The notes under the pieces are model-generated. The model made no database searches, was not told the DNA's origin, and worked only from the letters and a program-made list of their open reading frames with translations. A stretch of DNA of 39,729 bases from Thiorhodospira sibirica ATCC 700588 (GTDB lineage Bacteria; Pseudomonadota; Gammaproteobacteria; Ectothiorhodospirales; Ectothiorhodospiraceae). The stretch covers positions 752,025 to 791,753 of the forward strand of contig NZ_MU255056.1 in assembly GCF_000227725.2 (NCBI RefSeq), written 5' to 3'. Below, in pieces: positions 1 through 39,729 of the stretch. The position numbers and the translations under genes were made by a program. Within the stretch, counting starts at the first letter, position 1; each line of letters begins with the position of its first letter.

Positions 1-132
1 TGCGTTAAGTAACCTGCGTTGAAGTTCACCCTGTTTGCAGGGTCCTTTGAACTCCGGTGGAAAACGCCCCGTGCAGACCCGCATGCGAGGTGTTGTGGAG
101 GCCGGGGGAGAAAAACTCCCCGGCTATCCGAT
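1..132 (+). mobile_element. 3' end of group IIC-attC-type intron (copy A, cut by window edge)
   Basis: This is nearly identical to 1790-1921 (the end of copy B). It contains a domain V-like hairpin with AACGCCCCG facing CGAGGTGTT and a CGC triad, then a domain VI-like stem (GCCGGGG/CCCCGGC) and the terminal CCGAT. The 3' exon TAAGCC would rebuild a GTTAAGC attC core. The intron lies on the plus strand, opposite to the adjoining cassette gene. The 5' part is outside the window, so presence or absence of a reverse transcriptase in this copy cannot be judged. Confidence 0.7.
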
Positions 133-137
133 TAAGC

Positions 138-425
138 CTATGGGCACTCAGGCAGGCTGAGAAGATTATTGGGTTGTTCACCGTCGTTCTCTGTTTTAAG
201 GTATTTTCTACCACTTGCACTTGTTGAAACGATGACCCAAACCGAGTTTTCATTGACACTCACATAAAATCTCCATTTTCCAGACTCAATCCCTTCAATA
301 GCCTTATCTAGAGTTAATTTCCACCGCGAGTCGTCGCGATTAACTCCTCCGACATGGCTGATTCGCTCATGAGCACTTTGACGGTCTGTCTTGTTGATAC
401 AGTTAATTTGGTAGTTATCGGCCAT
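138..425 (-). CDS. DUF3892-family cassette protein
   Basis: The 95-residue protein matches the small DUF3892 family: an N-terminal [20 protein letters not shown] block, a central [19 protein letters not shown] segment and a C-terminal [19 protein letters not shown] block. The biochemical role of the family is not known to me. No signal peptide or membrane segment is seen, so it should be cytoplasmic. The ATG lies about 20 bases past the R' end of the neighbouring attC, with a purine-rich GAAGGAGAG ribosome-binding site just upstream. The stop codon is followed within about five bases by intron copy A, which sits in this cassette's own attC. The family assignment rests on recall of its conserved blocks. 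Confidence 0.8.
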
Positions 426-445
426 GTGACTCTCCTTCTTCGTTT

Positions 446-533
446 ATAGGCTTAACGCCGCCAACACGCGCAGCTTCGGAATGGAGGCGCAGCCGCAATG
501 TAAAAGCTGTCGCGGTGATTGGCCTGGTTATGC
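446..533 (-). other. attC recombination site (intact)
   Basis: Read on the minus strand, the site starts with GCATAAC (R'') and ends with GTTAAGC (R'), which are complementary apart from one base. Inside, GGCCAA pairs with TTGGCG, and CGCGACAGCTT pairs with GAAGCTGCGCG leaving one extrahelical base, as in canonical attC hairpins. The loop contains CATTGC-GCTGCGC-TCCATT, which is nearly repeated in the attC at 6219-6291. It lies directly after the stop of the 549-1178 gene and before the start of the DUF3892 gene, the expected place for an attC ending a cassette. Confidence 0.85.
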
Positions 534-548
534 GCGATGACCACAATG

Positions 549-1178
549 TCAATTTAGACCCAGCCTTTCTATTATGAAGCTCCAATCGTTTTCATTAAAT
601 TCCATATCACAAACCCTACAGGAATATTCAAAGAAAGATAAAATAGAGCCATTTCTTACGATCGTGAACTTGTCCCGCTCCTCAACCAATTTGCTTAAAA
701 AATAGATTCCCTGAGCAGTGTCCACCAACAGTTCGCCAGTCCGAAAAGTAATTTCATTCCGAACTTTAATACGCTCAGATTTTTCAATTGCCTCGCCGTG
801 CTCAATCCATTTTTTAATCTGAGCGTCACGTACCTGGTCTTTTCTTTTGATATTATCAATCATCCGGTCTAGCCGAGATAGCAGCATTCTTTGATCAGGA
901 CTTATTATTTTATCTGTTCCGGCAAGCTCTACAACAAGGCTTTCGACCAACTTCAGATCTAGAGTACCAGGTCCAGAATACTCATCCTTTAGCGGTTCGC
1001 GATACTCTTCTGCCAAACGGGGAAACCAATGAATAAAGTCATCCCGGATTATTTCAAACTCATTGTAGAATGCTTTTTCAATATACTTAGCACGCTGTTT
1101 ATAAAGCGCGATTGCAAGCCGATGCCCTAATAAAACACCGATCAAAGCACCCAAGATACCGCTTAGCAAGCTATCCAT
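549..1178 (-). CDS. Hypothetical membrane-anchored cassette protein
   Basis: The 209-residue protein has one N-terminal hydrophobic segment (about residues 4-25, with LSGILGALIGVLLG) followed by a basic stretch, suggesting an inner-membrane anchor with a cytoplasmic body. The rest is charged and probably helical. Two cysteines near the C-terminus form a CRVC pair. I recognise no family. It is the sole gene of its cassette: the ATG is about 25 bases past the attC core at 1202-1208 and the stop lies about 15 bases before the attC at 446-533. A GGATC-type purine run upstream is only a weak ribosome-binding site, so expression may depend on an upstream promoter. Confidence 0.7.
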   Translation of the reverse strand: MDSLLSGILGALIGVLLGHRLAIALYKQRAKYIEKAFYNEFEIIRDDFIHWFPRLAEEYREPLKDEYSGPGTLDLKLVESLVVELAGTDKIISPDQRMLLSRLDRMIDNIKRKDQVRDAQIKKWIEHGEAIEKSERIKVRNEITFRTGELLVDTAQGIYFLSKLVEERDKFTIVRNGSILSFFEYSCRVCDMEFNENDWSFIIERLGLN

Positions 1179-1201
1179 CAGTGTTTAGATCCTCTCTTTT
1201 C

Positions 1202-1270
1202 CGCATAACGAATAAAGCTGAGCAGTCTTGGCGGAGCACAGCGCAGCCAAGATCTGCTCTTGCGAGTTGT
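1202..1270 (-). other. attC site of the HigBA cassette, split by an intron
   Basis: On the plus strand the site runs from GCATAAC at 1202 through a strong stem (GAGCAGTCTTGGC against GCCAAGATCTGCTC, one extrahelical A) to TTGT at 1270. The other half core, TAAGC, resumes at 1922 after the intron. Removing 1271-1921 restores TTGTTAAGC, which contains the attC core GTTAAGC. The stop codon of higA lies within the second half core. The target TTGT/T agrees with what is reported for class C-attC introns. Confidence 0.8.
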
Positions 1271-1921
1271 GTACGCCCGGCATGGGCATGAACTGATGGG
1301 GTGAAAGTCCCCTGTAGGAGTACCTGTGATGTCCACTCCGTGGACGACCGTAACTACTCGCCGACGGCAAGAGCAAACCCGTGAGGGAATGTCTGAAGGA
1401 AGCCCAAGCGCAAAGGTGCGAGCCGACGAACAGACAAAATCGCCGGGTGCGATTTGGAACAGATAGGGTAAATGCGGCGGTTATGGACTGAAAGTTCATG
1501 TTCTTATTCCGGCGAGATCTGCTCTATAGCGTCCTGTGTTTCCATGATACTCGAACTAAGAGCCAATGCAAAAGCCTTGGTCATCAACACCAGACTCTAA
1601 CCGTGCCCCGGACAGCACGCCAATCGGTAACGCCTGGCGTGATCAGGCAGAAGTCAGCAGACGGCATCGTCGCCAAGCACTCACCGTAATGGGTGAGACA
1701 CGGTGAGAAGGCCCGAATCTCCGGCAACAAGAGAGACCCGCGTGTCTCAACGAACGTAATGCGCACAACCGGCTGAAACGGCCTTGGCGATGCGTTAAGT
1801 AACCTGCGTTGAAGTTCACCCTGTTTGCAGGGTCCTTTGAACTCCGGTGGAAAACGCCCCGTGCAGACCCGCATGCGAGGTGTTGTGGAGGCCGAGGGAG
1901 AAAAACCCCCGGCTATCCGAT
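1271..1921 (+). mobile_element. ORF-less group IIC-attC-type intron (copy B)
   Basis: The element is about 651 bases. Its 5' end begins GTACGCCCGGCATGGGC (or two bases earlier, GTGTACG), followed by a structured, domain I-like region with several stem-loops. Its 3' end carries a 34-base domain V-like hairpin with a CGC triad, a domain VI-like stem and a CCGAT terminus. No reverse transcriptase reading frame exists between the ends, whereas typical group IIC-attC introns are near 1.9 kb. Compared with copy C, the domain V has two G-to-A changes, one of which makes a mismatch. It sits in an attC, opposite to the cassette genes. Splicing or movement would need a maturase in trans. The 5' boundary is uncertain by about 2 bases. 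Confidence 0.75.
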
Positions 1922-2214
1922 TAAGCCGCTTCAAAGTCCAGAGGGTGAATGTCATCCAGGTTGACCGTTTTGCGGGCCACCCAAAGATCGTACATATCCT
2001 GCATCGCGAGCCAACTTTCAGGAGTACGCCCAAGAACCTTGGATAGCCGCAGAGACATTTCGGGACTGATACCACTGTCTCCTTTGAGCAGCCTGGACAA
2101 CGTGGAGGGCGAAACACCCAGACTCGAAGCAAGCTGACGAGAGCTAATACCGAAAGGCTCCAGATACACCTGGCGAATGAACTCACCCGGATGCGGCGGA
2201 TTATGCATGGCCAT
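1921..2214 (-). CDS. higA: HigA-family antitoxin
   Basis: The 97-residue protein begins with [18 protein letters not shown], the signature of HigA/VapI-type XRE antitoxins. A helix-turn-helix follows (about residues 25-60, SRQLASSLGVSPSTLSRLL), then the family tail with ESWLAMQDMYDLW. HigA binds and neutralises the HigB RNase and represses the operon. Its ATG overlaps the higB stop by one base (TAATG), so translation is coupled. The stop codon falls in the attC half core next to intron copy B and is preserved across that insertion. Confidence 0.93.
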   Translation of the reverse strand: MAMHNPPHPGEFIRQVYLEPFGISSRQLASSLGVSPSTLSRLLKGDSGISPEMSLRLSKVLGRTPESWLAMQDMYDLWVARKTVNLDDIHPLDFEAA

Positions 2215-2492
2215 TATTGATAATCCTCATAATCAAGAATGTAGGCGTTGCCGTCCTGGAATTCGAACGTTATGCGCCAATTTCCGTCAACCCGAATCGA
2301 CCACCGGCCTTTGTCCTTTCCCTTCAATGAATGAAGCCGAAAACCAGGGATGTCCATGTCTTCCACCGAAGTGGCAGTATCCAGAGCAGCCAGCTGCATA
2401 CGCAGCTTCTTGGCATGATCCGGCTGTATGCCAGACGTACTGCCAGTCGCGTAGAACCGCTTCAGTCCTTTGTGACGGAATGATTTGATCAC
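2214..2492 (-). CDS. higB: HigB-family mRNA interferase toxin
   Basis: The 92-residue protein is a RelE/HigB-type toxin. It opens MIKSFRHKGLKRFYATGSTS, has the central DMDIPGFRLHSLKG block, and ends with GNWRITFEFQDGNAYILDYEDY, all typical of plasmid and integron HigB. These toxins cleave ribosome-bound mRNA and are neutralised by the adjacent HigA. The order toxin then antitoxin is normal for higBA. The start is GTG. Upstream lies the remnant of intron copy C, so the original cassette leader may have been changed. TA pairs are common in cassette arrays, where they are thought to stabilise the array. Confidence 0.92.
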   Translation of the reverse strand: MIKSFRHKGLKRFYATGSTSGIQPDHAKKLRMQLAALDTATSVEDMDIPGFRLHSLKGKDKGRWSIRVDGNWRITFEFQDGNAYILDYEDYQ

Positions 2493-2535
2493 GAGGCAAT
2501 GCTAGCGCGTTGCGCATCACGCAACAATAAGGCTT

Positions 2536-2698
2536 CCTGCTGGAGCATCTGAGATGTCCACAGTGTGGACCAACGTACCTATGGCGTTGAAGGTCACCAT
2601 GGTTGCATGGTCCTTTGAACTCCGGAGGAAACGCCCCGTGCGGACCCGCATGCGGGGTGTTGTGCAGGCCGGGGGAGAAAAACTCGCCCTTACCCGAT
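2536..2698 (+). mobile_element. Internally deleted group IIC-attC-type intron (copy C)
   Basis: Bases 2536-2572 resemble part of the 5' region of copies B and D (GATGTCCA-C-GTGGAC hairpin). They run straight into a 3' end (2573-2698) with domain V and VI-like hairpins. The 5' terminus and most of the middle are missing, leaving about 163 bases. The domain V here, AACGCCCCG facing CGGGGTGTT with a TGCG-GACC-CGCA tip, is the best paired of the four copies. The 3' exon TAGAGC joins the end of the restriction-enzyme cassette. It cannot be mobile, but it preserves a good reference domain V. Confidence 0.6.
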
Positions 2699-2706
2699 TA
2701 GAGCAT

Positions 2707-3942
2707 TTAGCTATGATCTGATTGCCGATTAAGGACAAGCGTTGTAAACCCTGAAACATCCATAAGCCAGCTTTGTTGCTCAGCTGAATATGTATTATGT
2801 AACCCACGCGGAAGAACCAGTTGCAGTTTCTTTGATTGCATTTCGTCTGTTTGACTTTTGCTTATAGCTGTTTCAAGAGTGAGCAGATGCTTTTTTTCTA
2901 TACGGTCTGCCTCAGCAAGAACCTGCCTCCATCTATCTTTACAAGAAGATTTAACTCCCAACATTGTAAGACGCAAGGAATCAAATGATTTGTCGTAGTA
3001 TTCCTTTACTCCAGGGAAAATAAAGTCAGGCTTTGATTTTTGCTCTGTGACAGGAGTTCTGGCGTATCGAACTCCGCACTCCTCAAAAAGAATTTCAAGA
3101 TGATTCTCAAATGCAAGACCTGCACGGCTCTTTCTTCTATTTTGCACGGACAGAGAGAAAGAAATAAAACCGTCTACGTCACCATCAAAGCCCTGCGCCA
3201 ATCTCTCACCAATAATTTGCTTTTCAAGAGTTCTGAACAGTATTTCTTCTCTTTCCATCCATGCCATGAGAACCTCATCATGGCCATCTTGAGGATGAAT
3301 ATCAGGGAGTGTTTTTCTGGCATAAGCAGAAAACTCCCTAGTCGTTGGGAACCGGCCAGAAAATTTATCTATCATTTCATCAAGATAAGTTTCTTCAGAA
3401 ACTTCAACAGGAATCCCAAGGCTTTCCAGTATAAATCTGGATGCAAACTCAATACGGTCTTGCTCCGTTTCAAGCTCATCACGCACCGAGAAACCCGGAT
3501 GCGATAAATCAGAAATACCAAACAACCAGAGAACCTGCTGTGATATCGTTGTTCCCGCTTCAGCAACGATAGAGAGCAATGTATTGTCTGGACGTTTTGC
3601 AATTACGAGAACATCCCCTGTATTAGCGCATTGTGAGACCTTATTGGTCGGGAAGTACAGCCTGTACTCCCATCGCATGACACCACGCTCCAAGCGAGCC
3701 CTTTGCCTAGCGTCGTACCACGTAAGAAAGCCCTCCTCCATAATTGGCTCATCTTCATTATCTGTCAGGTATAAAAATCTTGCTTGGTATCTTTCTTTCC
3801 CGTCAGGCTCACCAAGAATGTTCCGTAACCCCTCGACACCATTGAATTCATGCTGGTTTGAGGTGAGCACATCCGCTTCAACTGCGCTTAAGGTTTTAAC
3901 AGCTACGCCTTCAAAATATTGTGACAAGTAGCCTTTTTTCAC
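2707..3942 (-). CDS. EcoRII-like type IIE restriction endonuclease
   Basis: The 411-residue protein has the two-domain plan of EcoRII. An N-terminal effector-type EcoRII-N domain (about 15-150) includes KTLSAVEADVLTSNQHEFNG and LTWYDARQR. The C-terminal catalytic EcoRII-C domain (about 225-400) has PDFIFP at 305-310 and LGVKSSCKDRWRQVLAEADR at 324-343, carrying the PD...K active-site pattern. Length agrees with EcoRII (about 400). By homology it should cut CCWGG-type sites, probably needing two sites, but the specificity is inferred. It starts with GTG overlapping the vsr stop (GTGA), so it is the last gene of an M-V-R operon. The cassette is visibly more AT-rich than the core genome. Confidence 0.88.
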   Translation of the reverse strand: MKKGYLSQYFEGVAVKTLSAVEADVLTSNQHEFNGVEGLRNILGEPDGKERYQARFLYLTDNEDEPIMEEGFLTWYDARQRARLERGVMRWEYRLYFPTNKVSQCANTGDVLVIAKRPDNTLLSIVAEAGTTISQQVLWLFGISDLSHPGFSVRDELETEQDRIEFASRFILESLGIPVEVSEETYLDEMIDKFSGRFPTTREFSAYARKTLPDIHPQDGHDEVLMAWMEREEILFRTLEKQIIGERLAQGFDGDVDGFISFSLSVQNRRKSRAGLAFENHLEILFEECGVRYARTPVTEQKSKPDFIFPGVKEYYDKSFDSLRLTMLGVKSSCKDRWRQVLAEADRIEKKHLLTLETAISKSQTDEMQSKKLQLVLPRGLHNTYSAEQQSWLMDVSGFTTLVLNRQSDHS

Positions 3943-4385
3943 TCTGAAATCTCCAGCATGGATTTATTGCTTTTTAACCAGCGCACAATCGATTCTGAAA
4001 CCATTGGGATATTCTTCGAGGCGCCCTTTATAGAGCACTCCCAAACTATACATACTCGCCAGCCCAAGAATTTTAAATTCTCAAGTGTCTTAATGTCATT
4101 TTCTTGGTTTCTATTTATCTTTTTTTTCCAGAAGTCGGGGCGTGTTTTCGGCCACTTGAAAAGATGGCAGTTGTGTCGATGCCAAAAACAGCCATGTATA
4201 AATATAACTGCATTATATTTTTTCAGAACGATATCAGGCTTTCCTGGCAGTTTTTTGTCATGTAACCTGTATCGAAATCCGCGCTGATGCAGTTGGCGTC
4301 TAATCTCTAATTCAGGCCGGGTATTCTTTCCCCGAATACCGGACATCATTCTGCTTCGCGTTTCCGGATTAACAACGTCTGTCAT
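3939..4385 (-). CDS. vsr: Very short patch repair endonuclease (Vsr)
   Basis: The 148-residue protein matches Vsr closely: VVNPETRSRMMSGIRGKNT at the N-terminus, Asp51 in KPDIV, and His64, His69 and His71 in HGCFWHRHNC, the residues used for catalysis and zinc binding in E. coli Vsr. It nicks 5' of the T in T:G mismatches formed when 5-methylcytosine deaminates, and so protects the sites methylated by the neighbouring Dcm-like enzyme. Its ATG overlaps the methyltransferase stop (ATGA) and its stop overlaps the restriction-enzyme GTG, so all three genes are translationally coupled. Confidence 0.95.
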   Translation of the reverse strand: MTDVVNPETRSRMMSGIRGKNTRPELEIRRQLHQRGFRYRLHDKKLPGKPDIVLKKYNAVIFIHGCFWHRHNCHLFKWPKTRPDFWKKKINRNQENDIKTLENLKFLGWRVCIVWECSIKGASKNIPMVSESIVRWLKSNKSMLEISE

Positions 4386-5641
4386 GAAAATAATGAAGCT
4401 TGTTTTATATTCGCAGTTTTTTCATCACACAATCTTTGAATATGAGGAACCATTATCCTCGCCACCTCCTTCATGACAGGCATAACTACACTGTTACCAA
4501 ATTGCCTGTATGCTTGGGTATCACTGACGGGAATTTTGAAAGTGTCCGGAAACCCCATTAATCTTGCACATTCTCGTGGCGTTAACCGTCGTGGTCGCTT
4601 TTTGTTTCCTTGAGATACAAGTATTTCAGAACCATCTTTATAGTACCTTGCTGACAGGGTTCTCGTTACAGAGTCTCCATCTACAAGCCCAAAGCCAAAT
4701 CCGTTCCCGGCCTTTCGATGTTTTTCCGCATAATCCTGTAGATACTTCCACAGCTTGGGAGTTAACGTGTATTTACTGTTCACTTTGGCACTTTCTCCGG
4801 TTGTGTATGGATCTTCTTCGGCTTCAGAACCATTCTGAGGATGAAGAATAGAAGAAAGTGTTACTGAGCCTTTGGAAGGCAGCTTCAGGTCACCCCAAGA
4901 AAAATCTGTTTTGCCATCAAAGCCAACGATCAGAATTCGTTCGCGGTGCTGCGGAACAAAATGCTGACCGTCAATCACCTTATAGTGAACCTCGTAACCA
5001 AGCTCCTCTCGAAGGGTTTGCAGAATAACCTTGAAAGTATTTCCTTTGTCGTGAGAAAGCAGGTTTTTAACGTTCTCTAATAAAAATGCCTTTGGCCTTT
5101 TTTTTGCAATTATTCTTGCGACATCAAAAAAAAGTGTTCCTTGGGTTGTGCATTCAAAACCATGAGGTCTACCCAAAGCATTTTTCTTCGATACACCAGC
5201 TATGCTGAATGGTTGACAGGGAAAACCGGCCAACAGGATTTCATGATCGGGTACATCGCTTTCATCAACTTGTGTAATATCGCCAACGAATGTATGGCTG
5301 GATGTTTCTGGGAAGTTGGCCAAATAAGTTTGTTGTGAGAATTTGTTCCATTCACTGGTAAAAACACATTGGCCACCATACGCCTCAAAACCAAGGCGTA
5401 TCCCACCAACACCCGCAAACAGATCGATAAATCGAAAGGAGGTGTTGTCATTGGCAACGTCGTTTACCAATGGAAGGACTCTTTGCCTGATTGCATCGGA
5501 GAGGTAAGTGGGAGGCTCATTTTCTCGAACTTCCCAGCGCCTGACAGTTCTTACATCGACCTCAAGAATTTCAGCTAGTTGTTTCTGTGTGTACCTTGCT
5601 CTTGCTCTGCGAAGCAAGTCAAGTGTATCAGGCTGTTGCAT
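4382..5641 (-). CDS. Dcm-like C5-cytosine DNA methyltransferase
   Basis: The 419-residue protein has an N-terminal helix-turn-helix (about 18-40, TQKQLAEILEVDVRTVRRWE). The C5-methyltransferase core follows: motif I FIDLFAGVGG (71-80), motif IV GFPCQPFS with catalytic Cys142, motif VI ENV (189-191), a QHRERILIVG block, and motif X RQFGNSVVMPV near the C-terminus. With an EcoRII-type nuclease and Vsr beside it, methylation of the inner C of CCWGG is the likely activity. The N-terminal HTH resembles that of other Dcm/SsoII-type enzymes, which can repress their own promoter. It is the first gene of the operon and has a promoter-like sequence within the same cassette. Confidence 0.95.
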   Translation of the reverse strand: MQQPDTLDLLRRARARYTQKQLAEILEVDVRTVRRWEVRENEPPTYLSDAIRQRVLPLVNDVANDNTSFRFIDLFAGVGGIRLGFEAYGGQCVFTSEWNKFSQQTYLANFPETSSHTFVGDITQVDESDVPDHEILLAGFPCQPFSIAGVSKKNALGRPHGFECTTQGTLFFDVARIIAKKRPKAFLLENVKNLLSHDKGNTFKVILQTLREELGYEVHYKVIDGQHFVPQHRERILIVGFDGKTDFSWGDLKLPSKGSVTLSSILHPQNGSEAEEDPYTTGESAKVNSKYTLTPKLWKYLQDYAEKHRKAGNGFGFGLVDGDSVTRTLSARYYKDGSEILVSQGNKKRPRRLTPRECARLMGFPDTFKIPVSDTQAYRQFGNSVVMPVMKEVARIMVPHIQRLCDEKTANIKQASLFS

Positions 5642-5673
5642 ACATGGAACCCCATCTAGGTATATTTCAGGGC

Positions 5674-5702
5674 ATTATGTCCGCTTTTGCTCCCTTTTGC
5701 AA
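5674..5702 (-). promoter_or_regulatory. Candidate sigma70 promoter of the R-M operon
   Basis: On the minus strand, TTGCAA and CATAAT are separated by 17 bases, about 35 bases upstream of the methyltransferase ATG at 5641. It lies between the attC at 5732-5783 and the gene, so it travels with the cassette and would make expression independent of an integron promoter. The HTH of the methyltransferase could act here; that is inference. Confidence 0.5.
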
Positions 5703-5731
5703 GCAGGCACTGTATGCTTGATCCGTGTCGC

Positions 5732-5783
5732 CCCTAACACCCGAATTAAGGTGGGCCACGAAGTGGCATCGGATTTGTTAGCG
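5732..5783 (-). other. attC recombination site (short, intact)
   Basis: On the minus strand the site starts at CGCTAACA and ends at TGTTAGGG, whose inner six bases are perfectly complementary. A central GCCACTTCGTGGC hairpin follows the usual short-attC plan, and CTTAATTCGGGTGTTAGG resembles the right half of classical 60-base elements. It begins about ten bases after the stop of the solo EcoRII-N gene, so that gene is a complete cassette of its own. The short, different structure suggests an origin different from the other attC sites here. Confidence 0.7.
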
Positions 5784-5792
5784 AAGTGTGCG

Positions 5793-6188
5793 CTATGCAG
5801 GCTGCCAAGCATTCACGTTTTCACGGAAGCCATCAGCTCCGCGAGGAATCAATATCAGGTTGAGATCACCTTGATTATCAAAGCCAATGAGAATGTTGTC
5901 GCCTTCTTGAGCTCTTTGCATAACGCGATTGGTCTGAAAATAAAGCCTATGCTCTGTTCTTGTAGGGTGATTTTCTCGTGCATCGTACCATGTGACATTG
6001 GCGTGCTCGGCAATATCAGTTCCTCGAATCGAAAACTTTGCAGCTTTTTCAAACCCAGCTAAGCCAAACATATCTTTCAACTGTTTGACGCCATTAAATT
6101 CATGCTGATTTGATCGCTCTGGTCTGGCTTCGACAGCGGAGAGGGTTTTTATACATGCGGGTTTCAGAACTATTGGGCGGTTTATCAT
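5793..6188 (-). CDS. Stand-alone EcoRII-N (effector/DNA-binding) domain protein
   Basis: The 131-residue protein aligns with the N-terminal domain of the neighbouring endonuclease: KTLSAVEA-SNQHEFNGV, VTWYDARE, and HRLYF-TN-V with GDNILIGFDNQGDL. It ends before any catalytic PD...K region. The family domain has a B3-like DNA-binding fold and holds the effector site in EcoRII. The start chosen is the ATG at 6188, because GGAGAG lies just upstream and the longer frame would run back through the attC. The stop is followed closely by an attC, so this looks like a designed cassette rather than a random truncation. Possible roles are a regulator or decoy for CCWGG-like sites; the function is unknown. 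Confidence 0.7.
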   Translation of the reverse strand: MINRPIVLKPACIKTLSAVEARPERSNQHEFNGVKQLKDMFGLAGFEKAAKFSIRGTDIAEHANVTWYDARENHPTRTEHRLYFQTNRVMQRAQEGDNILIGFDNQGDLNLILIPRGADGFRENVNAWQPA

Positions 6189-6218
6189 GCTTCTCTCCGT
6201 GGTAGTTTTGCTGTGACT

Positions 6219-6291
6219 CTCTAACGACAAGCTCACCAGCGGCAATGGAGCGCAGCTGCAATGAAAAAGCCGTCGCTGTGCCTGCGATTGT
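6219..6291 (-). other. attC site split by intron copy D
   Basis: On the plus strand the site begins CTCTAAC at 6219 (complement of GTTAGAG, R'). It runs through a stem in which AAGCTCACCAGCGGC partly pairs with GCCGTCGCTGTGCCT, and ends with TTGT at 6291. The other half core (TATATGCC) lies at 6977 after the intron. The loop has CAATGGAGCGCAGCTGCAATGA, nearly the same as the loop of the attC at 446-533. The site belongs to the cassette of the second HigA gene. Confidence 0.7.
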
Positions 6292-6976
6292 GTACGCCCG
6301 ACATGGGCATGAACTGATGGGGTGAAAGTCCCCTGTAGGAGTACCTGTGATGTCCACTCTGTGGACGATTGTAACTACTCGCCGACGGCAAGGGCAAACC
6401 CGTGAGGGAATGTCTGAAGAAAGCCCGAGCGCAAAGGTGTGAGCCGACGGACAGACAAAATCGCCGGGAGCGATTTTGAACAGCCGCAGGCTGGCCTGAA
6501 GGGCGAGCCCCAAGAATGGGGCGAGTAAATCGCATAGAAGGCTCAGCCCCCGGGCGAGAAAGTTCATGTTCTTATTCCGGCGAGATCTGCTCTATAGCCT
6601 CCTGTTTATCCATGATACTCGAACTTAGAGCCAATGCGAAAGCCTTGGTCATCACCATCAAGACCCTAACCGTGACCCGGGCAGCGCGCCAACCGGTAAC
6701 ACCTGGCGTGATGAGGCAGAAGTCAGCAGACGGCATCGTCGCCAAATGCTGACCGTAATGGGTGAGACACGGTGAAGGTCCGAACCTCCGGCAACAAGAG
6801 AGACCCGCGTGTCTCAACGGATATAATGCGCCCGACCGAGTGAAACGGCCTTGGCGATGCGTTGGGTAACCCGCGTTGAAGGTCACCCTGTTTGCAGGGT
6901 CCTTTAGAACTCCGGAGGAAACGCCCCATGCGGAGTATTGTGGAGGCCAGGGGAGAAAAACCCCCGGCTAACCGAT
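6292..6976 (+). mobile_element. ORF-less group IIC-attC-type intron (copy D, domain V damaged)
   Basis: The element is about 685 bases and strongly similar to copy B over nearly its full length, with the same GTACGCCCG-CATGGGC 5' end and CCGAT 3' end. About 35 extra bases lie near 6480-6550. No reverse transcriptase frame is present. The domain V is broken: after AACGCCCC, the tip and most of the returning strand (about 14 bases compared with copy C) are deleted, so self-splicing should be lost. Target TTGT/T and antisense orientation to the cassettes are as in copy B. Confidence 0.75.
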
Positions 6977-6988
6977 TATATGCCTTAC

Positions 6989-7276
6989 TCATGCCGCTAC
7001 CAATTTTTTAACCTGAAGCTTGCTTCTATGTTGCTCGGCATGCCAAAGCTCATACTGAGACTGTTGATTGAGCCAGCTTTCAGCAGATGTATCGAATGCG
7101 ATAGATAGCCTTACTGCCATTTCGGGACTGATTCCAGCTCGACCGTTCAGAATTGCGCTCAGGGTCTTTCTGCTTATACCAAGCGCCTCGGCCGCATCGG
7201 TAACAGAGATACCTAGTGGCTCAAGATATAGCTCTTTAATGATCTCACCTGGATGGGGAGGGTTGTGCATTAGCAT
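6989..7276 (-). CDS. higA: HigA-family antitoxin (orphaned)
   Basis: The 95-residue protein has [20 protein letters not shown], an XRE helix-turn-helix (about 24-58, [18 protein letters not shown]) and the [13 protein letters not shown] tail of HigA. It is clearly diverged from the HigA at 1921-2214, so it is a separate family member rather than a copy. Its partner toxin upstream is cut off by an IS1-family element, leaving an antitoxin without a cognate toxin. It may still bind DNA or act as an anti-addiction factor against related HigB toxins; that is inference. Confidence 0.9.
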
Positions 7277-7285
7277 TGTGACACC

Positions 7286-7338
7286 TCAATGATAGTCTTC
7301 ATAATTGACGACCTCGGCATCTTCACCATTAAATATAA
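7286..7338 (-). pseudogene. higB: 3' remnant of higB
   Basis: The minus strand encodes IFNGEDAEVVNYEDYH followed by TGA, the typical C-terminal end of HigB proteins (compare AYILDYEDY in the intact copy at 2214-2492). The frame ends at the inverted repeat of the IS1-family element at 7339. The 5' part of the gene is not found on the far side of the element, which points to a deletion next to the IS rather than simple insertion. Confidence 0.75.
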
Positions 7339-8148
7339 GGTAGTCCTGCACAATATAGTGAATAGTCAATCAGCAGCGACAGACAAGGTTTCATTGTAAT
7401 GGTGAACGAAATACCAGATAGCGCCTATGTGGTTTTCGAGCTTTTTTGAAAATGACAGGGTTTTTCTGACGAAGCGAGATACACGTTGTCTTAATGTGGC
7501 ATTGAAGCGCTCAATTTCAGCGGTTTTGCCGGATTCTTTACCCACGGCCCGATGGCGTTGTGTAGGCAATACCCCCAGATAGGCCTCCCAAAAATCGGTG
7601 TAACACACCGCGCATTGACGATACACCGCAGGTAACGACTCCCAAAGCCCTTGGGCCCCTTGCCGACTTCGATCCCCGACAAACACGCCAACAATTTCGC
7701 CCGTATCTTGATTGATCGCTTACCAACCCCAGGGTTTATGATGCTTGTTTCCCACAAAAGACCACAGTTCATCGCATTGGATCACACGCTTCCCTTTAGG
7801 TTTTTTTTTACCTGCACCGACCGAGGTGTTTCTTTATATTTTTGATTCACATAGCTTTGTAGCCAACGCTGTCAAACCCCAACAACCCGAGCGATACCGG
7901 CTAGTGAAATTCTTTCCAATAAGAGCTTATCAATGAGCGCTTTTTTATCCTCACTGATTCGATTTTGGGGATTTTCGACAAATTGTCGACCACACGCCTT
8001 GCACGCGAATTTCGGCTTGTGGTTATGGATACGGCCATTTTTAATCACATTCTCTGAATGACACGAAGGACCTGCATGGCTTTTTACTCTTTAGAACCCA
8101 TCACCTCTACATCTTACCACATTCAACACTACCATTTACAGGACTACC
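7339..8148 (-). mobile_element. IS1-family insertion sequence (decayed)
   Basis: The 810-base element is bounded by inverted repeats GGTAGTCCTG...: the left copy starts at 7339 and the right copy, reverse-complemented, ends at 8148. Matching continues beyond the first ten bases with differences. Inside are insA- and insB-type reading frames with stop codons. No clear 8-9 base target duplication is visible, and the flanks are a broken cassette gene on the left and core chromosome on the right. This is consistent with an IS-mediated deletion of what lay between. Confidence 0.85.
7366..8085 (-). pseudogene. IS1-family transposase InsA/InsB, interrupted
   Basis: The N-terminal InsA part has a zinc-finger pattern (CHSENVIKNGR, then FACKACGRQFVENP) and an HTH-like LIDKLLLERISLAGIARVVG. 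It meets a TGA at 7872-7874. The InsB part holds the DDE region (CDELWSFVGNKHHKPWGW, CYTDFWEAY, KTAEIERFNATLRQRVSR) and has an in-frame TAA at 7720-7722. A clean start codon for InsA is not evident. IS1 elements normally use a -1 frameshift, but here the breaks are plain stop codons in one frame, so this copy is probably inactive. Confidence 0.8.
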
Positions 8149-8187
8149 GGTTTTTTTAATAAACAACCACCCCGGCGCGTCCAGAGT

Positions 8188-8895
8188 TTAATGACTGGTG
8201 CGGGCGATGCACCAGGTTTCGACCTGGTGTGCGCCGGCTTTTTTTAAGGTGCTCGCCAGTTCACGTAAGGTCGAGCCGGTGGTCATGACGTCATCAAGGA
8301 TGATGATGTGTGCGGGGAGGGTGCCAGATGCGGCAAAGGCGTTGCGCACATTTAGTCGGCGTTGCTGTTGTTTGAGGCCCTGCTGGAATTGGGTGGCACG
8401 TTGGCGCTGGGCCAGGGCGGGACAAACCGGCAGGTGCAGCGGCGGAGCAATCATGCGGGCCAGCTCCATGGATTGATTAAATCCGCGTTCACGCAGGCGC
8501 GAGCGGTGTAGAGGGACGGGGAGTATGCAGGATTTGGGTGGCAGGGGTTCCTGCAAGGCCTGGCGCGCCTGGATGAACAACTGACCCAGGACGCGGGCAT
8601 AGGCCAGGCGGTCGTGGTGTTTGAGCTGGATGATCAGGCGATCAATCGGCGGCTGGTAGTGAAAGGCGGCATAGCTGGCATCAAACGGCGGTGGATCGTG
8701 CAGACATTCGCCGCATACCATCTGTGCAGGCGGCAGCGGCATCGCACAACATCGACAGCCATGACCCAGCCACGGCAAGCTTTTAATGCATGAGGCGCAC
8801 AGTTCAAGCGGTGGCTGTCCCGGTGCACCACACAGCAGGCATCGGATGGGGTAGAGGATGGCGGTGCATCGCTGAATCGCGGTCTTTAACCACAC
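8188..8895 (-). CDS. comF: ComF family phosphoribosyltransferase-like protein
   Basis: The 235-residue protein has an N-terminal double zinc-ribbon (CLLCG, CASC, CRCC, CGEC within about 20-65). A phosphoribosyltransferase fold follows, with VPLHRSRLRERGFNQ and the PRPP-loop motif ILDDVMTTGSTL near residue 200. ComF/GntX proteins act in DNA uptake or recombination after transformation. The length is normal. The start is a GTG 17 bases after the stop of the EAL-GGDEF gene, so the two are probably co-transcribed. It is the first core gene beside the IS1/cassette region. Confidence 0.92.
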   Translation of the reverse strand: MWLKTAIQRCTAILYPIRCLLCGAPGQPPLELCASCIKSLPWLGHGCRCCAMPLPPAQMVCGECLHDPPPFDASYAAFHYQPPIDRLIIQLKHHDRLAYARVLGQLFIQARQALQEPLPPKSCILPVPLHRSRLRERGFNQSMELARMIAPPLHLPVCPALAQRQRATQFQQGLKQQQRRLNVRNAFAASGTLPAHIIILDDVMTTGSTLRELASTLKKAGAHQVETWCIARTSH

Positions 8896-8912
8896 GCAGC
8901 CACTGCCTTCTC

Positions 8913-10724
8913 TCAGGACGCTTCGTTGGCGGATGGCATGGTGCTCAACCCTTCAGCCCAGCACAGGGTCACCGGGTCTTGTCCACGCCGATCAATAAAC
9001 AGGCTGTTACCGGCTTCTTGTTTGGCCAGATGTTTGACCTCGCTGGCGCGTTTGGAGATGTCCAGATGCGATTGAAACTGTCCGGGGGTGACGGAGGTGA
9101 CGCCAATGGACAGGCTTAGCAGCGGAAAGAAGTGCTGCTGGCCCAGGCGGTCAGTGGCAGACAGGCCGCCGGCCTGACGTTCGCTTTCATCATAAAATCC
9201 GGGGGCCATGGCTGCAAAGGCTTTGAGCAGTTGGGCGCAGCGGGTTTCCCAGTCTGTGCCGCCCAGGACCCAGACAAAATCATCTCCGCCTACATGGCCG
9301 ACAAAATCGTGTTCATGGCGTATTGCGGCTTGCAGTAATGTGCCCAGCGAGCGGATGACTTCGTCGCCACGGGCATAGCCATAGTAATCGTTAAAGGGTT
9401 TGAAGTGATCCAGATCGCAATAGGCTACGGCAAATTCACAGGATTTTTGCAGCATCTGGTTAAGGTATTCATTGATCGGTACATTGCCGGGAAGTTGGGT
9501 TAGGGGGTTGGCATAGCGGGCATAACGGATTTGCAGGGCGGTGATTGTCTGCAACAGATCGACCAACAGCCCGATGCCCAAAAAGCGGCCCGCCTGATCA
9601 ACGATCATAAAATCTTCGATAATGCCATCCTGACGCGAGCTGGTAATCGCATGGCTTAGGGATTCCAGCGGCTCATCTTCGCTGGTGATCAGCACATCCA
9701 TCTGCATAAAAAAACGAATCGGGCGGCGGTCGTGCAGTTCCCGGGTAAAGCGGCGGGCGTAGAGCATAAACAGTTCATTGCGCCGCACAATGCCCACGGG
9801 TTGTTGATTGAGCAGCACGGGCAGGCAGTGCAGCTTGGGGTAGCGCTGAAAAAATTCGATGGTTTCTTTGAGGGTCAGGTCGGGGTGAATGGTTTCGTTG
9901 TCACGCAATAAACTGGCTGCCGTTTCGCCAAGGCTGCGCTGTGGTTGATGGGTCTGCGGGCTTTGGCTGTGTTCGCCTGCGATGGCTTTGAGGTGGGTGA
10001 CGGGTTTTTTGGCCGGTCGGGCAAAATAATGGCCCTGTGCAAAGGGGATATTGAGTCCTTTGATGACATCATATTCGGCCATGACCTCAACGCCTTCGAC
10101 AATGAGCTGTGTTTCCAGGCTGCTGGCGATTTCATGCATGGCGCGCAAAAACTGGCGCTTGGCCTCATCTTGCTGGATGTTTTGCACCACATGCAGGTCC
10201 ATCTTGACGTATTCTGGCCGTAATTCAGACCACAGTCGCACGCTGGGATAGCCACTGCCCAAGGCATCCAGAGCCACCGCAAAGCCTTGATCGCGGTAAT
10301 AGGCCAGTGCGTGATGCCAGAGGCGCTCATCGTGCAGCGGTATGGTTTCGGTGAGTTCGATCACCACCTGCTCAGGACGCAAACCGCTGGCCTGTACCAG
10401 ACGCAAGGTTTGTCCCTGCATGCCGTGCGGATGTTGCAGCGGCAGGGGCGAGACATTGAGAAAGACACGCCCTTGCAGACCCTGCTTGGCGAATTTTTTG
10501 AGGACCATTTCTTGCGCCAAACATTCCAGCTCCAGCAGAAGGTTTTGTTGCAAGGCGTTGGCAAACAGCATGATCGGGGCATGCTGTTCGCTGTTGGCAG
10601 GGCCGCGAATCAGCCCCTCAAAGCCATAGACATGCTGCGGTTCCAGGGCAATAATGGGCTGGAATAAAACGCTCAACGCACGTTCTTTGAGGATTGTTTC
10701 CAATGAACGACACACAGCATCCAT
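8913..10724 (-). CDS. EAL-CBS-GGDEF cyclic-di-GMP protein
   Basis: The 603-residue protein has no membrane segment. Its order is an EAL phosphodiesterase domain (about 10-250, FEGLIRG, VIELTE, VEGVEV), a CBS pair (about 270-395) and a diguanylate cyclase domain (about 420-590) with the active-site GGDDF in HVGGDDFVWVLGG. In the EAL domain the usual DDFG motif reads DALG, so one metal-binding aspartate is missing and phosphodiesterase activity may be weak or lost. The CBS pair suggests control by a nucleotide. The upstream space holds no other gene; comF follows 17 bases after the stop. Confidence 0.9.
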   Translation of the reverse strand: MDAVCRSLETILKERALSVLFQPIIALEPQHVYGFEGLIRGPANSEQHAPIMLFANALQQNLLLELECLAQEMVLKKFAKQGLQGRVFLNVSPLPLQHPHGMQGQTLRLVQASGLRPEQVVIELTETIPLHDERLWHHALAYYRDQGFAVALDALGSGYPSVRLWSELRPEYVKMDLHVVQNIQQDEAKRQFLRAMHEIASSLETQLIVEGVEVMAEYDVIKGLNIPFAQGHYFARPAKKPVTHLKAIAGEHSQSPQTHQPQRSLGETAASLLRDNETIHPDLTLKETIEFFQRYPKLHCLPVLLNQQPVGIVRRNELFMLYARRFTRELHDRRPIRFFMQMDVLITSEDEPLESLSHAITSSRQDGIIEDFMIVDQAGRFLGIGLLVDLLQTITALQIRYARYANPLTQLPGNVPINEYLNQMLQKSCEFAVAYCDLDHFKPFNDYYGYARGDEVIRSLGTLLQAAIRHEHDFVGHVGGDDFVWVLGGTDWETRCAQLLKAFAAMAPGFYDESERQAGGLSATDRLGQQHFFPLLSLSIGVTSVTPGQFQSHLDISKRASEVKHLAKQEAGNSLFIDRRGQDPVTLCWAEGLSTMPSANEAS

Positions 10725-10851
10725 AGGTAATTCACCAAGGCAGAAGGGCGGCCCTTTAGTCTATACCGCGTGTATGACAAAGCGGTTGCAGCGGTGAATA
10801 GTACGGCCCCCCGCTAAACAGGGTATAAGCCAACTATCGCCGGTGGGCGAT

Positions 10852-11373
10852 TTAACGCCATTTGACCACATCATCCAGACGTTTGCGCGGCGTCTCCTGG
10901 GGCAATTCGGCGGCATAGCCAATACATAAGATGGCCACCGGATGACTGCCGGGCTCCAGCGCCAAGGTATCGCGCACGGCTTGTTCGTCGAAAAAACCTA
11001 CCCAGGTTGAGCCAAGGCCGGCCGCCACGACGGCCAGTTGGGCATAGGCCGCAGCAATCGTGGCATCCTGAATGGCATACAGCGTGCGGCCACGCTCCCC
11101 GTATTGCTCTGCACAGCGTTCATTATGCGCACAAAAAACCAGACTCACCGGGGCATCGGCGATAAATTCCTGATCATAGGCGGCTTTGCTTAATGCCTGG
11201 CGCAGTAAGGGCTCGCGCACGGTGACGATGCAATAGGATTGCAAATCGCCCGCCGAGGGTGCCGCCACCGCCGTTTCCAGCACGGCGTGCAGTTTGGCCT
11301 CTTCAACGGGCATGTCCGTTTGATAGCGACGAATGGAATGACGGTGGTGTACGGTTTGGAAAAAATCCCACAT
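10852..11373 (-). CDS. Nitroreductase family protein
   Basis: The 173-residue protein has the FMN-binding start FFQTVHHRHSIRRYQTD, central AAPSAGDLQSYCIVTV and the C-terminal GLGSTWVGFFDEQAVR-LCIGY typical of nitroreductase/BluB-like flavoproteins. It should reduce nitro compounds or quinones with NAD(P)H; the true substrate is unknown. The start chosen is the ATG at 11373, because GGAGGAG lies seven bases upstream. A GTG at 11388 would overlap that ribosome-binding site. It stands alone, divergent from the ribosomal operon. Confidence 0.88.
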   Translation of the reverse strand: MWDFFQTVHHRHSIRRYQTDMPVEEAKLHAVLETAVAAPSAGDLQSYCIVTVREPLLRQALSKAAYDQEFIADAPVSLVFCAHNERCAEQYGERGRTLYAIQDATIAAAYAQLAVVAAGLGSTWVGFFDEQAVRDTLALEPGSHPVAILCIGYAAELPQETPRKRLDDVVKWR

Positions 11374-11529
11374 GTCGAGCTCCTCCACGTTGTTTTATAG
11401 TTTATGTGGAGTGTACTGACAAACATGGGAATAAGCCAATGCTTGCCACCTGTTTTGCACAGGCATTGCCACGGCTGCGGGCGGGGTAGTTGACGGCTGG
11501 CCTCTGGATGCGGAGTTTTTTGTCTGCGC

Positions 11530-11557
11530 TTGCCTCTAGGCGTGGGTCAGGTATAAT
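11530..11557 (+). promoter_or_regulatory. Candidate sigma70 promoter of the rpsP operon
   Basis: TTGCCT and a perfect TATAAT are separated by 16 bases, and the -10 ends 58 bases before the rpsP ATG. It is the only strong promoter-like match in the nitroreductase-rpsP gap. Confidence 0.6.
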
Positions 11558-11615
11558 TATCTGTTTAGCCGAATTTTTACTTCATTACTTTAACCAGCGG
11601 ATGTTTTAAAGCTCT

Positions 11616-11882
11616 ATGGTCACTATCAGACTTTCTCGCGGGGGCGCTAAGAAGCTGCCTTTTTATCATGTTGTGGTCACGAATTCACGCAATCGCCGTG
11701 ATGGTCGTTATATTGAGCGCCTGGGGTTTTTCAATCCTGTGGCACGCGGTCAGGAGGTGCGTTTGCAGCTTGATCAGGCACGCGTGGATCATTGGCTTGC
11801 CAATGGTGCGCAGTTGTCTGACCGTGCAGCGCAGCTAGTGAAGGAATTTCGCAAGCAGGGCGCTGACGCGCCCGCGCAATAA
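11616..11882 (+). CDS. rpsP: 30S ribosomal protein S16
   Basis: The 88-residue protein starts [20 protein letters not shown] and continues with [18 protein letters not shown], diagnostic for bS16, a 30S assembly protein. Length is typical (about 82-90). It heads the conserved rpsP-rimM-trmD-rplS operon. The ribosome-binding site is weak (TTTTAAAGCTCT before ATG). Confidence 0.98.
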
Positions 11883-11915
11883 ATCACTCGGCCCGTTTCA
11901 TGTTGCAGATGTTGT

Positions 11916-12449
11916 TTGCTTCCTGTGCATATATCCCAGGATAAGGACCCTTCCCGGCTGATTTTGCTAGGACGGGTTTCTGGCGTTTTCGGGGTGCGCG
12001 GGGCATTGAAGCTGTTTTCTTCCACTTCGCCGCGTGAGGCCATTGTGGGATATAACCCGCTGCGCCTGAATCTTGAGGGCCAATGGCGACCTTTTAAGGT
12101 GTTGGGTGGCCAATTGCAAGGCCCCAAGGTGGTGGTGCAACTTGCGGGGATTGAGGATCGCGACGCCGCCCTGGAGTTGGTCGGGGCGCAGGTCGCGGTA
12201 TTGCGTTCCCAGTTGCCGCCATTGCCCGCAGATACGCATTATTGGACAGATTTGATGGGCCTTGAGGTCTGGAATCTCGATGGCGTGTGTCTGGGTGTGG
12301 TGCATCATCTGCTTGAAACCGGGGCCAATGATGTGCTTGTGGTCAAAGGCGAGCGTGAGCGACTGATTCCCTATATCCGTCAGCAGGTGGTTTTGGCGGT
12401 GGAGATGGAGAACGGGATTTTGCGCGTTGACTGGGATGCTGAATTCTAA
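11916..12449 (+). CDS. rimM: Ribosome maturation factor RimM
   Basis: The protein of about 177 residues has the N-terminal RimM domain ([21 protein letters not shown]) and the C-terminal PRC-barrel part ([33 protein letters not shown]). RimM binds S19 in the 30S head during maturation. No ATG is in frame. The plausible starts are TTG at 11916 or GTG at 11925, both close to the rpsP stop. The end overlaps the region where trmD may begin. Identity is secure and the start is not. Confidence 0.96.
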
Positions 12450-12456
12450 CTCGCTG

Positions 12457-13260
12457 ATGCGCATTGAGGTTGTCAGCATTTTTCCCGAGTTGGTCGCTGC
12501 GGTGGGTGGCTGCGGGATTACCGGTCGGGCCTTGCAGCGGGGCCTGCTGGAGCTGTGCTTTTGGGACCCGCGTGATTATAGCCAGGATCGGCATCGCAGC
12601 GTGGATGACCGGCCCTATGGCGGCGGGCCTGGGATGGTGATGAAGGTGGCACCCTTGCGGGATGCCGTGCATGCCGCAAAAGCGGCAGATCCTCGTCCGG
12701 CGCGGGTCATCTTGTTGACGCCGCAAGGTCAGTTACTCGATCAGGCAAAACTGGCGCGGCTTGCCCGTCAGCAACGATTGATTCTGGTTGCGGGGCGCTA
12801 TGAGGGCATTGACGAGCGTTTTGTCACCCTGGACGTTGATGAGGAATACTCCATCGGGGATTATGTGCTGTCTGGTGGTGAGCTGGCCGCGATGGTGCTG
12901 ATTGACGCCTGTGCCCGATTGTTGCCGGGGGCCTTGGGCGATGAGGATTCTGCGCAGCAGGATTCCTTCAGTGATGGGCTGCTGGATTGTCCCCATTATA
13001 CGCGGCCTGAGTCTTATGCCGGGCTGGATGTTCCCCCTGTGTTGCTCGGCGGGCATCATGCCCAGATTGAGCGCTGGCGGCGTAAGCAGGCCTTGGGGCG
13101 AACCTGGCAACGGCGTCCGGATTTACTGGCGTCTCTTGCCTTGAGCGCTGATGATCAGGCGCTGTTGGCCGAATATCAGCAGGAACAGCCCGGCCATGGT
13201 GCGCAATATTCCATTGAGAATCCTGCAAACCCTGGCGGGGATGGCTTTTTTAAAACTTAA
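12457..13260 (+). CDS. trmD: tRNA (guanine-37-N1)-methyltransferase TrmD
   Basis: The 267-residue protein is a SPOUT methyltransferase that makes m1G37 in tRNA and prevents +1 frameshifting. Visible signatures are [37 protein letters not shown] and the knot region [22 protein letters not shown]. The start at 12457 fits the family N-terminus; an ATG at 12436 inside rimM would add seven residues. Translation is probably coupled to rimM. Confidence 0.97.
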
Positions 13261-13274
13261 GGTTAATACATTCA

Positions 13275-13634
13275 ATGAGCAATATTATTCAACAGCTTGA
13301 AGCTGAGCAGATGAATCGTGAGATCCCTGACTTTACGCCGGGTGATACCGTGGTGGTGCAAGTGAAGGTGAAGGAAGGCAGTCGCGAACGTTTGCAGGCC
13401 TTTGAAGGCGTAGTGATTGCCAAGCGCAACCGGGGCCTGAATTCTGCCTTTACGGTGCGCAAGATGTCCCATGGTGAAGGCGTGGAGCGCGTTTTTCAGA
13501 CCTACAGTCCGGTGGTTGCCGATATCAAGGTGAAGCGCCGTGGCAAGGTGCGTCGCGCCAAATTGTATTATTTGCGCGGCCGTACCGGAAAATCCGCCCG
13601 CATCAAAGAGGATATCCAGGTTAAGTCCGCCTGA
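13275..13634 (+). CDS. rplS: 50S ribosomal protein L19
   Basis: The 119-residue protein begins with a short helix and then [19 protein letters not shown] and [25 protein letters not shown], typical of bL19 at the subunit interface. It ends the rpsP operon 14 bases after trmD. A hairpin terminator lies about 60 bases downstream. Confidence 0.98.
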
Positions 13635-13696
13635 TCTTTTTTGGTCGCTGTGGGTTGCAGCGCATGCCGCCCACAGTGCTCTGGACGTGGCAACAA

Positions 13697-13727
13697 GCCG
13701 CAGAAGGTGCCTTCTGCGGCTTTTGTT
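13697..13727 (+). terminator. Rho-independent terminator after rplS
   Basis: GCCGCAGAAGG and CCTTCTGCGGC form an 11-base inverted repeat directly followed by TTTTGTTT. The location after rplS fits the end of the ribosomal operon. Confidence 0.85.
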
Positions 13728-13966
13728 TGCCTTATATAAAGACACGGCAGCATGGCATTGCCAGGACAGCGTCGGCTTGTTGCGAATGGGTTTCATTTAT
13801 TCACCCGGATTCAAAAAAAGCTCAGGTAGCGAATGAACTTGGGCACTTAAGGCATTTAAAGCAAAAGTCTAAGTAATCTTTGGGTTTTTTCCCAGTACAC
13901 CGGGCCTGATGCGTTGTAATAAAGATACACTCAATAAAAAAATGTCTCTTTTTTTAAAAAATAGGC

Positions 13967-13995
13967 TTGCAATTCCGTCCCGGTAAGGCTATAAA
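13967..13995 (+). promoter_or_regulatory. Candidate sigma70 promoter of the porin gene
   Basis: TTGCAA and TATAAA are separated by exactly 17 bases. The -10 ends 64 bases before the porin ATG, in an otherwise AT-rich leader. The stretch between the rplS terminator and this promoter holds no recognisable gene. Confidence 0.6.
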
Positions 13996-14059
13996 ACACC
14001 CTGTGTCTTTTAACGATTGTCACGACCCAAAACCTTACATCCTTTCGGAGAAATAACCG

Positions 14060-15097
14060 ATGAAAAAAAGTATGCTTGCTGTTGCGGTTGCTGCCGCTAT
14101 CGCCCTGCCTGTCAGCGCCATGGCTGAAACTGTTGTCTATGGCCGTATTCACACCTCTTTGGATTTCGTTGACAACGGTGCTGACAGCAGCCATCAGGCC
14201 GCTTCGCGCTCCTCGCGCATCGGCTTTAAGGGTGCCGAAGATCTGGGCGGTGGTCTGCAGGGGATCTGGCAGCTTGAATCCGGTTACCATGCCACGGAAA
14301 GCGGTGGCCAGTTGGCTACCCGTAATACCTTTGTCGGTCTGAAAGGTGGCTTTGGTACCGCCTTGATCGGCCGCCATGACACCCCTTACAAGACCTCCAC
14401 CGGTCGCTTGGATCCCTTCGGTGATACCGCTGCTGACTACAACACCATCATGGGTTCAGTCGCTGGCAAGGGTCTGCTGTTTGATTCGCGTACAAATAAC
14501 ACCATTGCCTACATGACGCCTTCCTTTGGCGGCTTTGGCTTGCAGGCTGCGTATGTGACTGACACCCGCTCTGGCGGCGACCGCCCCGGCGAAACCGCCA
14601 ACGATAACAAGGCTTTCAGTTTGGCAGCGAACTACGGTGCTGGCCCGGTTTATGTAACGGCCGCTTACGAACAACTGAATAACTTCACCGGCGATAACAA
14701 CGCCCGTGCTGCCAAGATTGGTGGTGCTTATACCCTGGGTGACCTGACCCTGTCGGCCATGTATGAGCGCATTGACCTGAATGATGATGTCATTGGTTCG
14801 CGTGATTCCGGCATGCTGGCTGCCCGCTATAACTTCAACCAGATCAATCTGCGCGCTGCCTACCTGCAGGCCAATGACGATGACCGCGATGACACCGGTG
14901 CCAAGATGTTTGCCTTAGGCGCAGGTTATAACTTCTCGCGTCGCACCGAAGTTTATGCGGTTCTGGCCCAGATGAAGCAGGACACCGATGCTGCCTCTTT
15001 GTGGGCGCTGGGCACTGGCGGCAACAAAGAAGTCGCTCCAGCCCCGGGTGAAGATACCACCCGCGCCATTTCCTTGGGCGTTGCACACAACTTTTAA
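14060..15097 (+). CDS. Gram-negative outer-membrane porin
   Basis: The 345-residue protein has a clear signal peptide (MKKSMLAVAVAAAIALPVSAMA, cleavage about residue 22). A general porin pattern follows: ETVVYGRIHTSLDF, SRIGFKGAEDLGGGLQGIWQLE, RNTFVGLKGGFGTALIGRHD, and alternating beta strands ending in the outer-membrane C-terminal phenylalanine (VAHNF). It should form a trimeric beta-barrel for small solutes. GGAG lies ten bases before the ATG and codon use is of the highly expressed type. A single-gene transcript is indicated by its own promoter and terminator. Confidence 0.95.
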   Translation: MKKSMLAVAVAAAIALPVSAMAETVVYGRIHTSLDFVDNGADSSHQAASRSSRIGFKGAEDLGGGLQGIWQLESGYHATESGGQLATRNTFVGLKGGFGTALIGRHDTPYKTSTGRLDPFGDTAADYNTIMGSVAGKGLLFDSRTNNTIAYMTPSFGGFGLQAAYVTDTRSGGDRPGETANDNKAFSLAANYGAGPVYVTAAYEQLNNFTGDNNARAAKIGGAYTLGDLTLSAMYERIDLNDDVIGSRDSGMLAARYNFNQINLRAAYLQANDDDRDDTGAKMFALGAGYNFSRRTEVYAVLAQMKQDTDAASLWALGTGGNKEVAPAPGEDTTRAISLGVAHNF

Positions 15098-15148
15098 GCA
15101 GCGATTTTCGGGCCGATGGTCTGAAAAAGGCAGCAGTTTTGCCAGAAA

Positions 15149-15172
15149 GGCGCGGGAAACCGCGCCTTTTTT
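15149..15172 (+). terminator. Rho-independent terminator after the porin gene
   Basis: GGCGCGG-GAAA-CCGCGCC is followed by six T. The hairpin lies about 50 bases after the porin stop and just before the Nif3-family gene. Confidence 0.85.
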
Positions 15173-15194
15173 ATTGAAACGGAGAATGATCTTA

Positions 15195-15944
15195 ATGGCA
15201 CAGATCCGCCAAATAACCGACCATATCGCCGAGTTATTGAAGGTGAGCACCTTTAAGGATTATTGCCCCAATGGTTTGCAGGTCAGTGGGCGCGAGGAGA
15301 TTCGCACCCTGGTTTCAGGGGTGAGTGCCTGTCGGGCCTTGATTGAAGCGGCGATCGGCTATCAAGCCGATGCCATATTGGTGCATCACGGCTTTTTCTG
15401 GCGCGGTGAAGATCCCTGTGTCTGCGGGATCAAGCGGGAACGGCTGCGCCTGTTACTGTTGCATGATATCAATCTGCTGGCCTATCACCTGCCGCTGGAT
15501 GCACACCCCGAGCTTGGTAATAATGCGCTGCTAGGGCAGGCGCTCGGCGCGGTGGTTGAAGGCAGCCTGAATAACGAGGGGATTGGCCTTTGGGGAACAT
15601 TGCCCGATGCCTGCGAGGCCGCTGCACTGGAACAGCGTCTGAGCGCCTGTTTACAGCGTCCCCCCCAATGGATTAACAGCGGCCCCGCCATCATTCGGCG
15701 CATCGGCTGGTGTAGTGGTGCCGCCCAGGGCCATATTGAACAGGCTGTGGCACGCGGGCTGGATGCCTTTATCAGCGGTGAAATCTCGGAGCAAACCGTG
15801 CATATCGCCCGCGAGGCGGGGATTCACTATTTCGCTGCCGGACACCATGCCACCGAACGCTTCGGTGTGCAACGCTTGGGCGAGCATCTGGCAAACACCT
15901 TTGGCCTGCAGCATGTATTTGTGGATATTGATAATCCGGTTTAG
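15195..15944 (+). CDS. Nif3-like dinuclear metal centre protein (YbgI family)
   Basis: The 249-residue protein has the family's metal-ligand blocks: DYCPNGLQVSG near the start, DAILVHHGFFW, LLAYHLPLDAHPELGNNALLG, and the C-terminal YFAAGHHATERFGVQ. Proteins of this family form hexameric toroids with two metals; E. coli YbgI is of similar length. The cellular reaction is unsettled. The ATG at 15195 is chosen because GGAGA lies nine bases upstream and the family starts MAQIRQITDHI-like. The frame is open further upstream but runs back into the porin gene. It converges with the next gene. Confidence 0.92.
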   Translation: MAQIRQITDHIAELLKVSTFKDYCPNGLQVSGREEIRTLVSGVSACRALIEAAIGYQADAILVHHGFFWRGEDPCVCGIKRERLRLLLLHDINLLAYHLPLDAHPELGNNALLGQALGAVVEGSLNNEGIGLWGTLPDACEAAALEQRLSACLQRPPQWINSGPAIIRRIGWCSGAAQGHIEQAVARGLDAFISGEISEQTVHIAREAGIHYFAAGHHATERFGVQRLGEHLANTFGLQHVFVDIDNPV

Positions 15945-15976
15945 GCTGCCATGTTGCAGGACTTTGCAAAATACCG

Positions 15977-17518
15977 TTATTCGGTGCGCGGTGAACGGGA
16001 CGGGATCTGCGCCAGTAGCCTTACGACGACCTGCTGATTTAGCTGTGCCTGGGCACGAAAGGCCCCTTGGTAGGCCAGCTCTTCCTGATTGAGGGCGTAG
16101 CAGTTGGCGCCACGGATATCGGCGAGTATCGCGGGCAGGCCACTGTCTGCAAAGGCATGGGCGCGTTTGAGATAAAAATGCCCGCAGCACATGCCCAGAT
16201 AGGCCTCGATGCCTTCCTGCTTGAGGCGCGTTAAGGTTTGGCATAAATGTTCGTAGTGTGTGATGGTGATGACCTCAAGCCCTCGCACCTCGGCCAGCGC
16301 ATACACCTCGCCCACCGCACAGGCGCCGCATTGCGTACAGTGATCCTCATGTCGCCACGGGCAGTTTTTGGCCTTGGCGCAATAGGGCACCAGGACGACA
16401 CCACAACGCTTAAGAAGCGCTGTGGTGGAGACGATTTCACGGGGGGCAACGACCATCAGGGTATTGGCCTCGCGCACGCTCAGGCCCAGCTGTTGCTGTT
16501 CGGCCCGCCCCAGCACCCGCCCCAGTAGGGTGAGCATGTCCTGATCGTTAAAACCAACCGCAGTATAAGGCTGCGTTGCCAGACAGCCCTTGAGCACCTC
16601 CGGGGCCTGCTCTAGCGAAACCCCGGCAAGACGCTCCTCCAGAGCGGTCAGCCAATCCAGCGGTGCCAGCTGCGCGGTGGTGCTAAAGACGGCCTCTTGA
16701 ATGCGCTGTCTGGTGGCATCAAGCTGCACACGCAGATATAACACCCCACCCGTTGTCGGCAAAAAAGCCTGCCAGCTCTGGTTTTCATCGACCTGCCAGT
16801 CCCGATCGAGCCAGGGATTGACCGGGGGCAGACTGGCCGTTGTGACAACAGAAGCCGTAGTTATCGGCTGGGCCGTAATCCGCTGTGGGGTCGCTCCCAA
16901 TGCGCGGCTGAGCGCTTGCCACAGCGCCTGCTCCACGGCGCGCCAATCCACCGGCCCATCCAGAACCTCTTGCAAGGTGGTGAAATGTTCGCGGGCACTG
17001 CGGATACCCTCATCGGTGAGCTTTTCTCGCGGGGCGCGCAACACCTGCAGGGTAGTGGTGACATCCATCGTGCCCCATAAAAAGAGCTGATATAGCAGCC
17101 CGCCGGGCAACCATGCCAAGGTTCCTTGCGCCACCTGCCGCTGGGCAACGTCTATGCTATTGGGCGCCTGCGCCTGGGCATCCAGGCCCAGATCCCCCAG
17201 ACCGGCGGCGACCGCCGTGTTGAGGCGCTGCAGCCACTGCGCAAGACAGGGCATGGCCTGCCTTGGCAGCGGCACCGCCAGCGTCAGCACGCCTTGCCCA
17301 CCATCCAGATACACGGCTCCACCACCGGTCAGCCGCCGCTGTACTACAATTCCCTGCTGCTGGCAAAAATCCTCGCGGATAGCGTGGCAGCGTGCCTCAA
17401 AACGCCCAATACTCGCCTGTGGGGTACTTTGGGCAAAATGCAGCAGGGGATATTGTTGCTCGTGCGCCTGGTTGAGCAGTGCCAGGGCATGTGCTGCAGG
17501 ATCTTGATATATCATCAT
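15977..17518 (-). CDS. Lipoate-protein-ligase-like domain fused to DUF116
   Basis: The 513-residue protein has an N-terminal LplA/LipB-like domain (about 1-270) with RRLTGGGAVYLDGGQ and a VLRAPREKLTDEGIRSAREH block. A C-terminal DUF116 domain (about 340-500) contains VPYCAKAKNCPWR, CTQCGACAVGEVYALAEV and GMCCGHFYLKRAHAF. The catalytic lysine normally found in the ligase motif (GRKIAG-like) appears to be replaced: the region reads NSIDVAQRQVAQGTLAW. The first half may therefore bind lipoate or a related acid without classic adenylation transfer. The cysteines of DUF116 suggest metal or Fe-S binding. No partner gene is adjacent, and both neighbours are convergent or unrelated. Confidence 0.8.
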   Translation of the reverse strand: MMIYQDPAAHALALLNQAHEQQYPLLHFAQSTPQASIGRFEARCHAIREDFCQQQGIVVQRRLTGGGAVYLDGGQGVLTLAVPLPRQAMPCLAQWLQRLNTAVAAGLGDLGLDAQAQAPNSIDVAQRQVAQGTLAWLPGGLLYQLFLWGTMDVTTTLQVLRAPREKLTDEGIRSAREHFTTLQEVLDGPVDWRAVEQALWQALSRALGATPQRITAQPITTASVVTTASLPPVNPWLDRDWQVDENQSWQAFLPTTGGVLYLRVQLDATRQRIQEAVFSTTAQLAPLDWLTALEERLAGVSLEQAPEVLKGCLATQPYTAVGFNDQDMLTLLGRVLGRAEQQQLGLSVREANTLMVVAPREIVSTTALLKRCGVVLVPYCAKAKNCPWRHEDHCTQCGACAVGEVYALAEVRGLEVITITHYEHLCQTLTRLKQEGIEAYLGMCCGHFYLKRAHAFADSGLPAILADIRGANCYALNQEELAYQGAFRAQAQLNQQVVVRLLAQIPSRSPRTE

Positions 17519-17660
17519 TTCTTGCTATGAACCAGAATAAAACCGGGATTTGTCGGCGCGTTTAGCATTCATGTTCTACATGCTGCTGTACGATATTTGA
17601 ACTGTCAACAAGCAACGATAGCAGAGGATTCTGAACGCTCCATGAGTTTTGCGCAGGCCG

Positions 17661-17930
17661 TCATAAAAACGGTGGGAAAAGCCGAACGCCAAATGCCCCC
17701 CGGAAGGGATGTTCAACGATGGCCCGCACCGCACAGAGTATCCGGTTGAAGGCCTTTTGAGCCTTGGGTAGCTTCCCGCCCGTCGGTTTCTTGATCGGCG
17801 TCAGCGCAGGCAGGGAAGCCGCAGCGACGTTTTCAATGCCGGGCGGGTGAGCGGCGTTCCCAGGTTTTCGTGCCGGGCTGGGGCTTGGTGCGCTCAAAGA
17901 TGTTACAATCCTGCGGTGCGTAGCCATGAT
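17661..17930 (-). pseudogene. Degenerate C-terminal fragment of a DDE transposase
   Basis: The minus strand encodes LTPIKKPTGGKLPKAQKAFN followed by RILCAVRAIVEHPFRG, the typical end of IS5/IS1182-like DDE transposases. Upstream in a shifted frame is RTKPQPGTKTWERR. The fragment is frameshifted and lacks the catalytic region. Nothing else is seen in the 490-base gap between the LplA/DUF116 gene and the cyclophilin gene apart from this fossil. Confidence 0.5.
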
Positions 17931-18010
17931 TTGGGCATTTAATAATGATGACCGCATTCGTTGCGCGCGATGATTTCTATGTATCATTAAATGCATGAGG
18001 GAATTGCACA

Positions 18011-18592
18011 ATGTCTTTCAAGACACTATTTTTTGTCCTCGTTGTACTCATTTTCATTAGCATAGGTAACTTTAGCATGGCGGAAAACCAAAACCCTCAG
18101 GTCAAACTCACCACGACGCAAGGTGTTGTTGTATTGGAGCTGTATCCTGAGAAGGCACCCATCACCGTGGAAAATTTTCTCAACTACGCCAATGAGGGTT
18201 TTTACACGGGTACTGTTTTTCACCGTGTGATCCCTAATTTTATGGTTCAGGGCGGGGGGTTTAGCGCAGATATGCAGCAAAAACCCACCGGTGAAACCAT
18301 TCGCAACGAGGCCAATAACGGTCTGAAAAATGACACTGGTACGATTGCCATGGCCAGAACCCCCGATCCGCATTCGGCTTCTTCGCAGTTTTTTATCAAT
18401 GTCGCGGATAATGATTTTCTCAACTTTAAGTCTGAAACCTCGCAAGGCTTTGGTTATGCGGTGTTTGGGCGGGTGATTGAGGGAATGGATGTGGTGAGTC
18501 GTATTGTGGCGGTACCGACAGGACGCAGCGGGATGCATCAGGATGTGCCTAAAGATCCGATCGAGATTACCCAGGTTGAGGTCATCCAGTAA
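18011..18592 (+). CDS. Periplasmic peptidyl-prolyl cis-trans isomerase (cyclophilin)
   Basis: The 193-residue protein has an N-terminal signal peptide (about 1-24, hydrophobic FFVLVVLIFISIGNFSMA). A full cyclophilin domain follows: VVLELYPEKAPITVENFLNY, FHRVIPNFMVQGGGF, TGTIAMARTPDPHSASSQFF and VFGRVIEGMDVV. It resembles PpiA and should act on proline bonds in the periplasm. The lpxH start follows 19 bases after its stop, the classical ppi-lpxH arrangement. Confidence 0.94.
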   Translation: MSFKTLFFVLVVLIFISIGNFSMAENQNPQVKLTTTQGVVVLELYPEKAPITVENFLNYANEGFYTGTVFHRVIPNFMVQGGGFSADMQQKPTGETIRNEANNGLKNDTGTIAMARTPDPHSASSQFFINVADNDFLNFKSETSQGFGYAVFGRVIEGMDVVSRIVAVPTGRSGMHQDVPKDPIEITQVEVIQ

Positions 18593-18611
18593 AGATCGGC
18601 GGGAGCGTTGC

Positions 18612-19361
18612 GTGGGCCATTGTCTGTTTGTTTCGGATGTGCATCTGGACGCGCAACGCCCCGACATCACGGCGCGTTTTGTTGCCTTTTTACAGGCACA
18701 GGCCCGTCAGGCCTCGGCACTGTATATTCTCGGGGATTTTCTGGAGTACTGGGTGGGTGATGATGATCACATGGCGCACCTGGATGCGGTGATCACGACC
18801 TTGCAGGCCCTGACAGCCAAAGGTATGGCGCTGTATTTTCTCCACGGGAATCGTGATTTTCTGGTCGGTGAAGGTTTTTGCCGACACCTCGGCGCGCAGC
18901 TGCTGGCGGCTGAAACGGTGATTGATCTGTATGGCCGCAAAGCCTTGCTCTTGCATGGCGACAGTCTGTGTACCGATGATCGGGCGCATATGGCGTTTCG
19001 GGCGCAGGTGCTTGCCTCGGACTGGCAGGCGGCTTTTCTGGCTCAGCCCTTGGCGGAACGCCACCGCCAGGCCCAGCATATTCGCCAGCACAGTCAGCAA
19101 CACACCCGCCAAAAGGGCTTATCCATGCTGGATGTCAATGCCGCTGCCGTGGCGCAGATCATGCGCCGTTTTGGGGTTGATCTCCTCATCCACGGCCACA
19201 CGCACCGCCCCGCCATCCATACGGTCTCTCTGGGAACCCACACCGGCCAGCGCGTTGTCTTGCCTGACTGGGACACGCACGGCGGCTTTGTATACGCCAG
19301 TGCGCAGGCGATACGGCTGAACTGTCTCGGCTCAGACGCTATGCACCGGCGGTGCGGGTGA
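18612..19361 (+). CDS. lpxH: UDP-2,3-diacylglucosamine pyrophosphatase LpxH
   Basis: The 249-residue metallophosphoesterase has all family blocks: LFVSDVHLDAQRPD, YILGDFLEYWVGDDD, YFLHGNRDFLVGEGF, LLHGDSLCTDD and LLIHGHTHRPAIH. It removes UMP from UDP-diacylglucosamine in lipid A synthesis at the inner membrane. The start is taken as GTG at 18612 with GGGAG upstream. This gives VGHCLFVSDVHL, matching the family N-terminus; no ATG fits. It converges with arsB. Confidence 0.95.
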   Translation: MGHCLFVSDVHLDAQRPDITARFVAFLQAQARQASALYILGDFLEYWVGDDDHMAHLDAVITTLQALTAKGMALYFLHGNRDFLVGEGFCRHLGAQLLAAETVIDLYGRKALLLHGDSLCTDDRAHMAFRAQVLASDWQAAFLAQPLAERHRQAQHIRQHSQQHTRQKGLSMLDVNAAAVAQIMRRFGVDLLIHGHTHRPAIHTVSLGTHTGQRVVLPDWDTHGGFVYASAQAIRLNCLGSDAMHRRCG

Positions 19362-19385
19362 TGCAGTTTGCTGCTCCGTTCTTGA

Positions 19386-20678
19386 TTAGCGAATAATACT
19401 TAACCAGCCAACGAGGGCGAGCAGGGTGATGAGTAACACCGGCGGGGTGATGAGAATGCCGATTTTGAAATATTGCCCCCAGGTGATGCGCATCCCTTTG
19501 CGGGCGAGGACGTGTAGCCAGAGCAAGGTGGCCAGACTGCCAATCGGGGTGATTTTGGGGCCCAGATCTGAGCCGATGACGTTGGCGTAGATCATGGCCT
19601 CTTTGATCAGGCCATCGACGTTGGCCTGGTCGATGGAGAGGGCGACGACCATCACGGCGGGCATATTGTTCATGATGGAGGACAAAAACGCGGCGATAAA
19701 GCCGGTGCCCACGGTCGCCACCAATAGCCCCTGTCCTGCCAGCCAGTCAAGCCCTTGGGCAATGTCGGCGGTCAGGCCCGCGTTGCGCAGTCCATAGACC
19801 ACCAGATACATTCCCAGCGAGAAGATCACAATCTGCCACGGGGCATGACGCAAGACCTGGCGTGTGGAAATGCGATGCCCTCGGGCGGCAACCATGAGCA
19901 ACAGCGCCGCACCAACGCCAACAATCGCCGAGATCGGCACGCCCATCGGCTCAATCACCATAAAGGCAAACAGCAGCAGTGCCAAGACTGCCCAGCCGGT
20001 TTTAAAGACGGTGGGGTCTTTGATGGCCTGTGCTGGGGTGCGCAGGTCGTTGAGGGCATAGTGGCGCGGGATCTGTTTGCGAAACAGCAGATACAGCACG
20101 CTTAAAGAGGCGGCGACCGACACCAGATTGACCACGATCATCACGCTGGCGTATTCACGAAAGCCAATCCCGAAAAAATCCGCCGAGACGATATTTACCA
20201 GATTGGAAATCACCAGCGGCAGGCTGGCGGTATCCGCGATAAAGCCCGCCGCTACCACAAAGGCCAAGGCGGCCCCGGCAGAAAAGCCCAGCGCCAGCAG
20301 CATTTCCAGCACAATCGGGGTGAGCATCAAGGCCGCGCCGTCATTGGCAAACATCGCTGCCACCGCTGCACCGAGCAAGATGATCAGAACGTATAATTTT
20401 ACCCCATTGCCCCCGCCCCAGCGCGCCACATGTAAGGCCGCCCACTCAAAAAAGCCAGCCTCATCCAGCAATAGCGAGATGATGATGATAAACACAAAGG
20501 TCAGGGTAGCATTCCAGACAATATCCACCACTATCGGCACATCGGAAAATTGCACCACGCCGGTTAATAAAGCCACAGCAGCCCCGGCCAGGGCGCTCCA
20601 GCCAATGCCCAGCCCTTTGGGCTGCCAGATAACCAGGGTAATGGTGACGATAAAAATAGTCAGTGCGGTGAGTAGCAT
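19386..20678 (-). CDS. arsB: Arsenite efflux pump membrane protein ArsB
   Basis: The 430-residue protein has about 12 membrane segments and matches E. coli ArsB along its length: [88 protein letters not shown] and [17 protein letters not shown]. It exports arsenite or antimonite in exchange for protons, alone or with ArsA; no arsA is seen here. It is the last gene of the minus-strand arsR-arsC-arsB set, 106 bases after arsC. Confidence 0.97.
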
Positions 20679-20784
20679 AGCGTTCGGATGAATTCCTGAT
20701 CAGATGAACGGAAAACACGCCATTTGTCGGCGTGCGTTGATTGTTTTGATAGTTGCCTAACAGTCAAAATAAACGGCAAAAAAA

Positions 20785-21264
20785 TCAGCCGAAACGCTCA
20801 CCGATCTCATCCAGATGGCGCTTGAAGGCCTCAGGGTCGGTGATCAGCGTATGGAGCGGCAGTGCTAAAAAGGCCTCAATGCGCTGGCGCAGGGTGTGAT
20901 AGGCCGTCTGGAAGGCGGCATTAATCTGGGCCTCGGTGCCGCTGGCCTGTGCTGGATCAGCCACGCCCCAATGACTGCGCACGGCCTGCCCCAGGTAGGC
21001 CGGACATGTTTCCCCGGCGGCATGGGCGCATACACTGATGACGATATCGGGTGTCTGTGGCAGGGCGTCCCAGGATTTGCTGTGCAAGCCAGCAGTTTGA
21101 ATGCCCTCGCGGGCCAATAAGGCCAGTGAACGCGGATGCACTTGGCCGGTTGGCTGACTGCCAGCGCTCATGGCCTGCCAGCCCGCTGGCGCAAGGTGGT
21201 TAAAGGTCGCCTCGGCGAGAATGGAACGACAGGAATTGCCGGTGCATAGAAACAGGATGTGCAT
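20785..21264 (-). CDS. arsC: Arsenate reductase, LMW-phosphatase type (ArsC)
   Basis: The 159-residue protein begins MHILFLCTGNSCRSILAEA, the CX5R phosphatase loop of low-molecular-weight phosphatase-type ArsC. It continues with MSAGSQPTGQVHP, GLHSKSWDALPQTPDIVISV and the aspartate-bearing SHWGVADPAQASG. The second active cysteine of thioredoxin-linked ArsC would be in VCAHAAGETCPAY. It reduces arsenate to arsenite for export by the neighbouring ArsB. The upstream gap of about 350 bases holds an IS607-type right-end remnant that separates it from arsR. Confidence 0.94.
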   Translation of the reverse strand: MHILFLCTGNSCRSILAEATFNHLAPAGWQAMSAGSQPTGQVHPRSLALLAREGIQTAGLHSKSWDALPQTPDIVISVCAHAAGETCPAYLGQAVRSHWGVADPAQASGTEAQINAAFQTAYHTLRQRIEAFLALPLHTLITDPEAFKRHLDEIGERFG

Positions 21265-21520
21265 AGCGATGCTCTTTCAGGATTTAGGGTTGATGGGGGG
21301 GAGCAAAAAACAGTTCTTGATTTTTTCTTCATTCTTCATCAAAATTCCCTACTGTAGATAGGTTATCTACAAGCGCGAAGGTTTCGCGTTCCATGGTCGG
21401 GGTCGAAGTCGAATCGCAAAGTTGTTCTCTGTTCAGGATGAACGCCGAGGCCACTTTTATGGCGCAAGCTGGGTTTCGACGGCTGAAACCGCCCATGTTG
21501 CCGGTGTTGACCGGCCATTC

Positions 21521-21632
21521 GGTTGGGACTGCTCAACCAGGACTCCAGTTGCTCGCCCGCAAGGGTGTTATCAACGGAGAGCGAAGTGCCTAAAAATCGC
21601 ATAAGCAACTTTGTTTAGGTTTTTAGGAGCAG
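21521..21632 (+). repeat. Solo right end and tnpB tail of an IS607-type element
   Basis: These 112 bases match the minus-strand sequence at 38074-38186. The first 65 or so bases are identical, with scattered differences after that, and both end in AGGTTTTTAGGAGCAG. In the full element this stretch is the tnpB 3' end plus the right terminus, where TnpB guide RNA (omega RNA) is normally encoded. Here the frame still reads GLLNQDSSCSPARVLSTESE, but no transposase body precedes it. Sequence from about 21370 to 21520 is unassigned. The right boundary enters the 3' end of arsR. Confidence 0.75.
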
Positions 21633-21968
21633 TACCGTTGTCGCACAACCAGAGGACTGACGCATTTGTGCGCATTGCTCCGGCTCCCCAGCGCAGCATT
21701 CCTCGGTGAGATAGGCAATCAGCGACAGCATTAAGGGAATATCGGCGCGATACCGCAAAAAGCGCCCCTCCTGCTCCACCTGTAGCAATCCCGCCTGAGT
21801 CAGGGTTTTGAGATGGAAAGACAGGTTAGCCGGTGGAATATCCAAAGCGGTGGCAATGTCTCCTGCCACCAGGCCGCTGCTGCCGGTTTTGACCAGTAAG
21901 CGAAACACCTCCAGCCGGATCCCGGAGGCCAATGATTCAAACAGGGTGGTTGCCTTTTTTTGATTCAT
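21615..21968 (-). CDS. arsR: ArsR-family arsenic-responsive repressor
   Basis: The 117-residue protein has a winged HTH (FESLASGIRLEVFRLLVK, ALDIPPANLSFHLKTL) and a cysteine cluster near the C-terminus, ECCAGEPEQC. This cluster resembles the arsenite-binding site of the Acidithiobacillus type rather than the plasmid R773 type. ATG at 21968 is chosen; the open frame extends further upstream but without family similarity. The last residues, LLLKT and the stop, are encoded inside the IS607-type right-end repeat, so the natural C-terminus was replaced. Cysteines and HTH are upstream of that point, and function is probably kept. Confidence 0.93.
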   Translation of the reverse strand: MNQKKATTLFESLASGIRLEVFRLLVKTGSSGLVAGDIATALDIPPANLSFHLKTLTQAGLLQVEQEGRFLRYRADIPLMLSLIAYLTEECCAGEPEQCAQMRQSSGCATTVLLLKT

Positions 21969-22020
21969 GCTTAAATAATAAAACAAATTTTTAAATAAAT
22001 ACAAGCGAACGCTTATCGCA
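21969..22020 (-). promoter_or_regulatory. AT-rich operator/promoter region of arsR
   Basis: The minus strand upstream of arsR has two TTATTTAA repeats about 16 bases apart, with TTCGCTTGTATTTA further up. ArsR-family operators are commonly AT-rich repeats of this type that overlap the promoter. The exact operator is inferred only from position and composition. Confidence 0.35.
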
Positions 22021-22635
22021 ACATCCCGCGCTGCATTCTGCTGTGCCATACGGCGTTTTGCCGAGGGCCTGGGGTGCCAGGCCACAGATGCGCATGGGCA
22101 CACATTGGGTCGGTTTTCCCGGCATTTGGCCGACCGTTTAGCCCGCCATAAACGGCTGGCTTTACATGGGCAGTAAAAGTGGCTAATATTGCGCCGCATC
22201 AGAGGCAACAGAGGCTTTTAGCCACTTTATGGATTCTTGCAGTTGTAGTCCCCAACAAAAGAAGGCCGGTTCTGGCCGACGGTTTCCCGATTACCCTACA
22301 CACCTCAAGTCAAGCCCTTCCGCGATCCACTAATCGTCGTTTTGGCCTCTTGACCTGTTGTTGTATCAGGAAACAGCCGGGCAAGAGACAAAATACCCTA
22401 CCCAGCAGACAGTATCTTTGAAAAGATGCGGGTCTTTGGGTTTCTTATTTTGTTAATTCCAGCACAAACATGCCACATGACCGTTATCGCGTCTGCGCAG
22501 AGGATGCGTGGCGCTGTCTTTGATCGGTCATGGTCAGTCCGTCCTTCCTGTACGGTTGCTTTGTTATTTACGACAGGGCTGAGTTTATTAAAACCTTTTT
22601 AAGAATATCGCCCCAGGCGACGTGAGGAGACTGGC
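22021..22635. other. Intergenic stretch, no gene recognised
   Basis: There is about 615 bases between the arsR control region and the next gene. It holds no convincing reading frame. An ATGACCG/CGGTCAT inverted pair at about 22478 and 22530 and several AT-rich patches (22440-22460, 22580-22605) could belong to the promoter of the gene at 22636. GGTTTCCCGATTACCC near 22280 only faintly recalls an intron end, and no further intron structure was found. Confidence 0.4.
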
Positions 22636-23016
22636 ATGTCCCATCTGATCCGTAACACCCTCAAAGCACTCAAAGTGGCTGCTCCCCTGCGTACTCAACC
22701 GGCTGATCCGGCAGTTGCCCAGGTTTGTCATGCGTGTCGTGAAGGGGAATTAGGTTCTGCCAGACTGGCTTTTTTGAAGCTGGATGAAGAGGCGCAACTG
22801 CGCGTGTTGGAATATATCGAAACCGGTGAAACGATCCGCTTGGCGCACGGGCTGCCACCCTATACCATTGCGCGTTTGTATGAGCGTCTGCCCAAGCGCC
22901 TGGGCCGCAGCCTGATTCAGGCACTTCCTGAGGGCAAGCGCCATGGCGTGACGGTGATTCTGGATTATCGCCGCCGTACCCACACCCGCCAAACCCATCA
23001 GCAGTTCTCGTTTTAA
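22636..23016 (+). CDS. Conserved-looking hypothetical protein
   Basis: The 126-residue protein has a good ribosome-binding site (GTGAGGAGA, seven bases before ATG). It is basic, soluble and probably helical, with a CHAC pair near residue 31 and a central KLDEEAQLRVLEYIETGETI segment. I do not recognise a family. It is followed by a long perfect inverted repeat that could end transcription. A stand-alone gene. Confidence 0.65.
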   Translation: MSHLIRNTLKALKVAAPLRTQPADPAVAQVCHACREGELGSARLAFLKLDEEAQLRVLEYIETGETIRLAHGLPPYTIARLYERLPKRLGRSLIQALPEGKRHGVTVILDYRRRTHTRQTHQQFSF

Positions 23017-23034
23017 GCGCCTCCGCGCCAAACG

Positions 23035-23079
23035 CCCTGGTTCAGCCTGTGATGTGTGCAGGCACAGGCTGAACCAGGG
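23035..23079. terminator. Long perfect inverted repeat, probable bidirectional terminator
   Basis: CCCTGGTTCAGCCTGTG (23035-23051) and CACAGGCTGAACCAGGG (23063-23079) are perfect complements with an 11-base loop. They lie between two convergent genes. There is no T run on either side, so termination is inferred from position and stem strength. Confidence 0.5.
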
Positions 23080-23087
23080 GGCGGGCT

Positions 23088-23270
23088 TCAGGCGCTGGGT
23101 CTGCTGCGATCCATATTAAACCAGATGGCCCACGCGGCAGGGCCACTGATCACTGCCAACGCTCTGAGTTCGTCGGCGGTGAACTCGCTTTTGGGCCGGT
23201 TGGCATAGCCGCGACTCAATCCATACACCACACCGCCAAATACAGCCCAGACTACCAGGATAGATAACAT
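23088..23270 (-). CDS. Small single-pass membrane protein
   Basis: The 60-residue protein has an N-terminal hydrophobic segment (LSILVVWAVFGGVVYGLS, residues 2-19). A short soluble part follows with ANRPKSEFTADELRALAVISG and a second weakly hydrophobic stretch (PAAWAIWF). GGAG lies seven bases before the ATG. No family recognised. It converges with the 22636-23016 gene across the inverted repeat. Confidence 0.5.
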   Translation of the reverse strand: MLSILVVWAVFGGVVYGLSRGYANRPKSEFTADELRALAVISGPAAWAIWFNMDRSRPSA

Positions 23271-23484
23271 GGAAGACTCCAGATTAATATAGGATTATAT
23301 GCTTATATTCAAATTAGCATAAGCGGTCAACATGCCGCCATAGAGCAGCGTAGTCACTGTCCGCCAGCACCGGGCAAGGTATAGAAGATCACCCCAGATT
23401 TCAAGCATCCCCCACCCAATCCGTGTAGAATGAGCCATTCCGTGCGGTTTCCCATCCTGGCAATTTTTGCGGTTTTATCTCTCC

Positions 23485-25407
23485 ATGCCACTGATTACAT
23501 TACATGATGTCTGCCTGGGCTATGGTCAGCCCGTACTCTTTGATCACCTTGATCTCAGCATTGATCCGGGCGAGCGTGTCTGCCTGGTCGGGCGCAATGG
23601 CACGGGAAAATCCACGCTGCTGAAACTGATTCATGGCGAGGTCATCGCCGATCAGGGGCAGATGGTGCGCCAGGATGGGCTGCGGGTAACCATGCTGGAA
23701 CAGGAGATTCCCCCCCAGGGCGATAAAAGCGTCTTTGAGGTGGTCGCCGATGGCCTGGGTGAGCTGGGTCAGCAGGTGCGTGATTATCACGAGGCCGCGC
23801 GCACGCTGGCTAAGTCCCCGGATGATCCGCAAGCCCTCACTCGTTTGGCGCGGGCACAGCAACATCTGGAAGCCAGCGGGGGCTGGTCTTTGGAGCAGCG
23901 GGTAGAAACCGTATTGTCCCGGCTGGAATTGCCGGCTGATATGCCATTTGCAGCCCTCTCGGGGGGGCTTAAACGGCGGGTGTTATTGGCGCGTGCCCTG
24001 TTGTGCGAGCCGGAGCTGTTATTGCTCGATGAACCGACCAATCATCTGGATATTGCCGCGATTGACTGGCTGGAAAGCTTTTTACTGAATTTTTCTGGCA
24101 GCCTGTTATTTGTCAGTCATGACCGCGCCTTTGTGCAGCGGCTGGCGACGCGCATCATTGAACTGGATCGCGGCCAGCTCAGCGACTGGCCGGGGGATTA
24201 TGCGCTGTATCTGGAACGTAAGGCACAGGCTTTGGAGATTGAAGAGCGTCAGGCCGCCTTGTTTGATAAAAAGCTGGCACAGGAAGAGGTGTGGATTCGC
24301 CAGGGCATCAAGGCACGGCGCACGCGTAATGAAGGCCGGGTGCGCGCCTTAAAGGCTTTGCGCCAGGAGCGGGCCCAGCGGCGTCAGCGTGAAGGCAGCG
24401 CCCAGTTGACCATTCAGCAGGGGCAGGATTCAGGCCGTCTGGTGATTGAGGCCGACAAGCTCAGCTTTGCCTATGACGGGCAATGGGTGGTCCGCGATTT
24501 CTCTACCGTGATTTTGCGCGGCGATAAAATCGGCCTGATCGGCCCCAACGGGGCGGGCAAAACCACTTTATTGAAATTACTGCTGGGCGAACTGGCACCG
24601 CAACAGGGGCGCATCCGCCAGGGCAGTAATCTGGACATCGCTTATTTTGACCAGCATCGCAGCCTGCTTGATGAGGAGGTGAGCGTGGCCGACAACGTCG
24701 GGCAGGGACGCGATATGCTCAGCATCAACGGCCAATCGCGCCATGTGCTGTCCTATTTGCAGGATTTTTTATTCTCCCCGCAGCGCGCCCGCCAGCCAGT
24801 CAAGGCGCTGTCGGGCGGCGAGCGTAACCGTCTGCTGCTGGCGCGGCTTTTCACCCAACCGGCGAATATGCTGGTACTGGACGAACCGACCAATGATCTG
24901 GATGCGCCCACCCTGGAATTGCTCGAAGAGCGTCTTGCCGCCTTTAATGGCACCGTGCTGCTGGTCAGCCATGACCGCGCCTTTCTGGATAATGTGGTCA
25001 CGGCCACGCTGGTGTTTGAAGGCGATGCGCAGGTGAATGAATATGTCGGCGGCTATGAAGACTGGCTGCGTCAACGCAAAAGCCCGCCGCCCACAGAACG
25101 CCTGGCACCTGCCACTACCTCCAAAAGCCCCCCCAAGGCAGCGCCCGTAGCGCCCACCGTAGCACCGGCTACAACGCCTAAGTCCAAAAAGCTCAGCTAC
25201 AAGGATCAACGGGAGCTGGAGACTTTGCCCGTGCGCATTGAGGCGCTGGAAACCGAACAAAGCACCTTATTGCAGCAGATCAGTGATCCGGCCTTTTATC
25301 AGCAAGACCCGGCGCAGATCAGCGCCACGCAACAGCGCCTTGATATACTGGTTACTGAACTGAATGAATGCTATAACCGTTGGGAAGCCTTAGAAGCCGC
25401 AACCTAA
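23485..25407 (+). CDS. uup: ABC-F ATPase Uup
   Basis: The 640-residue protein has two ABC cassettes: Walker A GRNGTGKST (about 37) and GPNGAGKTT (about 359), signatures LSGGLKRR and LSGGERNR, and Walker B LLLDEPTNHLDI and LVLDEPTNDLDA. An ABC-F linker contains WIRQGIKARRTRNEGRVRAL. A charged C-terminal coiled coil (about 560-640, KLSYKDQRELETLP) follows a Pro/Ala-rich linker, as in E. coli Uup (635). It acts on ribosomes and limits precise transposon excision. ATG at 23485 fits the family start; a codon at 23467 is also in frame. Confidence 0.95.
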   Translation: MPLITLHDVCLGYGQPVLFDHLDLSIDPGERVCLVGRNGTGKSTLLKLIHGEVIADQGQMVRQDGLRVTMLEQEIPPQGDKSVFEVVADGLGELGQQVRDYHEAARTLAKSPDDPQALTRLARAQQHLEASGGWSLEQRVETVLSRLELPADMPFAALSGGLKRRVLLARALLCEPELLLLDEPTNHLDIAAIDWLESFLLNFSGSLLFVSHDRAFVQRLATRIIELDRGQLSDWPGDYALYLERKAQALEIEERQAALFDKKLAQEEVWIRQGIKARRTRNEGRVRALKALRQERAQRRQREGSAQLTIQQGQDSGRLVIEADKLSFAYDGQWVVRDFSTVILRGDKIGLIGPNGAGKTTLLKLLLGELAPQQGRIRQGSNLDIAYFDQHRSLLDEEVSVADNVGQGRDMLSINGQSRHVLSYLQDFLFSPQRARQPVKALSGGERNRLLLARLFTQPANMLVLDEPTNDLDAPTLELLEERLAAFNGTVLLVSHDRAFLDNVVTATLVFEGDAQVNEYVGGYEDWLRQRKSPPPTERLAPATTSKSPPKAAPVAPTVAPATTPKSKKLSYKDQRELETLPVRIEALETEQSTLLQQISDPAFYQQDPAQISATQQRLDILVTELNECYNRWEALEAAT

Positions 25408-25443
25408 ACAATTCTCATCACCATGTTGGTCCCGGGAGGTTTT

Positions 25444-27141
25444 ATGCGACACTCGATTGCCCTGATGCTGTTCACCCTTGCCTTATTATGGTTTTTACCG
25501 ACCACGGCCTTAAGTATGCAAACCTTTGAACTCCGTACCGAGATACGCGAAGTCACCATTTATACGGATCGTGCCCTGGTATTGCGCGAAGGCGAGGTCG
25601 AAGTCCCGCAAGGCATCAGTGAAGTGCTGATCAGCCCGTTACCGTGGGCGCTGGAAGATCGCTTTGTGCAAACCTCGGTGCTGGGTGCAGAGGATGTTTT
25701 GCTGCTGGATACGCGCATTGAACGCGCCGCACCCGAGCAAGGCGAAGAGCCACCCCGTCTGCTGACCTTGCGTGAAGAACTCAAGGCACTGCAAGAACAA
25801 CAGCGGGTGCTCAACGATGAAATGAAGGCGCAAAAGCAGCGCAGTGATTTTCTCGGGCGCATTGAAGGGGCCATCACCGGCATCCACCCAAAGGCTGAGC
25901 GCGTCCCTGAACCGGCGGCCTGGGAGGCCTATTTAAGCTTTTTTGCGGGAGAATGGGCCGGCATCTTTGAGCGGGAACGCCATCTCAATGAAGCCATCAA
26001 GGAACTGGATGACCAGATCAAGGCCGTGCAGGCCGCTATCAATGACTTCGGTCGTCGCCAGCAGCAACGGGCAAAAACCGCCCGCATCCGGGTGCAGACC
26101 GAACAGCCTCAAACAATGACGGTGCGCCTGAGCTATTTGATTGCGGGTGCTTCATGGACTCCGCAGTACGATATTCGGGTCAGCGATGCCGAGCAAAGCC
26201 TGCATCTGCAATATCGCGCTGCGGTGCGCCAGCAAACCGGTGAAGACTGGCCCTCGGTGCGCTTGCAGCTCTCCACCGCCCAGCCCTCGCTGGATAGCAC
26301 CGCCCCCAGCCTGCCTACCTGGTGGCTTACCCCAACTCTACCCCCGCCGCCGCCCCCTTCCGCACGCATGCAAAGTGGTGGCATTAACTCCGCCACACAG
26401 ATGTCACCTCCGGGAGTGATGATGGAATCCGATGGCCTCGTCATGCAACAGGGTCGTGATAACCTGGATGGCCGCGTTGCCCGGCGGCAGGCCGCACCCG
26501 CCAGAGCGGAGGTCAGCCGGGGCTTGACCGCCACCACCTTCACCATCAGCGCGCCGACGCAAATCCCGGCAGATAACACCGCCCAAACCGTGACCATCGA
26601 CGCGCATACGCTAGACGGTGATTTTCATTATGTGCTGGTACCAGCCCGCTCGCAGAATGCCTTTTTGCAGATCAAGACCGAATATGACGGCGAGGCCGTT
26701 TTGCTCCCCGGTCAGGCCAGCATTTTTCACGGGCAAACCTTGGTCGGTCGGGCACAGCTGGAACTGCTCTCGCCGGGCGAAACCATCACCCTGCCGCTGG
26801 GCATCTCCTCGGCGATTCAGTTTGAACGCCGTCTGGTACGCCGTTTTGTGGAAAGCAGCGGGATTCTCGGGCGTCGCACCAAGCGCATCACCTACGAATA
26901 CCGCACCAAGGTGGAAAACCGCTCCACCACCACAGCGCACATCCAGTTACAAGACCATATCCCGGTTTCCACCGATGAGCGTATTCGCGTTAACCTGCGC
27001 ACCCCCGGCGAGGATCACCGCGTGACTGACAAACGTGGCGAGCTGCTGTGGTCTTTTGAACTGGCGGCCGGTGAAAGCAAAGAGGTCTCTTTGATCTTTG
27101 TGATTGAACACCCTGAAGACCTGTCCATCGTGGGTCTTTAA
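25444..27141 (+). CDS. Exported DUF4139/DUF4140 (MuiA-like) protein
   Basis: The 565-residue protein has a signal peptide (about 1-24, HSIALMLFTLALLWFLPTTA). The DUF4140 N-terminal domain includes IREVTIYTDRALVLREGEV, followed by a coiled coil (about 95-215) and a DUF4139 beta-rich domain beginning VRLSYLIAGASWTPQYDIRV and continuing to the end. A proline-rich linker lies near 300. MuiA-like proteins are envelope-associated and their reaction is unknown. GGGAGG lies six bases before the chosen ATG. It is 36 bases after uup and probably co-transcribed. Confidence 0.88.
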   Translation: MRHSIALMLFTLALLWFLPTTALSMQTFELRTEIREVTIYTDRALVLREGEVEVPQGISEVLISPLPWALEDRFVQTSVLGAEDVLLLDTRIERAAPEQGEEPPRLLTLREELKALQEQQRVLNDEMKAQKQRSDFLGRIEGAITGIHPKAERVPEPAAWEAYLSFFAGEWAGIFERERHLNEAIKELDDQIKAVQAAINDFGRRQQQRAKTARIRVQTEQPQTMTVRLSYLIAGASWTPQYDIRVSDAEQSLHLQYRAAVRQQTGEDWPSVRLQLSTAQPSLDSTAPSLPTWWLTPTLPPPPPPSARMQSGGINSATQMSPPGVMMESDGLVMQQGRDNLDGRVARRQAAPARAEVSRGLTATTFTISAPTQIPADNTAQTVTIDAHTLDGDFHYVLVPARSQNAFLQIKTEYDGEAVLLPGQASIFHGQTLVGRAQLELLSPGETITLPLGISSAIQFERRLVRRFVESSGILGRRTKRITYEYRTKVENRSTTTAHIQLQDHIPVSTDERIRVNLRTPGEDHRVTDKRGELLWSFELAAGESKEVSLIFVIEHPEDLSIVGL

Positions 27142-27160
27142 GCGCGTAGCGCGCGGCTTC

Positions 27161-27193
27161 CCTGCCTGCGCCGCGTGCGTCGCGGCAGGCAGG
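27161..27193. repeat. 33-base palindromic repeat, copy 1
   Basis: CCTGCCTGC...GCAGGCAGG forms a hairpin with CGCCGCG facing CGCGGC. The whole 33-base unit is identical, in reverse complement, to 30909-30941. It lies 20 bases after the DUF4139 stop, and a short TTTTTT follows 18 bases later, so it may serve as a terminator here. Confidence 0.75.
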
Positions 27194-27212
27194 CAACCGT
27201 CGCTTTTTTAAA

Positions 27213-27233
27213 GCGGCATCTGGAAGATGCCGC
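27213..27233 (-). terminator. Hairpin terminator after the thioredoxin-like gene
   Basis: GCGGCATCT and AGATGCCGC form a perfect nine-base stem with a three-base loop. On the minus strand it is followed by TTTAAAAAAGC. It lies 14 bases past the stop of the gene at 27247. Confidence 0.55.
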
Positions 27234-27246
27234 CACGACAGAAAAA

Positions 27247-27777
27247 TTAGCGCCACTGCGCCAGCCACAGACGGGCACGCAGGCCCAGGCTTGAGGTGTA
27301 GCCGCGTTCGCGGTAGCGGATATTGCCGTGCGGGTCGATGATAAAGCTTGCCGGGACCGCAGAAACCCCAAACTGCGCGGCGAGCTCGCCGTGTTCATCC
27401 AGCAGCACGGGGAAATCCAGTTCATGTTCGCGCAGATAGGCCATGACGCGGTAGACATCCCCCGACTGCATGGCAATGGTGATTACCGGCCAATCCGCAG
27501 CGACGGCCTGAATGCCATTTTGCGCCACCCGACACACCCCGCACCAGCTGGCCCAGAAATATACCAGCACCGCCTCGCCGCGATAATCTTCCAGATTAAA
27601 TGCCGTACCATTCACTAAAGTGCCGTGCAGTGGCGGTGCCGGACCGCTGAGCATGTCGCGCTCCAGCCAGCTTTTGAAGGCCCAGAACAGCGCCAGAATC
27701 AATAGCAGTTCCAGTGCATAGCGCCACCAGCGGCGCGGTTTTTTTACCGCCTTGGGGTCGTTGTCGGATGGAGCCAT
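27247..27777 (-). CDS. Membrane-anchored thioredoxin-like protein (ScsD/TlpA type)
   Basis: The 176-residue protein has one N-terminal membrane segment (about 20-38, YALELLLILALFWAFKSWL). A periplasmic thioredoxin fold follows with VYFWASWCGVCRVAQNGIQ (CGVC active site), IAMQSGD, the cis-proline in VSAVPASFIIDP and G at the end strand. It resembles ScsD-type disulfide oxidoreductases. Its 5' end overlaps tcdA by 34 bases, making it the last gene of a four-gene minus-strand run. Confidence 0.88.
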   Translation of the reverse strand: MAPSDNDPKAVKKPRRWWRYALELLLILALFWAFKSWLERDMLSGPAPPLHGTLVNGTAFNLEDYRGEAVLVYFWASWCGVCRVAQNGIQAVAADWPVITIAMQSGDVYRVMAYLREHELDFPVLLDEHGELAAQFGVSAVPASFIIDPHGNIRYRERGYTSSLGLRARLWLAQWR

Positions 27778-28487
27778 GTCTGCAAGACCACGCCAGCCAG
27801 GGTAAAGCCAAACAGGGCCGGCAGATAGGAGATGGTGCCATTGATGGCGCGCATCCGCCCCTGCGGATCGCCTTCAATCGGGCTGTGGGCGCTGCCTTTG
27901 CGGGCGGTTTCTGTGGAGTAGATCACCGGATAGTCCAGATCAGCCCCCAGGCGGCGCAGCTGTTTGCGCAACATACGCGCCAGCGCACAACCCTCGGTGC
28001 GTGCCAGCGTCCCCTGACGCAGGGCCAGCGGATCAAGCCGCCCGCCGGCGCCAAGACTGGAGATGACCGGAATCTGGCGCGCCTGACAGGCCGCCACCAG
28101 AGCGGCCTTGCAGGCGATGGAGTCGATGCAGTCCAGCACATAATCCACCGTGTCGGGCAACAGGGTATCAACATTATCCGCCTGCACAAAGGTGGTGCTG
28201 ACGGTCAGTGCAATGGCCGGGTTGATGTCGCGCATTCTGGCAGCAATCACCTCGGCCTTGGGCTGGTGCAATGAGGAATGCAGGGCCGCCAGTTGCCGAT
28301 TGAGGTTGCTGGGACTGACCGCATCATGATCAATCAGGGTCAGCCGCCCCACCCCAGCACGGGTCATGGCCTCTGCCGCAAAGCCGCCGACCCCGCCCAG
28401 ACCAGCAATCAGCACATGGCGCTGTTGCAGTTGTGCCAGCGATTCTGCGCCAATCAGGCGCTCGGTGCGCTCAAAGCCTGCGCTCAT
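27744..28487 (-). CDS. tcdA: tRNA threonylcarbamoyladenosine dehydratase (TcdA)
   Basis: The 247-residue E1-like/ThiF protein has FERTERLIGAESLAQLQQ, the ATP-binding loop VLIAGLGGVGGFAAEAMTRAG, the DHDAVSPSNLNRQ block and VDYVLDCIDSIACKAALVAAC. TcdA (CsdL) cyclises t6A to ct6A at tRNA position 37. A hydrophobic C-terminal tail (ALFGFTLAGVVLQTWL) is usual for the family. The start overlaps the stop of the quinone oxidoreductase (ATGA). Confidence 0.93.
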   Translation of the reverse strand: MSAGFERTERLIGAESLAQLQQRHVLIAGLGGVGGFAAEAMTRAGVGRLTLIDHDAVSPSNLNRQLAALHSSLHQPKAEVIAARMRDINPAIALTVSTTFVQADNVDTLLPDTVDYVLDCIDSIACKAALVAACQARQIPVISSLGAGGRLDPLALRQGTLARTEGCALARMLRKQLRRLGADLDYPVIYSTETARKGSAHSPIEGDPQGRMRAINGTISYLPALFGFTLAGVVLQTWLHPTTTPRR

Positions 28488-29479
28488 CCGTCAATGACCA
28501 ACACCAATTTGCCTTGAATCCCGCCGCTTTCCAGCAGCCGGTGCGCGTGGGCAGCCTCAGACAGCGGCAGGGCCTGATGAATGTGGATATGCAATTTGCC
28601 TTCCTCAATCAGCCGCGCCCCTTCGCGCAGGATCTGCGCCTGACGGATCAGCTGTTTTTCCAGGTGCTTAAACATTGGGGTTAGCATCAATTCCAGCGAG
28701 ATGCGCAGATTGCGGCTACGCGCCTCGCCCCAGTCCATGCCCTCGGGCGGGGCCAGCAGAGTGACCACCTCGCCATAATCGCGCACCGCCTGACACGTCT
28801 GCGCAAAGACCTCACCGCCAACGCCATCCAGACCAATATCCACCCCATCGGGGAATACGCCACGCACCGCACCCACGACATCCTGTTCACGGTAAAGGAT
28901 ACTGTGGGCACCCCGTTCGCGCAGCCAGGCAGCGCCTTCGGCAGTCCCGACCGTGGCACAGACCTTGGCCCCCTGATGCAGGGCCAGTTGCACCGCCAGA
29001 TGACCGACGCCGCCTGTGCCGCCCTGAATCAAAATGGACTGGCCTTTGCTTAAAGATACCCGCTCAAACAGAGATTCCCACGCCGTAATCAGGGCCAGCG
29101 GCACCCCGGCGGCCTGCACAAAATCCAGGGTATCGGGCATCCGGGCGGCGTGATACTGGCTGACCACCGCATACTGGGCATAAGTGCCAGGATGGCCACC
29201 AATGCCCCCATAGCAAAAATAGACCGCGTCGCCGGGCTGGAAACGCTCGACACTTTCGCCAATTTTTTCCACCACCCCGGCGCCATCACAGCCCAAAATG
29301 GCGGGCAGACGTTCCGGGTAATAGGTCCCCCGGGCGCGCAACTTGGTATCAATGGGGTTGACCCCGGCCGCATGCATGCGGATTAACATATCGTGCGGCC
29401 CGCGCAGGGTCGGTTCAGGAACCTCCTGCTCACACAAGACCTCCGGGCCTCCGGGATGCGGCATCACCATGGCTTTCAT
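28484..29479 (-). CDS. Zinc-independent quinone oxidoreductase (MDR family)
   Basis: The 331-residue medium-chain reductase has VNPIDTKLRARGTYY, ILGCDGAGVVEKIG, the nucleotide-binding ILIQGGTGGVGHLAVQLALHQ stretch, and a C-terminal GKLVLVIDG. Catalytic zinc ligands of alcohol dehydrogenases are absent, so a zeta-crystallin/QOR-like NADPH:quinone reductase is likely. Its start touches the stop of the pentapeptide gene and its stop overlaps tcdA, so it is translated from a common message. Confidence 0.9.
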   Translation of the reverse strand: MKAMVMPHPGGPEVLCEQEVPEPTLRGPHDMLIRMHAAGVNPIDTKLRARGTYYPERLPAILGCDGAGVVEKIGESVERFQPGDAVYFCYGGIGGHPGTYAQYAVVSQYHAARMPDTLDFVQAAGVPLALITAWESLFERVSLSKGQSILIQGGTGGVGHLAVQLALHQGAKVCATVGTAEGAAWLRERGAHSILYREQDVVGAVRGVFPDGVDIGLDGVGGEVFAQTCQAVRDYGEVVTLLAPPEGMDWGEARSRNLRISLELMLTPMFKHLEKQLIRQAQILREGARLIEEGKLHIHIHQALPLSEAAHAHRLLESGGIQGKLVLVIDG

Positions 29480-30414
29480 CAGTTTTGCTCCTCACCGTCT
29501 ACCAGACACCGACCGCGTGAACCGATGTCGCACACCTGCCCATTGAGCCAGATGGTACGATCCAGCTTCGCCCCGCTGAGATTGACGTTTTGCAGGTCCG
29601 CACCGCGCAGATCCGCATAGCTCAAATCCGCATTCTCAAGATTCGCGCCATAAAGCTTGGCCCCCTGCAACACCGTGCCGACCAGCTTGGCCTCCTGGAA
29701 TTGCCCCCGCTCAAGGCCGGTACGGCGTAAATCCGCATAGCTTAGATTCGCGCCCCGCAGATTGGCGCCGACCAGACTGGCACCGAGCAAATCCGTGTTA
29801 CTGAGGGTGGCCCCTTCCAGGTTCACCCCATTCAGGCGCGCCCCGGCCTTACGGCAGTGATTCCAGTTAATGCCCGGAGCCGGCGCTGCCATACAATCCG
29901 GGGGCGCAACCACCACCTTGGGCGTGCTGGGCCACAAAAACAGGGTCGTGCTCAAGACCACCACCAAGCCGATCACCAGCCATAAAGGCCAGGCCCCTTT
30001 GAGCTGATCAGAGCTGGGGCGTTTCAGCAAACTCGCCCGTTGACGGCGATGCTCAAGCATCTCCGGGTTTTCCGGATGGCGGCGATCCTGGCCCCGGCCT
30101 CTGCCTCGGCGGGCGTCATCCTCCGCCTCGTCAGTCTGCTTGCGCCGGTCCTTGGCCCGCTCATCTTCACGCATTCTGGCCTGGCGCAAGCGCTCCTGCC
30201 CCTCGGGGGTATCCAGATCCTTGAATTCATCCGGAATCAGCTCAGGGTATGCCATCAGCGGATACCATATCTCACGATCCTGACTCACCTCGTCTTGCTC
30301 CACCAGCCGCCCCAGCAACACATAACGGCGCACCAGCATTGTAGGATAAGGCCCATGCACCACGCCATCGCGGCGGGTGAACCAGAGTTTATGTTTATCG
30401 CTTGATTGAGTCAT
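29479..30414 (-). CDS. GYF-like domain, membrane segment and pentapeptide-repeat protein
   Basis: The 311-residue protein has an N-terminal GYF_2-like domain (LWFTRRDGVVHGPYPTMLVR, about 10-60). A highly charged Arg/Glu-rich linker (about 75-135) follows, then one membrane segment (about 148-166, PLWLVIGLVVVLSTTLFLW) and a pentapeptide-repeat helix (about 195-295, with ANLRGANLSYADLRR and ADLRGADLQNVNLSG units). Four cysteines frame the repeat. The repeat part would be in the periplasm and the GYF part in the cytoplasm. Function unknown. It heads the four-gene minus-strand run. Confidence 0.85.
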   Translation of the reverse strand: MTQSSDKHKLWFTRRDGVVHGPYPTMLVRRYVLLGRLVEQDEVSQDREIWYPLMAYPELIPDEFKDLDTPEGQERLRQARMREDERAKDRRKQTDEAEDDARRGRGRGQDRRHPENPEMLEHRRQRASLLKRPSSDQLKGAWPLWLVIGLVVVLSTTLFLWPSTPKVVVAPPDCMAAPAPGINWNHCRKAGARLNGVNLEGATLSNTDLLGASLVGANLRGANLSYADLRRTGLERGQFQEAKLVGTVLQGAKLYGANLENADLSYADLRGADLQNVNLSGAKLDRTIWLNGQVCDIGSRGRCLVDGEEQN

Positions 30415-30799
30415 ATCTGTCTTGCGCGAGAAACTCCGGCATTCATACCGGAGAAGGCTGTCGCATCATCGTGCCTCGCACGATCACGCGGCCCTGTTCG
30501 CGTCCTCCGTTTGTCGTGCGTGATTGGGGTTGACCGGGAATATCCTGACAGGAAATCAGGCCGTTTCAGGTGCTAAACATAGTCGCTTCGCTCATATCAT
30601 ACAAGCTTTTAGAATCAGTTGATGACCTGAGGAAATAGCTATCCTGCATCGTCTTCATCAGTTTGCGCGGGAAACCCCGGCCGCAAGGCCAAGGAGGGAT
30701 AGCGCAGCACGCAAAGCGTGCTCCTGTTCCCGACGCCTCCTCTTTGGTAGCTGGCTCTCTTTATACATGGATGCTATCTTCATTTTAACCGCCGGGCTG

Positions 30800-30965
30800 G
30801 CGGGGTTAGTCTGTGGAGAAACTGTAAGTCCGGTGTCTCTTTGAGGCATTTGGCAGGTCTCGGCGAAGCAGAAAGCGCTCAGCAGCAATGCTGGGAATCC
30901 CCGTCCTTCCTGCCTGCCGCGACGCACGCGGCGCAGGCAGGTAGGGCGGGGTGGATGTCAAGATA
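30800..30965 (+). repeat. Probable right-end remnant of an IS200/IS605-type element
   Basis: The plus strand encodes LVCGETVSPVSL before a stop. GGAATCCCCGTCC comes next and, after a hairpin, GGGCGGGGTGGATGTCAA, the arrangement seen at right ends of many IS200/IS605 tnpB elements. The outer stem CCCCGTCC/GGGCGGGG surrounds the 33-base palindrome at 30909-30941. No transposase body is left. The rest of the 30415-31079 gap shows a CTCCGG/CCGGAG hairpin at about 30433 and no gene. Confidence 0.45.
30909..30941. repeat. 33-base palindromic repeat, copy 2
   Basis: This is the exact reverse complement of 27161-27193. It sits between the two arms of the outer hairpin of the IS200/IS605-like right end, as if inserted in its loop. 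Confidence 0.75.
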
Positions 30966-31079
30966 TAAGCATCACATAGTTTCTGCGAACAGGCACTAAA
31001 TTCGGGATAGCGGCATATTCTGGATTTTGCGGCAGGCATGGGCTATGCTCAATGATAGATACCGCCTTGGATCAATGCC

Positions 31080-32408
31080 ATGGATAAATCTGTCAACGCT
31101 GTTCAGCGAATGTTTTCCCGTCGGAGTTTTTTGCGTTGTGCTGCGGCGCTGCCGTGGATGTTTGGCGCAGCGCAGGCGCGGGCGTATACGCATACGCGGG
31201 CACATATTGTGATTTTGGGCGGGGGCACGGCGGGGCTGGCCATCTCGGCACAGCTTTCGCGCCTGCTCAGCGGAGCACGGATTACCTTGGTAGAGCCGGC
31301 GGATGTACACCACTACCAACCCGGCTGGCCGTTGATTTTATGCGGCCTGTCCTCGGTTTCCGAGACCCAAACCCCAAACCAGCGACATATTGCCCTGGGT
31401 GTGCGCTGGCTACAGACCTGGGCACAGGCGATTGATCCGCTGAAAAATCGTGTCTATACCGCCGATCAGCGGGTATTGGAGTATGATTTTTTAATTGTTG
31501 CGCTGGGCTGTGAGACGGATTTTGAGGCGATTGAGGGGATGCATCCTGAGCTGTTGGGGCATGAGGGGGTCTTTTCCATTTACGGCGGCGCTCGCAGTGC
31601 ACGCAAGGGCTATCATCTCTTGCAGCAGGCCCACGAGATACCCGACGCCAGCATACTGTTTACCGCCCCGGATACGCCGATAAAATGCCTGGGCGGCCCG
31701 ATCAAGGCGGCCTTGATCAGTGATTTTATGCTGCGCCGTCAACGTGTGCGTGAACACATGGCGCTGCACTATTTTTCCGGATCAGCGTGTTTGTTGCCGC
31801 AACCGCAATTTGCCCGCCTGGCCGAGCATTTTTTGCAGGAGCGGGCGATTGAAGTGCATCCGGCTTTTGTATTGAAAGGCATTGATCCCGGCTATCGGCT
31901 CGCCTATTTTGCCGCGCCTGACGGCACGACCAAACGCCTGAGCTATGATCTTTTGCATATCGTGCCGCCAATGCATGCGCCCGGCGTGCTGACCCATAGT
32001 GGTCTGGCCTGGAAAAATGGGCCCTATGCCGCTGGCGGCTGGCTGAAAGTCGATCCACACACCCTGCAACATCCCGATTACTTCAACATCTTCGGCATTG
32101 GCGATGTGGTGGGTACGCCCTACGGCAAGACCGTCTCCACCTTGCGCTATCACCTGAGCACAGTCACCGAAAATCTGCTGGCCTTGTTACACGGTCAGGA
32201 GCCTCGCCCCTTGTTCAATGGCTATACCTCATGTCCGCTGTATACAGAAATCGGGCGGGCGGTGCGCATGGCCTTTGACTATAGCCGAGAATCCGCGCCG
32301 GATCCGTTCATCTCACCCGCCAATATGGATACACGCATCGCCTGGTGGCAGCAGGTTCACCTGTTCCGCCTGATCTACCTCAATCTGCTCAAAGGCCGGA
32401 TGGCCTGA
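31080..32408 (+). CDS. Tat-exported sulfide:quinone oxidoreductase-like flavoprotein
   Basis: The 442-residue protein has a Tat signal (SRRSFLRCAAALPWMFGAAQ, ending about residue 35) and an FAD-binding IVILGGGTAGLAISAQL. Three cysteines sit at the places of the SQR redox centre: Cys144 (ALGCETDF), Cys203 (IKCLGGPIK) and Cys385 (GYTSCPLYTE). A second FAD-binding block FNIFGIGDVVGTPYGKT is present. It should oxidise sulfide and pass electrons to quinone. The Tat signal places it on the periplasmic face, and a flavocytochrome c-type role is less likely without a cytochrome gene beside it. An ATG at 31110 is an alternative start that keeps the Tat motif. Confidence 0.85.
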   Translation: MDKSVNAVQRMFSRRSFLRCAAALPWMFGAAQARAYTHTRAHIVILGGGTAGLAISAQLSRLLSGARITLVEPADVHHYQPGWPLILCGLSSVSETQTPNQRHIALGVRWLQTWAQAIDPLKNRVYTADQRVLEYDFLIVALGCETDFEAIEGMHPELLGHEGVFSIYGGARSARKGYHLLQQAHEIPDASILFTAPDTPIKCLGGPIKAALISDFMLRRQRVREHMALHYFSGSACLLPQPQFARLAEHFLQERAIEVHPAFVLKGIDPGYRLAYFAAPDGTTKRLSYDLLHIVPPMHAPGVLTHSGLAWKNGPYAAGGWLKVDPHTLQHPDYFNIFGIGDVVGTPYGKTVSTLRYHLSTVTENLLALLHGQEPRPLFNGYTSCPLYTEIGRAVRMAFDYSRESAPDPFISPANMDTRIAWWQQVHLFRLIYLNLLKGRMA

Positions 32409-32453
32409 CAGCAGCTCTACCCTATGCAGCATCGACACCATGCCTTACCCTGT

Positions 32454-34985
32454 TCAAGATCGCCGTGTGGCCGCATTTTGCAGATACTTATCACACACTG
32501 ATAACAGTTCAGCGACATTGATCGGCTTGGTCAGGTATTCATCAAAACCCGCCTCCTTGCCCCGACGGATGTCCGCTTCCATGGCGTTGGCACTGACGGC
32601 GATGATGGGGATCTCGGCGGTTTTGGGGATATTGCGCAGGCGGCGGATGGTTTCATAGCCATCCATGCCTGGCAGATTGATGTCCAGCAAGATCATGTCC
32701 AGCCGCTGGACATCACGCACCAGATCCAGACCCAGCTCGGCGGTGTGGGCATCCAGTAACTGGATGTCGGTACGACGGGCCATGATGCGGCTGACCAGGC
32801 GCAGATTTGACGGGTTATCCTCGATATACAAAAGCACATGCGTTTGTGTTCCAGGGCTGTTTTCGCTCAGAGACGGGGGTTGTGTCATCATAGAGTCCTC
32901 GCTGCTTTGCTGTTGTCCTTTCGGTAGGGTGAACCAAAAGGTGCTGCCTTTCCCAACCTCGCTTTCCACATGCAGTTCACCGCCCATCATTTCAATCATG
33001 CGATGCGAGAGCATCAGGCCAATGCCCGTGCCATCGATGAGAGTATTTTCCATCCCCAGTCGCTCAAAGGCCTGAAATAACAGTGGCATTTTTTCCGGCG
33101 CGATGCCTTGGCCAGTATCCGTGATGCTAAGACGAATCCACTGATTGGGCAGTTCCTCACAGCCCAGGATCACCTCGCCATCCGGGCGATTGTATTTGAT
33201 CGCATTGGAAAGCAGATTGATCAGTACCTGTTTGAGACGGGTTTGGTCGGCATAGACCGCCACCCCCTCAAGTGCCCCCGTCTGATCAATGATGGCAATC
33301 CCTTCACGCTGCGCCAAGCCTTCCACCAGGTTGATGCAGGCGTTGAGCGTATCTCTTAACGGCACATCCTCCGATGAAATCTGCAGCTTGCCTGCCTCGA
33401 TGCTTGACAGATCCAGAATATCATTGATTAACGAGAGCAAATGCCGCCCAGCGCGCAAAATTTCATTGACATTATCAAGCTGCTCTTCGTTGAGAGGGTC
33501 GTGTCGGTCGCTTTCCAGTAATTGCGAAAAGCCTAAGATGGCATTCAAGGGCGTGCGCAATTCATGGCTCATGCGTGATAAAAAATCACTTTTTGCCTGA
33601 TTGGCTTTTTCCGCATGTTCACGGGCGCGATTCGCCGCTTCTTCCGCCCGGCGCCGCTCCTCCATTTCTTCTTCCAGGCGCTGATTGGTGGCCTGCAACT
33701 CAGCGGTGCGCTCGTTGACCCGTTCTTCCAGGGTAGCACGGGCGCGGTACAACATGCGTTCGCGCTGCGAAATGCTTTTGATCGCATTATTAAAGGCATT
33801 GGCCAACACATTGAATTCATCCCGAGTGTTGAGGATGATCGGCTGGTCATAGCGCCCTTCCTTGAAGGCATAGGCCCCAACAAGGAGCTGATTAATCGGC
33901 TGGGCCACCGTGCGCCGTGCCACCGCATCGCCAAAGGGAAGCACCAGCAAGGCCGAAATCACCAGTACCGCCAGCGCTGCCCCGTGAATGCGCTGAATCT
34001 CGGCGGCCACAATGCGCTCTTCAAGCGCCATGATGAAATAGGCGATATCTCCGTGTTGCAGCGGTAACTGCTGCACCCCGAGATAATAGTCCGAGCGTTG
34101 CAGCAGACCGTCTGCAGCCCGATGGTGCGCCTGGAGCAAGTGAGGCATGGCCTGCAATTCATCCGGGCTGAAATGGTGGATGTATTGGCTGTGCTCATAG
34201 CGGCTCAGTGACTCTACAGCATAGGACATGCCGATGGGCAGGCGCAGGCGGGTCATTTGAGACAAGGGATATTCTGCCAGCAAATAGCCCAGAAGCTGCT
34301 CACTGCCATCCGGCAACACTTGCTGGATCCGTCCATAGACCTCGATGGAGATCCCTTCGCGCGGATCCAGGGTATAGCGAATCTCACCCGTTTGACCAAA
34401 TTTCTCACGCTGCAAGTCCCCCAGCCAATCCGGGGTGGGAGGTGCGGTCCAGCTGTTCCCGCCATCCGTTGAAATCAACGGCACAGGCTTACCGGATTCG
34501 TCGGCCATGACAATCCCTTCCACGCTGAAACCACCGGCCACCCGTGCAAAGGCCAGCAAAGTGCCATCGGGTCGATAAATCCGCAAAATCTCCATGCTGG
34601 TCGTGCGCGCATGCAATGCCAGAATGGCACTTAAGGCCTGCTTATCCGAAGAAAACAGTTGGGTATCATTCAGCGGTGTGCGGGGGTCAGCATCCACCAG
34701 ACGGATCATGGAATCCTGCACATCCTCGCGCTGGATTAAAAGACTCACACAGGTCATCAAGCGCTGATGATGTGAGGCAAAATCCTCGCGGATAAAGCTA
34801 AAGGCATCATCAAACTGGCGCTGTGCGCTGCTTAAACGATCCTGCTTGATAAAAAAGCCCAGCGCTAGCGTGGTCAACAGGAGCGCACTTGCCAGGGTAA
34901 ACAACAACAGCAGCAAAAGCTTGCGTCGTACATTCAGGCGCGAGGTGAGCAACGGCGGCTGCAAGGTGTTTTTTTTCAGTGGCAT
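32454..34985 (-). CDS. Hybrid sensor histidine kinase with receiver domain
   Basis: The 843-residue protein has two membrane segments (about 22-46 and 335-352) around a periplasmic sensor region of about 290 residues, probably a double Cache-type fold. A HAMP domain and coiled coil (to about 460) follow, then HisKA with FLSRMSHELRTPLNAILGFS and a HATPase with NLLSNAIKYN and DTGQGIAPEKM. A C-terminal receiver (about 715-835) has LYIEDNPSNLRLV and MILLDINLPGMDG carrying the phospho-acceptor aspartate. No separate response regulator or HPt gene is adjacent. The signal is unknown. It converges with the SQR-like gene. Confidence 0.93.
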   Translation of the reverse strand: MPLKKNTLQPPLLTSRLNVRRKLLLLLLFTLASALLLTTLALGFFIKQDRLSSAQRQFDDAFSFIREDFASHHQRLMTCVSLLIQREDVQDSMIRLVDADPRTPLNDTQLFSSDKQALSAILALHARTTSMEILRIYRPDGTLLAFARVAGGFSVEGIVMADESGKPVPLISTDGGNSWTAPPTPDWLGDLQREKFGQTGEIRYTLDPREGISIEVYGRIQQVLPDGSEQLLGYLLAEYPLSQMTRLRLPIGMSYAVESLSRYEHSQYIHHFSPDELQAMPHLLQAHHRAADGLLQRSDYYLGVQQLPLQHGDIAYFIMALEERIVAAEIQRIHGAALAVLVISALLVLPFGDAVARRTVAQPINQLLVGAYAFKEGRYDQPIILNTRDEFNVLANAFNNAIKSISQRERMLYRARATLEERVNERTAELQATNQRLEEEMEERRRAEEAANRAREHAEKANQAKSDFLSRMSHELRTPLNAILGFSQLLESDRHDPLNEEQLDNVNEILRAGRHLLSLINDILDLSSIEAGKLQISSEDVPLRDTLNACINLVEGLAQREGIAIIDQTGALEGVAVYADQTRLKQVLINLLSNAIKYNRPDGEVILGCEELPNQWIRLSITDTGQGIAPEKMPLLFQAFERLGMENTLIDGTGIGLMLSHRMIEMMGGELHVESEVGKGSTFWFTLPKGQQQSSEDSMMTQPPSLSENSPGTQTHVLLYIEDNPSNLRLVSRIMARRTDIQLLDAHTAELGLDLVRDVQRLDMILLDINLPGMDGYETIRRLRNIPKTAEIPIIAVSANAMEADIRRGKEAGFDEYLTKPINVAELLSVCDKYLQNAATRRS

Positions 34986-35492
34986 GGGCTCTTATAGTCT
35001 CGACGATGGATGTGCAATATCCCAGGATCGTGCGTAGTCCCTTGGATAAAACTCGGCGCAAACTCAACCTGAGGCGTGCAAAAGTGTAATGCAAAACTGG
35101 AGAAATCGGGGAGGAATTAAAAATGGGTCAACACGCCAGCCGACATCGGCCTGGGCACAGTGAATGCGGTATTCAATCGCTTGACGGGCTTACGATGAAA
35201 TTTCTTCAAAATCCTTTCAATGCGAATAAATCCAACACCCCCGCGCCCGGCAACCTGGCGCCTGACAGAGTGCTGGGGTGCCGTTTAGGTCTCGCCTGAA
35301 TCACGACTCATTGTTTGGTGATTCGTGCGATGGCTCCGGGGGTTGGAGCGCGGCTTCGCCTGGCTGGAAAAGCATCGGCGGCTTTAGAAAAACGGCGAGC
35401 GCACGCTCAACACCCGCTTACCATTCGTTCACTTGGCCTTCCTGTGCCTCTTGCTCAAGAGCCTTTGAACAGATTCTAAGAGCAAAAAACAG
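34986..35492. other. Intergenic stretch, mostly unassigned
   Basis: About 500 bases separate the kinase start from the patatin stop. I find one short frame with a ribosome-binding site (35123-35299, listed separately) and no RNA gene or repeat that I recognise. Composition changes around 35200-35480 and the stretch may be decayed. Confidence 0.4.
35123..35299 (+). CDS. Possible small protein of unknown function
   Basis: The frame of 58 codons has ATG at 35123 and GGGGAGGA about nine bases upstream. The product is basic at its N-terminus (MGQHASRHRPGHSECG) and contains MKFLQNPFNANKS. No family, signal or membrane segment is recognised. It could equally be a chance frame in decayed sequence. 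Confidence 0.22.
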   Translation: MGQHASRHRPGHSECGIQSLDGLTMKFLQNPFNANKSNTPAPGNLAPDRVLGCRLGLA

Positions 35493-36431
35493 CTACGGGT
35501 TTGTAACGGTGACGAAACGATCTAGCTGTCTGCGGGCGCTTTCAATGCTGGGGGCGGCCTGACGGTAGATTTCCTCGGCTTTATAAAACTCCAGCACTCG
35601 CACCCCGACCAGCTCGGGCTGAATCAGCAGGTGCGGGGTGTTTTGTTCCAGCTTGGCCGCCAGAATGGAGCGCTGCATATTGGTGAAGCTGGCAAAGATG
35701 GTGGAAAAAATCGACGGACTTTGATCGGCCTGTCCCTCGCGTTGTCCCAAGACATCCACCGCAATCACCAGATCGCAATCCGCCAGCAAAAGATCATAAG
35801 GCACGGGGTTGGCCACGCCGCCGTCCACCAGATAGCGTTCCTCATATGCAACCGGGGCAAACAAGCCGGGCACCGCCATGCTGGCCTGCACCGCCTGCAA
35901 CACATCACCGCTATCAAGCACCACTGGCTGGCCACTCCACAGCTCAGCGGCGACAACCTGCAAGGGGATTTTCAGCTCGGCAAAGGAGCGTACCCCGGTG
36001 GCGCTGTGCAAAAAGGCGAGAAAGTCATCCGAGGCAATCAGACCGCCTTCGCCAAAATCCAGATCAATAAAATCCAGCCAGCGCAGCAAATCACGTTTTT
36101 GGAGGATTTCGCGCCAGCCTTCATCCTCCTGAATCAGCAGACGATTGAATAATTCGCGGATCTCAACCCCGGAAAGTCCAGCGGCATAGAGCATTCCCAT
36201 GATTGCGCCGATACTGGTTCCGGCAATACGATGCGGGCGGATACCCAGTTCATCCAGCAGCTCAAATACCGGAATATGCGCCAACCCCTTGGCCCCACCA
36301 CCGCCCAAGGCCAAACCAATCCGCAAGCTTTGCAGATCCCCCTTGACGGGCGCGCTGTGCAGCGGCGAAGTGCTCATACCCAACAGCGGCAGGCTGGCTA
36401 AGGCAGCGATAAAATGACGACGTGACACCAT
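35493..36431 (-). CDS. Patatin-like phospholipase with Tat-type leader
   Basis: The 312-residue protein begins with a twin-arginine leader (SRRHFIAALASLPLLGMS). The patatin domain has the oxyanion GGGGAKG (in IGLALGGGGAKGLAHI), the nucleophile GTSIG and the DG motif in YLVDGGVANPVPYD. It should be a serine lipid acyl hydrolase of the RssA type with a Ser-Asp dyad. ATG at 36431 is chosen because GAGGTGAGC precedes it. The C-terminal part (about 240-310) is a helical extension. Only seven bases separate it from the channel gene upstream, so they are co-transcribed. Confidence 0.9.
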   Translation of the reverse strand: MVSRRHFIAALASLPLLGMSTSPLHSAPVKGDLQSLRIGLALGGGGAKGLAHIPVFELLDELGIRPHRIAGTSIGAIMGMLYAAGLSGVEIRELFNRLLIQEDEGWREILQKRDLLRWLDFIDLDFGEGGLIASDDFLAFLHSATGVRSFAELKIPLQVVAAELWSGQPVVLDSGDVLQAVQASMAVPGLFAPVAYEERYLVDGGVANPVPYDLLLADCDLVIAVDVLGQREGQADQSPSIFSTIFASFTNMQRSILAAKLEQNTPHLLIQPELVGVRVLEFYKAEEIYRQAAPSIESARRQLDRFVTVTNP

Positions 36432-36438
36432 GCTCACC

Positions 36439-37425
36439 TCAATCCTCTTCCACGCAGATCTCACGCCGCCACACCGCCACAGCGGTGCGCACCAGCAGCA
36501 TCAGCAAAACCAGATTCAACACCACAAACAAGATCACCGACAGCCATTTGAAAAACACCAGATCCAGGCGGGCATACATGGTCAAGGTCGCCAGCGTAAT
36601 TGCCGCCAAGGGAAAGGAATAGGCCCACCACGACAAGAAAAAGCGGATGCCAATAAAGCGCACCAGCTGCGTGGCCAGCAATAAGGTGGTAAACAGACCG
36701 GCATAATAAAGAATCCGGGCGAAATGATTCAGCTCACCGTGCAGGCTCAGATACGACAAAAAGCCCACCGCTGGCGGCGCAATCAGAATAAACAGCGTCG
36801 GCAGCAGGCGTTGCGGCAAGGGATTGTGAAAGATCACCCGATAAAAAAAGATGGTCAATAACACCAGCCAGAATAACAGACCCAGACTGAAGAAAAACCA
36901 GGAAACCTCATAAAAACCGTGCGCAGTCCCGGCAATGGGCACCAAAATATTACCGACCACCGGGATAAACCACGCCGGATTGATGTGCTGAATCTGAAAA
37001 TGCTCATGATGCATCCACACATTCATCACATACAGGGTCAACAGCAGATGCAGCGCACTGCCCACCATCCACAGCAGCCGTGACAGCTCAGGCCACAGTG
37101 GCAGGGTCGCCGTCGCCAGTAAAATCAGACTGATGGAAAAGGCCGGGAAAAAATTGAGCTTGACCGGATGGCGCAGCTCCTTGATAACCGCGCTGCGATG
37201 GCGCAACAGCTTGAGGCTATATAACAGCGTAATGGTGATAAACAGCCCCCCGGCCAGCACCGTAATCCCCTGGCCCACTGACCAGGACAGGGCAAAAACC
37301 TGCTCAAAACGCCCCCAGGCCAAGGCCAGCCCGGTCACGCCCATGACAATGGCAAAGGCAGCAATGGGGAAAAACGGTAAACGTAAAGCCGTGGTATCCT
37401 CTGTCAATGTAGATGGGGTGTGCAT
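36439..37425 (-). CDS. TehA/SLAC1-family anion channel or transporter
   Basis: The 328-residue protein has about ten membrane segments and the family blocks FPIAAFAIVMGVTGLALAWG, LHLLLTLYVMNVWMHHEHF, INPAWFIPVVGNILVPIAG and SWWAYSFPLAAITLATL. TehA/SLAC1 members conduct anions or tellurite-related compounds; the substrate here is unknown. Length is normal for TehA. It is the first gene of a pair with the patatin gene. Confidence 0.88.
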   Translation of the reverse strand: MHTPSTLTEDTTALRLPFFPIAAFAIVMGVTGLALAWGRFEQVFALSWSVGQGITVLAGGLFITITLLYSLKLLRHRSAVIKELRHPVKLNFFPAFSISLILLATATLPLWPELSRLLWMVGSALHLLLTLYVMNVWMHHEHFQIQHINPAWFIPVVGNILVPIAGTAHGFYEVSWFFFSLGLLFWLVLLTIFFYRVIFHNPLPQRLLPTLFILIAPPAVGFLSYLSLHGELNHFARILYYAGLFTTLLLATQLVRFIGIRFFLSWWAYSFPLAAITLATLTMYARLDLVFFKWLSVILFVVLNLVLLMLLVRTAVAVWRREICVEED

Positions 37426-37509
37426 GTATCGTTCCCGTAATCGTGCTTTTTATCGCTTATTTGCGTATTTTAGTGAATGTTAAACGTGTTTTCCGGAGTA
37501 TAGCCTAGG

Positions 37510-38073
37510 CTATCCCCACCCGGTGCTCAATAGTGTTGCCAAATCACGCCGTGACAGAACCGCCGAGCAATCGCGCCAATCCTTTTCAAGTGGTTCTATG
37601 GTGCTGGTGTAGCGCAAATCAAAGCCCGTGGCACGCCTCTGGGCATCAATGTATTCATCAAGCTTCTCACCGAGGGTTTCGATATCCTCGATCCACTCAT
37701 CCTTGATGGTATCCGGTAAAGACCCGAAAAGATCATAACGGTTGCGCATACGCTCGGATAAACGTTCATAAATTTTCTCGTCCACCGTCTGCTCGAATAC
37801 CAGATTCAACATATCCACGGTATCGCGCTTTTGACCGAAGCGTTTAATACGCCCGATGCGCTGTTCCAGTCGGGTCGGGTTCCAGGGAAGATCAATATTG
37901 ATCAGCGTACCAAGGGTTTGCAGATTAAGCCCTTCGCAGGCGGCATCCGTGGCGACCATAATGCGAATCTCGTGCTCAGCCACCATGCGTTTTAGCGTTT
38001 CGCGCTCGACCGTGACACGCTCGCCGTGTTGGTACAGGCGGCTACGTCCCGCTCCCGCGTAAAGTCCTAGCGC
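37510..38073 (-). pseudogene. C-terminal fragment of a SNF2-like helicase, cut by IS607 element
   Basis: The frame encodes ALGLYAGAGRSRLYQHGERV, MVATDAACEGLNLQTLGTLI and NIDLPWNPTRLEQRIGRIKR, the last helicase motifs of SNF2/RapA-like DNA-dependent ATPases. A C-terminal extension rich in acidic residues ends in LATLLSTGWG. The reading frame runs without a stop up to the right end of the IS607-type element at 38074. The ATPase half must lie beyond the element, outside this window. Some helicases of this type belong to phage-defence systems; no partner gene supports that here. Confidence 0.8.
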
Positions 38074-38079
38074 CTGCTC

Positions 38080-39480
38080 CTAAAAACCTGAACAAAGTTG
38101 CTCAGGATGGTTTTTCGGTAATTCGCTCTCCGTTGATAACACCCTTGCGGGCGAGCAACTGGAGTCCTGGTTGAGCAGTCCCAACCAATGGCGCTCAGTC
38201 CGTTCCAGCAAGATCGCCTTGACCCGCTTGAACGGGGTAAACCGCTCAATGTCCGGGTCTGATAACCTCGCCAGCACGTTTCGCGCAGCGTTTTGGTCTG
38301 CCTGCAACACAACCCCGTCGGAACAGTAAAATTGATCCCCTTGCCGTTTGCCGTCAAGGCATCCAGTTCGAGAATCCATTTGCGATGTGTAAGCCGGATT
38401 GACCAGCACGACCGTCGAACCTCGACGGTGTGAAACACTGTCAAGTGCTTCGGCAATGACGCCTTTCGTCCAACTTGTGAGGCGGCGATTGACGTTCTTG
38501 CCGAAGGACTTGCCCGCCATTGGGGCGGCGAGATCTTCCGCCGCGATCACAGCGGCTTTGTCGACGACCTTGTTCACCGACTGGAACACGATGTCGCGGA
38601 TGCGCGCGTGCGTCTTGTCCATCTGCCGATTGAGCTTTTTGCGCCCGAGGTTGAACCGGCGGATGTGCTCACGCTTGCGCGGGTTGCGGGTGTTATTGGC
38701 ACGCGCGCGCAGCTTGGCGCGGCGCTGATATTTGGCCTTGAGCTTGTCGGAGGTGTCGGTGAGGATCGCGCCCAGTTCCTGGCCGTGGTGCTCGCCGTCG
38801 GAATCGACCATCACCTCGGAGTAGCCTTTATCGACGCCGATGGTGCGCGTGCCGCTGTTCTGGGTGATGTCGGCCTCGATGGTGTAGTGGACCTCGATGC
38901 GATCCTCGTCGGTGAGGATGATCCGTAGCGTACCGGTGGGCGCCACCGTGGTATCGAGTGGAATGGCGATGCGAGTGCCTTTGACCAGGCCGGGGATCTT
39001 GATCCAGACGCGCCCGCCGAGGTGAAAGGTGGTGTAGTTGTCCGCGCGCACGATGATTTGGTTATGGGTGTGGTTGTGTCCGCGACGCCAGTGCTTGCGC
39101 ATCACCCGGCGCAGATAGGGATCAGTTGTCCAGTCGGTGCGCTTGAGCGCAGTGAACAAGCGCTTTTGTTCGATCTTGTCCTGGGTGTGACGCCAGATCG
39201 AGCGACGCGCCTTGACCTTGGCCGCTTCCATGTTGGCGGTGATGTCGCCCTTGGCATCGCGCAGGGTTTCTTTCCAGGCATTGGCCGAGACCGGGAAGGC
39301 GCGGCCTTCGCTCAGCCAAGCATCGCGAATCTGGCGGTCGGACAAGCCCACGCCGTGCAGCGAACCAAAGCGCTGCCAGACATCAGAGCGCACTTGCCCG
39401 AGCCGCCGTGCCTGTTCGCGCAAGGCCGCCACCTTGCCCTTGTTCGGGCGCTTGGCGCGCAGAATCCGCGTGACCTTCAT
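38080..39480 (-). CDS. tnpB: TnpB RNA-guided nuclease of the IS607-type element
   Basis: The 466-residue protein has a RuvC-like site: Asp in IGVDKGYSEVMVDSDG, Glu in AVIAAEDLAAPM and Asp in ADQNAARNVLARL. The zinc-ribbon region (SQMDSRTGCLDGKRQGDQFY and following CSDG) has fewer cysteines than the usual CxxC pairs. TnpB proteins are ancestors of Cas12 and cut DNA guided by an RNA made from the element's right end. ATG at 39480 overlaps the tnpA stop. The catalytic triad looks complete, so the protein may be active. Confidence 0.92.
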   Translation of the reverse strand: MKVTRILRAKRPNKGKVAALREQARRLGQVRSDVWQRFGSLHGVGLSDRQIRDAWLSEGRAFPVSANAWKETLRDAKGDITANMEAAKVKARRSIWRHTQDKIEQKRLFTALKRTDWTTDPYLRRVMRKHWRRGHNHTHNQIIVRADNYTTFHLGGRVWIKIPGLVKGTRIAIPLDTTVAPTGTLRIILTDEDRIEVHYTIEADITQNSGTRTIGVDKGYSEVMVDSDGEHHGQELGAILTDTSDKLKAKYQRRAKLRARANNTRNPRKREHIRRFNLGRKKLNRQMDKTHARIRDIVFQSVNKVVDKAAVIAAEDLAAPMAGKSFGKNVNRRLTSWTKGVIAEALDSVSHRRGSTVVLVNPAYTSQMDSRTGCLDGKRQGDQFYCSDGVVLQADQNAARNVLARLSDPDIERFTPFKRVKAILLERTERHWLGLLNQDSSCSPARVLSTESELPKNHPEQLCSGF

Positions 39481-39729
39481 TCGCAGGCGTCCTTGGGTTG
39501 GCGAAGAGACATCTCGGCAAAGTCCTCCTTGATGGATTGTTTGTATTTGCGCATCCCGTACAGCCGACAAGAAAAGGTCTGCACAATCGCCAATAGATCC
39601 TCGACCATCTCTTGCTCGGGCGAGAGGGAGTCCTGGTTAACCACCACGATCTCGCAGCCGTTTTCATCAGCCAGGTGCGCAAAGAGATCAAAGCCAAAAC
39701 GCATCAACCGGTCTTTGTGGGCGATCAGC
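39477..39729 (-). CDS. tnpA: IS607-type serine recombinase TnpA (C-terminal part)
   Basis: The visible C-terminal part reads LIAHKDRLMRFGFDLFAHLA, NGCEIVVVNQDSLSPEQEMV and EDLLAIVQTFSCRLYGMRKY, typical of IS607 serine transposases. The N-terminal part with the HTH and catalytic serine lies outside the window. It ends with TGA overlapping the tnpB ATG. Confidence 0.88.
   Translation of the reverse strand, partial: LIAHKDRLMRFGFDLFAHLADENGCEIVVVNQDSLSPEQEMVEDLLAIVQTFSCRLYGMRKYKQSIKEDFAEMSLRQPKDACE

Follow-up and report, generated by a model that had tools for sequence, protein, structure and literature searches.

Gene neighbourhoods of a ligase-like DUF116 fusion point to an unexplored link between the lipoate and ubiquinone pathways of sulfur oxidisers

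The window analyzed here (the whole stretch of 39,729 nucleotides from Thiorhodospira sibirica) contains a gene that fuses a lipoate-ligase-like body to a DUF116 domain, and the neighbourhoods of the relatives of this gene point to an unexplored link between the lipoate and ubiquinone pathways in sulfur oxidisers. The ligases that it resembles attach lipoate, a vitamin-like cofactor, to proteins. The family was found in sulfur-oxidising Pseudomonadota, which mostly own both the LipS1/S2 system and oxygen-independent ubiquinone synthesis. Our tentative reading, which we hold with somewhat less than even confidence, is that these fusions are Fe-S-tailed Lpl(AB) proteins of sulfur oxidisers in anoxic niches and that the window gene is a diverged member of this DUF116-bearing ligase family. 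The fusion is thus a candidate gene where LipS1/S2 lipoate assembly, a part of sulfur oxidation, meets UbiUV ubiquinone synthesis without oxygen, both of which are recently recognised pathways.

The open reading frame of the fusion starts with ATG and is intact over 513 aa (Table 1). Its two Pfam matches exceed their cut-offs (LplA-B_cat: 83.4 bits vs 27; DUF116: 34.3 bits vs 25) and both models are matched by all 59 aligned members. The Pfam matches of the window protein and of these members include no DNA-binding or signalling domain. The first-pass annotation had reported the signatures RRLTGGGAVY and VLRAPREKLTDEG in the N-terminal half, and both are present in the protein, as are the strings QRQVAQG, CTQCGAC and GMCCGH. 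Within the acyl-binding motif, R62 and G66 are invariant in the family alignment and R61 and G67 are conserved in more than 90% of the rows. The AlphaFold model of the window protein, built on a 59-sequence alignment, reached a mean pLDDT of 91.9. The structural comparison with LplA ligases that had been proposed revealed a whole LplA+LplB fold over residues 1-333 (6jom: VIA Z 26.1, rmsd 3.3, 303 aligned; 5ij6: VIA Z 25.9; whole LplA+LplB ligases at Z about 25-26). Because these residues match complete ligases, the protein contains a full ligase body that extends beyond LplA alone; the LplB domain between the two halves had been overlooked in the initial description.

Table 1. Features of the fusion gene in the window
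Feature	Position	Strand	Evidence
Lpl(AB)-DUF116 fusion gene, 513 aa	15977..17518	(-)	ORF, homologue search, model
LplA-type catalytic domain, aa 12-203	16910..17485	(-)	Pfam PF21948 2.7e-23; LplA fold
RRLTGGGAVY acyl-binding motif, aa 61-70	17309..17338	(-)	sequence
Gln128 codon, catalytic-lysine position	17135..17137	(-)	alignment to relatives and solved ligases
LplB-like accessory domain, about aa 250-330, limits approximate	16529..16771	(-)	fold alignment
DUF116 domain, aa 371-474	16097..16408	(-)	PF01976 1.9e-8

The C-terminal half was described as cysteine-rich, which agrees with its Pfam match and with eight cysteines (C380, C386, C394, C397, C400, C444, C445 and C473) that are invariant in an 18-row alignment. 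The proposal of a modified lipoate enzyme coupled to a metal or Fe-S domain holds for the ligase-like fold and its cysteine-rich companion, and the binding of an Fe-S cluster is presumed from the eight cysteines. Searches of solved structures with the DUF116 sequence returned nothing below E 0.2, and the fold search yielded Rossmann-like matches but no usable lead (best Z 9.6, a designed protein; others <8). One candidate, a chain of the Elp-Hdr complex (8rvy), was rejected since its Z of 6.2 lies within the noise.

In 369 genomes of the class, our search recovered 14 full-length homologues, distributed over 13 genomes. Directly upstream of nine of these homologues, on the same strand, are ubiU and ubiV (tblastn), with ubiT nearby in seven of the nine cases (UbiU, UbiV and UbiT representatives were assigned by NCBIfam models). 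UbiV passes its cut-off in every one of the 13 carriers and, overall, in 93 of the 369 genomes. Among the 80 named loci, which are the best of 244 relatives, UbiV was found in 48, always on the same strand (48/48), and in 43 of these its distance to the match ends is within 200 bp; UbiT was found in 32 of the 48. This value of 48/80 is not an unbiased rate because the search alignment was dominated by ubiUV-linked members, and the class set is less biased than these best 80 of 244. For the remaining 32 of the best 80 loci, 16 have UbiV over the cut-off elsewhere in the genome and two have UbiV matches of 231-273 bits, under the cut-off of 275; 14 of these 80 named carriers are without UbiV of that strength and nine of the 14 are Thioalkalivibrio. 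Two genomes were each found to carry two full-length fusions, only one of which is linked to ubiUV (L045 and L046 in G207; L149 and L156 in one MAG).

The presence of the fusion also tracks LipS1, the lipoate synthase of sulfur oxidisers. LipS1 matches fall under the NCBIfam cut-off, with none of the 369 class genomes exceeding 230 bits, and LipS1 was taken as present from 184 bits upward in the class (next best 60), from 146 bits in the window's family (next best 49) and from 130 bits in the named genomes (next best 49). Strong LipS1 matches were found in 26 of the 369 class genomes, and 10 of the 13 fusion carriers are among them. The fusion is present in 10 of the 12 class genomes with both LipS1 and UbiV (the exceptions being G035 and G186), in none of the 14 with LipS1 only, in 3 of the 81 with UbiV only and in none of the 262 with neither (P = 1.2e-5 within LipS1-positive and P = 2.2e-9 within UbiV-positive genomes; Fisher test ignoring kinship). 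For the window's family (47 genomes), the corresponding values are 14/14, 8/26 (one truncated at a contig end), 0/4 and 3/3, the last three all being MAGs of 67-80% completeness, so that LipS1 is found in 22 of the 25 carriers (the truncated one included). LipS1 was also present in 45 of 50 named carrier genomes, picked for spread from the best 80 of 244 relatives. LipS1 alone is nonetheless insufficient, as the fusion is absent from 18 of 26 family genomes and from all 14 class genomes that are LipS1-positive and UbiV-negative. The three class carriers with UbiV only (L012, L013 and L014; wider loci L047-L049) all belong to family f122; their fusions are divergent and not linked to ubiUV, and the conserved genes in their vicinity are MgtE and TldD.

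Some of the fusions are physically associated with lipoate genes. Thioalkalivibrio MAGs have the fusion in divergent orientation to LipS1, sLpl(AB), a geranylgeranyl-reductase-like (LipT-like) gene and LipS2; the accessible text of PMC10332631 reports that the LipS1-sLpl(AB)-LipT-LipS2 gene set modifies LbpA. In two Alphaproteobacteria (L159 and L163), the fusion adjoins lbpA with LipS1 and LipT-like genes behind, and genes named by eye as DsrE-like lie between them in L159. At three further loci (L117, L118 and L125), the fusion is upstream of a class-II amidotransferase, a type of protein to which the same accessible text gives the name LipX. At L158, a short second ORF (10640-11150) about 2 kb downstream of the fusion matches DUF116 only.

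These associations can be combined in the ligase reading that we favor. The LplA+LplB body would bind octanoate or lipoate, and typical members would activate the acyl group as acyl-AMP at the conserved lysine before handing it on to a lipoyl carrier, for example LbpA. The cysteines of DUF116 may hold an oxygen-labile Fe-S cluster tying the activity to anoxic cells, which would explain the usual placement of the gene behind ubiU-ubiV. The carriers without UbiV and the lip/lbpA neighbourhoods favor a lipoate-system protein of sulfur oxidisers living without oxygen. Several observations speak against it: the commonest physical neighbour is ubiUV rather than lipoate genes, these organisms already own sLpl(AB), the loop after the lysine is unlike that of the compared ligases, the three f122 carriers are without LipS1, and FNR-like sites are not above chance in the window (16 vs 17.3 expected), with none notable upstream of the fusion. 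According to the first-pass annotation, its lipoate reading would be refuted if the gene consistently accompanied a non-lipoate pathway. The ubiUV neighbourhood is partly of this kind, but lipoate genes co-occur as strongly and the lipoate reading is therefore not refuted.

The tight linkage to ubiUV favors a role with UbiUV. Alternatively, the fusion might be an accessory of UbiU-UbiV in sulfur oxidisers; the Fe-S domain of the fusion, with or without a bound lipoyl group, would receive electrons from the UbiUV hydroxylase or mature it. We regard this as unlikely, though worth serious attention: it would account for the position directly behind ubiV, for the UbiV found in every class carrier and for the contrast among LipS1-positive class genomes between those with and without UbiV (10/12 vs 0/14, a test made with no phylogenetic correction), and the electron acceptor of UbiUV is described as unidentified in the accessible text of PMC10470549. 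However, 78 of the 81 UbiV-positive LipS1-negative class genomes are without the fusion, E. coli makes anaerobic ubiquinone with UbiUVT (same accessible text), and 11 family genomes carry the fusion without UbiV over the cut-off, three of them incomplete MAGs.

The window copy itself is linked neither to ubiUV nor to lip or lbpA genes, and no conserved neighbours were seen around it. The gene stands alone between a Nif3-like gene on one side and, directly upstream, an ORF at 17661-18011 next to a peptidylprolyl isomerase. This ORF weakly matches an IS5-family transposase (1.4e-4, well under the cut-off) and is a possible insertion remnant. Further along the window, ArsB-like transporter, arsenate-reductase-like (TIGR02691, 81 bits, below cut-off) and ArsR-like genes (19386-22208, minus strand; transporter and regulator named by eye) resemble an ars operon. 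The genome search proposed at first pass, for lbpA, lipS and shdr genes, recovered lipoate and sHdr-like genes, all far from the fusion, in line with the suggested sulfur-oxidising setting. These comprise LipS1 (74% to a Thioalkalivibrio protein), an sLpl(AB) of 356 aa that adjoins erpA (67% to a Thioalkalivibrio protein) and a cluster of DsrE-like, Fer4, cysteine-rich CCG and FAD proteins with a GcvH-like LbpA, which we take to be sHdr-like from its gene order. A second GcvH-like LbpA is encoded elsewhere in the genome. UbiV, with UbiU alongside, and UbiT are present and also distant from the window gene. Beside erpA and sLpl(AB), isochorismate-synthase-like, MenD-like (both named by eye) and MenB-like (ECH_1 match) genes (L035, 4382-8417) suggest a menaquinone pathway.

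The catalytic lysine had been described as seemingly missing, with QRQVAQG in its place. This stands for the window protein, where Gln128 occupies the position, and fails as a trait of the family, an interpretation that we dropped since 86 of 91 distinct fusions keep the lysine (Arg 2, Thr 2, Gln 1, the last being the window copy; 94 rows less the duplicates L085, L086 and L153). In a profile of 59 members, the family lysine aligns with a lysine of 5iby, 1vqz, 2ars and 3r07. The Lys state requires four changes on the tree, and the lysine was also lost in L005, L006, L007 and L148, lineages that remain in the ubiUV locus. That the loss is confined to a few members had been missed, together with the absence of an N-terminal segment. 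The sLpl(AB) paralogue of the same genome retains its Lys. By alignment, the difference that is family-wide is the loop after the lysine, not lysine loss. All 26 rows of short paralogues resembling sLpl(AB) (25 distinct) have Kx-S-G-T-G there, and a KxxG loop is also seen in the solved ligases aligned with the family profile; in most fusions the loop is Kx-[A/G]-S-x-F, and position +3 of the lysine holds Gly in only 6 of 91 and Gln in the window copy. Compared with the Lpl(AB) ligases, the window copy possesses the fold with LplB and the RR..GG motif and is without the lysine and the KxxG loop.

The window copy appears unusually diverged. Before the lysine position, Ser replaces Asp and Gln replaces Gly. 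The copy deviates at 6 of 29 strongly conserved columns of the LplA half, the highest count of 59 rows (tied with one other), and at 4 of 48 strongly conserved DUF116 columns. On a FastTree tree it joins an Ectothiorhodospira clade (support 94) with a branch of 1.27 vs 0.02-0.46 for the other members, a long branch whose position is unsure. Its identity to this clade is 37-40% for LplA and 52-57% for DUF116; L096, its nearest neighbour, reaches 56-60% and 72-78%. The window protein used alone as query found no relative in the named genomes; the family alignment did. The open frame reaches only two codons beyond the start (515 aa), which indicates that the N-terminal segment seen in several relatives is missing. 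The lysine is required in this ligase family, so the window copy most likely forms no acyl-AMP, and with the loss of the lysine, the preceding Asp and Gly and the N-terminal segment it has probably ceased to be a ligase. Binding of acyl groups and of a cluster may persist.

Such a protein could be a decaying, functionless duplicate, the rest of the family being an ordinary second lipoate ligase. The lost lysine, the N-terminal shortening, the long branch, the location apart from ubiUV and the weak IS5-like match upstream would all fit. We consider this improbable, as the 513-aa frame is intact, all eight DUF116 cysteines are retained, the model is predicted with high confidence and the lysine has also disappeared from lineages whose gene remains at the ubiUV locus. 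It is more improbable still that the fusion is a sensor, a pseudo-ligase that would bind an Fe-S cluster together with lipoate or octanoate and report both to another protein: the lysine was lost repeatedly while the acyl-binding motif and the cysteines were kept, which would suit it, but nearly all members keep the lysine and the Pfam matches offer no DNA-binding or signalling domain.

A bolder version of the lipoate-ubiquinone link, which we consider a long shot, is that the fusion acts on UbiU-UbiV as a redox partner bearing both a lipoyl group and an Fe-S cluster. In sulfur oxidisers, the lipoyl group made by LipS1/S2 would be held on or loaded by the fusion and would join oxygen-independent aromatic hydroxylation, and lysine-less copies would bind rather than ligate. 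If so, lipoate would take part in making ubiquinone. With its position behind ubiV and its co-occurrence with LipS1, the fusion opens the electron partner of UbiUV and the function of DUF116 to testing.

Our literature searches, which covered subscription journals only to a small extent, found nothing for DUF116 with lipoate or for PF01976. Searches on DUF116 alone gave no title concerning the fusion protein and no DUF116 function, and the accessible text on ubiquinone, lipoate-protein ligase and UbiU describes no such fusion. DUF116 (PF01976) is a curated model that is here fused to a ligase. With the UbiT/UbiU/UbiV pathway (PMC6747719 and PMC11707229), the fusion shares locus and genomes, with no sequence relation noted, and the accessible parts of both papers do not mention it as a component. 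The solved LplA/LplB ligases 5ij6, 6jom and 1x2g share the fold of residues 1-333 of the window protein, which differs from them by its low identity (16-19%), its extra C-terminal domain and its lack of the lysine. The closest known system is the sLpl(AB) of sHdr sulfur oxidisers (Thioalkalivibrio and Hyphomicrobium; accessible text of PMC10332631 and PMC6067878), which has the same LplA+LplB architecture and RR..GG motif, shares the catalytic lysine with most fusion members and occurs in the same genomes. In contrast to sLpl(AB), the fusions carry the additional DUF116, replace the KxSGTG loop by Kx[A/G]S.F, lie mostly in the ubiUV locus and are mostly about 24-42% identical to a Thioalkalivibrio sLpl(AB) (tblastn).
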